From the NCBI GenBank assembly GCA_000961655.1, contig LADR01000054.1, forward strand, positions 1 to 64,000: a DNA stretch of 64,000 nucleotides, written 5' to 3'. The DNA is from Desulfatitalea sp. BRH_c12. Its GTDB lineage: Bacteria; Desulfobacterota; Desulfobacteria; Desulfobacterales; Desulfosarcinaceae. Shown here piece after piece: positions 1 through 64,000 of the stretch; within the stretch, counting starts at the first letter, position 1; each line of letters starts with the position of its first letter. Below the pieces are notes generated by a model. It worked only from the letters and a program-made list of their open reading frames with translations, was not told the origin of the DNA and searched no databases. The translations under genes were made by a program, and so were the position numbers.

Positions 1-788
1 CAGCGGGCAGCGTGGTCATCAAGGTGACCATTCTCCCAGGGATTTACCGACATCTACGCGCCGGGCGAACACAAGGTTCGCCGCCAAAAATAAAACGATG
101 CCTGTGCCAGAAATCAAAAGGCCGTAACCTTTCTGCGGCTCTTACGCAAACCCTCGTTGCCGTGTTATCGCAGGGGCTCCACCTGTAGGGGCGACCGGCG
201 GTCGCCCGGTGCGGGTGCATAGCCTCCACCCCAGGCAATCATGGGTCCGGGAGAATAAGGCCGCGCCATTTTGTGCGGTGACCCAAATTCAGTGGTTCGC
301 GCGGGCGACCGCCGGTCGCCCCTACAGCGGGCAGCGTGGTCATCAAGGTGACCATTCTCCCAGGGATTTACCGACATCTACGCGCCGGGAGAACACAGGG
401 TTCGCCGCCAAAAATAAAACGATGCCCTGTGCCAGAAATCAAAAGACCGTACCTTGTTGCGGCTCTTACGAGAACCCTTTTCGCCGTGTTCACGCAGGGG
501 CTCCACCTGTAGGGGCGACCGGCGGTCGCCCGGTGCGGGTGCATAGCCTCCACCCCAGGCAATCATGGGTCCGGGAGAATAAGGCCGCGCCATTTTGTGC
601 GGTGACCCAAATTCAGTGGTTCGCGCGGGCGACCGCCGGTCGCCCCTACAGCGGGCAGCGTGGTCATCAAGGTGTCCATTCCCCCCAGGGATCAACCGAC
701 ATCTCCTCGCACCGGTAGAACACAAGGTTCGACCCTGAGGGAGGACGATGTTCCATAATGCGGCCCATACACAAATACGGTTACCCTG
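1..788. repeat. Tandem array of 324-bp nested-hairpin repeat, right end of a MITE-like element
   Basis: The first 730 bases are two full copies and one partial copy of a 324-bp unit (copies begin at 1, 325 and 649). Each unit holds a perfect 25-bp inverted repeat (183-207 with 303-327; 507-531 with 627-651), and each arm is itself a short hairpin with GGCGACC/GGTCGCC stems. The array ends at 772-788 in CAAATACGGTTACCCTG, which matches the terminal motif of the element at 40317-40779. The left end lies outside the window. Long open frames here come from the GC-rich palindromes and are not read as genes. Confidence 0.85.
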
Positions 789-1110
789 GTTTGGGATATT
801 TAAGGCATTGTGCGTGTACTCTGTTCCCATTAACATTATAGTCTCGCACAGATGATCGGTGGTCCTCGAAGGGCGAAGCCTCGCGGGCCATCAAAAATGT
901 ATAGCGGCGCCTAAGCTGAAGTTGAAATATTCAACGTCTTCGACATCTTCCAACCCGGCCGTGTAATTTGCTTCCAGGCTAGGCCAAGCTGTAATCGACA
1001 ATGCAAAAGATCGAAACAGGAAAAACACTCGGGCCCACGCAGAATCAAATAATTCACAACTGTGTCTTTGTAAGTTTTTCGGAGCCATCTTGGTGTACCA
1101 GTTTATTTTG
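789..1110. other. Intergenic stretch without recognised gene
   Basis: Between the repeat array and the stop codon of the J-domain gene I see no convincing coding sequence, RNA or terminator. An open frame on the minus strand (891-1184) overlaps the J-domain gene and has no family resemblance. Confidence 0.5.
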
Positions 1111-1680
1111 CTAATTTGGTAGTGGCAATTGCAGACGGGCAGGTGGTTCCTTATCCCAATTTTCTTCAAGCTTGTCCACACCATCCGCCGAAATCATATA
1201 CTGCCCACTATCGCTGCTCCTTATCCAGCCCTTTTCCTTCATATACCATATATGAAATTCGAGAATCTTTTCAGGCCACCCAAGCAGCTTTTCAAGATAC
1301 CAAAGGCCGATTTCAGGTGCTGAGGGTTCTTGCAGGCGCTGCTGAAGCAACACTGTCAGGATCGCCTGACGGATCTGCTTTGGATCTTTGACATCGAAAC
1401 CGCCGGTCGACTCAGGATTGTCCTTCCAACGACTCGCTTGAATTCTGTCAAAAGCCACGTCATAGGCGGCGCGTTTCTGCGGATCGGAAAGCTCATGGTA
1501 AGCTCTGGTGATAATGTTGAATCGGGTTATATCGCCTGTATTTGGGTTATCGGGGTGATACCGCTTGGCCAAAAGGCGAAACACACGTTCAATGGTCTCA
1601 AAATCCGCTTTGGGGCTGACCTGCAGGTCTTCATAGTAATCGACGAAGGGGCTCATCTTTTTAATCTCTTTAAGATTCAT
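1111..1680 (-). CDS. J-domain (DnaJ-like) protein
   Basis: Protein of about 189 residues. The N-terminal 70 residues form a J domain: a DYYEDLQVSP start, a helix II of the LLAKRYHPDNP type with the essential HPD triad, and a helix IV ending in DPQKRAAYD. J domains stimulate the ATPase of a DnaK partner. The remaining 110 residues have no glycine-rich or zinc-binding DnaJ region, so this is a specialised (class III) co-chaperone. ATG at 1680 is chosen; a second ATG at 1656, just before the domain, is also possible. It lies 37 bp after the methyltransferase gene on the same strand and may be the last gene of the long tad-glycosylation unit. The client is unknown. Confidence 0.8.
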   Translation of the reverse strand: MNLKEIKKMSPFVDYYEDLQVSPKADFETIERVFRLLAKRYHPDNPNTGDITRFNIITRAYHELSDPQKRAAYDVAFDRIQASRWKDNPESTGGFDVKDPKQIRQAILTVLLQQRLQEPSAPEIGLWYLEKLLGWPEKILEFHIWYMKEKGWIRSSDSGQYMISADGVDKLEENWDKEPPARLQLPLPN

Positions 1681-1720
1681 CAACCAGCTTGAGAAACGCT
1701 GTACCGGGTGAATGAGATTG

Positions 1721-2509
1721 TCAGGTTATACAGATTGCGTAAGCTGATAATCCGGGCATATTTAAACCGTAATTCGAAACCCAACGGGCAACTTTGTAGT
1801 CGATTATTAAACAATGTTTGATAAAATCATCCAACATGTATCTTGATCGCCAAGCGCCTATCCCTTTTTCATTTTGGATGTTGTGGGGGGACGTCACTTC
1901 CGCGGCTTTTTCAAACACTCTTACGAGCAGAAGGGAACTGAAAAAATATCCGCTTTTCTGCAGGTGAAATCCTGCATCTATTAAAGTATTGATCAATTGT
2001 ATCTTATTATAGCGCCTGTGATGCTTAAGGTATACATCATGCTTACTGAATAGTGATTGAAATGCCGGGACGGTCAAAAGAAATACTGTTCCATCGGAAA
2101 CACCTGGCATTGTCCGGAGCTTTTTTAGAAATCCGCAATCGTCTTTTACATGCTCGATGACATCCAGTAGCAAGATGATATCTATCTGTTCAGGGGTAGT
2201 GCGCCATAAACAATCCAATGACCTGTATACGTCCAGAGGTCGCCCCTTGTATCGTTCGCGAAATCTGCTGATATCCGTATCGGTAAATTCGGAATCGACT
2301 GCGGAAAACTTTGCAAATGGCAAACGCCGAGATAAGTTATCCACCACAAATGTATCCCCGCAACCGATATCCAGAATGTGCATAGAACTTTGTTCGGCGT
2401 TCGGGCAAATTTTCTTTAAAAGGTTGTAGATGACTTCCAGCCTCGCCAACTCCCAGGGGTGCCTTTGGGCCGAATTTAATGGTATTTTGGGTGCCTCTTT
2501 TAAGTCCAT
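1721..2509 (-). CDS. Class I SAM-dependent methyltransferase
   Basis: 262 residues. Motif I of Rossmann methyltransferases is clear near residue 45 (ILDIGCGDTFVVDNL), followed by an acidic residue ending strand 2 (AVDSEF) and a motif IV-like IDIILLLDVIEHVKDD near residue 110. This is the Methyltransf_11/23 type often found in glycan gene clusters. The start overlaps the stop of the upstream membrane glycosyltransferase gene by 10 bp, indicating translational coupling. A role in methylating a sugar or lipid-linked glycan is inference from its neighbours; the substrate cannot be read from the sequence. Confidence 0.8.
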   Translation of the reverse strand: MDLKEAPKIPLNSAQRHPWELARLEVIYNLLKKICPNAEQSSMHILDIGCGDTFVVDNLSRRLPFAKFSAVDSEFTDTDISRFRERYKGRPLDVYRSLDCLWRTTPEQIDIILLLDVIEHVKDDCGFLKKLRTMPGVSDGTVFLLTVPAFQSLFSKHDVYLKHHRRYNKIQLINTLIDAGFHLQKSGYFFSSLLLVRVFEKAAEVTSPHNIQNEKGIGAWRSRYMLDDFIKHCLIIDYKVARWVSNYGLNMPGLSAYAICIT

Positions 2510-4173
2510 GGAACACCATCATTTGGATGCTTGGAAACCGCAGTATCAGGAGGGATCGCTGTTTCTACCTGCTGGGTTTTAGAATACTTATGAATCAACG
2601 CTTGGTTGTCAGCTATGTTTTTGAGGAAGATGCTGGCCACCTCATCGGAATAGATCAGTACCCATTCTTTGTTGATTTTCAAAAACCTGGAAAATTCCGA
2701 GTCTGAAGGGTAAAATATCCAAGTGATCTCATATTTTGCAAGCAAGTTCTCCCACCCAGGTTTGAAACTCACTATATCAATGTACTCTTCGAACAGCTCG
2801 CTGCCGTACATATCCAGACGCCCATCGATGAATACCCTGTATCGCGGGAAGGCATAAAAAACCAGGAAATCACCAAATTCATCACTATTGAACATATTTC
2901 CATCAATTTTTTCCTGATTGATGAAATGGATAGCATCCAGTGGTTTTTTACTTGAATCAAATTTATACGATATGACGTTCTGAGAAATACCAATCAAAAT
3001 AACGGCCATTGCAAGGGCAGGCCATAAAAACCCTTTGGCGGATTTGTCGATTTCACCTAATCCGGCTGCCTTTCTATTGATAAATCGATAGATTTTGTTT
3101 TCAGAAAGATAACGCCAGGAGAACATATGCTTCAGAAGAACAGGCGCCACGATGAGGCTGAAAAGCGGTATATAGCGTCTCGAAAAAAGGGCTAAATGAA
3201 GAAAAACCAAGACAAGCCCCAAGTCAATGGTTTCCAACTTTTTAGTCGACAGAAAAAGAATGACGAAAAAAAAAAGGATTGTCAGTTCAAAGGGCACATA
3301 CATCATAGAATGAAAATTGGGTGAAATGAATTCCGATATACGATCTATGATGAATTTTTCTTGCATGAGCGTAAACGGAAACAGGAGAATATGATAACCG
3401 TTTGGATTAATGAAAGTGGCAAACAAGCACATCAGGGTGATTAGGGATATATCCAATGCCTTTTTTTTATGGATCACCTGCTGAGAGTCACCAAAAATTG
3501 TGCAATGAAGCACATTGCCTATTAAGAAAGTTATATTCAGGATCAACCCCGTTTGATAACCGCCATGCAAATTGACCCATAAAAGCATTAACAGCGGCAA
3601 GCACCAGAGATTGTTTCTTGCGTCTCGCTGATAAAATTCCAGAATGGCATACCAGATCACCGTCAGTAACAATGAGAAAACATGTGGGCGGGCGAGCCAA
3701 TGGATCTGACTGGCGGCAAGCGTTAAAAGCATGACCAGAGATATAAAAATGATGTTCGTCGAAAAACAACGAAGAAATTTGAACAGCCAGTAGACACTCA
3801 AAGTGATTACAAAAGCATAGAGCACCACCACGCCATTGATGCCATATGCCCGATGAGCGACCGCCATGATAACTTCGGAAAGCCATTCATGGGCGATCCA
3901 GTCGGGTTTGGGTTCGTGCAGAGAATAAATATCCGCTTTAGGAATGGAATGGGTCTCTATAATATGTTGGCCCACGCGGATGTGATAGGCCGTATCCCCA
4001 TCGACCAGCAGCTGGTTGTTTGTTTGAAGGCACAAGGTCAGAAAAATGGCAATAAAAAATATATCAGCGATGGACGGCAGAAAATAACCGCCCCCCTGGA
4101 ATTTAGTTTTAAAACTTTGTGCTGTTGTGCTTTGGTCCATCGTTCGCTGGAATCTCCCGAAGGTGTGCCGCAT
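2500..4173 (-). CDS. Polytopic membrane protein, GT-C glycosyltransferase-like
   Basis: About 557 residues. After a short cytoplasmic N-terminus there are roughly ten hydrophobic segments. Just after the first one is an acidic loop (LLVDGDTAYHIRVGQH) followed by a conserved-looking DIYSLHEPKPDWIAHEWL stretch, the arrangement of GT-C enzymes, which take sugars from polyprenyl-phosphate donors and transfer them on the periplasmic side. The C-terminal 150 residues form a soluble domain with an RVFIDGRLDMYG stretch. A GT2 enzyme of the polyprenyl-phosphate sugar synthase type lies 21 bp upstream and could make its donor. ATG at 4173 is used; a TTG precedes it. The family is recognised by architecture only, so substrate and acceptor are unknown. 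Confidence 0.65.
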   Translation of the reverse strand: MRHTFGRFQRTMDQSTTAQSFKTKFQGGGYFLPSIADIFFIAIFLTLCLQTNNQLLVDGDTAYHIRVGQHIIETHSIPKADIYSLHEPKPDWIAHEWLSEVIMAVAHRAYGINGVVVLYAFVITLSVYWLFKFLRCFSTNIIFISLVMLLTLAASQIHWLARPHVFSLLLTVIWYAILEFYQRDARNNLWCLPLLMLLWVNLHGGYQTGLILNITFLIGNVLHCTIFGDSQQVIHKKKALDISLITLMCLFATFINPNGYHILLFPFTLMQEKFIIDRISEFISPNFHSMMYVPFELTILFFFVILFLSTKKLETIDLGLVLVFLHLALFSRRYIPLFSLIVAPVLLKHMFSWRYLSENKIYRFINRKAAGLGEIDKSAKGFLWPALAMAVILIGISQNVISYKFDSSKKPLDAIHFINQEKIDGNMFNSDEFGDFLVFYAFPRYRVFIDGRLDMYGSELFEEYIDIVSFKPGWENLLAKYEITWIFYPSDSEFSRFLKINKEWVLIYSDEVASIFLKNIADNQALIHKYSKTQQVETAIPPDTAVSKHPNDGVPWT

Positions 4174-4197
4174 CAACGTTCATTTACCAATCCTGCA

Positions 4198-4995
4198 TCA
4201 GGCCATAGTAGGACACGGAGATAGGATCTGGTTTTTGTACCATACCTTGATAAACGGGGCTCGTAATAAGAAAAGAATTTTAGCCAATTCATAACTGCCA
4301 ACAAGAAAGTCTTTTAGCTTGACTTTGGACCCTTTCACATGCACCCAACGTGGCAGAGGGTATTCAAAGGCGTCGAATGCCAACGATCGCTTGAACGTTG
4401 ATTTTCTGATCAGTTCCAGCCTCCCCAGCAATTCCACATCAAAGGACCACCTGACATTGAATGGTTCCTGAAAGGCAAGTCTGAAATCGGCATTGTTCCT
4501 GAAGAGCTTTGCGCCACACTGGGTATCGTAAACTGGCAGGTTGATGACCATGCTGGCGCCTGTGGCAAAGAATCGGCTGACGTAATGTCTGACTGCTTTT
4601 CTGTGGATCTCATGACCGAGCAGTTTGACTCGCGAACCCAGCACCATGGCATAATCAGTGTGATTCAGCTTTTCCGACATTTCATCGATAGACGTCAGAG
4701 GGGTGGCTAAATCCGCATCCCAGTAACCGATCTTGTCATAGCCTGCCGCGATAGCGGCCAGAACGCCCGCCCTGACGGCCTCAGCTTTTCCACTATTCTT
4801 TTCAAAATTTAGACACATGACTTTTTCAGGGAAAGCGCGGCGGATTCTTTCAATGGTGTCCCAGGTCCGATCCGTGCTCCCATCGTTGACAAAAATGAAA
4901 TGAACAGTTTGTTGTCCGTCCAGATAAATTTCGAACGCGGAAACATCCAAGCGGTCGCTTTCATTGTAGCAGGGAATGACAATGACTGTATCCAT
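4198..4995 (-). CDS. GT2 glycosyltransferase, polyprenyl-phosphate sugar synthase type
   Basis: 265 residues with a GT-A fold: N-terminal VIVIPCYNESDRL, then FVNDGSTDRTWDTI, then a DxD site in GYWDADLATPL near residue 95. The pattern resembles dolichyl-phosphate glucose/mannose synthases, which load a nucleotide sugar onto a polyprenyl phosphate at the cytoplasmic face. There is no clear C-terminal membrane domain beyond one hydrophobic patch (ELAKILFLLRAPFIKVWY). The gene starts 35 bp after the end of the last tad gene and is followed at 21 bp by the GT-C-like gene, a typical donor-maker plus transferase pair. Confidence 0.8.
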   Translation of the reverse strand: MDTVIVIPCYNESDRLDVSAFEIYLDGQQTVHFIFVNDGSTDRTWDTIERIRRAFPEKVMCLNFEKNSGKAEAVRAGVLAAIAAGYDKIGYWDADLATPLTSIDEMSEKLNHTDYAMVLGSRVKLLGHEIHRKAVRHYVSRFFATGASMVINLPVYDTQCGAKLFRNNADFRLAFQEPFNVRWSFDVELLGRLELIRKSTFKRSLAFDAFEYPLPRWVHVKGSKVKLKDFLVGSYELAKILFLLRAPFIKVWYKNQILSPCPTMA

Positions 4996-5030
4996 TTCAT
5001 CACCGTTAATATTGTGAAAAGCAAATCCGC

Positions 5031-6347
5031 TTAATAGTAGAGATCCTTGCCAACGACGATTTTCAGCGGTGCCGAACCATCGGTGTTTTTAATGTACTTG
5101 ACACCAACCTGCCCCGGAATGGCTCTGGCAATCAGGCGCGCGCAAGTCAACCTGCCTTTCGGGTATATGATGCGGGTCTCAGCATAATTGAAATGATCCC
5201 CATCGACGGGCGTCATCGTTATAAATCCTTTTTCATCGAGATTGCAGCTGACCCGTTCGGCAAGGTCTTTTTTGCCGTTGCCATTGGCCACAACGATGGG
5301 AAGGCGCCCATTGAACAGGTCGTTGATTTGAGCGATGTCCCTTCCGAGTAGAACTTTGATCCTGCCTTCCGTAGGACCGTTCCTGAGCGTACCGGCAGGA
5401 TATGCCGGCCCGCAAAGCTGACGCGCAAGATGATCGGCCGCCTGCCAACTGCCATTGCCGTAAACGATGGACGTTCTGCCGTAATCGAAACGGTCGGCAT
5501 TGGTCAGACGAACGACATTGAACCCCCTGGCCTTTAAAAGGCGGCTAAGATTCGTTCCCATGCGGTAAGCGCCGTTCCCATTGCAGAGTTCTACCTGGAC
5601 GGTGTCCTGCAACTGGATCTCCTGCTGCCCAAGGTCCCGCAGCATTGCGATAGGCGATCCGGCGGACCGTTCTACAGAACCAGCTGTGTCGGCAGACTTT
5701 ACACCTGAGACAGCGGCAGGAGAATATGACGGTGTGGCGGCCGGCGGCGCTGCGGTGAGCGCAGCGCCGCCGGCGGTAAAACACTGTTGCGAAGAGTGCT
5801 TGTCGCCGGAAAGATAATGAGCCAAAGCGATGTTGTTGCGGAAACGCACGTTGTCGGTGTCCAGAGCGGCTGCTTGCCGCAGCAAAGGCAGGGCAAACTC
5901 AGCCTTGCCCTGCAACAGGTAAGAGTACCCCATATTGTTGTAGGCCAGGGCATCACCCGGCTGCAGTTCCAGGACTCTGCGGTAGCACAGCTTGGCCAAG
6001 TCGAACTGCATCAGCTTATCATAGCAAACCCCAAGGGCATTATAAAATTCGGCCCGCCGCGGATCGATGGCCAGCGCCCGACGGAACTCACCGGCAGCCA
6101 GGGGGAATTTACCTTTGCTTTGAAAGTGCCGACCTAATTGGTAATGATAATCGGCATCGTTGCTACGCACGCGGATAGAATCCGTGAATTGCCGCAGATC
6201 CTCGTGTGTGAACGACTGCCCCGCGTTTCGAAGGTTCGGCCAATAAGGTATCTGCTGCCGGTAGGTGCAGCCCGCCAAAAGCACGGCCGCCATAAGCAGG
6301 CAACCCAACACGTTCAACTGCCGCAAACGTCCTCTTCCTGCCTTCAT
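5031..6347 (-). CDS. TPR lipoprotein with tandem LytR C-terminal domains (TadD-like)
   Basis: About 438 residues from ATG 6347, which has GGAGG six bases upstream; an earlier in-frame start at 6362 lacks this. A lipoprotein signal ends in LLMAAVLLAGC. Three to four tetratricopeptide repeats follow (residues about 50-175, e.g. AEFYNALGVCYDKLMQFDLA, ALAYNNMGYSYLLQGKAEFA). The C-terminal half holds two LytR_C-type repeats: one at VQVELCNGNGAYRMGTNLS with a later VLLGRDI, the other at LPIVVANGNGKKDLAERVS with a later IVVGKDL. TadD-type TPR lipoproteins help assemble the Flp secretin in the outer membrane; LytR_C domains are found on envelope and cell-wall proteins. It is the last gene of the tad locus proper. 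Confidence 0.8.
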   Translation of the reverse strand: MKAGRGRLRQLNVLGCLLMAAVLLAGCTYRQQIPYWPNLRNAGQSFTHEDLRQFTDSIRVRSNDADYHYQLGRHFQSKGKFPLAAGEFRRALAIDPRRAEFYNALGVCYDKLMQFDLAKLCYRRVLELQPGDALAYNNMGYSYLLQGKAEFALPLLRQAAALDTDNVRFRNNIALAHYLSGDKHSSQQCFTAGGAALTAAPPAATPSYSPAAVSGVKSADTAGSVERSAGSPIAMLRDLGQQEIQLQDTVQVELCNGNGAYRMGTNLSRLLKARGFNVVRLTNADRFDYGRTSIVYGNGSWQAADHLARQLCGPAYPAGTLRNGPTEGRIKVLLGRDIAQINDLFNGRLPIVVANGNGKKDLAERVSCNLDEKGFITMTPVDGDHFNYAETRIIYPKGRLTCARLIARAIPGQVGVKYIKNTDGSAPLKIVVGKDLYY

Positions 6348-6400
6348 CAGATCCCTCCACACCCGCTACGTTGGCTGACCGTGATTGCGCCGGGTTCGTC

Positions 6401-7384
6401 TTACAGGTTTTTCCCGCCTGCCATAGCCCGTTTGAGGTTTTCACCGGCGGTGGCGTAGAACATGGGGTCCAGGGCCATGGCTTTCTGGAAACTTTCGATA
6501 GCTTCAGCTGTCCGGCCGTTTTGCAGGTGAATACATCCCAGGTTGTTATAGGCGCGCGCCGGGCCGCCGGCGGTTCTGAAAGCTTGAAAGGCCTCCTCGA
6601 AACGATCCAGGCGCGCCAGGGCCATACCCAGGTTGTTGTACACTTTGCTGCCGGTAAAACCATTCCGGATGGCCTTCTGAAAAGCCTCGGCGGCCTTGTC
6701 GAGGCGGCCGGACAGCAAATAGGACATGCCTAAGTTGTTGAGCACCGCTCCCTCGCGCGGCTTAACAGCCAGTGCAGCCTGATAGGCGGCCTCCGCCCGG
6801 CCCCACTGCCCTTCGCGGTCATACAACGTGCCCAGGTAATTGTGAGACTGCCATAACCCCGCATCCAGGGAGACGGCTTTTATAAAGTGGTTTTTGGCTG
6901 CGTGCAGCGCCTTATCCAACATGCAGACCCTACCCATGCCCTCATGCGCGGCGGCAAAACCGGAATCTGCAGCCAGCAGCTTTTCAAAACAAGCGGCAGC
7001 CGCCTTGCCCTGTCCGGCATGCATCAGGGCCAATCCTTGCTTGTAAACCAGGCGGGAGCGAGAATCGCCCGGTTCATTGTGCAACGCCTTGTCATAATGG
7101 CTATGGGCGGCTTGCAGGTTCCCCTGCCCCATCATTGCATCGCCCAACATTTCGTGTTCGATAGCGGACATTTCCGGAAATTCACGGCTCAGGATCTCGT
7201 CACTGTCAGCCGACTTCATCCGCGCGTATCGATGCATGGCATCTTCCGGTGCCGCCGAACGGATACCCGGCTGCAGATTGCCCCGGTGAGATGCGCAGCC
7301 ACTGAAAAGAACGCAAAACAGCATCAGCGCAGTCACCAGCGAAGCGGTCGAAGTCCTGCCGATTTTTCTATGAATGACGCACAC
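6401..7384 (-). CDS. tadD: TPR lipoprotein, TadD-like pilus assembly protein
   Basis: 327 residues, GTG start at 7384 with GGAG six bases upstream. A lipoprotein signal ends in LFCVLFSGCAS. At least six tetratricopeptide repeats fill residues 70-320 (for example LGTLYDREGQWGRAEAAYQ, NNLGMSYLLSGRLDKAAEAF, NNLGMALARLDRFEEAFQAF). TadD/PilF-like lipoproteins promote secretin assembly in tight-adherence pilus systems. The gene lies 25 bp downstream of tadC and is followed by a second TPR lipoprotein gene, so the role may be shared. The symbol rests on context plus architecture. Confidence 0.8.
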   Translation of the reverse strand: MCVIHRKIGRTSTASLVTALMLFCVLFSGCASHRGNLQPGIRSAAPEDAMHRYARMKSADSDEILSREFPEMSAIEHEMLGDAMMGQGNLQAAHSHYDKALHNEPGDSRSRLVYKQGLALMHAGQGKAAAACFEKLLAADSGFAAAHEGMGRVCMLDKALHAAKNHFIKAVSLDAGLWQSHNYLGTLYDREGQWGRAEAAYQAALAVKPREGAVLNNLGMSYLLSGRLDKAAEAFQKAIRNGFTGSKVYNNLGMALARLDRFEEAFQAFRTAGGPARAYNNLGCIHLQNGRTAEAIESFQKAMALDPMFYATAGENLKRAMAGGKNL

Positions 7385-7409
7385 AAGGATCTCCTGTTCA
7401 GCTTGGTCT

Positions 7410-8378
7410 TTAGCGCAAAATGATATTTTGATAAATTTTTATGAAGGCCGGTGCGGCAATGATCACGAAAAGAGCCGGAAAAATAAAAAATATCAACGGA
7501 AAGATCAACTTGACCGGCATCTTGGCGGCCAGTTCCTCGGCTCTCTGAAAACGCTCGTTCCGGAAACCATCGGCAAACACTTTCAAGGCCGAAGTAATGC
7601 TGGTACCGAATCTGTCCGTCTGGATCAGCAGGGTCACCAGGCTATTCACCGCATCCAGATCGGTGCGCACAGCCATGTTGCGCAATGCGTCCTGACGGGC
7701 TTTGCCGGCGCGCAGCTCCAGGTTGAGCAGCGCCAGCTCATCGCTCAAATCTGGACTGGTGAGTTTGATCTCCTGGGCCACCCGGTTGATGGCGGCATCC
7801 AGGCCCATCCCGGCCTGAACGCACACCACCATCAGGTCCAGTGCGTCGGGCAGGGCTTTCTGAATCTTTTCCTTACGGCTGTCGGTGCGCACCTTCAGCA
7901 GGATATCAGGCAGATAATAACCGGTCAGGGCCGCGATCACCTCGCTGACGAGCGTCCACTGCGGGCTGAGCACCTTGATCAGCGTGAAACGGAACAGCAG
8001 AAACATCAATGGCAGAAGGGCCGCCAGCAGTATTTTGGCGCCCCAGAAAAGGGCCGTGAAACTTTCTCTGCGGATGCCAGCTTTGAGAAATTTGACCCTC
8101 ACCTTGGAAAAATCGGCGGAACGGCCCGGCATCACCCGCCGGCCCAGCGCGCGCAAAAAAGCGGCCACCCCGATGCCCAGTGCGCCGCCGCCGCTCTCGA
8201 CATCGTCCGACCCGTACAGCAACCCGCTGCTTTCACCGCCAAGCCTGATCTTTGCAACGATTTCACGACGTCTGGCGCTTTGGCGGAAGTACTGCAGTAT
8301 GCCGACACACAACAGGAGAAGAGCAAGGAAAGTAACTGCTGTCATCAACCAAGCAATCTGCGAGGGGGTAAGTGTCAT
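7410..8378 (-). CDS. tadC: Type II/IV secretion F-domain inner-membrane protein TadC
   Basis: About 322 residues. ATG 8378 is preferred because AGGAG stands eight bases upstream and leaves a 16-bp gap to tadB; a longer frame to 8438 would overlap tadB. Hydrophobic segments lie near the N-terminus, before the T2SF domain, and at the C-terminus. The domain shows the family pattern LPDALDLMVVCVQAGMGLDAAINRV, followed by ELALLNLELRAGKAR. TadB and TadC form the inner-membrane platform on which the TadA/CpaF ATPase works. Confidence 0.92.
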   Translation of the reverse strand: MTLTPSQIAWLMTAVTFLALLLLCVGILQYFRQSARRREIVAKIRLGGESSGLLYGSDDVESGGGALGIGVAAFLRALGRRVMPGRSADFSKVRVKFLKAGIRRESFTALFWGAKILLAALLPLMFLLFRFTLIKVLSPQWTLVSEVIAALTGYYLPDILLKVRTDSRKEKIQKALPDALDLMVVCVQAGMGLDAAINRVAQEIKLTSPDLSDELALLNLELRAGKARQDALRNMAVRTDLDAVNSLVTLLIQTDRFGTSITSALKVFADGFRNERFQRAEELAAKMPVKLIFPLIFFIFPALFVIIAAPAFIKIYQNIILR

Positions 8379-8394
8379 TTTGCCGCTCCTGGAA

Positions 8395-9363
8395 TCAAAC
8401 TTCGATTTTGACCATTTTGCGTATAACGATAATGCCAAGGGTCATCATGATGCCTGCGCCCATGAGCATCATGCGGCCGATGGGTTCTTCGATCAACGGC
8501 TCGAAGAACTGCGGGGTCCGCCACTTGATCCAGGCGGCCACCAGAAACGGCAGCGCCACCAGGATCACCGCCGACAGGCGCCCCTCGGCCGTCAGGGTGC
8601 GCACCTTGCCATGGAATTTGTAGTTTTCCCGGATCAGGTGCGCCAGGCTCTCCATGAGTTCAGCCAGGTTGCCGCCTGTTTCGCGTTGCAGGATCACGGC
8701 CACCGCGAAATAACGCACTTCCGGGCAGTCCATGCGGCCGGCCAGATTTTTGAGCGCCGTGCTGACGCTGACACCGAAATTGATTTCATCCAGGGTTTCG
8801 GAAAATTCCGGACCCAACGGGTCGGCGAACTGATCCGCAGCCAGCTTCATGCCGCCGGGCAGAGCGTGCCCGGCTTTAAGAGCCCGCGCGATTAGATCGA
8901 GACCTTCGGGCATCTGGCTGCGGAACTTCTCGATACGCTCGCGTCGTTTGGCCAGCAATTGCAGCAGCGGCAGCACACCGCCCACACAAGCGAACAGGAT
9001 ACCAAGCAAATTGTTCTTGAGAATGGCCATGCCCAGCAGAAAGCCCAGCGCAAACAGCAGTATGCTGAGCAGGACGTAAAACCCCAGGGTGTAAGGGGCA
9101 TTGGCTTGCTGCAGCAGCAGGTCCAGTCGCCGCACCGGTGCGGCGACTTGCAACAGGCGGTTCACGAATGGAATGTCGCTGAAGATCCGTTTGCGCAGGA
9201 TTTCGGACCCATCGCGCGGGTTTTCTTCATAGGCGAATTTGCGCAGCCGCTTGCGGATCTTGGCGCGCTGGGGCGAACGAATGTGTCTGACACCGTAGGC
9301 AACCAGTTCGATAACGCACATGGCCAGCACAAACAACAAGAGCCCGAGCAGGTATAGATTCAT
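8395..9363 (-). CDS. tadB: Type II/IV secretion F-domain inner-membrane protein TadB
   Basis: 322 residues with an N-terminal membrane helix, two central helices (FYVLLSILLFALGFLLGMAI and FACVGGVLPLLQLL) and C-terminal helices. The T2SF signature appears as MPEGLDLIARALKAGHALPG, followed by GPEFSETLDEINFGVS and a later VILQRETGGNLAELMESLA. It pairs with TadC as the platform of the Flp pilus machine. GAGGCGG precedes the ATG. It follows cpaF with a 15-bp gap. Confidence 0.93.
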   Translation of the reverse strand: MNLYLLGLLLFVLAMCVIELVAYGVRHIRSPQRAKIRKRLRKFAYEENPRDGSEILRKRIFSDIPFVNRLLQVAAPVRRLDLLLQQANAPYTLGFYVLLSILLFALGFLLGMAILKNNLLGILFACVGGVLPLLQLLAKRRERIEKFRSQMPEGLDLIARALKAGHALPGGMKLAADQFADPLGPEFSETLDEINFGVSVSTALKNLAGRMDCPEVRYFAVAVILQRETGGNLAELMESLAHLIRENYKFHGKVRTLTAEGRLSAVILVALPFLVAAWIKWRTPQFFEPLIEEPIGRMMLMGAGIMMTLGIIVIRKMVKIEV

Positions 9364-9378
9364 AATGCCGCCTCTGGT

Positions 9379-10740
9379 TTAGACTTCCACCCGGTTCGAA
9401 GGGTCGAACAAGTCCCCTGGCACGGGAATGCCGGCCGCCCTGAAACGCTCGATAAACTTGGGCCGGACGCCGTGGAATCGGAAGTGGCCGCGCACCCGTC
9501 CTTCCGGGTCGATGCGCGTCTGCTGAAACGAGAAGATCTCCTGCATGGTGATGACGCTGCCTTCCATGCCGGTGATCTCCTGCACGCTGATCAGCCGCCG
9601 GGTGCCGTCGACCATGCGCGCGACCTGAATCACCACATGGATGGCCGAACTGATGAAGCGCCGGATGAACTCGCTGGGAATGTCGAAATTGGCCATGGCC
9701 ACCATGGTTTCCACCCGCATCAAGGCATCGCGGGCGGTGTTGGCGTGAACCGTGGTCAGGGAGCCGTCGTGCCCGGTATTCATCGCCTGCAGCATGTCGA
9801 ACGCCTCGGCGCTGCGTACCTCGCCCACGATGATGCGGTCGGGCCGCATGCGCAGGCTGTTGCGCACCAGATCGCGCTGCATAATCTCGCCCTTGCCTTC
9901 AATGTTGGGCGGTCGGGTTTCCAGGCGCACCAAGTGCTCCTGCTTTAGCTGCAGTTCGGCGGCATCCTCGATAGTCACAATGCGTTCGCTTTCGGGAATG
10001 AAGCGCGACAGCACATTGAGCAAGGTGGTCTTGCCGCTGCCCGTGCCGCCCGAGATCAGAACATTGAGGCGCGCCTTGATGATGCCCTCCAGCAGTTCCT
10101 TAACCTCCGGGGTCAGGGTTTTGGATGCGATCAGGTCATCCACCTCCAGGGGGTTGACCGCGAAGCGCCGGATCGACACCACCGGCCCGTCGATGGCCAG
10201 CGGGGGGATGATGGCATTGACGCGCGAACCATCCGCCAGGCGGGCATCCACCATGGGGGTGGACTCGTCCACCCGCCGCCCCACCGAAGAGACAATGCGG
10301 TCGATGATCTTGCGCAAATGGGCATCGTCTTTAAAACGCGCACTGGTGGGCTCCAGCTTGCCGAAGCGCTCCACGTAGATGTGCCTGTAGGTGTTGACCA
10401 GGATGTCCGATACGGTGGGATCTTTCAGGAAAGGTTCGAGCGGCCCTAAGCCCATCACCTCGTCGATGATCTCTTCGAAGATCTTCTCGCGTTCGGTCAT
10501 GTTCAGCGGCAGTGAAAAATCTTCTTCCTTGAGAATCCTTTCCACAATCTGCCGGATCTGGGCATTGAGGGTCTCGCGGTCAAGGGTCTCTATCAGGCTT
10601 AGATCGATCATGTCCAGCAGCCGGTCGTGAATACGAGACTTAAACTCGAAATACTCATCCGGCATGTAGGCAATGGTCTTTTTTCCCGCGGACTGTATGC
10701 GTTTGATCAACTGGTTCAAATGGATTTCCTTCCGGTGCAT
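9379..10740 (-). CDS. cpaF: Secretion/assembly ATPase CpaF (TadA)
   Basis: 453 residues of the GspE/VirB11 superfamily, TadA branch. After an N-terminal helical domain it shows a Walker A motif ([16 protein letters not shown], about residue 233), an Asp box ([11 protein letters not shown]), a Walker B region ([16 protein letters not shown]) and a His box ([17 protein letters not shown]). It powers Flp pilin polymerisation from the cytoplasm. The annotated ATG at 10740 has little ribosome-binding signal; a TTG at 10719, seven bases after GGAAGGAAA, is a credible alternative start. Neighbours are cpaE upstream and tadB downstream. Confidence 0.95.
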
Positions 10741-10777
10741 AACAGCTTCGATTCAATCAAGAGCTGCAAAATCTATA

Positions 10778-11935
10778 TTAACGTCTGAACAGAGACCATC
10801 GTTTTTTGCTTTCCGTCTCCCGCGAAGGCATCAGCTTTTCAGCCATTTGCGCAAAGCTACGGGCGATTTCAGACCGGGGGGCCAGTTGCGAAAGCGGTTT
10901 GCCGCTGTTGATGGCCTCCATGGAAGCCTTGTAATCATTGGGGATAGTCCAGAAGACCGGCTGGCTGATGCCGGCTTCGGCATCCGACAGTGAAATCTCC
11001 GATTTTTTCATATAACGATTCAGGACCACCTTGATGCGCTCACGTTTGACGTATCCAAGGTCGATATACGAGCGCAGCAGCTTGCTGGTGTTGCTCAGGC
11101 AGGGCAGGCTCAGAATCGAGATCAGCAGCACCATGTCGGACAATTGCAACCCCTTGAGACTGGCATCGCTCATCGACTGCCCGGCATCGATAATCACCAC
11201 GTCGAACACCCGGCGCATCAGGTCCAGCAGGCGCTGCATGATGTCCGGTGTGGGCGAGTGGTGCCCGTTGAGATAGGCAGGCGACGGCAGCACGTGTACG
11301 CCGCTGGCGTGGGGGGTCAGCACGTTCATCAGGAAAGACTCATCCAAGCGGCTAATGTTCTTGGTGATCTCGCCCCAGTGAAATTTGGGCGAAATTTCGA
11401 GAAATAGCGGAATTTCACCGAACAGGGTGTTCATGTCCAGCAGGGCCACCGAGGGTTTACTGTCCGATTCAGCGCAAGCCACGGCCAGGTTGACGGCCAC
11501 CGTGGTGGTGCCCACCCCGCCCTTGCTGCCGCCGACGCTGATGATGCGGCCATTTTTCTCTCCTGCGGGCAGGGCCGTTTTTTCGACGCGCCCCTTGAAC
11601 CGCGTGAGGGCGTTCTGCACCTCGTTCAAGTCTAGGGGCAGAGGGAAAAACTCTTTGACCCCCGCGCGCATGGTGCGCATCAGGATGGCGGGATCCGAGT
11701 TTTGCGCGCAGAGGAAAATCTCTTTGACTTTGCCTTCGCCGAGCAGTTCCTCGATGCGCGTGAAATCATCTTCTGGTACGTCGCCAAGTTCTATAATCAA
11801 GAGATCTGGCCGTTGCCCCTGTAGGGCATCTATGATGTCAAATCCATTACTATTACCCACGGCGGCCTGGAACTGTTCAGCCAAGGAAGTGTCTGTCACT
11901 GATACTATAACCTTTAGAAGGTCATTAACTAACAT
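10778..11935 (-). CDS. cpaE: CpaE/TadZ, MinD-like ATPase with receiver-like N-terminus
   Basis: 385 residues. The first 125 residues look like a receiver-type fold (VIVSVTDTSLAEQF ... DLLIIELGDVPEDDF), and the rest is a ParA/MinD ATPase with the deviant Walker A GGSKGGVGTTTVAVNLA near residue 135 and a Walker B-like VVIIDAGQSMSD. TadZ/CpaE proteins localise the Flp machine, usually to a pole. The Walker A keeps the GG-GT lysine arrangement. The gene lies between the tadG-like gene (16-bp gap) and cpaF. Confidence 0.92.
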   Translation of the reverse strand: MLVNDLLKVIVSVTDTSLAEQFQAAVGNSNGFDIIDALQGQRPDLLIIELGDVPEDDFTRIEELLGEGKVKEIFLCAQNSDPAILMRTMRAGVKEFFPLPLDLNEVQNALTRFKGRVEKTALPAGEKNGRIISVGGSKGGVGTTTVAVNLAVACAESDSKPSVALLDMNTLFGEIPLFLEISPKFHWGEITKNISRLDESFLMNVLTPHASGVHVLPSPAYLNGHHSPTPDIMQRLLDLMRRVFDVVIIDAGQSMSDASLKGLQLSDMVLLISILSLPCLSNTSKLLRSYIDLGYVKRERIKVVLNRYMKKSEISLSDAEAGISQPVFWTIPNDYKASMEAINSGKPLSQLAPRSEIARSFAQMAEKLMPSRETESKKRWSLFRR

Positions 11936-11951
11936 AAAATATTCCTATAGC

Positions 11952-13226
11952 TTATTGGACCAAATTCGGGATAGTTCCTTTGAGATTCCCATAATTTCCC
12001 CCACCCCCGCGCCCTTCCACGAAGGATTGATTGCAATCGATGATAACGGTCAATGAGGAGGAAGGTGGCGGATTAGCCTGAGTAATGGTAATAGTCGCAA
12101 ATCCTGCAATAACGCGTGTTTGATTTGGATTTTCACAGCTATCGGGATCTCCATCTTTTTCAAGATAAACTGGAACTATTGCAGTCCAATGGTCATCGTT
12201 CCCATCATCATCACGGTATTTGAAATAATCAAACATTGCCTGAAATGCAGCCGGCTGGCCACTGCCTTCGACCGTACCATTGTTTCCGTCATAATCGACC
12301 AGATACTGCCCCGTGAAAAGATTGGAGTTAGTACCCCCATCCATTTCTAATTCTTGATTAATGGAAGCCTCAGGGGTTGCAAGGGGCGAGACACTTGTTC
12401 CGAAGTTTTGATCAAGCCATAATCCTCCTGAAGTCAACGGGTAACCGTTAACCGACGTGCCGTCCCTTTCATAGCTGTGCCCTTGAACGATACCCAAAAT
12501 GATATTATGTAAGTTACCCACATTGGAACCCCAAAAAAAGGTATGCCATCCCGCGCAACTGTCTTTAGTTGGGTAGAATTCTACTGTTTGGCCGCATTTA
12601 TTATTAAGAAAAAGATCGGCAGACAAGGCAAAAGGGGTATTAAGCTCACCTGGGTCTACTTTAGCAGGGCCCGTCAATGCGGCAGTTGCGAATGCCCTAA
12701 CCGAAAGCAAGGAAAAATCTTCTTCATCAGAGCCAATCAAATTAAATACCCAGGCAAAAATTGAAGGAATCGGTCCATTTATTTCATCGTCTCGCCTGGC
12801 GATAACACGCACCGCATTGGGCGATGAAAGAGTTTCTATTAAATTGATGCCATCCCATTTTCCTATGGTAATATCAGAAGTAAGCTCACCTTCGATGAGT
12901 TCATCCTTTATAGCAATACTTTTATTCGCTGCCGTGTTCTTTTGGGCCACCTTCTGCACAACTTCCACAAGTTTCGAACGGTCGCAAACATATGTTTGCT
13001 GCTCGGCATACGTAAGGTCCGCATATTCCGATCCCAAGTAACCGGCACCAGCAAGAGCAGCGGCGTCAGCTACGTTCTGCAGCTCATTGCGGGTGGCATA
13101 GAGATAACCAACATCGACAGCCAAAGCTACGAAGCCGATGAGCATTGTTATACATATGGCCACGATTATGGCGGAAACCCCACGATTGTTTCTGACTTTG
13201 CCGAAATGATTTTGCAAGTGCGCCAT
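11952..13226 (-). CDS. TadG-like Flp pilus-associated protein
   Basis: 424 residues. A class III pilin-like N-terminus (NNRGVSAIIVAICITMLIGF) is followed by ALAVDVGYLYATRNELQNVADAAALAGA, the hallmark of TadG/DUF2134 proteins, whose N-terminal helix anchors them in the inner membrane with a large periplasmic part. The rest is about 350 residues of extracytoplasmic sequence with several cysteines (NNKCGQTVEF, KDSCAGWHTF, SCENPNQTR, IIDCNQSF), which could form disulphides. It ends in a glycine-rich tail. The precise role in pilus function is not established for this family. Confidence 0.85.
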   Translation of the reverse strand: MAHLQNHFGKVRNNRGVSAIIVAICITMLIGFVALAVDVGYLYATRNELQNVADAAALAGAGYLGSEYADLTYAEQQTYVCDRSKLVEVVQKVAQKNTAANKSIAIKDELIEGELTSDITIGKWDGINLIETLSSPNAVRVIARRDDEINGPIPSIFAWVFNLIGSDEEDFSLLSVRAFATAALTGPAKVDPGELNTPFALSADLFLNNKCGQTVEFYPTKDSCAGWHTFFWGSNVGNLHNIILGIVQGHSYERDGTSVNGYPLTSGGLWLDQNFGTSVSPLATPEASINQELEMDGGTNSNLFTGQYLVDYDGNNGTVEGSGQPAAFQAMFDYFKYRDDDGNDDHWTAIVPVYLEKDGDPDSCENPNQTRVIAGFATITITQANPPPSSSLTVIIDCNQSFVEGRGGGGNYGNLKGTIPNLVQ

Positions 13227-13250
13227 ATGGTTTCCTTGTCTCTTCCATCC

Positions 13251-13733
13251 TTATTCCATTTGCATAATGGCCTTAAAAGTGATCTTTTGCGTTGTTATGC
13301 CTATAGTGGAAAGGAATAAGAATTGATAAATATAATCAGCTTGTACTTCCAATTCACATCCAAAATTTGTGCATCGGTGAGTGCCGGGGTCAAAACCATC
13401 CTTAAAGTCGTTATCGATAGGTTTTACTATAATGTCAGCAGAATTGAGAATATCACTGCCGAAAGTAACCATATGCTGTTTGCTGTATCTCAGCACTTCG
13501 CCGATAATTTCGCCATTTGACAAACGCGGCGTTCTGGCCACAACGCCAAAACGCGCCCCTTCTCTGCAGGCATTCGTAATCACTTGCCGGTTGAACAAGT
13601 AAAGTCCGAATTCGACAATGGAAAACATGAGTAGGATCAGCAATGGAAAAACCAGCGCGAACTCGACAGCTACCGCGCCACGCTCTGCTTTGAATGGTTT
13701 GTATCCAAATAAATTTACTATATTTTTAGCCAT
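13251..13733 (-). CDS. TadE-like pseudopilin
   Basis: 160 residues. The N-terminus carries the TadE signature ERGAVAVEFALVFPLLILLM with the conserved G-A/V-x-x-x-E arrangement; processing by the CpaA peptidase before the hydrophobic stretch is expected. This is followed by GLYLFNRQVITNACREGARFGV, which is shared with the next gene, suggesting duplication. The later half has two cysteines (HRCTNFGCELEV) that may pair. TadE/TadF pseudopilins are needed for pilus maturation in Aggregatibacter. Confidence 0.88.
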   Translation of the reverse strand: MAKNIVNLFGYKPFKAERGAVAVEFALVFPLLILLMFSIVEFGLYLFNRQVITNACREGARFGVVARTPRLSNGEIIGEVLRYSKQHMVTFGSDILNSADIIVKPIDNDFKDGFDPGTHRCTNFGCELEVQADYIYQFLFLSTIGITTQKITFKAIMQME

Positions 13734-13743
13734 CTATACCCTA

Positions 13744-14142
13744 TTAATTAGGCTCCATGCGCATGACCGTGCTGGCGGTAATCGTTGTCTCTGTGAAGCC
13801 GACGATCTGTGCGAACATGAAATCATAATCGAAGTTCACGGTCACTGAAAAATCGTTATCGGCATCGGGACCTGGAACTGAAATGTTATCCACGATCAGT
13901 TCATTTTCGCCATCCAAATTAATCAGCCTTTCACTGCAATAGTCCAAAACGATCTGTTTTACTTCCGCCTCACTCTGCCCAGTGATCCCAGCACGCGCCC
14001 CCTCACGACTGGCGTTGGTGATCACCTGCTTGTTGTAAAACAGCAGGCCAAACTCGATCATGCCGAATACCAACAGCAGCAGCAGCGGCAGTACGATGGC
14101 GAACTCCACGGCCGCGGCCCCTTTTTGATTTCGGCACAGCAT
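13744..14142 (-). CDS. TadE-like pseudopilin
   Basis: 132 residues with the pseudopilin start QKGAAAVEFAIVLPLLLLLV and then YNKQVITNASREGARAGI, nearly matching the downstream paralogue at 13251-13733. The two genes are 10 bp apart. It is likely processed by the prepilin peptidase and incorporated at or near the pilus base. Which of the pair corresponds to tadE or tadF cannot be decided from the sequence. Confidence 0.88.
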   Translation of the reverse strand: MLCRNQKGAAAVEFAIVLPLLLLLVFGMIEFGLLFYNKQVITNASREGARAGITGQSEAEVKQIVLDYCSERLINLDGENELIVDNISVPGPDADNDFSVTVNFDYDFMFAQIVGFTETTITASTVMRMEPN

Positions 14143-14163
14143 TGTTGGCTTCTTTCGATGATA

Positions 14164-14442
14164 TTAATAGGTCATTCCAGTGCCGCCCATCTGAGCCCCC
14201 GGCGATGCTTTCTGGCCCTTGAATCCGGAACGGTAGCCTTCATAGGCATCGACCGCACTCTGGCCGTCCATGCCTTCGATGGGGTCGGTTGTCTGGCCCG
14301 CATAGGGATCGATCGTCTGATTGTAGGCAGCCGTCTGAACCGAACGCCCCATGTTTTCATCCAGAAAGCTGGTCTGGCTGCAACCCGCCAAAATCAGTCC
14401 GGTCAACATCAGGGGAATTGTCAAAATTCTGGCGATTGGCAT
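14164..14442 (-). CDS. Small lipoprotein in the tad locus
   Basis: 92 residues. A lipoprotein signal (IPLMLTGLILAGCSQ) leaves a mature part of about 70 residues rich in Gly, Asp, Gln and Ser, with DPYAGQTTDPIEGMDGQS and ending in GGTGMTY. GGAG precedes the ATG. It sits between the secretin gene cpaC and the tadE-like pair, so a role as a small outer-membrane accessory protein is plausible. I do not recognise a family. Confidence 0.75.
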   Translation of the reverse strand: MPIARILTIPLMLTGLILAGCSQTSFLDENMGRSVQTAAYNQTIDPYAGQTTDPIEGMDGQSAVDAYEGYRSGFKGQKASPGAQMGGTGMTY

Positions 14443-14507
14443 ATCGTTCTCCTCACTACAGCGATGGCCGTCAATGTTTTATGCGCGATCCATTGTTCCG
14501 GTCGGCG

Positions 14508-15905
14508 TTATCGGTCAAGATCCGGCAGGGCGTGTCCGAAATCGCCGTCCAGTCGTCCCTGAAGTCGATCCTTGCCGCCTGGTGCACGTCCCTGCAATAA
14601 TCCTTCCAAATAAAACTCGGCATCCGAAGGTTCAACATAAAAATCGGTCGGCAACGTCTGCCTGGCCATATCCAGGGGTTTGACCAGGCGCGGCGTTACC
14701 ACGATGATGAGTTCGGTTTCGTTTTTCTGGAAACTCTGACTGCGGAACAGCGCGCCCAGTACGGGGATATCGCCCAACAGCGGGAATTTCTGAATGGTTT
14801 CATTGATATTTTCTTTCAGCAGGCCGGCAATGGCAAAACTCTGACCGTCGCCCAACTCGACGGTGGTGGTGGCTGTCCGCTTGTTCAGACCGGGCGCGAC
14901 ATACCCGGCAATCTGCACGGCCGTGGAAAAATCCAACTCGGACACTTCCGGCGTCACGCGGATGTTGATGCGGTCCTTGCTGAGCACGGTCGGGGTGAAA
15001 ACGAGCCCCACCCCAAACTCCTTGTACTCGATCGTGACTGTGTCGCCCTCTTGGGGAACGGGCACGGGAAACTCGCCGCCCGCCAAAAAACGGGCAGATT
15101 GGCCGCTCAAGGCGATCAGGGTCGGTTCGGCCAGCACCTTGGCCAGGCCGTCCGATTTGAGGGCGTCGACAATGCCGGTCCAGGTGGCGCTGCCCTTGCT
15201 GAAACGAAACAAGGCGTTGACGGCAGGGGAGATCAACAAGTCAGGCACCTCGTCTATGGTCGACAATTGGCCCAGCAGCGAAAACCCGAAATCCCCCCCG
15301 CGCATGTAATTGAAGTTGATCCCCAACCGCTTGGTGGTGCTGCGCGCGATTTCAGCCACGCGCACTTCGAGCATCACCTGGTGCACGCCGCCCACTTCAA
15401 CCAGGTTGTTGACCTTGCCTTCGGGCGCATAGGAGGCGGCCAGGGCAAGGGCCTTGGCGAGGCTGGCGCTGCTGGATGCCCGTCCGGACAAGGTGATCGT
15501 GTTGTTGGCGGCGGTGATGCCCAGCTCTTTTTCTTCGGGCAGCAACTCGTGTAATTGCTGCTTGAGCAGGGAGACATCATAGACGACTTGCAAATCGTAT
15601 ACGGCCACTATCGTGCCGTCCTGCCACAGGGTCATATTGGTGGTGCCGGCCGCGTTGCCGGTCAGGTAAATTTCCCGCGAGGAGAGCAGGATAAAGTCGG
15701 CGATTTCGGGCTTACCGACCGAGACGCGTTTGACCGGATTGTCGCTGCGCAAGATGGTGGATTTGCCCATGGTCAGCTGCAACGTGCGCGCGGATAGCGT
15801 TTGCTCGGCGGCATTCGCGGGCGCTCTGCCAAAGGGCTGCGGCAGCATCAGCATGGACAACACAAGGGTGGTTTGAATGATTGTGCGGTAGCGACTGGTA
15901 GGCAT
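14508..15905 (-). CDS. cpaC: Outer-membrane secretin CpaC (RcpA)
   Basis: 465 residues with a Sec signal peptide (LVLSMLMLPQPFGRAPANA). The N-terminal pilus-formation domain follows (LTMGKSTILRSDNPVKRVSVG), then a BON-like segment (NNTITLSGRASSSASLAKAL) and the secretin core from about residue 170 (VMLEVRVAEIARSTTKRLGI) to the conserved KFPLLGDIPVLGALFRS and ELIIVVTPRLVKPL. It forms the outer-membrane channel for the Flp pilus. GGAG precedes the ATG. Neighbours cpaB and the small lipoprotein fit this role. Confidence 0.95.
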   Translation of the reverse strand: MPTSRYRTIIQTTLVLSMLMLPQPFGRAPANAAEQTLSARTLQLTMGKSTILRSDNPVKRVSVGKPEIADFILLSSREIYLTGNAAGTTNMTLWQDGTIVAVYDLQVVYDVSLLKQQLHELLPEEKELGITAANNTITLSGRASSSASLAKALALAASYAPEGKVNNLVEVGGVHQVMLEVRVAEIARSTTKRLGINFNYMRGGDFGFSLLGQLSTIDEVPDLLISPAVNALFRFSKGSATWTGIVDALKSDGLAKVLAEPTLIALSGQSARFLAGGEFPVPVPQEGDTVTIEYKEFGVGLVFTPTVLSKDRINIRVTPEVSELDFSTAVQIAGYVAPGLNKRTATTTVELGDGQSFAIAGLLKENINETIQKFPLLGDIPVLGALFRSQSFQKNETELIIVVTPRLVKPLDMARQTLPTDFYVEPSDAEFYLEGLLQGRAPGGKDRLQGRLDGDFGHALPDLDR

Positions 15906-15943
15906 GGCCTTCTACTCCTATTCGACGGGAATTCCCATTCAAG

Positions 15944-16759
15944 CTACATTTTCTGCCGGGTCATTGCACTGCCCCTGATCACCTCGACCGTACTGCTGGG
16001 GGCCACCCAACGGGTCACCGGCCTTTTGGGGGCGGCCATATTGAGTGTCTGCGCAATAGTGGCGCCTTGCGTGTTCACTTTTTCCAGGTCCAGTATGTTG
16101 CGCAAAGCGAACTGCAGCTTGCCTTTGGCGGCCGCCAGGGCCAGCTTTTCGGACTCTTCCGGGGTCATCTCCAGGGTATAGACATCCACCGGGGCGGGTT
16201 CGCCCTTGGCGTTGCGCTCGATCTGGGTTCCGGTAGCCAGAACCGGAATGTTTTCCAGGACGATTTTGGTAACGTCTTGCTTGGTGGTCTCATCCGGCAA
16301 GGTGACCAGCACATCCACGCGGTTGCCCGGGTTAATAAATCCGGAGATGCCGATGACTTTGTCGCCCTTGACCGACAATGCGCGTTTGCCGGTCGGCAGG
16401 ATGGCCGACACGCCGCCGGTCGTGATGTCCTTTGGCGCCAGGCGGTGTTCCACAATAGCCTCGCCCTGTTTGAGATTGGCGATCAGCACGCGGTCCTTCA
16501 GGTCCGCGGGCGTGCTGAAATGACCGTTGGGAAGACTCTCCTTCAAGAAAGAGGCCATCCTGAGCATTTCGGGCGTGATCTGAGTGCCCCAGGCCAGGTC
16601 GACTGCCGCCACGACCACGGGCACGGCTTCCACGTTATCCACCTGAACGACTTTGCTGGGGGCGGTCTGCCGGCCGATCCAGTTGTAGATAAACAAACTG
16701 CCGGCCACGGCGATAACCAGTGCCAGCAGAATAGGAACACCGGCTTTCCAGTTTTTCAT
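15944..16759 (-). CDS. cpaB: Flp pilus assembly protein CpaB (RcpC)
   Basis: 271 residues with an N-terminal membrane anchor (PILLALVIAVAGSLFIYNWIG) and a SAF domain (VPVVVAAVDLAWGTQITPEML), followed by the RcpC/CpaB region (GDKVIGISGFINPGNRVDVLVT). CpaB/RcpC is a periplasmic partner of the secretin. AAGGAGAG precedes the ATG. It is 17 bp after cpaA and 38 bp before cpaC. Confidence 0.94.
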   Translation of the reverse strand: MKNWKAGVPILLALVIAVAGSLFIYNWIGRQTAPSKVVQVDNVEAVPVVVAAVDLAWGTQITPEMLRMASFLKESLPNGHFSTPADLKDRVLIANLKQGEAIVEHRLAPKDITTGGVSAILPTGKRALSVKGDKVIGISGFINPGNRVDVLVTLPDETTKQDVTKIVLENIPVLATGTQIERNAKGEPAPVDVYTLEMTPEESEKLALAAAKGKLQFALRNILDLEKVNTQGATIAQTLNMAAPKRPVTRWVAPSSTVEVIRGSAMTRQKM

Positions 16760-16776
16760 GACAGCTCTCCTTTAGA

Positions 16777-17322
16777 TCATATGGGAAATGCGTATCCGCT
16801 TGCGTCCAGTAACATATAGGTGATCGACCCCACTGCAATGGCCAGGCCGTAGCACAGCCTTGGCTGGGATGGGTCCCTTGCATCCGGAGTATATTTTCGT
16901 GTCAGGAAAAAAAGTTTAAGATCGAGCAGTTTATTCTTGAAAAAGCCTCTGAAATGGTTGCGCTTCCAAATTACCAGGATCAATGCATAAATACCCCCGG
17001 CCATGGCGCTTAGTAAAAAGGCGATGAAGACCCCCTTAACGCCAAGTGCGGCGCCCACCGCGCCCATCAATTTGGCATCGCCAGCGCCCATGCCGCCCAG
17101 CAAGTAGGGCACAATCAGAACCGCGATTCCTACGATCAGACCTGTGGTACTATAAACGAATCCCTGCGTGCCCCTGCTTAGAATAAAGTATAAAAGTGAT
17201 GTAGCCATTGCCGAAAATGTCAGGATGTTGGGTATACGCTGAGAACGGAGATCGATAACTGCAGCAATCACGAGAACTGCACTGATCATAACATAAGGAA
17301 TGTATGTAATAAATTGAATCAT
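16777..17322 (-). CDS. cpaA: Prepilin peptidase CpaA (TadV)
   Basis: About 181 residues from ATG 17322; the frame extends to a TTG at 17343. It is an aspartate protease of the A24 family with several membrane helices. Both catalytic-aspartate contexts are present: VIDLRSQRIPNILTF near residue 25, and the GxGD-type GGMGAGDAKLMGAVGA near residue 90. It cleaves Flp pilin and probably the TadE-like pseudopilins. A strong hairpin lies between flp and this gene (17352-17380), which would reduce read-through and make the pilin more abundant than the machinery. Confidence 0.93.
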   Translation of the reverse strand: MIQFITYIPYVMISAVLVIAAVIDLRSQRIPNILTFSAMATSLLYFILSRGTQGFVYSTTGLIVGIAVLIVPYLLGGMGAGDAKLMGAVGAALGVKGVFIAFLLSAMAGGIYALILVIWKRNHFRGFFKNKLLDLKLFFLTRKYTPDARDPSQPRLCYGLAIAVGSITYMLLDASGYAFPI

Positions 17323-17351
17323 GTGCTCAACTAATAATTGCAAAATGATTT

Positions 17352-17380
17352 ATGGGCTCGTTTTAAAAAAACGAGCCCAT
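17352..17380 (-). terminator. Stem-loop between flp and cpaA
   Basis: A 13-bp perfect stem (ATGGGCTCGTTTT and its complement) with a three-base loop lies 17 bases after the flp stop codon. The stem is part GC-rich and part A/T, and no long U-run follows, so it is better seen as a partial terminator or RNA-stabilising hairpin than as a full stop. Confidence 0.7.
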
Positions 17381-17397
17381 TCACTGTACGTATATTT

Positions 17398-17562
17398 TTA
17401 ATTCGGCATTGCGTTGTTTACTACCTCAAAGGCATTGTTGGTTTTATTTCCGACTACAATAACTACGGCAATTATTACAGCCGCAATCGCCGCAACCATA
17501 ATCCCATACTCTACAGCGGTGGCTCCTTCTTCGTCTTTCAGGAAAGCGATCAGTTTCTTCAT
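17398..17562 (-). CDS. flp: Flp/Fap type IVb pilin
   Basis: 54 residues from ATG 17562, which has AGGAG eight bases upstream; a longer frame to 17634 is not supported. The short leader MKKLIAFLKDEEG is followed by ATAVEYGIMVAAIAAVIIAV, the Flp motif with Glu and Tyr at positions 5 and 6 after the G/A cleavage site. The mature pilin is about 41 residues, normal for Flp. It is the first gene of the tad locus and is preceded by a sigma-54 type promoter sequence. Confidence 0.95.
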   Translation of the reverse strand: MKKLIAFLKDEEGATAVEYGIMVAAIAAVIIAVVIVVGNKTNNAFEVVNNAMPN

Positions 17563-17651
17563 TTTTTCTTCTCCTTTTGATTGGTTTTCAGTGGCGCCGG
17601 CCTCATGTGGTAAATAAATCCCAAAAATGTCCAAAATACAGCCAACACCTT

Positions 17652-17667
17652 AGCACTATTCATGCCA
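17652..17667 (-). promoter_or_regulatory. Predicted sigma-54 promoter of flp
   Basis: Read on the minus strand the sequence is TGGCATGAATAGTGCT. Against the sigma-54 consensus TGGCACG-N4-TTGCW it matches at all but two fixed positions and keeps the GG at -24 and GC at -12 with correct spacing. Transcription would start near 17640, giving a leader of about 80 nt before flp. No enhancer-binding activator is encoded in the window. Confidence 0.65.
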
Positions 17668-18153
17668 GAGGCTCCCTAAAATTTCTTATTTAGCTCAGAT
17701 TTAGGAAGGAAGGCCTCTAAAAACAGAAACATGGAAGTTTAATCAAAATTTGAACCCATTAGTATTATAAGAAAAGTTATAGAATGGAATTCCGTATAGG
17801 AAGAAAGTTCCATATATTTTGGGAATTTTTTACCATTCAAAAGAAAAAACCTAACTCATCCGCCTCGACCGGCAGCACCCAAGTTACCGCAATCCGCACA
17901 CCTGAATACCGCAAGGTAGGGTATTTACGCAGTACCGAGCCTGCCGCCCCTTATTAAACAGCTGCCGAGACAGTAAAGAGATTTCGAATATACCTTATCT
18001 GCTATCGACCGTCTTCACAGTTGGTTCAATAATTGCTTACTAGACGCATCACCCAATGCCGATTAGGGAAAAATTTCCTAATTCACTAAAGTCGAATGAG
18101 ATCTTAACCGATCAGTCATTGACGACCTAATACCATTCAGGGGAGGGCTCCCT
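17668..18153. other. Divergent regulatory region between flp and the HDOD gene
   Basis: About 490 bases without a credible gene. It is AT-rich near flp. It includes an imperfect palindrome at 18062-18082 (ATTAGGgAAA facing TTTCCTAAT), about 75 bases before the HDOD start, a candidate operator. Upstream sites for a sigma-54 activator would be expected here, but none can be named. I looked for a c-di-GMP riboswitch and did not find its core. Confidence 0.4.
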
Positions 18154-19380
18154 TTGGGCCTGGTTGCCTTGGACCAGTTGCAGGAAGGTGTCATCCTGAG
18201 CGAGGATGTCCGAGATATCAACGGTCGTTTGATGCTTTCCAAGGGTCAGCAAATCACTGCCAATCATATTCGCATTTTTAGAATATGGGGCATCCCCGAG
18301 ATACCGGTCGATGCGCCGCAACGATCCACACCCGCTGATCACGCCAGTCAGAAGAATACCGAAAAGCTGCTCAAGACCGAGCACACGGTGAAAAAGATCT
18401 TCCAAAACATCGATACCCATCATCCGGGCATCGCTGCCCTTTTCAAAGCCGCTGTCGATCACCGTTACGAAAAAGACCTCTTGGTCGAATTCGGCCCGCA
18501 AGAACCGCTCGCGGACAATTTCAAACTGGACCTTTCCAGCGGCTTGAAAACCCAAATTGCGTTTTCGGAGATCCAGCTGCCGGAGGCCCCCGAGATCATC
18601 TCCGACTACAACAAGGTTGTTGAAGACCCGCTGTCTTCGTCCAACGATATCGCCGATGTGGTCAACCGGAGCCCCAGCCTGGCGGCCCTTTTGCTGAAAG
18701 TCGTCAACTCCGCTTTTTACGGGTTCCCATCGAAAATCGATTCCCTTGCGCGGGCGGTTTCCATTATCGGCACAAAGGATATCAACGCACTGGTCACAAG
18801 CATCAGTATCATGCGCCTTTTTCACGAGATGCCCGAAGATCTTATCGATGTGGCCACATTCAGAAAGCACAGCCTGGCATGCGGCCTGCTATCCAGAATT
18901 CTTGCGGCCCAGAGAAAACTGCCGCATACCGAGCGCCTGTTCGTCTCCGGATTGCTTCACGACATCGGGCGTCTGGTTTGGTACCGGTATTTTCCCGAGC
19001 AGGCCAAACTGCTTTTATATATGGCCAAGCGCACGGGCCTTTCCGTTTATGAAATCGAAAAAGAGTGCCTGGGGATCAGTCATGTACAAATCGCCGGGCA
19101 TTTGCTCAAAAAATGGAAGTTGCCGCTTTCGCTGGCAAACAGCATCGTTTACCACCACAGGCCTTCCCGCTCCCCGGATCCTTGTGAGGCAGGCATTGTG
19201 CACATGGCGGACATCGCGATCAATGCTTTGGGCTTGGGCCACAGCGGAGAACACATCATTCCGCGTTTCGAAGCGGCGACCTGGGACCGCATAGGCGTAG
19301 CGCCGGGCATCCTTATGAGCGCCATTGGCCAAACCATTGAACAGTTGGACGTTATGGAAGCCCTATTGACGGAGTTGTAG
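18154..19380 (+). CDS. HDOD-domain signalling protein
   Basis: 408 residues, TTG start with GGGGAGGG eight bases upstream. Residues 1-50 form a small domain (LQEGVILSEDVRDINGRLMLSKGQQI) of the kind seen before HD-type phosphodiesterase domains. An HDOD domain spans about 125-330, with LPEAPEIISDYNKVVEDPLS, ALLLKVVNSAFYG, SIIGTKDINALV and SGLLHDIGRLVWYRYFPEQ. HDOD proteins usually lack HD hydrolase activity and act as signalling scaffolds. The next gene, a histidine kinase, starts one base after the stop, so the two probably work together. Confidence 0.88.
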   Translation: MGLVALDQLQEGVILSEDVRDINGRLMLSKGQQITANHIRIFRIWGIPEIPVDAPQRSTPADHASQKNTEKLLKTEHTVKKIFQNIDTHHPGIAALFKAAVDHRYEKDLLVEFGPQEPLADNFKLDLSSGLKTQIAFSEIQLPEAPEIISDYNKVVEDPLSSSNDIADVVNRSPSLAALLLKVVNSAFYGFPSKIDSLARAVSIIGTKDINALVTSISIMRLFHEMPEDLIDVATFRKHSLACGLLSRILAAQRKLPHTERLFVSGLLHDIGRLVWYRYFPEQAKLLLYMAKRTGLSVYEIEKECLGISHVQIAGHLLKKWKLPLSLANSIVYHHRPSRSPDPCEAGIVHMADIAINALGLGHSGEHIIPRFEAATWDRIGVAPGILMSAIGQTIEQLDVMEALLTEL

Positions 19381-19381
19381 A

Positions 19382-20740
19382 ATGACTACCCCCCTTGGTT
19401 TGCCTGCCGAGCAGAATCAACTGCTTCGGGCCGCGGAAGAAAAGTACCGAACGGTTGTCAACGCCATGGAATTGGTGCTGTCCCTCGGCGATTTTCAAAA
19501 GCAGATCGATCAGCCGGTCGAACCCGGGCAGTTCATCCAATTGGCGGCCGCACGCATCGATGAGATCATCCAATTCGATGTCAGCGCCATTTACTTCGTG
19601 GATCAGGAGACATCCGCGCTCAAACTCTCCCTGTGTCGCCCCGACAGCCTGCAAAATGAAATGGAGACGCAATTCGAGGCCTTGATCCAACAGGACTACA
19701 TCGCCTGGGCCTTAAGAGAAACACGCTGGCTGCTGTTGTATTCCAAGGACAACCGCTACCGCGTGGTGCTCCATGCAATGGCGACCTATTCCCGTATCCG
19801 GGGCATCTTCGTCGGCCTTTTTCCGGCCGGCGCCCATCGGCTGCCCGACGGCTCGCTTCAAGCGCTTTCGCTGGTTTTGCGCAATGCCGCCAATGCCCTG
19901 GAGAGTTTGGAATATATGGCGATGTTCCAGCGTCAGAATGCGGAACTGCACACGAAAGTGGATGAAAAAGTCGGAGAGTTGCGGCGGCGCGACGATCAAT
20001 TATTGAATGCCCGCAAAATGGATGCCATTGCAACATTGGCCGGCGGGGTGGCCCATCAATACAACAATGCACTGGCCGTATTGTTCGGGAATCTGGATTT
20101 GATCTCAATGGAAATGTCCAATGGTCAGAATATTGGAAAATATCTCGAGCGTATCGAAGCGGTTGCTCAGAAGATGCAGGATCTGACCTCTAAACTGCTG
20201 GCGTATGCGCAAGGCGGCAAATACCGCACCCAAACGGTTTTCATTGAAAGGCTTGTGGAAGATGTCGTGGCCAAAATGCCTGAAGCATCGCAGGCCAACG
20301 CCTTCGAGGTCAGGCTGCCTGCCAACCGATACGCCGTGCACGTGGACGTGACCCAGATGCATCTGGTGCTGTCCGCTATCGTGGCCAACGCCAGTGAAGC
20401 GCTGTCCAGCGGCGGACGTATCCGTATCAGCGCTGAAGCATTGACGATCCCACCATCGGCCCAGGCGCCACTGCTGGAACTGGTGCCCGGCGACTACGTG
20501 GTTTTGCAAATCAGAGACGACGGCCAGGGGATGGATGCCGCCACCCTGCAGCATGTGTTCGAACCCTTTTTCACGACCAAGTTCGCGGGGCGCGGCTTGA
20601 GCATGGCTGCCGCCTATGGCATTGTCAAAAACCACCATGGCGCCATTTCGGTTGAATCCGAAGAAGGCCGGGGTACAACGGTTCGGGTCTATTTGCCGCG
20701 GGCCAGCGAAATACCCGATCGGGACCCCCTCACCAAGTAA
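19382..20740 (+). CDS. Histidine kinase with GAF-like sensor domain
   Basis: 452 residues. The N-terminal region (about 30-180) resembles a cytosolic GAF-type sensor; no membrane segments are seen. A coiled segment leads to the phospho-acceptor box ARKMDAIATLAGGVAHQYNN with His near residue 225. The ATPase domain has its N box (LSAIVANASEAL), G1 (DDGQGMD), F box (FEPFFTTKFAGRGLSMAAAYG) and a final GTTVRVYLPRA. The residue after the acceptor His is Gln instead of the usual Glu/Asp. The partner response regulator is not obvious. It is coupled to the HDOD gene (one-base gap). Confidence 0.9.
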   Translation: MTTPLGLPAEQNQLLRAAEEKYRTVVNAMELVLSLGDFQKQIDQPVEPGQFIQLAAARIDEIIQFDVSAIYFVDQETSALKLSLCRPDSLQNEMETQFEALIQQDYIAWALRETRWLLLYSKDNRYRVVLHAMATYSRIRGIFVGLFPAGAHRLPDGSLQALSLVLRNAANALESLEYMAMFQRQNAELHTKVDEKVGELRRRDDQLLNARKMDAIATLAGGVAHQYNNALAVLFGNLDLISMEMSNGQNIGKYLERIEAVAQKMQDLTSKLLAYAQGGKYRTQTVFIERLVEDVVAKMPEASQANAFEVRLPANRYAVHVDVTQMHLVLSAIVANASEALSSGGRIRISAEALTIPPSAQAPLLELVPGDYVVLQIRDDGQGMDAATLQHVFEPFFTTKFAGRGLSMAAAYGIVKNHHGAISVESEEGRGTTVRVYLPRASEIPDRDPLTK

Positions 20741-20776
20741 CCTGCCGAAGCCAGCGCCGGCACGCCGCGAGCCTGC

Positions 20777-22717
20777 CTATTCCGCGTTGCCAGCCGTATC
20801 CGCTTCAGCCATCCGCCGGGGGACTTGGATGTAAAAGGTCGTTTTCTCGTAGGGAATGGATTCGACCCGAACGCTACCGCCATGCCGCCTGACCACTTTA
20901 TCCGTGATATAGAGTCCCAGCCCCGTGCCTTCGCGGCCTTTGGAGGAGTGAAAGACGTTAAAGATGGTTTTCAGCGCGTCGGGAGTGATGCCGACCCCAT
21001 TATCGCTGATTTCGAAAATCACCTGCTCGTCTTCGCAACGCACAATGACTTCTACGCGGTGATCGCGTCTGGCTTTGTTCTCCAGACAGGCTTCCAGCGC
21101 ATTTTCAAGAATATTGTTCATCGCCGAGCGCAGCAAGCCCACATCGACCTGCATTTGCCCGGCGCAATTGAATTGACAACAGAATTCGATATCCGCACCG
21201 CGCATTCGATTTTCGAAACCCGCGACGAGTTCACCGGTGAAGGTAATCACTTCGATCGCTTCCAGTTCCAGTTCGCGCTCTTTGGTGGAATACAGGACAT
21301 CGAAGACCATTTTCCGGATGCGGTCCGCCATGAGCCGCATCACCTCCAGCCCCTCTTCGATGCGGCCGTCCTCGTTGCGGTATAAGCCTTTGTCCACCAG
21401 GTAAAGGCCGGCATCGAGGCCCGTCAGGCAGCCTTTCATATCATGGCAGACGGTGGACAGCATCAAGCCCAGGGTAGCCAGATGATCCTTTATCTGGCGC
21501 AGTTCGGTGACATCCGTAAAAATGGCGGAAACCTGCACCATCTTGCCGGTCGGGGTCAGAATGGGCGTCGTTTGCACCAGCATCGTATAGAGTTGATGAT
21601 CGGGCCCCGTGAAGATCATCTCCCCTGAACGCGGCTCACCGTCACTCATTGTCATGGAGATTGGATCGCGGTGCGGCGGGAATTCGGCCGGCCGGAAGGT
21701 TTCGAAAAAATGCCGGCCGACCTGATCGCCGAAAAGCGTCTTGAATTTCTTATTGGTGGCTGTGATCGTGAAACGGCGGTCCAACACAACAATCTGGGAC
21801 GGAACCGCATCGAAGAGCTGTTCATAGCGCTGCTGCGTGGTGCGGACTTTTTCCGCCAGTTGATCGATCTCCTGCGTGCCGGCAAAGACCTCCAGGACCA
21901 GGACCACCTCGCCATCATTATCGTAAATAGGGGCTGTGTGCACCAGCACCGGCACTTTCGCACCTTTGGCATAGCGCACCAGCGCTTTCGTGGTTTCGAC
22001 ATTGCCGCTGCGCACCGTGCGGCCCACCGGGCAGCTCTCGCGACTGTTGCGCTTGCCGACGTAAATCTCCCAGCTGTTGCGATAAAGCCGGTTGCCCAGG
22101 TACTTCAGGGAAGTGGCATTGGCCGCCAGAACCCGGCTATCGGCGCTGTGGACCGATACGAAATAGGGCAGCTCATTGAAATATTTGACGCCGCCCTGCA
22201 CGCCGGTGGCCACCTGAGCGATAAAGGCCGACATCTTCTCGATCATTTGGCGCACCGTCAGAAAACGTTCGGTGTCCACCTCGCGGGCCACATTCTCGCA
22301 AGTGCGCCGGGTGCGCTGCAGGGTGCAATTCAGCCGAACCTCGCGCAACAGGTCGATGACCCGCCGGGTGCGCTGCAAGGCAATGGAAAGCGCCACAGGA
22401 TCCAAGGGCCGCGATAGAAATTCTTGCGCGGAGTGCTGGAAATTGCGCATGACTTGGGGCAGGTGTTCGGCGGCCGTAAGCACGATCAGAACGACGTCCG
22501 GATCCACAGCCCGGATGTCGCCAATGGCTTCGCTGCCCCCCGGCATATCGGCATTGATCAGGACGATGGGCGGCCGCTGGCTGGCATAGCACTCTAATCC
22601 CTGCACGCTCGCCGATGCGTGCAGGACAGTATAGCCCCAGGCGCGCAACGCCTGCAGCACTGCAAGCGCCGAACCCGTGTCACTGTCGATGAGCAGGATT
22701 TTCTCGTTAGGCATCAT
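20777..22717 (-). CDS. Hybrid kinase: degenerate receiver, two PAS domains, histidine kinase
   Basis: About 646 residues, ATG 22717. Residues 1-125 are a receiver-like domain (KILLIDSDTGSALAVLQAL; VLIVLTAAEHLP; QEFLSRPLDP), but the phospho-acceptor position in LINADMPGG is Asn55 and the conserved Lys is Arg103. Two PAS domains follow (about 180-300, with NSRESCPVGRTV, and about 305-420). The kinase core has STVCHDMKGCLTGL with His near 424, and an ATPase domain with SDNGVGIT and GREGTGLGLYITDKVVRRHGG. It converges on the kinase at 19382, and only 36 bp separate the stops. Confidence 0.88.
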   Translation of the reverse strand: MMPNEKILLIDSDTGSALAVLQALRAWGYTVLHASASVQGLECYASQRPPIVLINADMPGGSEAIGDIRAVDPDVVLIVLTAAEHLPQVMRNFQHSAQEFLSRPLDPVALSIALQRTRRVIDLLREVRLNCTLQRTRRTCENVAREVDTERFLTVRQMIEKMSAFIAQVATGVQGGVKYFNELPYFVSVHSADSRVLAANATSLKYLGNRLYRNSWEIYVGKRNSRESCPVGRTVRSGNVETTKALVRYAKGAKVPVLVHTAPIYDNDGEVVLVLEVFAGTQEIDQLAEKVRTTQQRYEQLFDAVPSQIVVLDRRFTITATNKKFKTLFGDQVGRHFFETFRPAEFPPHRDPISMTMSDGEPRSGEMIFTGPDHQLYTMLVQTTPILTPTGKMVQVSAIFTDVTELRQIKDHLATLGLMLSTVCHDMKGCLTGLDAGLYLVDKGLYRNEDGRIEEGLEVMRLMADRIRKMVFDVLYSTKERELELEAIEVITFTGELVAGFENRMRGADIEFCCQFNCAGQMQVDVGLLRSAMNNILENALEACLENKARRDHRVEVIVRCEDEQVIFEISDNGVGITPDALKTIFNVFHSSKGREGTGLGLYITDKVVRRHGGSVRVESIPYEKTTFYIQVPRRMAEADTAGNAE

Positions 22718-22918
22718 CAAAGCGCTTTGTCGCCCGGAAGTCGGCAGACCATCTCATCCAGTCGCTCGCAAAAGAGTAATCGATAGTTGCATTCAGAATA
22801 ACGGGGGTGAATCCACCCAATATGTGTTCCGGCCAAAGATAGCGCAGTCGCCATTAAAACACCAGCGGTCCTTGGTTGAAGAACCCACTATTCGGGACGG
22901 AGCTTTTTTTCGAAGCCA

Positions 22919-23266
22919 TCAAAAGGTAATGATGGTGTAGCCATCATCCTGGTAGCGCGAGATCGATGGATGCCCTTGCATGTCATCCAACAGCGTCAAT
23001 CCCTGTTCTTTAGCCGCTTCCAGCGTGCCGGATTTGTTTGCGCACGCCCTGCACACCCCTGCTACCAACCCCTGGTCCTTCACCTTCTGCCAAAGACCCT
23101 GCAGCGGATTCTCTTTCGAGGCCAAGTCCGCAATCAGTTGCGTTGCCGATCCCTCCACCACGATCCGTGCTTTTCTCCCTTTTGCCGACAGATCCAAAGC
23201 GTTCAAAAGAACATGAACAAAGCACATAGGATCGCCATTGAAGACAAACAGAGCCACTTTTTCCAT
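22919..23266 (-). CDS. DsrE-like small cytosolic protein
   Basis: 115 residues from ATG 23266, which has AGGAGG upstream; an earlier start at 23293 is rejected. The sequence (KVALFVFNGDPMCFVHVLLN ... KARIVVEGSATQLI ... GVCRACANKSG) fits the DsrE/DsrF-like fold. Cysteines in VCRACA resemble the sulfur-carrying cysteine of that superfamily. Family members handle sulfur transfer or are uncharacterised. The gene is isolated, with no dsr genes nearby, so its role is open. Confidence 0.75.
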   Translation of the reverse strand: MEKVALFVFNGDPMCFVHVLLNALDLSAKGRKARIVVEGSATQLIADLASKENPLQGLWQKVKDQGLVAGVCRACANKSGTLEAAKEQGLTLLDDMQGHPSISRYQDDGYTIITF

Positions 23267-23319
23267 TTTATATCCTCCTGTTGTTATGGTCATATGGTCA
23301 TAATGCTTTTGGGCACGAT

Positions 23320-23485
23320 GCTCGCTGTGGGGGCGACCGTCGGGTCGCCCCTACAGGTCGAACCCCCTGCGATACGCGGTGAAAAGGGTTCGCGTATGGT
23401 CCGCAGGAAGATATGGCCTTTTTTAGCTCAGAGTAACGCTAATTGCAAAAGAACAGTAATGAAAATTCCAAATGCGGTTACCCTG
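23320..23485. mobile_element. Truncated MITE-like repeat element
   Basis: This stretch has the repeat family's GGGGCGACC-GGTCGCCCCTACAG hairpin near 23330-23355 and ends at 23469-23485 in CAAATGCGGTTACCCTG, identical in pattern to the right terminal motif of the element at 40317-40779. The left terminal motif is missing. Confidence 0.6.
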
Positions 23486-23701
23486 CCCTGTGGCTGCCTA
23501 GTCGAATGCCGGAAAAAAAGCCGCCTTGGTGGATCGCATCACATTTCAAGAGCGATGGAACAATATGTACTGCATGTACTGCCGAAAAACGGGGATATCC
23601 CATTTGAGCAATTGGCTAAAGATCCATATCTTGTGAAAAAATCGCTTGCGGAAGCTTCTGGCATTGTATTTGAATTGATCTTGATGACTTTAAATGAATG
23701 A
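23460..23701 (+). CDS. Small hypothetical ORF, possible cassette gene with replaced N-terminus
   Basis: An 80-codon frame. Its first nine codons lie in the end of the MITE-like repeat. The following part (CGCLVECRKKSR, then VLPKNGDIPFEQLAKDPYLVKKSLAEASGIVFELI) reads like a real soluble protein C-terminus. It stops 13 bases before the first attC-like hairpin, as gene cassettes do. I do not recognise a family. It may be a 5'-truncated pseudogene whose start was overwritten by the repeat. Confidence 0.35.
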
Positions 23702-23714
23702 GAATAGAAATCAA

Positions 23715-23784
23715 GGCTGAAGAATTGTGCGCCAGGGGACGGCGAGGAGCATGCCGCCCCTGGCACACCATGTTAATGTTAGCC
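23715..23784 (+). other. Degenerate attC-like site 1
   Basis: A 70-base imperfect palindrome. Outer boxes GGCTGAA and GTTAGCC are weak R''/R' candidates. An inner stem GTGCGCCAGGGG pairs with CCCCTGGCACAC, and a bulged A and a loop containing AGGAGCAT follow. Site 3 has the same bulged-A/AGGAGCAT design. It lies between two small genes, as expected for an integron cassette junction. Confidence 0.45.
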
Positions 23785-23796
23785 CTCAAGAACAGG

Positions 23797-24267
23797 ATGA
23801 AAATGATCGCTCGCATTTCTACTCGCCTGGCCTGCTCAGAAAATGAACTTTGGCAGAAGATCATCGAACCCGGGTCGCTGCAGTTTGTGGCGTCACCGAT
23901 AGTGAGCTTTGTGCCGGTGCGGGAAGGCGGCCTTTCCGGTGAGTGGCAGGTGGGAGTTCCCTATCAACTTAAGCTGTACTTCCTGAAGCTCATTCCCCTG
24001 GGGCGGCACACGATTCAATTGGTGAGGATCGACAAAGAGGCAAATAAAATCATCAGCCAAGAACGCGGGCTCCTCGCTCGGGTGTGGAACCACATCATCT
24101 GCTTCCGGGAAGTCGCGCTGGGCGTTGTGAGCTATACAGATGAGATTGAGATCCGGGCGGGTTGGCTCACGCCTGCCATCTGGCTGTTCGCCCAGTTGTT
24201 TTATCGGCATCGGCAGCGGCGTTGGAAGGTCCTGCTGCGAAAGAAAGACCCAAAAACAAGAGGCTAA
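23797..24267 (+). CDS. SRPBCC-fold (START-like) protein
   Basis: About 156 residues from ATG 23797 (ATG 23803 is also possible); the longer frame would run through the attC-like site. The sequence ISTRLACSENELWQKIIEPGSL, then GGLSGEWQVGVPYQLKLYFL, then WNHIICFREVALGVVSYTDEIEI, and a C-terminal amphipathic helix with AQLFYRHRQRRW, is typical of polyketide-cyclase/START-like ligand-binding proteins. The ligand is unknown. The stop codon lies inside the R'' box of the attC-like site at 24262, a common cassette arrangement. Confidence 0.7.
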   Translation: MKMIARISTRLACSENELWQKIIEPGSLQFVASPIVSFVPVREGGLSGEWQVGVPYQLKLYFLKLIPLGRHTIQLVRIDKEANKIISQERGLLARVWNHIICFREVALGVVSYTDEIEIRAGWLTPAIWLFAQLFYRHRQRRWKVLLRKKDPKTRG

Positions 24268-24323
24268 CCTGCGGCTGTAGACCGCTGATAGATCGTCGCG
24301 GCTGCTAAGCCGCAGCGTTGGGC
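24262..24323 (+). other. attC-like recombination site 2 (best match)
   Basis: 62 bases. The left R'' box is GGCTAAC and the right R' box is GTTGGGC, which fits GTTRRRY exactly. The inner L boxes CTGCGGCT (24269-24276) and AGCCGCAG (24308-24315) pair perfectly, with an extra base C at 24316 between L' and R' that would be extrahelical on the folded strand. Size, boxes and extrahelical base are those of integron attC sites. Confidence 0.65.
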
Positions 24324-24347
24324 AATTAAATCGATTGTGTGCAAATC

Positions 24348-24376
24348 TTGACAATGTACCCCATTTGAGCTACATT
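24348..24376 (+). promoter_or_regulatory. Sigma-70 promoter of the relB/yafQ-like module
   Basis: TTGACA at 24348-24353 and TACATT at 24371-24376 are separated by 17 bases, and the antitoxin ATG follows 27 bases later. The cassette therefore carries its own promoter, as toxin-antitoxin cassettes usually do. Confidence 0.75.
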
Positions 24377-24402
24377 TATAAAAACTCGAATGGAGGCAAA
24401 CC

Positions 24403-24663
24403 ATGGGTAAATCATCCACCATCAGAGCCAGAATTGAACCCGATTTAAAGGGCAAAGCTGAGCACATATTTCAGCAGCTTGGGCTGACTACAACCCAAGC
24501 GATTACCTTGTTTTATAAGCAGGTCGAATTAAAAAAAGGGCTGCCTTTTGACGTAGCCATTCCTAACGAGGTCACTCGCAAGACGTTTTCCGATACGGAT
24601 GCCGGACGTGACCTGATCATTTGCAATGACGCCGACGATATGTTCAAAAAGTTAGACATCTAA
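24403..24663 (+). CDS. RelB/DinJ family antitoxin
   Basis: 86 residues, GGAGG before the ATG. The N-terminal half is a ribbon-helix-helix domain (STIRARIEPDLKGKAEHIFQQL, then GLTTTQAITLFYKQVELKKGLPF), the RelB/DinJ signature. It should bind DNA and autorepress its promoter at 24348. The C-terminal part neutralises the toxin. Its TAA overlaps the toxin ATG by one base (24663), so the two are translated together. Confidence 0.92.
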   Translation: MGKSSTIRARIEPDLKGKAEHIFQQLGLTTTQAITLFYKQVELKKGLPFDVAIPNEVTRKTFSDTDAGRDLIICNDADDMFKKLDI

Positions 24664-24935
24664 TGCTGACACCCGCATATACAAAGCAGTTTGAACGCGA
24701 TGCTAAGCGGATGAAAAAGCGCGCTAAGAATCTTGAAAAATTGAAAATAATCATCCGTTCTTTAGTGGCCGAGGAGCCACTTGATGACATTCATCGTGAC
24801 CATAAGCTGATTGGCAATTGGAAGGGGCGACGGGAATGCCACATTGAATCCGACTGGCTGTTGATTTATCTGGTTGAATCCGAGCGCGTTGTCTTCGAAC
24901 GGACTGGAACCCACTCTGACTTATTTCAAAAATGA
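24663..24935 (+). CDS. YafQ/RelE family mRNA interferase toxin
   Basis: 90 residues. The family pattern YTKQFERDAKRMKKRAKN is followed by DHKLIGNWKGRRECHIESDW and a final ERTGTHSDLF. Histidines in DHKL, ECHI and GTHSDLF and the Asp-Trp pair match residues needed by YafQ, a ribosome-dependent endoribonuclease. The length is normal and nothing seems broken, so the module may be active. An attC-like hairpin begins 12 bases after the stop. Confidence 0.92.
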   Translation: MLTPAYTKQFERDAKRMKKRAKNLEKLKIIIRSLVAEEPLDDIHRDHKLIGNWKGRRECHIESDWLLIYLVESERVVFERTGTHSDLFQK

Positions 24936-24946
24936 AGGGCACTGAT

Positions 24947-25005
24947 GCCCAATATTTTTGTTCAGCGGAGCGCAAGGAGCATGCGCCCGCTGATATAAGG
25001 TGTGA
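24947..25005 (+). other. Degenerate attC-like site 3
   Basis: The left box GCCCAAT differs by one base from RYYYAAC. The inner stem GTTCAGCGG pairs with CCGCTGAta, and the top hairpin has a bulged A, GCGC/GCGC and a loop AAGGAGCAT, as in site 1. The right box (GGTGTGA) is decayed. It lies directly downstream of the toxin gene, where a cassette's attC should be. Confidence 0.45.
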
Positions 25006-25076
25006 GAGAGCCACCAGCCATGTGGATAAGATCTTGAACGTGAGGGGGCTCCATCATTTTCCCTCGCCGTTCTTGT

Positions 25077-25203
25077 TCCAAACACGCATCTGAAGCACTC
25101 GAGAGATATATGCTGCCCGAAGTGGGCGGGACGCGCCTGGTGCAATCAGCAATTAAAATTACAGGAAGTGGTGCCGATCGGCGCTGTGAAGGGGCGCAAC
25201 CAA
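25077..25203 (+). pseudogene. Duplicate fragment of a tyrosine integrase 3' end
   Basis: About 127 bases nearly identical to 26696-26825. It encodes the same end of an integrase (ALERYMLPEVGG with the catalytic-type Tyr), here with a frameshift after SAIKI. The two copies are direct repeats around the HicAB and Phd genes. Nothing upstream of this copy resembles integrase, so it is an isolated end piece. Confidence 0.7.
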
Positions 25204-25229
25204 GGAACGTTATCCTTTCGAAACGAGTG

Positions 25230-25646
25230 CTATGCTGATGCCTGCGTATGATTTAAATGAATTGCATTTTGTGCGACATGAACAAGAAAGGAGGATCTTG
25301 ACATTCCCCTTTTTTTGGCTGCTGCATCAATTTGCTTAAGCGTCATCTCTGGCACAGTAATATTGACCCTTACGGTGCGAAGTTTAGTATCCGGAATGGA
25401 AACAACCAGATAGGCGACGGCATCAGCGTAGTCCGCATCGGCCATGATATCTTCAAGTTTGGATGGAGCCGGCAATTCATCGCCGTCTTCAATCATTCCT
25501 TTAACATGGAGAGCAAGCGACTCTTGGGCTAAATCCTTGGCTTCGTCCACCGTTTGTCCGGCGGTAATACAACCAGGAAAATCTGGAAAAGATACGCCAA
25601 AATCAGTTTTGGCCTCTTTATGAACTATAGCTATATAATTTGCCAT
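25230..25646 (-). CDS. hicB: HicB family antitoxin
   Basis: 138 residues. The N-terminal HicB-like fold (YIAIVHKEAKTDFGVSFPDF, PGCITAGQTVDEAKDLAQES) resembles a degenerate RNase H fold, and the C-terminal 45 residues form a ribbon-helix-helix DNA-binding domain (RVNITVPEMTLKQIDAAAKK). It neutralises the toxin HicA and represses the operon. It lies 9 bp downstream of hicA on the minus strand. Confidence 0.93.
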   Translation of the reverse strand: MANYIAIVHKEAKTDFGVSFPDFPGCITAGQTVDEAKDLAQESLALHVKGMIEDGDELPAPSKLEDIMADADYADAVAYLVVSIPDTKLRTVRVNITVPEMTLKQIDAAAKKRGMSRSSFLVHVAQNAIHLNHTQASA

Positions 25647-25655
25647 GATATTGCC

Positions 25656-25844
25656 TCACTTGAACTTAATTCCCGACTGGCGCTCGATACTTTGTAATGT
25701 GCCGATCGGTATATCTTTTTTAGGGTGTGGCACGGTTACGCGCCCCTTTATTTGTGGATGCCGGAATTGGGTATGAGAGCCAACTTTGGCGACTTCATAC
25801 CAGCCGTTTTGTTTGAGTATCTGGATGATTTTCCGACTATCCAT
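25656..25844 (-). CDS. hicA: HicA family mRNA interferase toxin
   Basis: 62 residues, a dsRBD-like fold. SRKIIQILKQNGWYEVAKVG is followed by SHTQFRHP, with the catalytic His, and VTVPHPKKDIPIGTLQSI, the HicA signature. It cleaves mRNA when free of HicB. Length and key residues are intact. The hicA-before-hicB order is the usual one. Confidence 0.93.
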   Translation of the reverse strand: MDSRKIIQILKQNGWYEVAKVGSHTQFRHPQIKGRVTVPHPKKDIPIGTLQSIERQSGIKFK

Positions 25845-25896
25845 GGTGTGTATTAATACACATCATACGGGGGCTTGTCAATATCAGAGGTGCCAC

Positions 25897-26307
25897 ATGC
25901 AAAGGTTAAAAATTAATCATATCATACCATTATCCGAGGTCAGGACTGATAACACTAATTTTATCAAACAAGTTCATGAAACGAAAAGGCCTTTGATTAT
26001 TACCCAGCATGGGAAAGGCGTTGCCGTTCTGCTGGATGCGCAAGAATTTGAGGCGATGCAAGAAAAACTCGAACTTTTAACTGATATCCAGATATCCCTT
26101 AACCAACTTGAAAGTGGCGAAGGGATAGTAATTATCCATCAATTTTTGCGTCCATATAAAACGCTCACCTTAATTGCCCCGAGCAGCTTGCGCTTGATGC
26201 CGCCATGCCCTGCCGGGATCCAGGACTACCGCGCCTGGTGCCGGGCAACTGGGCCCGGGTGCGCTGCGCCGGATCCGCCTCGAGGGCCTGGTGGCCAGTC
26301 GATCTAA
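25897..26307 (+). CDS. Phd/YefM family antitoxin with aberrant C-terminal tail
   Basis: 136 residues from ATG 25897. The first 75 residues are a clear Phd/YefM domain (IIPLSEVRTDNTNFIKQVHE, then PLIITQHGKGVAVLLDAQEF), followed by DIQISLNQLESGEGI. From about residue 78 the sequence changes to an arginine/proline-rich tail (PCPAGIQDYRAWCRATGPGC) coded by very GC-rich DNA. A family member normally ends near the change. No toxin gene follows, so this is probably an orphan antitoxin whose 3' end was rearranged. Confidence 0.65.
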   Translation: MQRLKINHIIPLSEVRTDNTNFIKQVHETKRPLIITQHGKGVAVLLDAQEFEAMQEKLELLTDIQISLNQLESGEGIVIIHQFLRPYKTLTLIAPSSLRLMPPCPAGIQDYRAWCRATGPGCAAPDPPRGPGGQSI

Positions 26308-26342
26308 TGAAGATGCATTAAATACGGCCGGCGGGCGTTGAC

Positions 26343-26869
26343 TTGCATTTTTCGATAAGCGCATTTGCGCCGAGTCTTGCACTCATCTGGCTGGCCGTCC
26401 GGATTTTGTGTCACAATCCGGAAGTACGTCCTGGGGAGCTTATCAAGGTGTGCGAGCAGGATGTCCTGGTCGAGCACGGCATCATCATGGTGAAGTGGTC
26501 GAAAGAAGGCACTCTCAAAGGAAAGCACGCGCATTTGTGGGACGATGAGATTGAAGTAATTCAGTCGTTCGTGCCGGCGCTTCCCACGGTGCCGTTCTTC
26601 CGGTGCCGCGGGTCGGGCTGTATGCGTTAGTAAAGCACAGCACGTTGACGGCCCTGTCCACGCAATTGACTCCTGAACAGATCCGGCGTGGAGGATCCAA
26701 ACACGCATCTAAAGCACTCGAGAGATATATGCTGCCCGAAGTGGGCGGGGCGCGCCTGGTGCAATCGGCAATTAAAAATTTACAGGAAGTGGTGCCGATC
26801 GGCGCTGTGAAGGGGGTGCAACCAAAGTGCAACCAAAAAATGGGCCAAGCAAAAATCTTGAGTAACTGA
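26343..26869 (+). pseudogene. Decayed tyrosine recombinase/integrase
   Basis: The catalytic domain is recognisable in two frames. The first (to the stop near 26630) has EVRPGELIKVCEQDV with the box I Arg, then WSKEGTLKGKHAHLWDDEIEVI. The second has KHSTLTALSTQLTPEQIRRG and the Tyr context ALERYMLPE. A frameshift lies between 26600 and 26630, and the N-terminal part is missing. The remnant ends 17 bases before the 3' end of tRNA-Cys, a classical integration position. Confidence 0.75.
26696..26825 (+). repeat. Direct repeat copy 2 (integrase 3' end)
   Basis: Matches 25077-25203 with a few substitutions and small indels. The pair brackets 1.6 kb holding hicB, hicA and the Phd-like gene. Such a duplication may result from recombination between related integrase ends or from two successive insertions at the same tRNA. 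Confidence 0.8.
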
Positions 26870-26885
26870 TTTTTTAGGTAAAAAT

Positions 26886-26960
<75 letters not shown>

Positions 26961-26968
26961 AAAAAAAA

Positions 26969-27043
26969 TGGAGCGGGAAACGGGATTTGAACCCGCGACT
27001 TCGACCTTGGCAAGGTCGCACTCTACCACTGAGTTATTCCCGC
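26969..27043 (-). tRNA. tRNA-Gly (GCC)
   Basis: Minus strand: acceptor GCGGGAA, D-loop CAGTGGTAGAG, anticodon loop TTGCCAA with anticodon GCC between CGACC and GGTCG, T-loop GTTCAAATC, closing TTCCCGC, T and an encoded CCA. It lies 8 bases upstream of tRNA-Cys and 55 bases downstream of pgsA, the same pgsA-Gly-Cys order as in Escherichia coli. Confidence 0.96.
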
Positions 27044-27098
27044 TCAGCTTGAAAAGGGGTAATTACAGAGAAATTACCCCCTTGTCAACTGAAAAATA

Positions 27099-27665
27099 CT
27101 ATAACTGCAACAATCTTCTATACCGCACGAAGTAATCGATTCCGGACCACAACGTGAACACCAGGGCGCCCCACAGGAAGAACATTCCGATGATGTGCAA
27201 GTCCACACCGAAATAGCTGTAGTGAAATAGCAGAGGAATGGCGGCGGCGATCTGAAACCCTGTTTTGTACTTACCCAGCATGGAGGCTGATAGATCCTCC
27301 TGGCTCTGGGCCATCAGGTTGCGCAAACCGGTCACGGCCAGTTCGCGGCCGATAATGATGCACACCACCCAGGCCGGCACCCACCCCAGCGAGGTCAGCA
27401 TGATAAATGTAGAGGAGACCAGCAGTTTGTCCGCCACCGGGTCCATCACCTTGCCCAGATTGGTGACCATCCCTTTCTGACGCGCCAGGAACCCATCGAA
27501 ATAATCGGTGATCGCGGCGGCGCTGAACAGCAAGCCGGCCAACAGGCAGGTAAAGCGGTTGGGCACCAACAGCAAGAGGACGACCAACGGCACCGCCAAC
27601 ACGCGAAACAGCGTCAACGTATTGGGATTGCCTAACATCTGTTTCATCTGGTCCTGAAACCGCAT
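27099..27665 (-). CDS. pgsA: CDP-diacylglycerol-glycerol-3-phosphate phosphatidyltransferase
   Basis: 188 residues from ATG 27665, which has GGGGGA six bases upstream; the frame could begin earlier (27680, 27695). The CDP-alcohol phosphatidyltransferase motif is complete: DYFDGFLARQ, then G in NLGKVM and the paired Asp in DPVADK. About five membrane helices are visible. It makes phosphatidylglycerophosphate, the first committed step to phosphatidylglycerol and cardiolipin. It follows the transaldolase-like gene and precedes two tRNA genes, possibly in one transcript. Confidence 0.94.
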   Translation of the reverse strand: MRFQDQMKQMLGNPNTLTLFRVLAVPLVVLLLLVPNRFTCLLAGLLFSAAAITDYFDGFLARQKGMVTNLGKVMDPVADKLLVSSTFIMLTSLGWVPAWVVCIIIGRELAVTGLRNLMAQSQEDLSASMLGKYKTGFQIAAAIPLLFHYSYFGVDLHIIGMFFLWGALVFTLWSGIDYFVRYRRLLQL

Positions 27666-27700
27666 GGACTTTTCCCCCATGTACCTCGCAGGCACGTCGC

Positions 27701-28345
27701 CTATTGGCGGGTTTTGTTCCAGTCGTCCATGAAGGCCTTAATGCCTTTGTCGGTCATGGGATGGGCCGCCAGCCGGCTCAGGACATTGAAAGGAATCGTA
27801 GCAATGTCGGCGCCCATCATCGCGGACTCCAGCACGTGCAGCGGGTTGCGCACACTGGCCACGATGATTTCGGTTTCGAAGCCGTAGTTACCGAAAATCT
27901 GGACCAGTTGTTCGACCAGCAGCATGCCTTCATGGGAAAGATCGTCAAGGCGGCCGACGAAAGGACTCACGTATGAAGCGCCGGCTTTGGCGGCCATCAG
28001 GCCCTGCAACGGGGAAAAGATCAGGGTGACGTTGGTGCGGATATTCTCGGCCGCCAGAATGCGCACTGCTTTGAGGCCGTCCGTGGTCATGGGAATTTTG
28101 ACGACGATGTTCTTGTGGATCTTGGCCAGGTCGCGGGCTTCGCCGACCATGCCATCGGTATCCAGGCTGATCACTTCGGCGCTGATGGGGCCGTCCACGA
28201 TCCCGCAGATTTCGGTGATGATCTCCTTGAAATCACGTCCTTCCTTGGCGATCAGGCTCGGGTTGGTGGTTACGCCGTCGACCATGCCCATAGCATTCGC
28301 CTCTTTGATTTCGGCGATATTGGCTGTATCGATGAAGAATTTCAT
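27701..28345 (-). CDS. Transaldolase / fructose-6-phosphate aldolase (TalC/Fsa type)
   Basis: 214 residues, the short transaldolase form. [20 protein letters not shown] and [15 protein letters not shown] are characteristic, and the Schiff-base Lys lies in [14 protein letters not shown] (about residue 84). [14 protein letters not shown] and [14 protein letters not shown] also match the family. It acts in the non-oxidative pentose phosphate pathway; transaldolase versus fructose-6-phosphate aldolase activity cannot be settled by eye. Confidence 0.92.
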
Positions 28346-28422
28346 TCAGGTTTGCTCCTTGAGTGGGATTTATCGTTTCGCTGCTTTCCAACGCGGTCTC
28401 TCTTCCGCTTGTCCGATTGGAA

Positions 28423-28686
28423 TTATTTTTGTTGTTTGGCCAGGTATTTCTCTTTGCACGCGTCGCTGCAAAAATAGACCTCCCGGCCATCTTGTTGCAG
28501 GACCACACCTTGACGGCGCGCGAAATAAATGCCGCATTGGGGATCCTGGATCATCACGTCATCGGCTTGCAGCGGTTTGGCGCCGGTCGACCGCACCTTC
28601 TGGTGGGGTTGGCCGCCCAGTCGTGATTTAACCGCACGGTAAACCACGACGGCCGCAATGATCAGAATGAGCAGTTTAATGAACAT
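28423..28686 (-). CDS. Small membrane-anchored protein with TRASH/YHS-like metal-binding end
   Basis: 87 residues: an N-terminal membrane helix (KLLILIIAAVVVYRAV), a basic linker, and a C-terminal part with MIQDPQCGIYFARRQG and VYFCSDACKEKYLAKQ. The C-x(n)-C-x3-C spacing is that of TRASH/YHS-type metal-binding modules found in PP0621-like proteins. It overlaps folK by 25 bp and may be co-translated with it. The function is unknown. Confidence 0.75.
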   Translation of the reverse strand: MFIKLLILIIAAVVVYRAVKSRLGGQPHQKVRSTGAKPLQADDVMIQDPQCGIYFARRQGVVLQQDGREVYFCSDACKEKYLAKQQK

Positions 28687-29165
28687 GGCCGCAGTGCTTG
28701 CTCGTTTTCAGGTAATTGATTCAACAACGTTTGAACAGTTTGCCCCAAAACCGGGTGCAAAACCATGGGGTCTATATCACATATGGGTTGCAACACAAAG
28801 CGCCTTTTATGCATGCGTTCGTGGGGGATGGTCAGTTCCGGCGTTCGCATGACCTGAGACTCATAGAGAATCAGGTCCAGGTCCAACAGGCGCGGCCCAA
28901 AACGAATGCCGCCGCGCTTGCGGCCGGCAGCAGCCTGCACGGCCTGCATTTTTACCAGCAGATCGATGGGGGCGAGCTCGGTGTGGATTTTGGCGGCCGC
29001 ATTGAGAAACCAATCCTGATCCAGGTAGTCCACCGGCGCGGTTTCATAAAAAGGCGAGCGCGCCGCCAGTTGCACGGCACCGTCCGCGCACAAGGCTTGC
29101 AGCCCCTCGCAACAGTTGCGCAAGCGGTCGCCCATGTTCGACCCGATAGAGATAAATGCCCACAT
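28662..29165 (-). CDS. folK: 2-amino-4-hydroxy-6-hydroxymethyldihydropteridine pyrophosphokinase
   Basis: 167 residues. The HPPK signature is clear: ISIGSNMGDRLRNC at the start, then FYETAPVDYLDQDWFLNAA, RFGPRLLDLDLILYES with the metal-binding Asp pair, and LTIPHERMHKRRFVLQPI. It transfers pyrophosphate from ATP to the pterin in folate synthesis. It lies 50 bp downstream of dapF. Confidence 0.95.
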   Translation of the reverse strand: MWAFISIGSNMGDRLRNCCEGLQALCADGAVQLAARSPFYETAPVDYLDQDWFLNAAAKIHTELAPIDLLVKMQAVQAAAGRKRGGIRFGPRLLDLDLILYESQVMRTPELTIPHERMHKRRFVLQPICDIDPMVLHPVLGQTVQTLLNQLPENEQALRPCSLNCSF

Positions 29166-29215
29166 ATGTATCGTTTCTGGTTAATGCGGTCCGCTCACGT
29201 GACTATCCAGCCCCC

Positions 29216-30064
29216 TCAATATTCCCAAGCATCGGGGATCAGTTCGGCGGTGTAGATCAGGCGGGCGTCGCCCTCCAGATAAACCTCATCGAAGTTGTCC
29301 GCCTCGCGCCTGAAATAGATTTTGGAGCAGGTGCCACTCAGTGTTTTAAAGGTCACGGGGGAGGCGATATCATGGCGCATGGCCAGCACCAGGGCAGCGG
29401 CCACGTTGCCGGTGCCGCAGGCCAGGGTTTCGTCCTCCACGCCGCGCTCGTAGGTGCGGATGCCCCAAAGCCCGTCGCCGAGGGGCGCGACGAAATTGAC
29501 ATTGGTGCCGGCCGGGGCGAATTGATCGTGAAAGCGGATTTCGCGGCCCACGCCCTTGACGTTGGCACGCGCAAGGTCCTTGACCTCCATGACCACATGA
29601 GGCACGCCGGTGTTGACCCGACTGATAGGCAGCGGATAATCCGCCACGCGCACTTCGTCGGTCAGCACCAGCTCTTTGGGCGCGGACATTTTGATGCGGA
29701 CCTGGTCGCCGATCACATGGGCGGAAATGACGCCGGCCATAGTCTCGAAGGCCATTCTCTCCCCGGCGATGCCTTGCATATGTGCGAATCTTGCGACGCA
29801 GCGGGCGCCGTTGCCGCACATTTCGGCCATGCTGCCATCCGAGTTGAAAAAACGCCATTTAAAATCGACCGTATCGGAATGCTCGACCAGAATCAGGCCG
29901 TCGGCACCCACCGACATGCGCCGCCGACATATCTTGGCAGCAATCGCGGGAAGATCGTCAAAGGCGACGATGTTGTCGCGATTGTCGATGATGATAAAAT
30001 CATTCCCGCTGCCGCTCATTTTATGAAATGAAATGCTGTTCACAATAGGGGTCCTTTGATTCAT
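29216..30064 (-). CDS. dapF: Diaminopimelate epimerase
   Basis: 282 residues. Both catalytic cysteines are in place: MCGNGARCVARF near residue 80 and ETLACGTGNVAAAL near residue 225. FHKMSGSGNDFIIID marks the N-terminus. It converts LL- to meso-diaminopimelate for lysine and peptidoglycan synthesis. The ATG at 30064 overlaps the lysA stop (ATGA). A GTG at 30043 with AAAGGA eight bases upstream is an alternative start. Confidence 0.96.
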   Translation of the reverse strand: MNQRTPIVNSISFHKMSGSGNDFIIIDNRDNIVAFDDLPAIAAKICRRRMSVGADGLILVEHSDTVDFKWRFFNSDGSMAEMCGNGARCVARFAHMQGIAGERMAFETMAGVISAHVIGDQVRIKMSAPKELVLTDEVRVADYPLPISRVNTGVPHVVMEVKDLARANVKGVGREIRFHDQFAPAGTNVNFVAPLGDGLWGIRTYERGVEDETLACGTGNVAAALVLAMRHDIASPVTFKTLSGTCSKIYFRREADNFDEVYLEGDARLIYTAELIPDAWEY

Positions 30065-31329
30065 GCGGTCGGTGTGGACAGCCAGTGGGGAAGCTGCTCG
30101 CCACGTACCAGATCCTGCAGGTTTTCACGTTGTCGGATGATATCGAATCGATCACCGGACACCAGCACTTCGGCGACCCTGGGCCGGGAGCAATAGTTGG
30201 AAGACATCGCAAAGCTGTAGGCACCGGCGCCCATCACCGCCAGCAGGTCGCCCTGGCGCACATCATCCATGCTTCGATCCTGGGCGATGAAATCGCTGCT
30301 CTCGCAGATCGGCCCTACCACATCGGCAACAATGGGCGGCCGGGAAGTGCGTTCGACCGCTTGCACCTCATGGTGGGCCTGGTACAGCGCCGGTCGCATC
30401 AGGTCGTTCATGCCGGCGTCCACGACAACGAAACTTTTGGCGCGGCCCTGTTTGCGATAAAGCACACGGGTCACCAGGATACCGGCATTGCCCACCAGCA
30501 CCCGGCCGGGTTCCACGATCAACCGCAGCCCGGTCCCTTCGGTGGCCTCGCTCAGGCAGGCGGCATAGTCTGCAAGCGCGGGCGGGGCTTCCTGATGGTA
30601 GGTGATACCGAGCCCACCGCCCATATCCAGGTATTTCACTGAGATTTGAAGCGCCTGCAGTTCTTTGAACAGCGCGATCAGACCGGCGGCGGCCTGGCGG
30701 TAAGGGTCCAGGGTGGTGATTTGAGACCCGATATGGCAGGCAATGCCGGCAACTTCGATGTGGGGCATGCGATGGGCCGCACGATAGCCCTCCAGGGCCG
30801 CAGCCATGTCGATGCCGAACTTGTTTTTTTGCAGACCGGTGGAGATGTAGGGGTGGGTCTTGGGATCCACATCGGGATTGATGCGAATGGCAATGCGCGC
30901 TTTGCGGTTCAAGGCACCGGCCCGTTGATCGATCAGGGCCAGCTCTTCCATGGATTCGATGTTGAACATGAGGATGTCGTGGCCGATGGCGGCATCGATT
31001 TCCTCGACGCGTTTGCCCACGCCTGAATAAACGATCGTCTGGGGTGTAAAGCCGGATCTGAGGCCGCGAAACAACTCTCCGCCGGCGACGATGTCCAGCC
31101 CGCTGCCCCATTGCCGGAAAAGCGTCAGCACCGCCTGGTTCGAATTGGCTTTGGCCGAGTAGCATATCAACGGCGCGTCGCCGACGAAGGCGTCCTTCAG
31201 GGCGCCAAAATGCCGTTCCAGGGTGGCTTGGCTGTAAAGGTAAAAAGGGGTTCCCACGCTCCGGGCGATATGGGTTACGGGAACGTCTTCACAATACAGG
31301 GCATCTTGACGATAGTTGAAATGGTTCAT
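30061..31329 (-). CDS. lysA: Diaminopimelate decarboxylase
   Basis: 422 residues, fold III PLP enzyme. The PLP-binding Lys is in LICYSAKANSNQAVL (about residue 60). Other family marks are HIGSQITTLDPYRQA, DMGGGLGITY, EPGRVLVGNAG, GPICESSDFIA and a final GAYSFAMSSNY. It makes lysine from meso-diaminopimelate, the product of the next gene, dapF. Confidence 0.97.
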   Translation of the reverse strand: MNHFNYRQDALYCEDVPVTHIARSVGTPFYLYSQATLERHFGALKDAFVGDAPLICYSAKANSNQAVLTLFRQWGSGLDIVAGGELFRGLRSGFTPQTIVYSGVGKRVEEIDAAIGHDILMFNIESMEELALIDQRAGALNRKARIAIRINPDVDPKTHPYISTGLQKNKFGIDMAAALEGYRAAHRMPHIEVAGIACHIGSQITTLDPYRQAAAGLIALFKELQALQISVKYLDMGGGLGITYHQEAPPALADYAACLSEATEGTGLRLIVEPGRVLVGNAGILVTRVLYRKQGRAKSFVVVDAGMNDLMRPALYQAHHEVQAVERTSRPPIVADVVGPICESSDFIAQDRSMDDVRQGDLLAVMGAGAYSFAMSSNYCSRPRVAEVLVSGDRFDIIRQRENLQDLVRGEQLPHWLSTPTA

Positions 31330-31343
31330 GGCTTCTCCACCGT

Positions 31344-31793
31344 TCAGCGCGATGAACGGTCGATGATGACGGCATTGGAATCCGGACCGCGATCGCCCGA
31401 TGAACCCACCGGCTGCACTTTATAGGTGTAGACAAATCCGGGCGGAACCGGATCGCTGAAAACGACTGTTTCCGTGTCGCGGTCCACGTCAACCGATCCC
31501 ACTTTCTGAAAGACCAGCGGACATCCCGGACACGGCGGTTTGGAGACGTCGGCCTGCGCTCGCATGATCACATAGGCGGTGATCCCCTCGGCGGAGGTGC
31601 CGCGTTGCCAGGTCAGTGTGACCGTATCGTCGACCAACTGGCCTTTCAGGTCAGCGGCCCTGGGCAACGGCGGGCGCTTTGGCGGCACGGGCGGCGCTTT
31701 TTTACCACACGACCACACGCCCAGCAGCGATATCGCGATCAGCGCCAGTGCCCATCCGAGCCATGTGCGCCGGTCAATGTGTGCCTTTGTCAT
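31344..31793 (-). CDS. Lipoprotein with fibronectin type III-like domain
   Basis: 149 residues from ATG 31793, with GGAAGGAAA upstream; the start overlaps argH by 20 bp. A signal (LALIAISLLGVWSC) is followed by GKKAPPVPPKRPPLPRA, the LptM-like lipoprotein beginning. A single Fn3-like domain covers the rest, with VTLTWQRGTSAEGITAYVIM and a strand-end VYTYKVQPV. Two cysteines (PPCPGCPLV) are present. A small lipoprotein near lysA is common in proteobacteria; the role is unclear. Confidence 0.78.
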   Translation of the reverse strand: MTKAHIDRRTWLGWALALIAISLLGVWSCGKKAPPVPPKRPPLPRAADLKGQLVDDTVTLTWQRGTSAEGITAYVIMRAQADVSKPPCPGCPLVFQKVGSVDVDRDTETVVFSDPVPPGFVYTYKVQPVGSSGDRGPDSNAVIIDRSSR

Positions 31794-33198
31794 CGGCGGT
31801 TTTTCCTTCCCGGCGGGGATCTTCTGCCAATCGCTGTCGGGCGGCAGCAATGGCATCGCGCACGTTGTCGGTAGCGGTCCCACCGGCGGACCGTCGTCGG
31901 TCGATCATGTTCTCCAGGGTCAAGTGGTCAAAGATATCGGTTTGGATTTGCTTTGAAAAACCACTCAATTCCTTGAACGAAAGCGCGTGCAGTTCTTTAC
32001 CTTGCGCGAGCGCATAGGCCACTGCCTGGCCCACGATGCTGTGGGCGCTGCGGAACGGCACCCCTTGCCCGACCAGGTAGTCGGCCATGTCGGTGGCGTT
32101 CAAAAAACCCACCGAAGCCGCCTGGCGCATGTTTTCGCGGTTGACGGCCAGGGTGGGCAGCATCTTGATAGTGATGTCCAGGCAGCTTTGCAGGGTGTCG
32201 ACGGCATCGAACAACAGCGGCTTGTCTTCCTGCATATCGCGGTTGTAAGTCATTGGCAGGCTTTTCATCAACGTCAACAGGGCGACCAGATCACCGAATA
32301 CGCGCCCGGTTTTGCCGCGGATCAACTCGGGGATGTCGGGATTCTTCTTCTGGGGCATGATGCTGCTGCCGGTGGCAAAGGCATCGGCCAATTCGATGAA
32401 ACGGAACTCGGCCGACGACCACAAGATCAATTCTTCGGACATTCGGCTGAAGTGCACCATGCAGATGCTGGCGGCCGACATGAACTCGAGCATGAAATCG
32501 CGATCGGCAACAGAATCCATGCTATTGGCGGATACAGCCGGGAAGTCGAGCAGTTCGGCGGTGTGGTGGCGGTCGATGGGATAGGTCGTGCCCGCCAGGG
32601 CGGCGGCGCCCAAAGGCATCACATTGGTCCGCTTGAGGCTGTCCGCGAAACGCTCGGCGTCGCGGGAGAACATCTCGTAGTAGGCCATCCAGTGATGACC
32701 GAGCAGCACCGGCTGAGCGCGCTGCAGGTGCGTGTAGCCGGGCATGACCGTGTCGATATTTTTTTCGGCCAGATCGACCAGCACCTTGCGCAGATCATGC
32801 AGCCGCTCGATCACCCGGCGCGTAACATCGCGCAGGAACATGCGCGCATCCAGGGCCACCTGATCGTTGCGGCTGCGGGCGGTATGCAGCTTCTGGGCGA
32901 CTTTACCGACTTGCTGCAGCAAGCGGGCCTCGATGTGCATGTGAATGTCTTCCAGGCTGTCGTCGAACTGAAAATTGCCCTGGTCCAGTTCACGCTTGAT
33001 GCGCCACAAACCTTCGGCCAGTTCGCCGGACTCGGCATCCGTGATCACGCCGACCTTGGCCAGCATGCGGCAGTGCGCCACGCTGCCCTCGATGTCGTAG
33101 GGATACAGGCGCTTGTCGATCTGGATCGACGATGTAAACGCTTCTACACTGGTGTCGGTTCGCTCGGAAAACCGACCGTCCCAGGGTTTGTCACTCAT
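31774..33198 (-). CDS. argH: Argininosuccinate lyase
   Basis: 474 residues from ATG 33198, with AGGGGAA upstream; the longer frame to 33237 is rejected. Family marks: KPWDGRFSERTDTSVEAF, IHMHIEARLLQQVG, HTARSRNDQVALD, MPGYTHLQRAQPVLLGHH and the signature GSSIMPQKKNPD with its catalytic Ser. It releases arginine and fumarate in the last step of arginine synthesis. It lies 39 bp downstream of argG. Confidence 0.97.
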   Translation of the reverse strand: MSDKPWDGRFSERTDTSVEAFTSSIQIDKRLYPYDIEGSVAHCRMLAKVGVITDAESGELAEGLWRIKRELDQGNFQFDDSLEDIHMHIEARLLQQVGKVAQKLHTARSRNDQVALDARMFLRDVTRRVIERLHDLRKVLVDLAEKNIDTVMPGYTHLQRAQPVLLGHHWMAYYEMFSRDAERFADSLKRTNVMPLGAAALAGTTYPIDRHHTAELLDFPAVSANSMDSVADRDFMLEFMSAASICMVHFSRMSEELILWSSAEFRFIELADAFATGSSIMPQKKNPDIPELIRGKTGRVFGDLVALLTLMKSLPMTYNRDMQEDKPLLFDAVDTLQSCLDITIKMLPTLAVNRENMRQAASVGFLNATDMADYLVGQGVPFRSAHSIVGQAVAYALAQGKELHALSFKELSGFSKQIQTDIFDHLTLENMIDRRRSAGGTATDNVRDAIAAARQRLAEDPRREGKTADDKGTH

Positions 33199-33237
33199 TG
33201 GGTTCCCCTTGGTTTGATGATCTGTTCGATGAATCAA

Positions 33238-34434
33238 CTAACTCTGCAGTTTCTGGATCCGCAGCCTCAGTGCATTGAGGCGGATAAAGCCTTCGGCGTC
33301 CTTCTGGCTGTATACCGCATCGTCTTCGAAGGTGGCGTGGGCTTCGCTGTACAGGGAGTAGTCCGATTTGCGCCCGGTCACCATGCAGCTGCCCTTATAG
33401 AGTTGCAGCCGTACCACGCCCGCCACCCGGCGCTGGGTGTCGTCGATCAGCGCTTGCAGCAGGTTGCGTTCGGGCGAGAACCAGAAACCATTGTAGACCA
33501 ACTCGGCATATTTGGGAATCAGGCTGTCGCGCAGATGGTGCACCTCGCGATCCAGGGTGATCGACTCCATGGCCATGTGGGCTTTGCGCAGAAGTGTCCC
33601 ACCGGGCGTCTCGTAGACGCCGCGCGATTTCATGCCCACAAAGCGGTTTTCGACGATATCCACCCGACCGATGCCGTGTCGGCCGCCGAGGCGGTTCAAT
33701 TCGGCCAGCATGTTGGCCGGCGAAAGGGCTTGCCCGTTGATGGCCACCGGATTGCCTTCGGCAAAGGTGATCTCGATGCTTTCGGGCGTGTCGGGCGCTG
33801 TGCGCGGCGATACCGTGAGCTGAAAAATATCATCGGGCGGCGCGGCCCAGGGATCTTCCAGAATGCCGCCTTCATAGCTGATGTGCAGCATATTGCCGTC
33901 GGTGCTGTAGGGCTTGGCCGGCGTGGTCGGCACGCGTATGCCGTGCTGCTTGGCAAATGCCATCAATGCCGTGCGGGACGTCAGGTCCCACTCGCGCCAA
34001 GGGGCGATGATCTTGATGTGCGGATCCATGGAAAGATAGCCCAGCTCGAAGCGCACCTGGTCGTTGCCTTTGCCGGTAGCGCCGTGACTGACCGCATCGG
34101 CGCCTTCCAGTTTGGCGATCTCCATCTGGCGCTTGGCGATCAGCGGCCGGGCGATGGAGGTGCCCAGAAGATATTCCCCTTCATAGATAGCATTGGCACG
34201 AAACATGGGAAATACGAAATCACGCACGAACTCTTCTTTCAGATCCTCGACATACGCTTTGACGGCACCGGTCCGCTTGGCATTATCTTCCACATCGGCC
34301 ATGGGATCGGGTTGTCCCAGATCGGCGGAAAAGGTCACCACATCGCAATGGTAGGTTTCAATCAGCCACTTTAAAATCACGGATGTATCCAGACCGCCGG
34401 AATATGCCAGTACTACCTTCTTTATGTCGCTCAC
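33238..34434 (-). CDS. argG: Argininosuccinate synthase
   Basis: 398 residues from GTG 34434, six bases after AAGGAG; a TTG at 34440 touches the ribosome-binding site and is unlikely. The ATP pyrophosphatase P-loop [15 protein letters not shown] starts the protein. Further marks are [16 protein letters not shown] and [22 protein letters not shown]. It couples citrulline and aspartate. Upstream is argD, with two arrays of heptad repeats in the gap. Confidence 0.97.
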
Positions 34435-34462
34435 GATCAACTCCTTGGAAAGTTAAAAAGTT

Positions 34463-34600
34463 TTAAGTGTAAAGTGTTAAGTGTTAAGATAATGTATTCT
34501 ATCTTTAGAGATGGACGCGGTGCCGAAGTGAAGTAAAAGTATATAACAAAAAACCCGCCAAGGCCTTTCTTTACACTTTACACTTTACACTTAACACTTC
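34463..34600. repeat. Two inverted arrays of a TTTACAC-type heptad repeat
   Basis: 34463-34488 holds AAGTGTA/AAGTGTT units and 34569-34600 holds the complementary TTTACAC units, so they face each other with an 80-base spacer and can form a long imperfect hairpin. The second array runs into argD and codes for its last residues, VLSVKCKV. Similar arrays lie at 36774-36805 and 40784-40815. Confidence 0.8.
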
Positions 34601-35761
34601 ATCAATACATTCGATCAATCCGTCGATTTCATCCCGGCTGACGATCAGGGGCGGTGCGAAACGCAATATCTTCTCCTGCACGCAGTTGATCAGGTAGCCG
34701 CGTTCCATGCAGGCGTTGACGATTGACGCGCCCGGCACATCGAGTTGGGCGCCGATCAACAGACCTTTACCGCGCACAGACTGAATAACGGGGTGCTTTT
34801 TCTTCAGATCGGCGAGTCGGGCGCGCAGATAGGCGCCTTTTTCTTCGACCTGATCGAGAATGCCCTCTTCGGTCAACAGCTTGAGCACTTCGAGCGCCAC
34901 GGCCGTGACCAGCGGCGTTCCGCCGAAGGTGCTGGCATGCGCGCCGGGCACAAAGGCTGCGGCCGCCCGTTCGGTGGCCAGCATGGCGCCGATGGGCAAG
35001 CCATTGCCCAGGGCCTTGGCCAACGTCAGAATGTCGGGACGCACCCCGAAATGTTCATAGGCAAAGAGTTTGCCTGTGCGGCCCACGCCGGTCTGCACTT
35101 CGTCGAAGATCAGCAGGCATCCTTTTTCATCGCATAACTGGCGCACCTGGGCCAGGTAATCCCGCTCGGGGATGACCACGCCGCCTTCGCCCTGGATCGG
35201 TTCGAGCATGACCGCGCAGGTGGCCGGGCCGATGGCACAGCTCAGGTCCTCGATGTCGTTGAAAGGCACGAAGTCGAATCCTTCCAGAATCGGATCGTAC
35301 CCCTTGCGCACTTTTTCCTGCCCGGTGGCCGACAAGGTGGCCATGGTGCGGCCGTGAAACGATTGCTGCATGCTGACGATCCGGTAGCGCTCGGGACTGC
35401 CGTTTTCTTTGAAATACCGGCGGGCCAGCTTGATGGCGGCTTCGTTGGCTTCAGCCCCGCTGTTGGCGAAAAAAACGCGGTCGGCGAAACTGTGCTCGGT
35501 CAACCAGACGGCCAGTTCGGCCTGCGGCTGGGTATAAAACAAGTTGGAGACATGCCACAGTGTGCGGGCCTGTTCGGTCAGCGTTTCGACCAATCGGGGA
35601 TGGGAATGGCCCAGGTTGCACACGGCGATACCGGCGAGAAAATCGACATAGGCACGCCCTTGATCGTCCCATACGGTGCAGCCCTGCCCCTTGACCAATG
35701 CCAGCGGATACCGGGCATATGTGTTGGCGATATGCCGGTCGGCGGTTTGCTTGATATTCAT
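34571..35761 (-). CDS. argD: Acetylornithine aminotransferase
   Basis: 396 residues from ATG 35761, with AAGAGG upstream; the open frame runs much farther upstream but that part is a shadow of argB. Class III PLP aminotransferase with GIAVCNLGHSHPRLVETL, FFANSGAEANEAAIKLAR, FDEVQTGVGRTGKLFAYE and the PLP Lys in DILTLAKALGNGLPIGAML (about residue 250). It acts in arginine synthesis. The C-terminal seven residues are coded by a heptad repeat array, an unusual tail. Confidence 0.96.
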   Translation of the reverse strand: MNIKQTADRHIANTYARYPLALVKGQGCTVWDDQGRAYVDFLAGIAVCNLGHSHPRLVETLTEQARTLWHVSNLFYTQPQAELAVWLTEHSFADRVFFANSGAEANEAAIKLARRYFKENGSPERYRIVSMQQSFHGRTMATLSATGQEKVRKGYDPILEGFDFVPFNDIEDLSCAIGPATCAVMLEPIQGEGGVVIPERDYLAQVRQLCDEKGCLLIFDEVQTGVGRTGKLFAYEHFGVRPDILTLAKALGNGLPIGAMLATERAAAAFVPGAHASTFGGTPLVTAVALEVLKLLTEEGILDQVEEKGAYLRARLADLKKKHPVIQSVRGKGLLIGAQLDVPGASIVNACMERGYLINCVQEKILRFAPPLIVSRDEIDGLIECIDEVLSVKCKV

Positions 35762-35823
35762 GTGCGCCTCTTGATTTGGGAAAAGATGATGCGTGTAGCT
35801 CAATTGATTTGCCGCCACGAGGG

Positions 35824-36717
35824 CTACCTGAGGGTGACCTCCGTGCCGATACCCTGGTCCGTGAACAACTCCAGCAATATGGCATGGCGCCTTTTGCCGT
35901 TGATGATGGGGACCTTTTTGACACCGCCCTTCAACGCTTCCAAGGCATATTCGATTTTGGGAATCATACCGCCGGTGATCTGCTGTCCGGCGATCATCTG
36001 TTCGGCCTGTTGCATGTCTATGGAGGAGATCAACTGCCCCTGATCGTCGAGCACGCCGTCCACGTCGGTCATCAGAATCAGGCGGCTGGCATTGAGGGCG
36101 GTGGCGACATGGCTGGCGACCAGGTCGGCGTTGATGTTGTAAGTTTCGCCTTGTTCGCCGACGCCGATTGGCGCGATCACAGGGATGAAGCCCTCTTTGG
36201 TCAGCGTGTGAATGATGGCCGGGTTGATCCGGGTCACCTGCCCCACCATGCCCGGGTCGATGATTTCGGGTGGCTTGGTGCTGTCTTCCTGAAAAACGAT
36301 CTGCATTTTGGCTGCCTGAATCAATCCGCCGTCCTTGCCGCTCAAGCCCACGGCGCTGACGCCCTGTTGGTTGATCTGGGCCACGATGGACTTGTTGACC
36401 TTGCCGCCCAGCACCATCTCGACCACGTCCATTGTGGGGCCGTCGGTCATGCGCATGCCGCGCACGAATTTGGGCCGGATGCCCATCTGGTCGAGCACGC
36501 AATTGATCTGCGGGCCACCGCCGTGCACCACCACCGGATGGATACCGATAAATTTGAGCAGACTGATATCCCGGGCGAAATCTTCCTTGAGCTGCTCATC
36601 GACCATGGCATGGCCGCCATATTTGATGACCACCGTCATGCCCGCAAAACGTCGGATGTAAGGCAGGGCTTCGATTAAAATTTCAGCGACATTGGAGCGG
36701 GGAATGATGTTTTGCAT
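35824..36717 (-). CDS. argB: Acetylglutamate kinase
   Basis: 297 residues. [20 protein letters not shown] carries the phosphate-binding Lys-Tyr-Gly-Gly, then [24 protein letters not shown] and [14 protein letters not shown]. It phosphorylates N-acetylglutamate, the usual feedback point of arginine synthesis. The C-terminal half includes a segment typical of the arginine-sensitive form ([20 protein letters not shown]). argD follows at 62 bp. Confidence 0.97.
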
Positions 36718-36773
36718 TCTTTTGGTTTTCCTATGCCGGCTTAGCCGGATTTAAGCCCTTCGCACAAGGCTCC

Positions 36774-36805
36774 CTTTACACTTTAAACTTTACACTTAAC
36801 ACTTC
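36774..36805. repeat. Heptad repeat array
   Basis: Four to five units of CTTTACA/CTTTAAA/CTTAACA between argB and hslU. The right end ACTTAACACTTC is the same as at 34589-34600 and 40804-40815. Confidence 0.8.
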
Positions 36806-36837
36806 TCAATAGTCACTTGAGCGAACTGCATTACAGA

Positions 36838-38211
36838 TTACAAAATATACCGGCTCAGATCCTCATCCTTCTTGATCGGCTCCAGTTTGCTGTCAACGTA
36901 GACGCCATCGACGTTCACGCGGGTCAGGTCCGCGCGCGGCGCTTCGAAAAGCACTTCTTCGAGCAGGCACTCCATCAAGGTGTGCAGGCGCCGCGCACCG
37001 ATATTTTCGGTGCGTTCGTTGACTTCCTGGGCCACGGCCGCGATGCGTGCAATGGCATCGTCGGTAAAGCTCAATTCGACGCCATCGGTCTGCAGCATGG
37101 CGATGTACTGCAGCACCAGCGCATTGCGCGGTTCCCGCAGAATGCGCTCGAACTCCGCCCGCCCCAGGGCATCCAGCTCGACCCGGATCGGAAAGCGACC
37201 CTGTAGTTCGGGGATCAGATCCGACGGCTTGATGGCATGAAATGCGCCGGAGGCGATAAACAGAATGTGGTCCGTACGCACCGGTCCGTGCTTCGTGTTG
37301 ACCGAGCTGCCTTCGACGATGGGCAGCAAATCGCGCTGCACGCCCTCGCGCGACACATCGGGGCCCTGCCCCTGGCTCTTGCCCACGATCTTGTCGATCT
37401 CATCCAGAAAAATGATGCCGGACTGTTCGACCTTCTCGACGGCCGTACGCACCACCTTTTCCATGTCCACCAGGTTCTGGGCCTCTTCCTGGGCCATGAG
37501 GTCGAGCGCCTCGGGGACTTTGACTTTGCGCCGTTTGACGTTCTTGGGCATCAACCCGCCGAGCATATCCTTGAAGTTGATCCCCATTTCCTCCATGCCC
37601 ACATTGGAAAAAATCTCTACCATGGGTATGGAGCGATCGGGCACGTCCAGATCCACGTAGCGGCTGTCCAGCTTGCCCTCGCGCAGCATGCGCCGCAGCT
37701 TTTCCCGGGTGGAAGGCGGCTCTTCCGCGGCCGACACCACTTCCAGAGCGGCTTCGCCGGAAGGTTCGCGTTTGTTCGACTCAGCGACGCTCGATTTGGG
37801 CAGCAGCAGGTCGAGCATGCGCTCTTCGGCGATTTTACGGGCTTTGTCCTGGACAGCCACCTGCTCGCTCTGGCGCACGGCGTTGACGGTCAGTTCGACC
37901 AGGTCGCGCACCATGGATTCCACATCCCGGCCCACGTAACCGACTTCAGTGAACTTGGAGGCCTCCACCTTGAAAAAAGGAGAATCGGTCATTTGCGACA
38001 ACCGGCGGGCAATCTCGGTTTTGCCGACCCCTGTGGGTCCGATCAGGATGATATTCTTGGGAGCGATTTCATCCCGCAGATCATCCGACACCTGCCGCCG
38101 ACGCCACCGATTGCGCAGGGCGATGGCCACCGATCGTTTGGCTTTGTCCTGGCCGATGATGTAGCGGTCCAGTTGGGCTACGATTTCATGGGGTTTGAGA
38201 TCCTGCATCAC
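36838..38211 (-). CDS. hslU: ATP-dependent protease ATPase subunit HslU
   Basis: 457 residues. The N-terminus [20 protein letters not shown] is typical, followed by Walker [16 protein letters not shown], Walker [12 protein letters not shown] and sensor-2 region [10 protein letters not shown]. The inserted I domain (about 110-240) is present. The C-terminal LSRYIL tail, which docks into HslV, is intact. The start overlaps hslV by 26 bp, so subunits are probably co-translated. Confidence 0.97.
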
Positions 38212-38761
38212 ATTTCATCTCTTCGATGGTTATAAAATCATTGGTAAAAACACACAGGCCGGCAGCGATTTGCATGGCCGCTTCCACCACATGGCGGGCA
38301 TCCAATGCCGAGTGTCGCAACAGCGCCATGGCCGCAGCCTGGGCCGCCGTGCCACCCGAACCGATACCGATGATGCCTTCATCCGGCTCGATGACATCGC
38401 CGGTGCCCGAAATCAGGAAGAGCTTCTGGGGATCGGCGGCAATCATCAAGGCTTCCAACCGGCGCAGCATTTTGTCGGTGCGCCAGTCGCGGGCCAGTTC
38501 GACGGCTGCGCGGGTCAGATTGCCGTTATAGCGCTCCAACTTGCCTTCCAGACGTTCGGACAGGTTCATGGCATCGGCTGTCGCGCCGGCGAATCCCACC
38601 ATGATGCGGTCGTTGTAAATACGGCGCACCTTACGCGCCTGGTGCTTGATGACCGTATTGTTCATCGAGACCTGCCCGTCGCCGGCCAGCACGACCATTC
38701 CCTGATGGCGCACGGCCAGAATGGTTGTGCCGTGGATGAACGGAATCGCCTGGCTCGTCAT
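38186..38761 (-). CDS. hslV: ATP-dependent protease peptidase subunit HslV
   Basis: 191 residues, a proteasome beta-type Ntn hydrolase. After a propeptide of 11 residues (ending IPFIHG) comes [20 protein letters not shown], with the catalytic Thr at its head. [19 protein letters not shown] and [19 protein letters not shown] are also family patterns. It forms the double hexamer protease with HslU. xerC lies 21 bp upstream. Confidence 0.97.
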
Positions 38762-38782
38762 GAAACACCTTCTTTCAGCGGC

Positions 38783-39718
38783 TTACCGCCGGGGATGCGC
38801 TTTGTCGTAAACCGCCATCAGACGGTCGACGCTCACATGTGTGTAGCGTTGGGTCGTGGAAAGACTGCTGTGGCCCAGCAACTCCTGCACCGCCCGCAGA
38901 TCGGCGCCCGCATCCAGCAAATGGGTGGCAAAAGAGTGGCGCAGGCCGTGCGGCGACAAGGGAACCGCCAGTCCGCACTTGCGCGCAAACTTATCGACCA
39001 CCCGCGCGATCGACCGCGTTGTCAGGCGCCCGAGATTTTTGTTGAGAAACAGGGCGCCCCCGCCGGGTTCAAGGTCGCCGACCTGCTGCTGCAATGCCTG
39101 TCGATATTCGGCGACGGCCTGCACCGATTTCGCGCCGATGGGCACGATGCGCTCCTTGTTGCCCTTGCCGAGGACGCGAATCAGCCCGCTGCCCAGATCC
39201 ACGTGCGCCACATCCAGGCCGGCCAGTTCGGATACCCGCACCCCGCCCGAATACAACGTTTCCAGAATGGCCCGGTCGCGCAATCCCAGAACATCTTCCG
39301 GGCGGACAGCGTCCAGCAAACGGAACATATCGTCCACGGACAAAAAGACCGGCATGGGTTTGCCATGCTTGGGCGTCCGGATCCCTTCGGTCGGATTCTC
39401 TTCGATGACCCGATACTTATGCAGATAACGGAAAAATGAGCGGATGGCAGCCAGTTTACGGGCAATCGTAATCTTGCGATTGCGGCCATGCAGATACCCC
39501 ATATACCCCCGGATCTGCATGGCATCCACTTGCGCCAGAAGTACGGCCGCCTTCTCCGATTCGGTGTCGCGCTTTGCAGGGAGATCGCCGGCAATGTATG
39601 CGGCCAGTTCCTCCAGATCGGCGCGGTAGGCCCGCAAGGTGTGCGCCGAGTAGCCGCGCTCAGCCGCCAGACTTTGCAGGAAACGATCGATGTGATCGTA
39701 CAATGCTTCGGATTTCAT
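38783..39718 (-). CDS. xerC: Tyrosine recombinase XerC
   Basis: 311 residues. The N-terminal SAM-like DNA-binding domain (YSAHTLRAYRADLEELAAYI) is followed by the catalytic domain: box I Arg in LYSGGVRVSELAGL, Lys in KGNKERIVPIG, HGLRHSFATHLLDAG (H-x-x-R), LLGHSSLSTTQRYTHVS with the nucleophile Tyr. With XerD it resolves chromosome dimers at dif. The xerC-hslV-hslU order is conserved in many bacteria, which favours XerC over a mobile integrase. Confidence 0.94.
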   Translation of the reverse strand: MKSEALYDHIDRFLQSLAAERGYSAHTLRAYRADLEELAAYIAGDLPAKRDTESEKAAVLLAQVDAMQIRGYMGYLHGRNRKITIARKLAAIRSFFRYLHKYRVIEENPTEGIRTPKHGKPMPVFLSVDDMFRLLDAVRPEDVLGLRDRAILETLYSGGVRVSELAGLDVAHVDLGSGLIRVLGKGNKERIVPIGAKSVQAVAEYRQALQQQVGDLEPGGGALFLNKNLGRLTTRSIARVVDKFARKCGLAVPLSPHGLRHSFATHLLDAGADLRAVQELLGHSSLSTTQRYTHVSVDRLMAVYDKAHPRR

Positions 39719-39802
39719 GACATTTCCCAGCCGCTCACGGCAGTATGCTCGTTATAGGGCATCCCCGGAAATGGCCTGCACCCCCAACGAGCCATCCCCT
39801 GC

Positions 39803-40129
39803 TTATGCCGCTCTGCGCGTCTTCTTTTTGATGCGCGAAATCTGTCGGCGATAGCGCGTCGCCAGCACGCTGTCCTTGGCTTCCAATGCCTGGCTGCGCT
39901 GCCCTTTCAGGCTTTTGATCTTGGCTTTGAGCTGTTTGGTAGTGGCGCCGGGCTTGGCCTTGGGGGTATCTTTGATGCCCCTGGACTCTTTGATCTCAGC
40001 CAGCAGTTCGGTTTTGTTCATTCCGTGCACGCCCACGATGCCATCGATCTGCTTGGCGATTTCCCGTAAATCCTTGACGGTCATTTTGTCGAGCGGTTTT
40101 TCCTTGGCTTCCTTCTTGTCTTTTGCCAT
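39803..40129 (-). CDS. Basic protein with Rho N-terminal/SAP-like domain
   Basis: 108 residues, very rich in Lys and Arg. The first half has a Rho_N-like motif (LDKMTVKDLREIAKQ, then VHGMNKTELLAEIKES), a small helical nucleic-acid-binding fold. The second half is a basic coiled stretch (LKAKIKSLKGQRSQALEAKD) ending in KKTRRAA. RNA or DNA binding is likely. No clear operon partner is near. Confidence 0.75.
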   Translation of the reverse strand: MAKDKKEAKEKPLDKMTVKDLREIAKQIDGIVGVHGMNKTELLAEIKESRGIKDTPKAKPGATTKQLKAKIKSLKGQRSQALEAKDSVLATRYRRQISRIKKKTRRAA

Positions 40130-40316
40130 AGTTCTGAATCCCCTTTCTTATCTGTTTCGAAAAGCAACAACGGAGGCCCCGTATACGCCTCCGCCAAATT
40201 CAATGCCGGTGCCGCAGGATAGCTGGCAGCTATATATCTTCCAGCCGCTTGAAAATGTGTAGATTACCGCGTTTGTCTTTTAAATGTCAATAAGGTCGCG
40301 TTTCTTGTTTCTTAAA

Positions 40317-40779
40317 CAGGGTATCCGCATTTGAAAATTGTTCTCGCAGGGGATAACACCTGTAGGGGCGACCGGCGGTCGCCCGGTGCGGGTGCAAATC
40401 CACCACCCCGGCAATCATGGGTGCGGGAGAAAAAAGGCCGCGCCAGCCTGTGCGATGACCCAAATTCAGTGGTTCGCGTGGGCGACCGCCGGTCGCCCCT
40501 ACAACGGGCACCGTGACTATCACGGTGTCCATTCGCCCCGGGATTGACCGACATTTACGCAACGGGCGAGCACAAGGTTCGCCCATACAGGTGAAACCGG
40601 ACGCTCCCCTCAGGTCCAGTGGGTTGCGCGGGCGACCGCCGGTCGCCCCTACAGCGGGCATCGTGGTCAGCACGATGGCCTTTCGTCCCCAGGGATCCGC
40701 CGACATTTACGCACCGGGCGAACACACGGGGCGGCCATTAGGAAGAACGATGTACTATTCCTGAAATGCGGCTACCTTG
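40317..40779. mobile_element. Complete MITE-like element with terminal inverted repeats
   Basis: 463 bases without a transposase. The left end CAGGGTATCCGCATTTG (40317-40333) and the right end GAAATGCGGCTACCTTG (40763-40779) are inverted copies matching at 14 of 17 positions. Inside are the family hairpin arms at 40360-40384, 40480-40504 and 40630-40654. Related pieces lie at 1-788, 23320-23485 and 51662-51845. No clear target-site duplication is visible. 40130-40316 before it shows nothing recognisable. Confidence 0.7.
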
Positions 40780-40783
40780 GTCC

Positions 40784-40815
40784 CTTAACACTTATCACTT
40801 ATAACTTAACACTTC
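40784..40815. repeat. Heptad repeat array next to the MITE-like element
   Basis: CTTAACA, CTTATCA, CTTATAA, CTTAACA units directly follow the MITE-like element and precede the stop of the slipin gene. It shares the end ACTTAACACTTC with the two arrays near the arg genes. Confidence 0.75.
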
Positions 40816-40826
40816 CTTATGCCATT

Positions 40827-41576
40827 TCACACTTTGCTCTTATCCGAAAACGCCCGAAACAGATCGATGGGCATGGGGAACATGACGGTCGAGTTGTTCC
40901 CGGAGGCCATTTCACGCATCGTTTGCAGATAGCGCAACTGCAGGGCGATCGGGTGAATGGCGATGATCTCGGCGGCATCCGACAACCGGGTGGCAGCCTG
41001 GTATTCGCCTTCGGCATTGATCACTTTGGCCCGCCGCTCGCGTTCGGCCTCGGCCTGCTTGGCCATGGCGCGCTGCATCTCCACCGGCAGGTCGATGTGT
41101 TTCAATTCCACATTGGCCACCTTAAGGCCCCACGGATCCGTATGGGTGTCCAGGATCTCCTGCAACTTGGAATTTATTTTTTCACGATCGGAGAGCAATT
41201 CGTCCAGGTCGGCCTGACCGCATACGCTTCGCAGCGTTGTCTGGGCCAGTTGTGCCATGGCGTAACCGTAGTTTTCTACCTCTATGATGGCTTTCACCGA
41301 GTCGATAACGCGGAAATAGATCACCGCGTTGACCTTGACCGACACATTGTCCCGTGTGATCACGTCCTGGGGGTCGACATCCATGGCAACCAGGCGCAAG
41401 CTGACTTTCACCATGCGGTCCACCACTGGAATCAGCAGAATCAGCCCCGGCCCTTTGGCTGCGATGACCCGTCCGAGCCGAAATATCACGCCCCTTTCGT
41501 ATTCGTTCAAAATCTTAATGGCCGAATACAAGAACAAAAGAAAAAGAACGATAATGGTGACAAAAGGCGCGATCAT
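40827..41576 (-). CDS. Slipin (stomatin-like SPFH/band 7 protein)
   Basis: 249 residues: one N-terminal membrane helix ([19 protein letters not shown]) and an SPFH domain ([20 protein letters not shown], then [20 protein letters not shown]), then the alanine/glutamate-rich helix [20 protein letters not shown]. Prokaryotic slipins pair with NfeD, encoded 82 bp upstream here, and act in membrane domain organisation or quality control. Confidence 0.93.
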
Positions 41577-41658
41577 GGAGACCTCCCTTGGTGGTTGGTT
41601 ATGGGTGATTCGCTGATATGTTCAATGTTGTTTGCGGGCCTTGGCAAACCATGTCGAT

Positions 41659-42951
41659 TCAGATGGAAACGGGTTTCACCGTGACCACCAGGCCTTTTAC
41701 CGCTTCGACCTGCACCTTGGTGCCCACGGCCGCAGGTTGGCTGAAGCGCGCTTGCCACATTTCGCCGTGGACCAGCACCTTGCCCTCTAAGCCCTGCGCC
41801 TGTTTGACCACCCCGATCTCTCCGATCAATCCTTCGAGCCCGGTGGACGGCAGGTGAACATGCGCCCGCACGACCAATCCGACCACGGCCACGAAGAAGC
41901 CGCAGATGGTCAGCACGGTGGGGATCAAGACGCTCCATGCCACCTGAAACTGCGGCCCCGCGCCCTTGAACAGCATCAGAGATCCTAAAACCATACTGAC
42001 AACGCCGGCCACGCTGAGCAAGCCGAAACTGGCCACTTTCAGTTCCAGGATAAAGAAGATCACGGATAGCACGATCAATAAAATGCCGGCGATATTGACC
42101 GGCAATGTCTGAAAGGAGAAGAAGGCCAGTATCAGGGCAATAGCGCCGATCACCCCCGGAAAGAGAGCGCCGGGATTGGACAGTTCGAAATACAGCCCGG
42201 CCAGGCCGATCATGAAAAGAATGTAGGCGATGTTCGGATCGCTGATCAACTTGAGAATTCTGGTGCGCAGGTTAGGTTCGATGGGCACAACCTTTGCCCC
42301 TTTGACATCCAGCTTGCCCTTGTCCTGCACTTGCCGGCCGTGAATGCGGGCGAGTAGATCATCCATATCCCTGGCGATCAGATCGATGACTTTCAATTTT
42401 AAAGCTTCATCGGCGGTTACCGAGACACTTTCGCGCACCGCCTTTTCAGCCCATTGCGCATTGCGCCCTTTGCGCTCGGCAATCCCTTTGGTGAATGCCA
42501 CCATGTCATTGAGGACTTTTTCCCCCATGGCGTCGTCTATGTTTTTGCCGCCGGCGCCCACCGGGTGCGCCGCTCCGATATTGGTGCCCGGCGCCATAAC
42601 GGCGATATCCGCGGCCATGGTGATCATGACGCCGGCCGAAGCCGCCCGCGCGCCGCTCGGCGAAACGTACACCACGACAGGGACCGAACTGGCGTACATG
42701 GCCTGCACAATCGTGCGCATCGATTCGACCGCGCCACCGGGCGTATCGAGCAAGATCACCAGCGCGGCCGCCTCTTCAACGGAAGCTTTCAGCAGCGCAT
42801 CTTCGACGAATTCAGCAACACCCGGCCCGATGGGATCGGCCACCAGGATGGTCATGACGTTTTTGGCACTTTCTTTTTCCGCTTCCGCTGCAAGACCCGC
42901 GGCAGACAGAACCAGGCTGAACGCCATGATCCACAGCAAGATTGAGCGCAT
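41659..42951 (-). CDS. NfeD-like membrane protein with ClpP-class serine protease domain
   Basis: 430 residues, full-length (NfeD1b) type. A signal peptide (ILLWIMAFSLVLSAAGLA) is followed by a ClpP-like domain (VILLDTPGGAVESMRTIVQ; SPSGARAASAGVMITMA with the expected catalytic Ser; the Lys in RKGRNAQWAEKAV), then four to five membrane helices and a C-terminal OB-fold (LIGEIGVVKQAQGLEGKVLV). The partner slipin gene follows, and these proteases are thought to cleave the slipin C-terminus. Confidence 0.92.
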   Translation of the reverse strand: MRSILLWIMAFSLVLSAAGLAAEAEKESAKNVMTILVADPIGPGVAEFVEDALLKASVEEAAALVILLDTPGGAVESMRTIVQAMYASSVPVVVYVSPSGARAASAGVMITMAADIAVMAPGTNIGAAHPVGAGGKNIDDAMGEKVLNDMVAFTKGIAERKGRNAQWAEKAVRESVSVTADEALKLKVIDLIARDMDDLLARIHGRQVQDKGKLDVKGAKVVPIEPNLRTRILKLISDPNIAYILFMIGLAGLYFELSNPGALFPGVIGAIALILAFFSFQTLPVNIAGILLIVLSVIFFILELKVASFGLLSVAGVVSMVLGSLMLFKGAGPQFQVAWSVLIPTVLTICGFFVAVVGLVVRAHVHLPSTGLEGLIGEIGVVKQAQGLEGKVLVHGEMWQARFSQPAAVGTKVQVEAVKGLVVTVKPVSI

Positions 42952-43061
42952 TGTGCCTCTCCTGATGGTTGTTGGCCTAAACCCGGATGCCGGGCAATGT
43001 ACGGAGAACAGCCGCGTGCAAGGTATTCCGAAAAACGCCTGTTAGACCAAGATAATATATA

Positions 43062-43823
43062 TTACAGCGGGATACGCAACAAGGCCATGACCTTTTTCAT
43101 ATCCGCCCACACCTCTCTTTTGTACTCCGGATGCCTGAGCAGGTAGGAGGGATGGAAGGTCGGCATCACTTTGATGCCGTTCAGATCGTGAAAATGGCCG
43201 CGCAAGGCAGAGATCGCCTGGGGCGTGTCCAAAAGGGTCTGGGCCGCAAAAGTGCCCAGCGCACAAATCACTTTGGGACGCAGCGCCGCCACTTGTCGCT
43301 GCAGAAAGGGGCGACAAGCCTGGATTTCGGCGGGCTCGGGATTGCGGTTTTCAGGCGGCCGGCATTTGACCACGTTGCAGATGTAGACTTTCTCCCGCGT
43401 CAGCTTCATGGCCTCGATAATGCGGGCAAGCAGTTCACCGGCTGGTCCGACGAAGGGCCGCCCGCTGCGGTCTTCCTCGAAACCCGGCCCCTCCCCCACG
43501 AACACCAGCTCAGCGTCGGGGGAACCTTCACCGAAGACGATATGGGTGCGGCCGGCGCTCAAGCCGCAACGCCGGCACTCGCCCAGATCGGACCGGATGT
43601 CTTCGAGGGTTTCCCCGGTCGATGGCAGCGGTGTTTCCTTGGGCGAATGGGCCGGTGCTTTCACATTCTCAGCAGGCGGGCGCGACCATTCTTGCAGAAG
43701 CGCCAGCGACGCCGGCGAACAGTCAAACCCGCGGCAGCCCCAACGCGCCATCTGCTCCAGGTGGTTGCGCAATGCCAGCAGGGTTTCGGTAAAATCGGAC
43801 GCGTCCAGGCTTTCCAATGGCAT
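43062..43823 (-). CDS. Family 4 uracil-DNA glycosylase
   Basis: 253 residues from ATG 43823, with AGGAAAG upstream. The iron-sulfur cysteines are in CRRCGLSAGRTHIVFGEG and VVKCRPPENRNPEPAEIQAC. The active-site motif GEGPGFEEDRSGRPFVGPAG and the late HPSYLLRHPEYK agree with family 4 (UdgA) enzymes, which remove uracil from DNA and carry a 4Fe-4S cluster. An extra N-terminal region of about 85 residues precedes the domain. It is 26 bp after coaBC. Confidence 0.93.
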   Translation of the reverse strand: MPLESLDASDFTETLLALRNHLEQMARWGCRGFDCSPASLALLQEWSRPPAENVKAPAHSPKETPLPSTGETLEDIRSDLGECRRCGLSAGRTHIVFGEGSPDAELVFVGEGPGFEEDRSGRPFVGPAGELLARIIEAMKLTREKVYICNVVKCRPPENRNPEPAEIQACRPFLQRQVAALRPKVICALGTFAAQTLLDTPQAISALRGHFHDLNGIKVMPTFHPSYLLRHPEYKREVWADMKKVMALLRIPL

Positions 43824-43849
43824 TATCTTTCCTAATAAAATCATAACCT

Positions 43850-45049
43850 TCAGTTTGCCAGCCCAACGATACGATCCAGTAAAAGGTGCGCCAGATCGGC
43901 CTTGGTCATCAGATCGACCTGTTCGCGGGTGTCGTTGCTGAAGTACAACGTCGCCCGGTTGGTGTCCGCGCAGAAACCGGCGTCGGACGGCCCGATCAGA
44001 TTGCCCACGATGATGTCGAGGTTTTTGGCTTTGAGCTTGCCGGTGGCAAAGGCATCCAAATCATGGGTTTCAGCGGCAAACCCGACCAGAATCTGATTTT
44101 TCTTGCGTTCGCCGACGGCTTTAAGGATGTCCTGGGTACGCTCCAGCGCGATGGAAAGTTGGGCTTGCTCTTTCTTGATTTTCAAATCGGACACCGCTGC
44201 AGGCCTGAAGTCGGCCACCGCCGCCGTCTTGATGATGATGTCATGGCCGTCCATCTGGCCCAGAACGGCCGCGGCCATCTCAGCCGCGCTGGTCACCGGC
44301 AGAACGCACACGTTCAGCGGCGGCGCCAAGGCTGTAGGGCCGGATATCAGGGTTACCTGCGCGCCGCGCATGGCGGCCGCGCGCGCGACGGCATAGCCCA
44401 TTTTCCCTGAAGAGGGATTCGTAATGAAACGCACCGGATCAATGGCCTCGCGGGTTGGACCGGCCGTAATCAGCACCTTTCGGCCCTCCAGGTCCTTGGG
44501 CGTCAGCAGATCGACGAGCGCATCGAAAATAATCGCGGGATCGGGCAAGCGCCCGGGGCCGGTGGTGCCGCAGGCCAGCTCGCCGGCCCCCGGGTCGAGG
44601 ATCGTGTAGCCGTAGGATTTCAAGAGCGTGAGATTGCGTTGCACCGCCTTGCTTTCGTACATGTGGGTGTTCATGGCCGGACAGATCAGCACCGGACACG
44701 TGACGGCCAGCATAAAAGTACTCAAGGCGTCATCGGCAATGCCACCGGCCAATTTGCCGATGATATTGGCCGTGGCCGGCGCAATCACCACCGCTTCGGC
44801 TTCCTGAGCCCAATGGATATGCTGCACAGCGGCCTCATCGGAAATTGCGAACAAATTGCGACAGACCGGGGTGTGGCTGAGGGCCTCGAAGGTTATCGGG
44901 CCGACGAAGTGCGCCGCATTGTCGGTCATGACCACACGCACGACGGCCTCTTCCTTGACGAGATGCCGCAACAGTTCGACGCTTTTATAGGCGGCGATTC
45001 CGCCGCAGACCCCTAATACCAGGTGTTTGCCGTGTAAGTGGTATCTCAT
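43850..45049 (-). CDS. coaBC: Bifunctional phosphopantothenoylcysteine decarboxylase/synthetase
   Basis: 399 residues. The CoaC flavoprotein half has [22 protein letters not shown]-like [37 protein letters not shown] and the Cys in [15 protein letters not shown]. The CoaB half has [33 protein letters not shown] and the DLKIKK Lys region. It makes 4'-phosphopantetheine in coenzyme A synthesis. Confidence 0.96.
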
Positions 45050-45106
45050 CGTAGTTACCTATTCATCTTTCTGGTTGCGATCGTCGCAAGAGGTGATCCC
45101 GCGCAG

Positions 45107-45595
45107 TCAGCGGCCATATCCCATACCGCTGACCAGCGCGCTGGTCGGCGCCACCCAGATTTCCACCTGGGTGCTGAATCTGCCATCATCGATGCTGATG
45201 ACACACCAGCGGCTCTCTTTTTTGAACAGCATCATGGAACGAGGTGCCTTGATGCCACTGAGCTGCTGCCAGCCATCGGTCGGCATCCCGTTTTCAAAAA
45301 AAGTGTAGAGTGAACCGGAATCCACACCTCCGGTCAGGACCAGCACGCCGGCCCTGAACTCCTGTGTATGAAAAATGAACGAGTTTTTCAGATCCACTTT
45401 TAGATCGCGCGGCAGCATGACATCGCCGAAGTCATGGTACACGGGAGCGTTTTTGGATGCGCCGGGAACCGACCTGTCACCGGAAGAAGCGGATGGCTGT
45501 TTGGATGTCACGGTTGAACAGCCCATGGTCACCGCAATCACCGTCCAAGCCAGGATCACCATCGATACCGTACCTTTACCGTTCGCCATGGTCAT
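45107..45595 (-). CDS. Lipoprotein of unknown function
   Basis: 162 residues with a lipoprotein signal (MVILAWTVIAVTMGCST). The mature domain contains VMLPRDLKVDLKNSFIFHTQ, VLVLTGGVDSGSLYTFFENGM, PTDGWQQLSGIKAPRSMML and WCVISIDDGRFSTQVEIWVA, a layout seen in an uncharacterised group of deltaproteobacterial envelope lipoproteins. The start codon overlaps the stop of the upstream small gene (ATGA). Confidence 0.75.
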   Translation of the reverse strand: MTMANGKGTVSMVILAWTVIAVTMGCSTVTSKQPSASSGDRSVPGASKNAPVYHDFGDVMLPRDLKVDLKNSFIFHTQEFRAGVLVLTGGVDSGSLYTFFENGMPTDGWQQLSGIKAPRSMMLFKKESRWCVISIDDGRFSTQVEIWVAPTSALVSGMGYGR

Positions 45596-45894
45596 GTCTC
45601 GCTCCCTTGATCTGTGCGTCCGTTCCGCTCCGGTGGTTTATCCGCATTCCGTCGTTGGGCCGCTTTCAACATACCGATCCATTCGCGCAGCAACAGTTCC
45701 GTGTCCTTGCGTGTCGGCGCGGGCAGTTCGGCGATCCGGCGTTCAATATCGGTCAACGCCTTTTGCAAGTCGTCGCGCTCCGGTTGCAGCGCCGCCAGGC
45801 GCCGGTAGATGGCAGCGGCTTTGCGCAAATACCCCTGCGCGGCATATACTTTGGCCATGCTGACGGTATCGCAATTAGAGGAAGGTATGCTCAT
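45592..45894 (-). CDS. Small TPR-like hypothetical protein
   Basis: 100 residues. One TPR-like helical hairpin (MAKVYAAQGYLRKAAAIYRR, LAALQPERDDLQKAL) is followed by a helical stretch with ERRIAELPAPTRKD. It is coupled by 4-bp overlaps to the ftsB-like gene upstream and the lipoprotein gene downstream. I do not recognise a family. Confidence 0.65.
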   Translation of the reverse strand: MSIPSSNCDTVSMAKVYAAQGYLRKAAAIYRRLAALQPERDDLQKALTDIERRIAELPAPTRKDTELLLREWIGMLKAAQRRNADKPPERNGRTDQGSET

Positions 45895-46190
45895 CGATCG
45901 CCGGCAGGCCCGCTCTTGAATTTGAATATGCGTTCATCGTCACGAATCATTCCCAACTCGCGGCGCGCCACATCTTCAATCATCGCCGGATCTTTTTGCA
46001 GCCGCTCTATCGTCCGGTAGGTCCGGGCATTTTCCAGGGCCAGGCGCTCGTTGTCGGTGACCAGTGTGTGGAGGGTGGCACGCATGCGGCTGAGCTCCAA
46101 CAGGCCATTGTCCCCAAACGAAATCACCAGCATCAGGCCAAACATGGCACATGCGATAGCGGCGGCAACAATCTTCTGACGATGGCTCAT
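45891..46190 (-). CDS. FtsB/DivIC-like septum formation initiator
   Basis: 99 residues: one N-terminal membrane helix (VAAAIACAMFGLMLVISFG), then a coiled coil (LSRMRATLHTLVTDNERLAL) and the family end VARRELGMIRDDERIFKF. FtsB-like proteins join the divisome through FtsL and FtsQ. The gene follows murJ (13-bp gap), fitting a cell-envelope group. Confidence 0.88.
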   Translation of the reverse strand: MSHRQKIVAAAIACAMFGLMLVISFGDNGLLELSRMRATLHTLVTDNERLALENARTYRTIERLQKDPAMIEDVARRELGMIRDDERIFKFKSGPAGDR

Positions 46191-46203
46191 GGTACTCTAT
46201 TTC

Positions 46204-47895
46204 CTAAGCCGGCGTGGCCGGCGAATTCTTACGGACAATGTCCAGTAATTTGCGCATTTCGGGAAGCTTCAGGGCGTGGGCCAGCCCAGCGAAGACAAGC
46301 GTCCCGATGAACGCGCACCCCGCCACGCCGGGCAACAATTGCAGCCCCGTGCCACCGTCGGACGGGAGCAACCAACCGGAGACAGCCTCCACGCACACCC
46401 CCATCAGCGCAGCGCACATTGCTGTTTTAACGATAGAGGTGCAGATGGCCCGCCATCCCAGGGCGCCCAACTTACGCCGCAAGGCCACGGTCAACAGCGC
46501 CATGTTGAACACCGAGGAGAGCGAAAGCGCCAGCGCCAATCCGTTGTGCTGCATAGGGCCCATCAGCAGCGCCCCCACAATCAGGTTTGCCGCAATGGCG
46601 ATCAGCGAAATCCGCAGGGGCGTACGCGCATCCTTAAGGGCGTAGAAAACATTCAACACGATCCGTATTCCCGAGAAGGCCCACAACCCCGTACAATAGT
46701 ATAATAACGCGCTTGCCGTCAATCGCATGCTGTGTGCATCGAAGGCGCCACGCTGAAAAAGCAGGGCAACGATGGGCTCGCGCAATACGATCAGGCCGAC
46801 CATCGAAGGCAGCGTGATAAAAAAAACCAGGGTGATGGCATGGGCAAAGGTCTGACGCATGGCCTCGCATTGTTGAGCCGCGGCTTGGCGCGCCAAAGTG
46901 GGCAGAATGGCCGTGGCTGTGGCAATGCCGAAGATACCGAGCGGGAATTGAACCAGGCGATCGGCATAATATAGATAGGAAACGCTGCCCTGCGGCAACA
47001 AGCTGGCCAAAAGCGTTACAACGAGACTGTTGATCTGGTAGACGGCCGCTCCGAGCAGCACGGGGCCCAACATCAGCAGGATGCGTTGAAAGGAAGGATG
47101 CCACAATGGGGCCTTTTTCCAAAAACGAAACCTGCTTCTGACAAGAACCGGAATCTGCAGCCCGAGTTGCAGGACCCCGCCGAGAATGACGCCGAAAGCC
47201 AACCAGCGGACTTGCACGTTTTGATCCATGCTCCACATGGCGCCCAAACACAGCGCCGCGATCATGGCGATGTTCAAGAAGACCGGCGCAAGGGCGGGCG
47301 CGGCAAAATGTCCCAGAACATTCAGAATCCCCATACACAGGGCCAACAGGCCGACAAAAATAACATAGGGGAACATGATGCGGGTCAAGCTGGCCGTGAG
47401 TTCGAATTTATCCGCCGATTCCGCGAAGCCGGGCGCAAAAAGACGCACCAGCCAGGGGGCCGCCACTATCCCGAATAACGCACACCCAAGCAACACCAAG
47501 GCCAGCAATCGTATGGCACTGGTGGCCATACGATCGGCTTCGGTACGCCCCTGGTGATAAAGAACGTCCGTATAGACGGGCACAAACGCGATACTCAAGG
47601 TGCCTTCGCCGAGAAGTCGGCGCAGCAAGTTGGGGATGCGAAACGCGGCGATGAATGCGTCCGATGTCAGACCAGCGCCGAAGAAGGACGCGATGACGAT
47701 ATCGCGCACAGCCCCCAGAATACGACTGAGCAGGGTGGCCCCACCCACGACGCCCGCGGCGCGCATCATGCGCACATTCTCGCCGGCATGCGATGGGTCG
47801 GACGAATCGGTCAAAGGATCCGGTCCGGCGTGTTCCGCGCCGTCGGTGCAGGGGTGCCCACCGTCCGGCATTGATTTATCGAAATTTATTGACAT
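46204..47895 (-). CDS. murJ: Lipid II flippase MurJ
   Basis: 563 residues with about 14 membrane helices. MurJ marks: GVVGGATLLSRILGAVRDIV, FIAAFRIPNLLRRLLGEGTL, SIAFVPVYTDVLYHQGR and LYYADRLVQFPLGIFGIATA. The N-terminus is about 45 residues longer than usual. It flips lipid II for peptidoglycan synthesis. The start lies 66 bp from the rpsT start on the opposite strand. Confidence 0.95.
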   Translation of the reverse strand: MSINFDKSMPDGGHPCTDGAEHAGPDPLTDSSDPSHAGENVRMMRAAGVVGGATLLSRILGAVRDIVIASFFGAGLTSDAFIAAFRIPNLLRRLLGEGTLSIAFVPVYTDVLYHQGRTEADRMATSAIRLLALVLLGCALFGIVAAPWLVRLFAPGFAESADKFELTASLTRIMFPYVIFVGLLALCMGILNVLGHFAAPALAPVFLNIAMIAALCLGAMWSMDQNVQVRWLAFGVILGGVLQLGLQIPVLVRSRFRFWKKAPLWHPSFQRILLMLGPVLLGAAVYQINSLVVTLLASLLPQGSVSYLYYADRLVQFPLGIFGIATATAILPTLARQAAAQQCEAMRQTFAHAITLVFFITLPSMVGLIVLREPIVALLFQRGAFDAHSMRLTASALLYYCTGLWAFSGIRIVLNVFYALKDARTPLRISLIAIAANLIVGALLMGPMQHNGLALALSLSSVFNMALLTVALRRKLGALGWRAICTSIVKTAMCAALMGVCVEAVSGWLLPSDGGTGLQLLPGVAGCAFIGTLVFAGLAHALKLPEMRKLLDIVRKNSPATPA

Positions 47896-47961
47896 GCCCG
47901 CAGAGCGCCTATATAGATTGACATTTTAAAAAAGCCCTAACAAGGTGAAAGGAGTTGCCCA

Positions 47962-48225
47962 GTGGCCAATCATAAATCAGCACTCAAACGCGCTGGCCAG
48001 AATCAAGTACGGCGCTTGCGCAATCGGACAGTGAGAACGCGTGTAAAGAACGTGGTCAAGGAAGTTCGTGTGGCCGCAGCCCAAAATTCGGCCGATGAAA
48101 CCGGTGTGGCTTTCAAGACCGCCCAATCCGCAATCGCCAAGGCTGCCAAAAAAGGCGTTCTGCACAGACGGACGGCTTCCCGGAAAATCGCCCGCCTCGC
48201 AAAGCTGACCTATTCCGTTCAGTAG
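47962..48225 (+). CDS. rpsT: 30S ribosomal protein S20
   Basis: 87 residues, GTG start with AAAGGAG upstream. ANHKSALKRAGQNQVRRLRN and the end KKGVLHRRTASRKIARLAK are typical for S20, which binds 16S rRNA. A strong terminator follows at 48248. Confidence 0.97.
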   Translation: MANHKSALKRAGQNQVRRLRNRTVRTRVKNVVKEVRVAAAQNSADETGVAFKTAQSAIAKAAKKGVLHRRTASRKIARLAKLTYSVQ

Positions 48226-48247
48226 CAAAACCCCGCATACAACGGCA

Positions 48248-48278
48248 AAACACCCGGCGCATGCCAAGCCGGGTGTTT
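48248..48278 (+). terminator. Rho-independent terminator after rpsT
   Basis: An 11-bp stem (AAACACCCGGC with GCCGGGTGTTT) and a nine-base loop, followed by TTGTTG. It begins 22 bases after the rpsT stop and can also serve lptE from the other strand. Confidence 0.88.
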
Positions 48279-48306
48279 GTTGTTGTGCGTCCTCAGTTCC
48301 GCCATT

Positions 48307-48792
48307 TCAAAACGCATCCGTCAACCGTTCATACACATATTCCGCCAGACGCTGCGCCACCAATGCACTGGCCACACGCAGATTGCGATCCGTCTCGGTT
48401 CTCAGATTATCGACCGTATAGGCTTGGTCGGCAGTCAAGCGCTGGCCGCGCCACAACACCTTGCCGGTGCGATCTTTCAGAATGAAAGAGGCGGTTATCG
48501 TCATACGACGCTCCACCGCCGTAAGCGTGCTGCTGCGTGTCAGGGTTTCGGTACTCAACGCGTCTATCGTGCCGGTGAGTACGGCGTCAGCTTGATCTGC
48601 ACCCACCACAAGATCCTGACGGCGGCGGGTAAGCTCATCGACCAAAGCGCCGGTGACGATGGTTTCGAGTCCGGAAAGCGCGGTGCGGTTGGTCAGTACG
48701 CTCACACCAATGGTCTGCACATCGCCGGGCAATTTACCGGTGCCCGACAGATGGTAGCCGCAAGAAACCGGCAGAAGCAGGATCGCCATCAC
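48307..48792 (-). CDS. lptE: LPS-assembly lipoprotein LptE
   Basis: 161 residues from GTG 48792 (ATG 48789 also possible). The lipobox lies in LLLPVSCGYHLSGTG, followed by QTIGVSVLTNRTALSGLE and RRMTITASFILKDRTG, an LptE/LptE-like beta protein that plugs LptD in the outer membrane. The frame is open upstream and would add the basic residues KGKRFGGW to the signal, but it has no ATG, GTG or TTG there, only ATT/ATC codons. The order leuS-lptE is conserved in proteobacteria. Confidence 0.85.
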   Translation of the reverse strand: MMAILLLPVSCGYHLSGTGKLPGDVQTIGVSVLTNRTALSGLETIVTGALVDELTRRRQDLVVGADQADAVLTGTIDALSTETLTRSSTLTAVERRMTITASFILKDRTGKVLWRGQRLTADQAYTVDNLRTETDRNLRVASALVAQRLAEYVYERLTDAF

Positions 48793-48931
48793 CGCCAGCC
48801 ACCCACCAAACCTTTTACCTTTTCCAATGATGGTATTCAGAATAAGTACCCCGGGAGGGCGGGTTCTTCCCCGCCCTGGTAAGAATATGGCCCGCGCTCC
48901 GACCCTGTCGGGAGACCTGAAGAATAATCTT

Positions 48932-51538
48932 TTACGCGACGATATTCACCAACTTGTTCTTGACCACGATCACTTTTTTAGGACCCGCGGGCCCGATGAA
49001 TTTTTGTACGCGCTCATCGTCGAGAGCGCTCTTTTTCAATGCCTCTTCATCCGTATCCAGGGGCACTGAAAAACGGCCGCGCAGTTTACCGTTGACTTGC
49101 ACCACGATGGTCACTTCGTCCTGAACCAGCGCATCCTGTCTGTATGGGGGCCAGGCGGTCGCCAGTGTGCTTTGCCCGTGGCCCAGGAATTGCCAGATCT
49201 CTTCCGAAAAATGCGGCACGATCGGAGACAGCAGAATCACCACCGTTTCAAGCGCATGGCGCATGACTTCGGCTTGCAGCGGCGCCCCCTGGCCCGGCTT
49301 GATTTCGAGGGCATACATCTGGTTGACCAATTCCATGACGGCACTGATGGCGGTATTGAAATGAAACCGGTCTTCGATGTCGCGCGAGACCTTTTCAATC
49401 GTCTGATGCGCTTTTTTGTACATTGCCCGCAGCGGCTCGTCGACCTCATCGGGGGCGCCGTCATAGGCCGACACGCCGGAAACGACAGGCAGCCAGGAGT
49501 GGGCCAACCGCCACACGCGGTTCAAAAAACGCGCGCTGCCATCCACGCCTTGGTCGCTCCACTCCAGGTCCCTTTCGGGAGGGGCGGCGAACAGGCAAAA
49601 CAGGCGGGTCGTGTCGGCGCCATAGCGATCCAGCAGGACATTGGGGTCGACCACGTTGCGTTTGGACTTGGACATTTTTTCCACGCGGCCGACAACCACC
49701 GGTTGATTGCACAGCGTGCAGTGCGGACCGTCTTGGTCTTCGCGCACCTGCTCGGGGAAAAGATAGCCATGCTGGGGGCAGGAAGTCGTCTCCTTGCACA
49801 CCATGCCCTGCGTCAGCAGACGCGTAAACGGCTCCTTGTATTGAACCAGTCCCATCGCGTGCAGCACGCGGGTATAATAGCGAGAGTACAACAAGTGCAA
49901 AATGGCATGCTCCACGCCGCCGATGTATTGGTCGACCGGCATCCAGTAGTCCACATCCTTTTTGTCGAACATGGCGCTGTCGCAGCGCGGGCTGCAGTAA
50001 CGTTCAAAATACCAGGAGGATTCCACGAAAGTGTCCATGGTATCGGTTTCGCGCCGCGCATCCGGGTTCTGGCACCTGGGACAGGTGGTCTTGGCAAAAT
50101 ACGGCAGGGATGCCAGCGGCGATTGCCCGCCTTCGAGCAGGTGGGCGTCCTCGGGCAACACGATCGGCAGATCCTCTTCAGGCACCGGCACGATGCCGCA
50201 GCGTTCACAGTGGATCATGGGGATCGGCGTGCCCCAATAGCGCTGCCGCGAAATACCCCAGTCACGCAGGCGAAAGCTGATGGCCCGTTTGCCTAAATTT
50301 CGGGATTCGAGCGCATCGACGATCTTTTCCATAGCGTCCCGGTTGGCAAGGCCGTTAAAATCACCTGAATTGATCATCGTGCCATCGGCCACGTAGGCCT
50401 CGGACATGGCGGCGCCATCCAGGGCGGCGTCAGGGGGCTGAACCACAGGCACGACCGGTAAGGCGTATTTTTTAGCGAAATCAAAATCGCGCTGATCGTG
50501 CGCGGGCACCGACATGACCGCACCGGTACCGTATTCCATCAAGGCGAAATTGGCGGTGTAGATCGGCATGCGGCGCCCGTTCATGGGATTGATGCAGTAA
50601 CGGCCGGTGAACACCCCCTCTTTTTCATAGGTTTCGATGGCCTTGCTGGTACGCTCCTGTAAGCTGATGCGCTCGACAAACGCCGCAATTGCCGCAGCCT
50701 GCGCGGTGTCGGCCGCCAACTGGGGCACCATCGGATGTTCCGGGGCCAGGCACATAAAGGTCGCACCGTAAACGGTATCCGGACGCGTCGTGAAAACCGG
50801 TATGACCTGGTCGCTGTTCTCTACGGCGAAACGAATTTCAGCACCCTGGCTGCGTCCGATCCAGTTCTTCTGCATGGTGATGACCTTGTCCGGCCACCCA
50901 GGCAACTGATCGCAATAAAGCAGGAGATCTTCGGCAAAATCGCTGATCCGGAAAAACCACTGGTTGAGTTTTTTCTGCCGGACGGTCTGTCCGCAGCGCC
51001 AGCATTGACCGGCCTCGACCTGTTCGTTGGCCAGGACCGTCTGGCATGTCTCGCACCAGTTAACGTAGGACTCCTTGCGATAGGCCATGTCTTTTTCGAC
51101 CATTTTTAGAAACAACCACTGTTCCCATCGATAGTATTCAGGCCTGCAGGTGGCGATTTCACGGTCCCAATCGTAGGAAAAGCCCAACTGCTTGAGCTGG
51201 TTGCGCATGTAAGCGATATTCTCGTAGGTCCACGTGGCCGGATGGGTGTTGTTGGCGATGGCGGCATTTTCAGCCGGCATGCCGAAAGCGTCCCATCCCA
51301 TGGGATGCAGCACGTTGAACCCCCGCATGCGTTTGTAACGTGCCACCACGTCACCGATGGTGTAGTTGCGCACATGGCCCATGTGGATCTTGCCTGAGGG
51401 GTACGGAAACATTTCCAACAAATAGTATTTGGGCGCACCCGACTGAACATCCACTTTGAACAATTTGGACGCCTCCCAGGCGGACTGCCACTTCTGCTCA
51501 ATTTCTCGCGCATGATATCGCTGATCCATCATCGTCAC
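48932..51538 (-). CDS. leuS: Leucyl-tRNA synthetase
   Basis: 868 residues. The HIGH motif is HMGH in [17 protein letters not shown], and the KMSKS motif is in [14 protein letters not shown]. Zinc-ribbon cysteines ([20 protein letters not shown]) and the editing domain ([20 protein letters not shown]) are present. The length is normal. It is followed by lptE. Confidence 0.98.
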
Positions 51539-51661
51539 CTTTTAACGTGTGTTTCGCCTGTTCGCCGCCGGAAGGTACGGGGCGTATTGCAAGTAATCTT
51601 TAAGGATCCGATTCCAATGCCATAAGTTTGCCAAAAGTGCAATGATAGAGCAACGCCCCGT

Positions 51662-51845
51662 CAGGGTAACCGCATTTGCGTATGGGCCTCAATTCAGAAA
51701 TGCAACATCGTTCTTCCTTATGGGCGGACCTTGTGTTCGCCCGGTGCGGGAGATGTCAGTGGCCCCCTGGGGCGAATGGACATCGTGATGGTCACGATGC
51801 CCGCTGCAGGGGCGACCTGCGGTCGCCCGCGCGAACCACTGAATG
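51662..51845. mobile_element. Truncated MITE-like element
   Basis: Starts with CAGGGTAACCGCATTTG (51662-51678), the terminal motif of the element at 40317, and carries the GGGGCGACC-TGC-GGTCGCCC hairpin at about 51808-51828, then breaks off. It is a fragment in the opposite orientation. The flanks 51539-51661 and 51846-52108 hold no recognisable gene. Confidence 0.7.
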
Positions 51846-52108
51846 CATCGCTCTGGATATTTGCAGATGATGAACAAAGCCGACGAAAATGATTTATCGA
51901 TTCAGTTCTACGTTCATAACCTCCATTCCCCGCTCGGGCAACGGCAACGCAATAATATGACATGACACGTAAAATCATAATGAGCCCCTCAACACCGTGC
52001 ACCGGCCACGCATTTTCTATTTGACTTACCTTAAACAATTACATATGAATCAATGCGTTACACCCACACGAACTAAATCGCACCCTAACCCACAGGAATA
52101 CCCTCAGG

Positions 52109-53578
52109 ATGAGCAGCAAAATTTTGATCAATGCTATCGATCCGGAAGAAATCCGTATTGCTAAAGTCAATGAAAGCCGGATGGAAGAGTTTCAGATCGA
52201 AATGGCGGGCCGTGAAATCATTCACGGCAATATCTATAAAGGCATCGTCACCCGGGTGGAACCCAGCCTTCAAGCCGTGTTCGTCGATTTCGGCGGAGAA
52301 CGCAACGGCTTTTTGCAACAGAACGAGATCCACAGCGACTACTTCCAGGAAAACAGCAACGGCGATCCGGCCTTAGAAAATCGGATCGTCAAAGGCCAGG
52401 AACTCATGGTGCAGGTGACCAAGGACCCCATGATGAAAAAGGGGGCCATGCTCACCACCTATGTTTCCCTGCCCGGCCGGTTCATCGTATTAATGCCGGG
52501 CAACCCCCAGCGCGGAATCTCGCGCAAAATCGAAGATGAGGAAGAACGGCAACGTCTGAAGGACCTGCTGCAGACGGTCAAAATTCCGGAAGGCTTCGGC
52601 GTTATTGTGCGTACGGCCGGCCTGGGCTGCACAAAGGCGCAGATCGCCAAAGATCTGAGCTATCTGCTGCGGTTGTGGACCAACATCAACGAAAAATGCC
52701 TTCGTGAGGAGGCCCCCGCGACACTTTATAAGGAACGCAGCCTGGCGGTGCGTTCAGTCCGCGACTATTTTACCTCCGAAGTGAACGAAATCCTGATCGA
52801 CGATGAAAGTGTCTATCAGGAGGTTAAAAACTTCATGCACATTATCTCTCCGCGGCATACGCGCATTGTCAAACTGCACACCCACGACAAACCGATTTTC
52901 GCAAAATTCCAGCTGGAAGATCAGATCGCCACCATTTTCGAAAACCGGGTGCCCCTCAAATCGGGCGGCTCCATCGTCATCGAACAGACCGAAGCCCTGG
53001 TGGCCATTGACGTCAATTCCGGCCGGGGTACCCGTGAAAAGGACCTGGAACAGACCGCGCTCAACACCAACCTCGAGGCTGCTGAAGAAGTGGCCCGGCA
53101 GATCCGGCTTCGCGATTTGGGCGGCCTGATCGTGGTGGATTTCATCGACATGCGCGAAATCAAGAACCGCAACGCAATCGAGCGCGGGCTGCGCGAACAT
53201 GTCAAGGGCGACAAAGCCAGAGTCCGCATCGGGCGCATTTCCCAATTCGGCTTACTGGAGATGGCGCGCCAACGTTTGGCGCCCTCGATCGAATTCGGCA
53301 GCCTGGTACCCTGCCCTTACTGTAAAGGTAAAGGATTGTTGCCGTCGACCGAGACGTTGGCGATCCGGTTTTTGCGCCAGTTGAAAATGCTGACGCGCAA
53401 AACCGGCCTGCAACGGGTGCATGGCAGTGTTCCCAAGGCGGTGGCCGATTATGTATTGAACAAGAAACGCAAAGAGATTATAGAGCTCGAAATGCAGCGG
53501 GGCTTCGCGTTGACCATCGAGGGGGACGATCAACTGGCGCCCCATGAATGTCATATCGAGTGCGACCCACACTGTTGA
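52109..53578 (+). CDS. rng: Ribonuclease G/E
   Basis: 489 residues, RNase G size. S1 domain with GIVTRVEPSLQAVFVDFGGE near residue 45, catalytic Asp in VAIDVNSGRGTREKDLEQTA and VVDFIDMREIKNR, and the Zn-link PCPYCKGKGLLPS. It lacks the long C-terminal scaffold of RNase E. It matures rRNA and degrades mRNA. Confidence 0.95.
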   Translation: MSSKILINAIDPEEIRIAKVNESRMEEFQIEMAGREIIHGNIYKGIVTRVEPSLQAVFVDFGGERNGFLQQNEIHSDYFQENSNGDPALENRIVKGQELMVQVTKDPMMKKGAMLTTYVSLPGRFIVLMPGNPQRGISRKIEDEEERQRLKDLLQTVKIPEGFGVIVRTAGLGCTKAQIAKDLSYLLRLWTNINEKCLREEAPATLYKERSLAVRSVRDYFTSEVNEILIDDESVYQEVKNFMHIISPRHTRIVKLHTHDKPIFAKFQLEDQIATIFENRVPLKSGGSIVIEQTEALVAIDVNSGRGTREKDLEQTALNTNLEAAEEVARQIRLRDLGGLIVVDFIDMREIKNRNAIERGLREHVKGDKARVRIGRISQFGLLEMARQRLAPSIEFGSLVPCPYCKGKGLLPSTETLAIRFLRQLKMLTRKTGLQRVHGSVPKAVADYVLNKKRKEIIELEMQRGFALTIEGDDQLAPHECHIECDPHC

Positions 53579-53748
53579 GCCGATCCAACAAATCGACTTC
53601 ACAAACACCAACCGGCCGCGGTCGTCTGGCATGATCGTGCCAAAAGATTTGACCCGCGCAATCATTTCAAGTATATGGGCGCATTCTAGTTATCCTGAAT
53701 AACAGATGGGTCTCAACCGGCGCCATCATCACGAGGAGGATTCAAAGT

Positions 53749-54114
53749 ATGGATATCGCGTACGCAATGGGTAGCGGCGGCACACCGGGTGCGGAGGGCG
53801 TCGGAGGATTTCTTTCAACGCCTCTGTTGCCCATCATTCTGATGTTGGCTATCATGTGGTTCCTGCTGATCCGCCCGCAGCAGAAAAAGCAAAAAGAGCA
53901 TCGCGAAATGATCGGCAATCTCAAAAAGGGGGATACGATTATCACCTCCGGGGGATTGTACGGGCGCGTCACCGGCCTTACCGACACCGTTCTCACCGTC
54001 GAAATAGCGGACAAAGTCCGGGTCAGAGTCAGCCGTGGCCATATCGCCGGCCTCGCCCAGACAACGAAGCCGTCCGCCCCACCGGCCAAGGACAAACCGG
54101 AAGCCGAAAAATAG
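53749..54114 (+). CDS. yajC: Preprotein translocase subunit YajC
   Basis: 121 residues: one membrane helix (PLLPIILMLAIMWFLLIRPQ) followed by QQKKQKEHREMIGNLKKGD and IITSGGLYGRVTGL, the YajC signature. It belongs to the SecDF-YajC complex; secD and secF follow in order. Confidence 0.96.
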   Translation: MDIAYAMGSGGTPGAEGVGGFLSTPLLPIILMLAIMWFLLIRPQQKKQKEHREMIGNLKKGDTIITSGGLYGRVTGLTDTVLTVEIADKVRVRVSRGHIAGLAQTTKPSAPPAKDKPEAEK

Positions 54115-54229
54115 TGATGTTCCATGTGGGCCTCGCATACCGCCTGGATTACGGCGTCGCGCCTGAAGCGCGCACGCCGCAAGGGCCCCGTTCGCATCCG
54201 ATTACAGACGTTATAAAAGGAACGAAGCA

Positions 54230-55813
54230 GTGAAAACACCTTCTTGGCGCCTCATTGTTGCTGTCTTGGCCATACTTGCCGCATTCGTCTATGTCTTGCC
54301 GACCCTGCAAATGATTTCCGAAAAAAAGGAACAGCCCACCCTGTGGCCGTACCGTCAGATCAATCTGGGCCTGGATCTGCAAGGCGGCATGCACCTGGTG
54401 ATGCAGGTGGACACGGCCAAGGCGGTCGCCAATACGGTGGATCGCGCTCTGGAAGAACTGCGCGCTTTCGTGCGCCAGAACCAAATGCGGGTCAAGGGAC
54501 TGCGCAAGACGAACGACACCACTATGGCCATCGCGCCTGCGGACACGGATGCATTCGACCGGTTCAAGGGGTTGCTCGCCGAAGAGTTCAAGGATTTTAA
54601 GGTCGATGAGAAGTCGCTGGACGGCCAGCCAGCCATTTATCTCTCGTTGAAAGAGGATGCGGCCGAAAACATCAAAACGTTGACCTTCGAAAAAGCCCTG
54701 AGCAAGGTACGCAACCGCGTAGACGAATACGGCGCCCGTGAACCCGACATAAGGCCGCAGGGTGAAGACCGCATCATCGTGCAGTTGCCTGGCGTGGTCG
54801 ACGCGGACAAGGCACGCCAGGAAATCGGGCGCACCGGCAACCTGGAATTCAAACTTGTGGATGAAAACAACGATGTGCGCGAAGCGCTTGCGGGCACCGT
54901 TCCGCCGGGCAGCGAAATCCGCTACTATCGTAAAGACGATCCTGAAATGGCCGGTCGCCCCATTCTGCTTCGCAAGGAAACGCTGCTCACCGGCGATTAT
55001 CTCAGCGAAGCGCGCGTGCAGTTCGATCCGGCCAGCGGCCAGCCCTATGTGGCCATCAAATTCAACAACCGGGGCTCGCAGATCTTCGCCCAGGTGACGG
55101 AGGAAAACATCAACAAGCGGTTGGCCATCGTGCTGGACAGTGAAGTGTATTCAGCCCCCGTGATCCGGTCTAAGATTGTGGGTGAAGGCATCATCGAAGG
55201 TAATTTCAACGATGAAAGCGCCAAGAGCCTGGCGCTGGTCCTGCGGGAAGCCTTCCCCGCGCCGGTCAAAATCCTGTACGAAAAAACCGTAGGCCCTTCG
55301 CTGGGCAGCGACTCGATTCGCAAGGGGCTGAGTTCCATGGTGATCGGGGGCTTGCTGGTGATCTTTTTCATGGTCTTCTATTACAAACGCGCCGGCATCA
55401 TCGCGGATTTCGCCCTGCTGACGAATATTCTTCTGATTGCCGGCGGGCTGGCCGCCCTGGGGGCAACGCTGACACTGCCCGGAATCGCCGGCATCATCTT
55501 GACCATCGGCATGGCCGTGGACGCCAATGTGCTCATCTTCGAACGCATCCGCGAGGAACTGCGCCTGGGTAAAACGGCACGCGCCGCGCTGGATGCCGGT
55601 TTCGAACGCGCCACGTTGACTATCCTCGACGCCAATGTCACCACCCTGATCGCCGGCCTGGTCCTGTTTCAATTCGGCAGTGGCCCCGTGAAAGGGTTTG
55701 CCGTCACGCTGTGTCTCGGCGTGCTGTCAAGTCTCTTCACCGCCCTGGTCGTATCGCGGATCATTTTCGACTATCTTTTAACGCACCGGCGGGTCAAAAC
55801 GTTGAGCATTTAG
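54230..55813 (+). CDS. secD: Protein translocase subunit SecD
   Basis: 527 residues, GTG start with AAGGAA upstream. A first helix is followed by INLGLDLQGGMHLVMQVDTA (the D1 motif), a periplasmic region with IVQLPGVVDADKARQEIGRT, and five C-terminal helices with TLPGIAGIILTIGMAVDANV, LIFERIREELRLGKT. It uses the proton motive force to aid export. Confidence 0.97.
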   Translation: MKTPSWRLIVAVLAILAAFVYVLPTLQMISEKKEQPTLWPYRQINLGLDLQGGMHLVMQVDTAKAVANTVDRALEELRAFVRQNQMRVKGLRKTNDTTMAIAPADTDAFDRFKGLLAEEFKDFKVDEKSLDGQPAIYLSLKEDAAENIKTLTFEKALSKVRNRVDEYGAREPDIRPQGEDRIIVQLPGVVDADKARQEIGRTGNLEFKLVDENNDVREALAGTVPPGSEIRYYRKDDPEMAGRPILLRKETLLTGDYLSEARVQFDPASGQPYVAIKFNNRGSQIFAQVTEENINKRLAIVLDSEVYSAPVIRSKIVGEGIIEGNFNDESAKSLALVLREAFPAPVKILYEKTVGPSLGSDSIRKGLSSMVIGGLLVIFFMVFYYKRAGIIADFALLTNILLIAGGLAALGATLTLPGIAGIILTIGMAVDANVLIFERIREELRLGKTARAALDAGFERATLTILDANVTTLIAGLVLFQFGSGPVKGFAVTLCLGVLSSLFTALVVSRIIFDYLLTHRRVKTLSI

Positions 55814-55885
55814 TGCCGCAACGGGCCACCCCTTTGTTGGAGCTTTTAGCCCGATCATTAACATCGAGACCGAGGAAAGCCGATT

Positions 55886-56914
55886 ATGCAGATCATTAAA
55901 CCGGATGTGAATATCAATTTCGTAGGCCATCGCAAAGTCGCCTATGTTTTCTCCATAGCATTGATCCTGGCCAGCATTGTCTCTCTGATCATGCACGGCG
56001 GCCCCAAATACGGCATCGATTTTGCCGGCGGCGCCGAGGTGCTGGCTGAATTCAGTGCGCCGGTAGCCATCGAAAAGGTCAAGTCGGCCCTGGCAGGCAT
56101 GGGCATGCAGGGCTCTGTCCAGCAGTATGGCGAGGACGATGCCAATTTGTACCGCATTCTGATTGGCGCAGATCAGGCTGACAACACCGAACTGGACAAG
56201 GTTATCCAAAAAGGGTTGCAAGACGCCACCCAAACCATCGTTACGTTAGAGTCGTTCGAAATGGTCGGCCCACAGATCGGCGAGGACCTCAGGGAACAGG
56301 CCCTGCTGGCGATCTTTTTCTCCCTGCTCTTCATCACCGTATACATCTCGGGCCGCTTTGAATTAAAATGGCTGATCAGTGCAGCTATGGCTTCTATATT
56401 GGCGCTGATCGTCTATACCCTTCATGTGGTTCATGTCAGCGTCCCGATCCTGATGGTTGTGGCGCTGGCGGTCAGCATCGCCCTCTTCTATTTTTTAAAC
56501 CTGAAGTACGGCATGGGCGCCATCCTGGCCCTGGTTCACGATGTCACCATCACTGTGGGGGTTTTCTCGCTTTTCGGCAAAGAGTTTACCCTGCCGATCA
56601 TTGCGGCGATTCTGACCATTATCGGGTATTCGCTCAACGATACCATCATCGTATTTGACCGCATTCGTGAAAACCTTCGCAAACACCACAAACGACCTTT
56701 GAACGAAATCGTCAACAAAAGCATCAACGAAACCCTGAGCCGCACATTGGTGACCTCCGGAACGACCCTGGTCGTCGTGGCGGCACTTTTTATCTATGGC
56801 GGTGGCATTATTCATGATTTCGCGTTTGCATTGCTGATCGGCATCGGGGTGGGCACCTATTCTTCGATTTATATCGCCAGCCCCGTTCTGCTGGCCTGGC
56901 AACGGAAAAAATGA
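55886..56914 (+). CDS. secF: Protein translocase subunit SecF
   Basis: 342 residues. GIDFAGGAEVLAEF (D1-type motif), FEMVGPQIGEDLREQALLAI, and the helices with IGYSLNDTIIVFDRIRENLR and SRTLVTSGTTLVVVAALFIY are characteristic. It forms the SecDF complex with the upstream product; the gap is 72 bp. Confidence 0.97.
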   Translation: MQIIKPDVNINFVGHRKVAYVFSIALILASIVSLIMHGGPKYGIDFAGGAEVLAEFSAPVAIEKVKSALAGMGMQGSVQQYGEDDANLYRILIGADQADNTELDKVIQKGLQDATQTIVTLESFEMVGPQIGEDLREQALLAIFFSLLFITVYISGRFELKWLISAAMASILALIVYTLHVVHVSVPILMVVALAVSIALFYFLNLKYGMGAILALVHDVTITVGVFSLFGKEFTLPIIAAILTIIGYSLNDTIIVFDRIRENLRKHHKRPLNEIVNKSINETLSRTLVTSGTTLVVVAALFIYGGGIIHDFAFALLIGIGVGTYSSIYIASPVLLAWQRKK

Positions 56915-57059
56915 GCGTTCCGCGATGCCGACGATTTTCCGAGCCCTTACTCTTTTGCCGTGACCGGCAGCTGTCACGTTGCCACCGTTCACGGCAAAAA
57001 AAGATGCCGGCACGGAAAGAATCAACAGGCCTTTTGGAACCCGTCACACGGACGGCGCC

Positions 57060-58181
57060 ATGAACGATCCTTTACCCTGGCTGACCCTCAAGAGTGTGCC
57101 GGGCATCGGGAACCTGCTGTGCGCGCGCCTGGTACGCCACTTCGGCGCACCCCAGCAGGTACTGAACGCCACGATCGAAGCATTGGCCCAGGTAGAGGGT
57201 ATAACGCCCCGCCTGGCCCGTGCGATTCGAGGTCATCGACCGCCTGAATGGGTGCTCCGTGAAATCGACCAGGCCGCCCGCAATGGCCATTTTATACTGA
57301 CCCCCTCAGATGATGCCTATCCCGCCCTTCTGCACCAGATTCCCGATCCACCCCCTGTTCTTTTCTGCCATGGTCGCATGGGCCCCCTGGATTGCCCGAT
57401 TGCAGTGGTCGGTTCGCGAAAGGCCACCCGCTATGGTTTGAGCACGACACGCCGATTAAGCGCCCAATTGGCCGAAATGGGTGCGACGGTGGTCAGCGGC
57501 ATGGCGCTGGGCGTCGACACGGCCGCGCATGAAGGTGCACTGGATGGCGGCGGTCGGACCATTGCGGTCCTGGGATCCGGCTTCAATCGTGTGTATCCAA
57601 CTCAGAACAAAAAACTTTTCGAGCGCATCGCCGCGAACGGCTGCGTCCTCACCGAGTTCTTTGCCGCCGCGGAACCCGAGGCACACCATTTCCCGATGCG
57701 CAACCGCATTATCAGCGGCATGTCCCTTGGCACCGTGGTCGTAGAGGCTGCACGCCGGAGCGGGTCGCTGATCACCGCCCGCCTTGCAGCCGAGCAAAAT
57801 CGCGAGGTCTTCGCCGTTCCGGGCAGCGTTGACGCCCCTACGGCCAGGGGCACCCATGATTTGATCAAGCAAGGCGCGAAGTTGGTCGAGAATGCCGAGG
57901 ACATCCTGGTAGAAATTGCGCCCCAGCTGACCCGCGCACCCGGATCACCCACGGGTGCCCGGTCGTTGCCGAAGCTGTCGGCCTTGGAACTGACCCTCTT
58001 TAACGCCATCGATGTCTATCCAGTGCATATCGACGAACTGGCCCAACGACTTAAAATGGGGATCGGCCCCTTATCTGGTGCGCTGTCCCAACTGGAACTC
58101 AAGCGAATCGTTTGCCAGCTGCCGGGAAAACATTTTGCCCGACATGCGGAGTATGCCAATGCAAAAGACGACACCTGGTAA
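57060..58181 (+). CDS. dprA: DNA processing protein DprA
   Basis: 373 residues from ATG 57060; a frame from 56979 is not needed. An N-terminal HhH/SAM-like region (LTLKSVPGIGNLLCARLVRH) precedes the DprA Rossmann-like domain: IAVVGSRKATRYGLSTTRRL, VSGMALGVDTAAHEGALDGG, TIAVLGSGFNRVYPTQNKKL and EAARRSGSLITARLAAEQNR, plus FAVPGSVDAPTARGTHDLIK. A C-terminal winged helix follows (PVHIDELAQRLKMGIGPLSG). It loads RecA on incoming single-stranded DNA. Confidence 0.95.
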   Translation: MNDPLPWLTLKSVPGIGNLLCARLVRHFGAPQQVLNATIEALAQVEGITPRLARAIRGHRPPEWVLREIDQAARNGHFILTPSDDAYPALLHQIPDPPPVLFCHGRMGPLDCPIAVVGSRKATRYGLSTTRRLSAQLAEMGATVVSGMALGVDTAAHEGALDGGGRTIAVLGSGFNRVYPTQNKKLFERIAANGCVLTEFFAAAEPEAHHFPMRNRIISGMSLGTVVVEAARRSGSLITARLAAEQNREVFAVPGSVDAPTARGTHDLIKQGAKLVENAEDILVEIAPQLTRAPGSPTGARSLPKLSALELTLFNAIDVYPVHIDELAQRLKMGIGPLSGALSQLELKRIVCQLPGKHFARHAEYANAKDDTW

Positions 58182-58376
58182 GCGGTCAGCCCTCTCTCCG
58201 GCCGGTGGTAAAAAGGCCCTATACACCAACGCACAACAAGCTGACGGGGCAACGACAAATTACACGTGAAGGTTTACAACGCGACCGGCATGCCATAGCA
58301 TGGGCCCCGTAAAAGTGATCTACCGGATCACGTCTCTTTGAAGTGACTATTAAATTGTTTTGAATAGAGGTACGCA

Positions 58377-60650
58377 GTGTCAGACAAACCCCTGGTTGTG
58401 GTGGAATCTCCGACGAAGATACGCACCATAAAAAAATATTTAGGCAACGATTACAATGTTGTGGCCACGGTAGGGCATATCAAGGACTTGCCGCCCAAAG
58501 AGATCGGCATAGACATCGAGAATCAGTTCAAACCACTGTATCGCACCATTCCGGGCAAACAAAAGGTGGTCTCATCGATCAAATCCTCGGCTGGTGACAC
58601 CGATGACGTCTATCTGGCACCCGACCCTGACCGCGAGGGCGAGGCGATTGCCTGGCATGCCGCCGAAATTTTGAAGAAGCCGGGACGTCGTTTTCACAGG
58701 GTCCTGTTCCATGAACTGACCCACAATGCGATTTTGAAGGCCATCTCCGAACCGGAGCCGCTGAACAAGGACAAATATGAAGCGCAGCAGGCCCGCCGCA
58801 TCCTGGACCGCCTGGTAGGCTACCAAGTGTCGCCCCTGCTTTGGAAAAAAGTCAAAGGCAGCCTGAGCGCGGGGCGGGTCCAATCCGTGGCCGTGCGCAT
58901 TATCTGCGAGCGTGAACGCACCATCCACCAGTTCGAACCGGTGGAGTACTGGTCTGTCAACACGCGCCTGGAAGGCGTAAACCCGCCCGATTTCGAGGCC
59001 AAACTGGTCAAGAAAGACGGCGAGAAACTGACCATCCCGGACGAAGCCACAGCCACAGCCATCGTACGGGAGTTGGAACAGGCTGACTATCAGGTGGCGG
59101 CGGTGGTCAAAAAGACCGTGCGCAAAAACCCTCAGCCGCCCTTTATCACCAGCAAGCTGCAGCAGGAAGCCATCCGTAAATTGCGTTTTTCAGCCAAAAA
59201 AGCCATGATGATCGCTCAGCAACTCTATGAGGGCGTCGATTTGGGACCCGGTGAGCCGGTAGGACTGATTACCTACATGCGCACCGACTCCACCCGCATT
59301 GCCGAAGAAGCGGCCCTGGAGGCAATTGCCTGGGTGCGAGGCGCGCATGGAGAAAAATATGCGGACAAGCCGCGCTTCTATGCCAACCGCAACAAGGTTC
59401 AGGATGCCCATGAGGCCATCCGCCCAACATCAGTTTTCAATACCCCCGAAAAAGTGGCCGCCCACCTGAGCAAGGATCAGATGGCGCTCTACCAGTTGAT
59501 CTGGCGACGCTTTGTGGCGTCTCAGATGCATCCGGCGCTGATCGACCAGAACAGCGTCTCCATCGAGGCCGGGCCGTACACTTTGACCGTCACCGGCTCG
59601 TCGGTCAAATTCCCCGGGTTCATGGTGGTCTATCAGACCGTTGACGACGAAGCCGAAAGCAGCCGCAAACAGCAGCCCCTGCCGCCCATGACCGAGGGCG
59701 ACCGTCTCAAACTGCTGCAGATCGTGCCCAAACAACACTTTACGCAACCGCCGCCGCGTTTTTCGGAAGCCTCGCTGGTCAAGGAACTGGAGGAAAACGG
59801 CATCGGCCGCCCGAGCACCTATGCCAACATTCTCTCCACGATCCGTGACAAAGGCTACGTGGACATGATCAAAGGCTATTTTCATCCCAGCGAACTAGGG
59901 TTTATCGTCAACGATCTGCTCGTGGCCAATTTCCCGGAAATTTTCAATGTGACATTCACGGCCGAAATGGAAAACAATCTGGATCGGGTGGAAACCGCCG
60001 AGATGGATGCCCTGTCCGTTTTAAACGGCTTTTACGGGCCTTTCCGTGAAAAACTCACCACGGCAGAGTCCCAAATGCTCAGTGTCAAGGGCGTCGGCAT
60101 CCCAACAGAACTGACCTGCCCGCAATGCAATACGCATCGTTTGCACATCAAGGTTGGCAAAAACGGTCATTTTCTGGCGTGCAGCGGTTATCCTGAATGC
60201 ACCTATTCACGGGACTATGTGCGCGATGAAAAAGGCCGGATTCAAGCAGTCGAACCCAACCTGGAAGCCGCGACCGACAAGGTGTGTCCTCTATGCAAAA
60301 GTCCCATGGTCATCAAGCGCGGCAAATATGGTGAATTCCTGGCATGCAGCGCGTTCCCCAAATGCAGCCACACAGAATCGATCAATGGCGGCTCGAGCGG
60401 CAAAAGCGTCGGCGTGGACTGTCCCGAACCCGGCTGCAGTGGTACCATCGTCGAGAAAAAGTCCAAGCGCGGAAAGATTTTTTATGGATGCAACCGCTAC
60501 CCTGAGTGCAAGTTCGCCACCTGGGACAAACCGGTTGCCAAGGCCTGCCCGGCTTGCGGCGCCCCCTATTTGGTTGAAAAGACGAATAAGCGTGAAGGCA
60601 CATTTACGACGTGTCTCAATAAGGAATGCGGGTATAAAGAAACTGTGTGA
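58377..60650 (+). CDS. topA: DNA topoisomerase I
   Basis: 757 residues, GTG start. Toprim domain: VVVESPTKIRTIKKYLG and the acidic triad APDPDREGEAIAWH. The active-site Tyr is in GLITYMRTDSTRI (about residue 300). Four C4 zinc fingers end the protein (CPQCNTHRLHIKV, CPLCKSPMVIKRG, CPEPGCSGTIVEK, CPACGAPYLVEKT). It relaxes negative supercoils. Confidence 0.98.
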   Translation: MSDKPLVVVESPTKIRTIKKYLGNDYNVVATVGHIKDLPPKEIGIDIENQFKPLYRTIPGKQKVVSSIKSSAGDTDDVYLAPDPDREGEAIAWHAAEILKKPGRRFHRVLFHELTHNAILKAISEPEPLNKDKYEAQQARRILDRLVGYQVSPLLWKKVKGSLSAGRVQSVAVRIICERERTIHQFEPVEYWSVNTRLEGVNPPDFEAKLVKKDGEKLTIPDEATATAIVRELEQADYQVAAVVKKTVRKNPQPPFITSKLQQEAIRKLRFSAKKAMMIAQQLYEGVDLGPGEPVGLITYMRTDSTRIAEEAALEAIAWVRGAHGEKYADKPRFYANRNKVQDAHEAIRPTSVFNTPEKVAAHLSKDQMALYQLIWRRFVASQMHPALIDQNSVSIEAGPYTLTVTGSSVKFPGFMVVYQTVDDEAESSRKQQPLPPMTEGDRLKLLQIVPKQHFTQPPPRFSEASLVKELEENGIGRPSTYANILSTIRDKGYVDMIKGYFHPSELGFIVNDLLVANFPEIFNVTFTAEMENNLDRVETAEMDALSVLNGFYGPFREKLTTAESQMLSVKGVGIPTELTCPQCNTHRLHIKVGKNGHFLACSGYPECTYSRDYVRDEKGRIQAVEPNLEAATDKVCPLCKSPMVIKRGKYGEFLACSAFPKCSHTESINGGSSGKSVGVDCPEPGCSGTIVEKKSKRGKIFYGCNRYPECKFATWDKPVAKACPACGAPYLVEKTNKREGTFTTCLNKECGYKETV

Positions 60651-60720
60651 AATGAGGGTGTGGGGTGACGTAAGAAAGCAACTCCCGGTAATCCGGGTGG
60701 GTTGTACACGCCATCCCATA

Positions 60721-61670
60721 AAGACAAATGGTGGGCGATGCCCACCCTACCTGGCTATTTGGTTGAAAAGTTCGCGCGGACGACCACCGGTCGCCCCCCT
60801 ACAGCCATTAGTAGGGTGGGCATTGCCCACCACCGCGCTATCACAACAGCGTCGGTTTCTGACCCTGATCCCGCCCAAGCGATTGGATAGACACCGGAGC
60901 GAACAGAGCGATAAGACGTTGAATACGGCCAATCACAGAGGCGATCAATATAAGACAAATGGTGGGCAATGCCCACCCTACCTGGCTGACCCGAATACAA
61001 AGGTTCGCGCGGACGACCACCGGTCACCCCCTACAGCCATTAGTAGGGTGGGCATTGCCCACCACCGCGCTATCACAACAGCGTCGGTTTCTGACCCTGA
61101 TCCCGCCCAAGCGATTGGATAGACACCGGAGCGAACATTGCGATAAAATGTTGAATACGGCCAATTACAGGCGATCAATATAAGACAAATGGTGGGCGAT
61201 GCCCACCCTACCTGGCTGACCCGAATACAAAGGTTCGCGCGGACGACCACCGGTCGCCCCTTACAGCCATTAGTAGGGTGGGCATTGCCCACCACCGCGC
61301 TATCACAACAGCGTCGGTTTCTGACCCTGATCCCGCCCAAGCGATTGGATAGACACCGGAGCGAACATTGCGATAAAATGTTGAATACGGCCAATTACAG
61401 GCGATCAATATAAGACAAATGGTGGGCGATGCCCACCCTACCTGGCTGACCCGAATACAAAGGTTCGCGCGGACGACCACCGGTCGCCCCCCTACAGCCA
61501 TTAGTAGGGTGGGCATTGCCCACCACCGCGCTATCACAACAGCGTCGGTTTCTGACCCTGATCCCGCCCAAGCGATTGGATTGACACCGGAGCGAACAGA
61601 GCGATAAGACGTTGAAACGGCCAATCACAGAGGCAATCAATATAAGACAAAGGGCCACCCTACCTGGCTA
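60721..61670. repeat. Tandem array of a 230-bp repeat
   Basis: Four full copies and a partial fifth begin at 60721, 60952, 61182, 61412 and 61644 (periods 231, 230, 230 and 232). Each starts AAGACAAATGGTGGGC and contains two palindromes (GGTGGGCGATGCCCACC and GGTGGGCATTGCCCACC), a GACCACCGGTCGCCCC-CTACAG segment shared with the 324-bp family, and a unique stretch. The copies are nearly identical. Conserved frames through it are by-products. Confidence 0.9.
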
Positions 61671-61681
61671 CGCCGGCGGTT

Positions 61682-61954
61682 GTGAATTGCCAGTGCAATT
61701 GCCCCCAACTGGCACGGATCATCTCCCTGCCCACATTGATCCCCGTTCCCACCTGCAGGGCGAACGATGTTCCTTCTATGATGCCTCCAACGATTATCCT
61801 GGACGGCCTGGTTTGCCACCTTGACAAAGCAACCCCGTATCGAATAGAAATTATTGGATTCATTAGCATTGCAAATCCACGGCAACTGGACATCGCAGGT
61901 AACTGCACCCATGGTAAGGCCCCCCATAGTGTTGAACAGGAGACCAGGGATTGA
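61682..61954 (+). CDS. Possible small ORF coupled to the histidine kinase gene
   Basis: A GTG-started frame of 90 residues (CQCNCPQLARIISLPTLIP, TIILDGLVCHLDKATPYRIE) whose TGA overlaps the TTG start of the kinase (TTGA). I recognise no family and the opposite strand is open too, so it may be chance. Confidence 0.25.
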   Translation: MNCQCNCPQLARIISLPTLIPVPTCRANDVPSMMPPTIILDGLVCHLDKATPYRIEIIGFISIANPRQLDIAGNCTHGKAPHSVEQETRD

Positions 61955-64000
61955 GCGCAAAACCCACTTACGAAGAACTGGAAGCTGCGCTGCGTGAAAG
62001 TGAGACCCGTGGCCGCACCCTATTATCGCTGTACTCTTTTCCAGTCACATTGACGCATCTGCAAGAGGGTACCTACATACTGGTAAACGAGGCTTTCACC
62101 CGCAGCACCGGTTACAGCGCCGAAGAAGTCGCGGGATTAACCCCCAAGGATATCGATCTGTACATCGATCCCGAGGCCCGCCGGCGACTTGTCGAAACAC
62201 TACAGACCGTTGGTTTGGTGAAAGATTTCGAGATTGATTTCAGGGCCAAGGACGGCACGGTTTACCACAACAAAATATCGGCGAGTCTGATCCGTTTTAA
62301 GGGGCAGGAATGCATGCTGGCCGTCACCACCTTCGTCACGCCCCTTTGGAAAATGCAACACGCCTTGCGCCAGACCGAAGAGCGCTTTCGCACCATCCTC
62401 GACAACATCTCCGAAGCCTACTATGAGGTCGATCTGACCGGCCGTTTCACCTTCTTCAATAACGCCCTGCCAACCATGACCGGCTACGCCGCTGAAGAAC
62501 TGCAAGGGTTGAGCTACAAAGACTATACGGCTCCGGCGGAGGCGCAACGGATTTTCCAGGTTTTCAATGGGGTCTATCGGGCTGGGGGCACCGGCAAAAT
62601 GTTGGATTACACCATGATCCGCAAGGATGGCGTGGTGATCGTGTTGGAAGCATCGGTCAGTCTGTTACGCGATGCGGCCGGTGGGGCGATAGGTTTCTAT
62701 GGCATTTTGAGGGACCGCACCGAACAAAAACGAGCAGAAGATGCCTTGCGGCGCAGTGAGGAGAGCTATCGGCATCTGCTTGAGTTGGCGCCCGATTCCA
62801 TAACAGTCACCCGCATCGCGGACGGCCGCTATATGCAGGTCAATGATGTCTGCTGCCAACGCACAGGTTTCCGACGCGAAGAAATCATCGGCCGTACCGT
62901 AACAGAGTTGGAAATATATGAGAACCCGGATGACCGCCGGCGCCTCATGGAGGCCCTGCGTCTGCATGCCAGGATCGAGGGCATGCAAGTCAGATTCCGT
63001 TCCAAATCCGGTGAATACCTGGACAATCTGATTTCGGCACGTCCTCTCCAGTTCGAGGGCGAGGCGTGTCTGCTGACCATTTCCACCAACATCAGTTCTT
63101 TAAAGGCCGCCCAGCAGGCCCTGCACCTCAGCGAAGAAAAATACCGTCAGATTCTCGAAACCATGGAAGAAGGCTATTACGAAATCGATCTTGAAGGAAA
63201 TTTCACTTATTTCAATGAATCGACGCGCAGGCTGCACGGGTACCCGGCCGCCGAACTGATGGGCATGAACTACCAGCGCTACTTGCATCCGGAAACCGCG
63301 GATGCCTTTTACCGGACGTTCGTTCAGATCTACAAAATCGGCAAACCGCAGACGATTCTCGAATATGAAGTGATCCGCAAGGACGGAACGCGCCGGTTGT
63401 GTGAAATGTCGGCTTACCTGAAAAAGACGCCCGCGGGTGAACCAATTGGTTTCTGGGGTATTTCGCGCGACCGCACCGAACGCAAACAAGCGGAAATAAT
63501 GCGCCAGGAAAGTGAAGAACGCTTGCGGTCCATTTTCGAGAACGCCAATGACTGCATCTACGTCACCCAGAATGGCCGCATTGCATTTCTTAACCCCAAG
63601 ACCGTGGCCGTCACGGGCTATCCCGCGGACATCCTGCACGACATGCCGTTCACCAATCTGGTCTATCCAGAGGACCGTTCATCGATTTATGAACCGCACT
63701 ACCGCACAGTGGCACACGAACACCTGCCAGCTGTTTTTTCCTTTCGCATCCTGAACAGGGAACAAGAGATTGTGTGGGTCGAACTGAACGGTATCAGTAT
63801 CTCCTGGGAGGGTCGCCCGGCCGTGTTGAATTTTCTACGCGACATTACCCCTCAAAAGAAAATGGAGGCGCTGCTGCTCCAATCCAGAAAGATGGAAGCG
63901 GTCGGCACACTGGCCGGCGGCATCGCGCATGACTTCAACAACCTTTTGATGGGCATACAAGGCAATACCTCCCTGGCGCTGATGGATGCCGACCTCCAAC
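61951..64000 (+). CDS. Multi-PAS sensor histidine kinase (3' part beyond window)
   Basis: TTG start at 61951, eight bases after AGGAGA. 683 residues are visible. Five PAS domains follow one another: about 20-140 (VNEAFTRSTGYSAEEVAGLT), 145-265 (FRTILDNISEAYYEVDLTG), 268-385 (YRHLLELAPDSITVTRIADG), 392-515 (YRQILETMEEGYYEIDLEGN) and 519-640 (LRSIFENANDCIYVTQNGRI). The HisKA box is SRKMEAVGTLAGGIAHDFNN with His near 659. PAS2 and PAS4 are similar, suggesting duplication. No membrane segments are seen, so it senses inside the cell. The ATPase domain and any receiver lie outside. Confidence 0.93.
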   Translation, partial: MSAKPTYEELEAALRESETRGRTLLSLYSFPVTLTHLQEGTYILVNEAFTRSTGYSAEEVAGLTPKDIDLYIDPEARRRLVETLQTVGLVKDFEIDFRAKDGTVYHNKISASLIRFKGQECMLAVTTFVTPLWKMQHALRQTEERFRTILDNISEAYYEVDLTGRFTFFNNALPTMTGYAAEELQGLSYKDYTAPAEAQRIFQVFNGVYRAGGTGKMLDYTMIRKDGVVIVLEASVSLLRDAAGGAIGFYGILRDRTEQKRAEDALRRSEESYRHLLELAPDSITVTRIADGRYMQVNDVCCQRTGFRREEIIGRTVTELEIYENPDDRRRLMEALRLHARIEGMQVRFRSKSGEYLDNLISARPLQFEGEACLLTISTNISSLKAAQQALHLSEEKYRQILETMEEGYYEIDLEGNFTYFNESTRRLHGYPAAELMGMNYQRYLHPETADAFYRTFVQIYKIGKPQTILEYEVIRKDGTRRLCEMSAYLKKTPAGEPIGFWGISRDRTERKQAEIMRQESEERLRSIFENANDCIYVTQNGRIAFLNPKTVAVTGYPADILHDMPFTNLVYPEDRSSIYEPHYRTVAHEHLPAVFSFRILNREQEIVWVELNGISISWEGRPAVLNFLRDITPQKKMEALLLQSRKMEAVGTLAGGIAHDFNNLLMGIQGNTSLALMDADLQ

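Follow-up and report, generated by a model that had tools for sequence, protein, structure and literature searches.

A family of MITE-like elements with ISAs1-type ends and a modular interior in Desulfatitalea sp. BRH_c12

The element described here lies in a 64,000-nucleotide stretch of DNA, hereafter "the window", from contig 81 of Desulfatitalea sp. BRH_c12, whose draft genome comprises 5,997,605 bases in 91 contigs. It is flanked by a small gene with a Rho_N domain (39803-40129) on one side and an SPFH/Band 7 gene (40827-41576) on the other, and end comparison, a copy search, target duplications and module annotation together delimit it as follows.

40317-40779, + strand: complete copy of the MITE (463 bp), its modules arranged as [ A p k p m p m ]
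40317-40333, + strand: left terminal inverted repeat (end comparison, motif scan)
40763-40779, - strand: right terminal inverted repeat, matching its left counterpart at 14/17 (end comparison, motif scan)
40307-40316, no strand: left copy of a decayed 10-bp target-site duplication, gtttcttaaa, 7/10 identical to the right copy
40780-40789, no strand: right copy of the same duplication, gtcccttaac, 7/10 identical to the left copy
40362-40384, + strand: GTAG-footed palindrome P1
40385-40479, + strand: core spacer module k, without a match in the 29 other family genomes examined
40480-40502, - strand: palindrome P2, which repeats P1 in inverted orientation and has its GTAG foot outermost
40617-40738, + strand: a further P2+m module, diverged from the first (spacing 150-152)

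The initial annotation had read this stretch as a MITE-like element with 17-bp inverted ends matching at 14 positions, and our recount agrees exactly: the left end at 40317, CAGGGTATCCGCATTTG, matches the reverse complement of the right end (40779), CAAGGTAGCCGCATTTC, at 14 of 17 positions. It had also described internal hairpins and the absence of a transposase. Both descriptions hold, as the sole ORF of at least 100 aa that overlaps the element has no Pfam match, and the hairpins correspond to three copies of the GGGCGACC..GGTCGCCC palindrome in an element whose folding z is -6.6 as DNA and -8.2 as RNA. The second P2+m copy accounts for a length of 463 bp instead of about 327 bp. An Rfam scan of the element returned one chance-level match (MIR8788, 21.2 bits, E 0.58). 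Short TTTACACTT/TTAACACTT repeats occur in the window at 34453-34600, 36761-36809 and 40771-40815, the last of them at the element's right-hand boundary, and similar strings are found in two of the relatives (G002 and G003).

The terminal motif CAGGGTANCCGCATTT has seven matches in the window at no more than three mismatches (shuffle mean 1.78, largest 6). At no more than one mismatch it is found at 773-788 (-), 23470-23485 (-), 40317-40332 (+), 40764-40779 (-) and 51662-51677 (+). Three further loci, each carrying the same interior modules, are thereby marked, and the proposed picture of one complete copy and three cut or expanded ones is upheld.

1-788, + strand: copy expanded in tandem to about 2.2 units of 324 bp and truncated where the contig begins; its right end is at 773-788
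23331-23485, - strand: fragment p b' B' ], intact end at 23470-23485
51662-51828, - strand: fragment [ R' m' p, intact end at 51662-51677

Two other repeats were seen in the window. Positions 60721-61651 hold a distinct array of four tandem units (230 bp each, 95% matching), in which GGTGGGC..GCCCACC hairpins occur together with a variant of the CGACC..GGTCG palindrome; the repeat is not that of the element, and its palindrome is related. In addition, a direct repeat of about 118 bp (25077-25194 and 26696-26815, 96-98% identical, 1.6 kb apart) lies near a tRNA-like sequence at 26880-26998 and is possibly the edge of another mobile element.

The four loci expected within 64 kb proved to be part of a much larger set. 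In the whole genome the end motif was matched 153 times (79+74 on the two strands) at no more than two mismatches, against 16 (7+9) for the reversed control, and 90 times (43+47) at no more than one mismatch, against 1 for the control. Used as a query, the window copy was matched at least 143 times, 40 out of 232 candidates having been scored; 100 of the 153 end-motif places were listed, and these copy numbers are lower bounds. The stretches around the matches hold at least 91 module-bearing clusters, a few of which are single weak module matches, and at least 28 inward-facing end pairs within 1500 bp. One of these pairs (C24:475306-476560, 1255 bp, one end with 3 mismatches) is likely due to chance and was left out of the duplication test; the other 27 copies measure 135-463 bp. 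Two arrangements of neighboring elements were also observed: at 148-189 of L063 (G000:C58:1-2000) a single 10-bp stretch, tcgcccaggg, has elements on both sides, and at G000:C44:84503-84690 (L025, L039) an element with CAGGGCAATCGCATGT-like ends abuts the copy at C44:84701 and the same ten bases, ggcttcacaa.

The flanks of the 27 paired copies demonstrate that the family makes 10-bp target-site duplications. The 10-bp flanks are identical in 9/27 and match at nine or more positions in 13/27, against 0/702 mismatched pairings, and flank widths of 7, 8, 9, 11 and 12 gave no perfect case among the same pairs. In-register flanks matched at seven or fewer positions in 12 of the 27, three of which reach at least 9/10 after a shift of 1-3 bases. 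The window copy is among the decayed ones and, as its duplication is conserved at only 7/10, is probably an old insertion. When the flanks were rejoined and the two longest spanning frames per site inspected, five sites (C48:104642, C12, C5, C35 and C7) had a stop-free frame of at least 120 bases on both sides; the remaining 22/27 had no such frame, which indicates that insertions occurred mostly between genes. Common end points and duplications of fixed length among the genome-wide copies thus support the MITE reading of the initial annotation.

The same annotation had proposed a comparison with related genomes for sites whose boundaries coincide with the ends. In ten of the 20 relatives searched (G001, G002, G003, G005, G006, G007, G008, G009, G010 and G012), both flanks could be aligned over 100 bp or more, and all ten are without the insertion at the window locus; their spacers measure 103-377 bp, where 179-280 bp is expected without the element and 473 bp more with it. 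Two more relatives stand outside this count: G011, whose left match is 96 bp, has a spacer of 386 bp (expected 264 without the element, 737 with), and G032, taken from match coordinates, has 445 bp (expected 317 and 790, respectively). The insertion is therefore specific to the lineage of BRH_c12. This part of the expectation stood, but a base-exact empty-site junction could not be aligned at the window locus, the spacers of the relatives being too diverged.

The search for an IS with the same ends led to another genome, in which an intact 1300-bp member of the ISAs1 family (G060:C50:6767-8066, L174) matches both 16-bp ends at 16/16. Its one stop-free frame of 389 codons scores 448.7 bits to NCBIfam NF033564 (ISAs1) and holds PF13808 and PF01609; no target duplication is evident around it. 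The host is a MAG labelled Cyclobacteriaceae, and of its 26 motif matches only the two on C50 are exact, so the contig may be misplaced; the IS copy may thus represent either a recent transfer or a misplaced contig. Closer to BRH_c12, the 3′ ends of ISAs1-type transposases run directly into the motif in three genomes of the same genus (G006, where the motif has 1 mismatch, G007 and G010), and G011 carries a decayed 1319-bp ISAs1 element with one exact end and the other at 3 mismatches. In a member of the same order (G041), internally deleted ISAs1 elements of 720 and 380 bp have one end exact and the other at 1 mismatch. These two deleted copies (L155:1387-2106 and L166:1388-1767) carry each other's 10-bp flanks (CGCATACAAT at 10/10; CGATGTTTAC/CGATGTTTCA at 8/10), a sign of recombination between them. 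G005 was also seen to carry a 1345-bp ISAs1 element (L149:1385-2729) whose transposase frame is unbroken and whose ends resemble CAGGGCAATCGCATGT.

In BRH_c12 itself, PF13808 had no match and NF033564 matched a C-terminal relic only, at C26:156542; another ISAs1 C-terminal relic lies at C49 (L061). Six PF01609 (DDE_Tnp_1) loci were considered as parents and rejected, none having an end at two or fewer mismatches. No intact autonomous ISAs1 partner was found in this assembly which, being a draft, may have collapsed such a copy. ISAs1 family members produce target duplications of 8-10 bp, a range within which the 10 bp of the element falls. The available portion of PMC8763236 mentions ISAs1 and gives no duplication length.

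The element shares with the ISAs1 IS (NF033564) ends that are identical over 16 bp to those of the intact 1300-bp member and near-identical to those of the internally deleted members, but it differs in having no transposase and an interior without a blastn link to the IS. We considered whether the left arms derive from the IS 3′ end: 7 of 150 comparisons of arms beyond the ends with the IS reached a shuffle p of 0.01 or less (1.5 expected), yet the arms, like the IS ends, are related among themselves and the derivation was not robust. As for a type I origin, in which the interior comes from an IS by deletion, no blastn link was seen between the interiors of BRH_c12 and the IS cluster, and the element is accordingly filed as type II.

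Elements with the same ends also occur elsewhere, mostly within Desulfobacterota. An exact scan of named genomes with CAGGGTAACCGCATTTGG gave at least 112 stretches; among the 80 matches listed by title, 65 are from Desulfobacteraceae, Desulfobacterales, Desulfonema, Desulfosarcina, Desulfocicer or Deltaproteobacteria, 13 from one MAG titled "Proteobacteria bacterium" (KR11), and one each from Gammaproteobacteria and Cyclobacteriaceae. Desulfosarcina cetonica JCM 12296 is among the matches listed. From these loci, 29 end pairs were drawn, several being copies within one genome, and their 10-bp flanks match at nine or more positions in 16/29, against 1/812 in the control. Four loci (L177, L219, L210 and L225) are duplicate entries of elements L135, L131, L148 and L155.

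Their interiors are another matter. After trimming 24 bases per end and single-linkage clustering (blastn E <= 1e-4), the 27 copies of BRH_c12 fell into one cluster, whereas elements of other genomes formed another 14 groups, none of them linked to that cluster; a separate interior cluster comprises the ISAs1 elements, whether intact, decayed or deleted. Nine of the 14 foreign groups have a member with flanks of at least 8/10, and the other five are defined only by their end pairs. Matches of no more than 26-28 bp join one of the groups (Desulfocicer, SURF_7, L280), and another (CSMAG_2445, L260, L274) joins records of which only part were listed by title. Module k (40386-40478), with 30 matches in BRH_c12, recurs in none of the 29 other family genomes examined. 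With ends shared and interiors largely private, these elements correspond to type II MITEs in the terms of the available text of PMC10969869.

Within BRH_c12, annotation of the examined stretches distinguished seven modules in addition to the palindromes and ends. The 91 clusters follow a common grammar, [ L p k p m R ], in which L is A, B+b or C; short forms lack inner modules, and p-m occurs twice in the window copy. In eleven clusters, including window 1-788 (period 324, 2.2 copies), two core units share one orientation and are not separated by an end, and several of these clusters touch contig ends. The lack of ends between tandem units suggests that the arrays probably arose from slippage or unequal recombination, not from transposition. 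Over 44 cores, P1 is perfect in 39 and P2 in 32, against 16 for the best other 20-base window, a comparison in which core selection favours P1 and, less so, P2.

The palindrome is not confined to the element. In BRH_c12, GTAGGGGCGACCGGCGGTCGCCC had 260+263 strand matches against 0 for the control, where one palindrome may count twice. Among 20 further stretches taken from the first 100 palindrome matches, four (L310, L311, L312 and L320) show the palindrome without a module; L310 keeps remnants of b and k by eye, and such lone palindromes may be decayed copies. In relatives, none of the 20 palindrome places examined (L323-L333 and L341 in G009, L334-L337 and L342 in G010, L338-L340 in G012) has a MITE module. 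Two palindromes per place were seen in 7/12 places of G009, 3/5 of G010 and 0/3 of G012; the seven doublets of G009 lie 21-45 bases apart, six with GTAG and CTAC outermost and the seventh (L329) with an outer right foot CTGC. These doublets without MITE modules suggest that the p-k-p core may be a captured REP doublet.

REPINs have a GTAG foot, a palindrome and inverted doublets, and the inner palindromes of the element show all three. GTAG-tagged REPs as described in the available part of PMC3733652 share these traits, but the palindromes seen here differ from them in that no cognate Y1 transposase was found in three palindrome-bearing genomes; the main text of that paper, so far as available, has neither "Desulf" nor "GTAGGG" at a word start. 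On a rival reading, the whole family would be of the REP/BIME/REPIN kind, spread by a Y1 (RAYT) transposase, and its CAGGGTA ends would be incidental, a view in line with the abundance of GTAG-footed palindromes in BRH_c12 and with the doublets that stand apart from MITE modules. However, the target duplications lie exactly at the CAGGGTA ends, and same-ended elements elsewhere have other interiors. Moreover, Y1_Tnp had no match in G009 (64% complete), G010 and G012, and the loci of two weak Y1_Tnp matches in BRH_c12 contain no palindrome nearby. A RAYT origin of the palindromes was rejected on this ground, and in the absence of a palindrome-flanked Y1 transposase they are not counted as REPs with a RAYT. 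We consider this explanation improbable: the end duplications contradict it for the whole element, while for the palindromes alone it may still hold.

It is very unlikely, in our judgment, that the repeat is a host regulatory or structural RNA, or a terminator, kept for its function and not mobile. Stable folding of the window copy and the better conservation of the palindromes than of the rest would fit such a role. Against it, only one pair with a double change was found over the 44 cores (shuffle mean 1.16), so that a conserved RNA structure was rejected for want of covariation in spite of strong folding, and the Rfam match is at chance level. Target duplications and absence from the orthologous spacers also speak against a purely vertical host feature, although a later co-opted role of the element is possible. 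Finally, there is hardly any chance that dispersed short inverted motifs were paired by accident or by misassembly at repeats, as the 91-contig draft with several contig ends inside tandem arrays might suggest, given 28 inward-facing pairs within 1500 bp, a unique ten-base register that no mismatched pairing reproduces, and the same pattern in other assemblies, including a genome assembled as one 7.6-Mb contig (G023, L143), where the flanks of a 155-bp end pair match at 8/10.

We therefore regard the family, with high confidence, as non-autonomous DNA transposons (type II MITEs) with ISAs1-family ends, which would be moved in trans by an ISAs1-type transposase; the shared ends and the duplications point to such mobilization. 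The elements are short, multi-copy and free of a transposase gene, with inverted repeats at fixed ends, a duplication of fixed length and an empty site at the window locus. As a mechanism, we propose that an ISAs1-type DDE transposase, supplied in trans, would recognize CAGGGTAaCCGCATTTG as the ends and make staggered cuts, mostly between genes, into which the element is inserted, leaving the 10-bp target duplication. The source ISAs1 copy of BRH_c12 would have been lost, decayed or left unassembled, and the p-k-p segment may have arisen through the capture of a doublet of GTAG palindromes. Beyond the initial annotation, the analysis thus points to ISAs1 as the likely parent family, to a modular interior whose core was found in BRH_c12 only, and to a palindrome that also occurs without the element in relatives.

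The family resembles type II MITEs (PMC10969869, from its available text) in being short, non-coding and multi-copy, with IS similarity at the ends only and target duplications; it differs in that no intact parent IS was found in its own genome and in having several alternative arms on one core. From the same text, and compared by description only, the Chunjie MITE of Geobacter uraniireducens is likewise variable in size, with inverted ends, direct repeats and many partial copies, and QMITE2 of Coxiella burnetii is likewise a MITE containing a GTAG extragenic palindrome. In pneumococcal BOX elements, boxB units lie in varying number between boxA and boxC (PMC3049150, available part). The likeness of BOX in Streptococcus pneumoniae and S. 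suis, with end modules around variable tandem inner modules, is one of architecture only, and extends in S. suis to alternative end modules around the same inner module; the units of our family are instead about 300 bp and its ends are tied to ISAs1. No ISAs1-ended MITE is described in the available portions of PMC9208149 and PMC3542288. A literature search combining MITE, Desulfobacteraceae and transposase gave no match, and one for the palindrome string gave matches that, by title only, are unrelated. Judged by these literature searches, the family is unpublished.

The family is a familiar kind of mobile DNA, a well-documented new example rather than a new kind, and intergenic repeats as well as some of the contig breaks in the draft genome of BRH_c12 can be put down to it. 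Three features, taken together, make it more than routine: a single end set is paired with many different interiors, the core is modular and forms tandem arrays, and a doublet of palindromes sits within ends of the DDE type. It is conceivable, and we offer this only tentatively, that one ISAs1-type end set has repeatedly captured unrelated filler across Desulfobacterota, with about one private interior per lineage, and that here the filler was a formerly mobile GTAG doublet, so that a single element would stack two transposition chemistries, that of its DDE ends and that of a REP-like core. If this is true, the group would be a natural experiment on the birth of type II MITEs. With a parent transposase family that is likely identified, a duplication fixed at 10 bp, a relative that carries deletion intermediates of the parent, and sister families that have only the ends in common, the family allows a direct test of where the interiors of type II MITEs originate.
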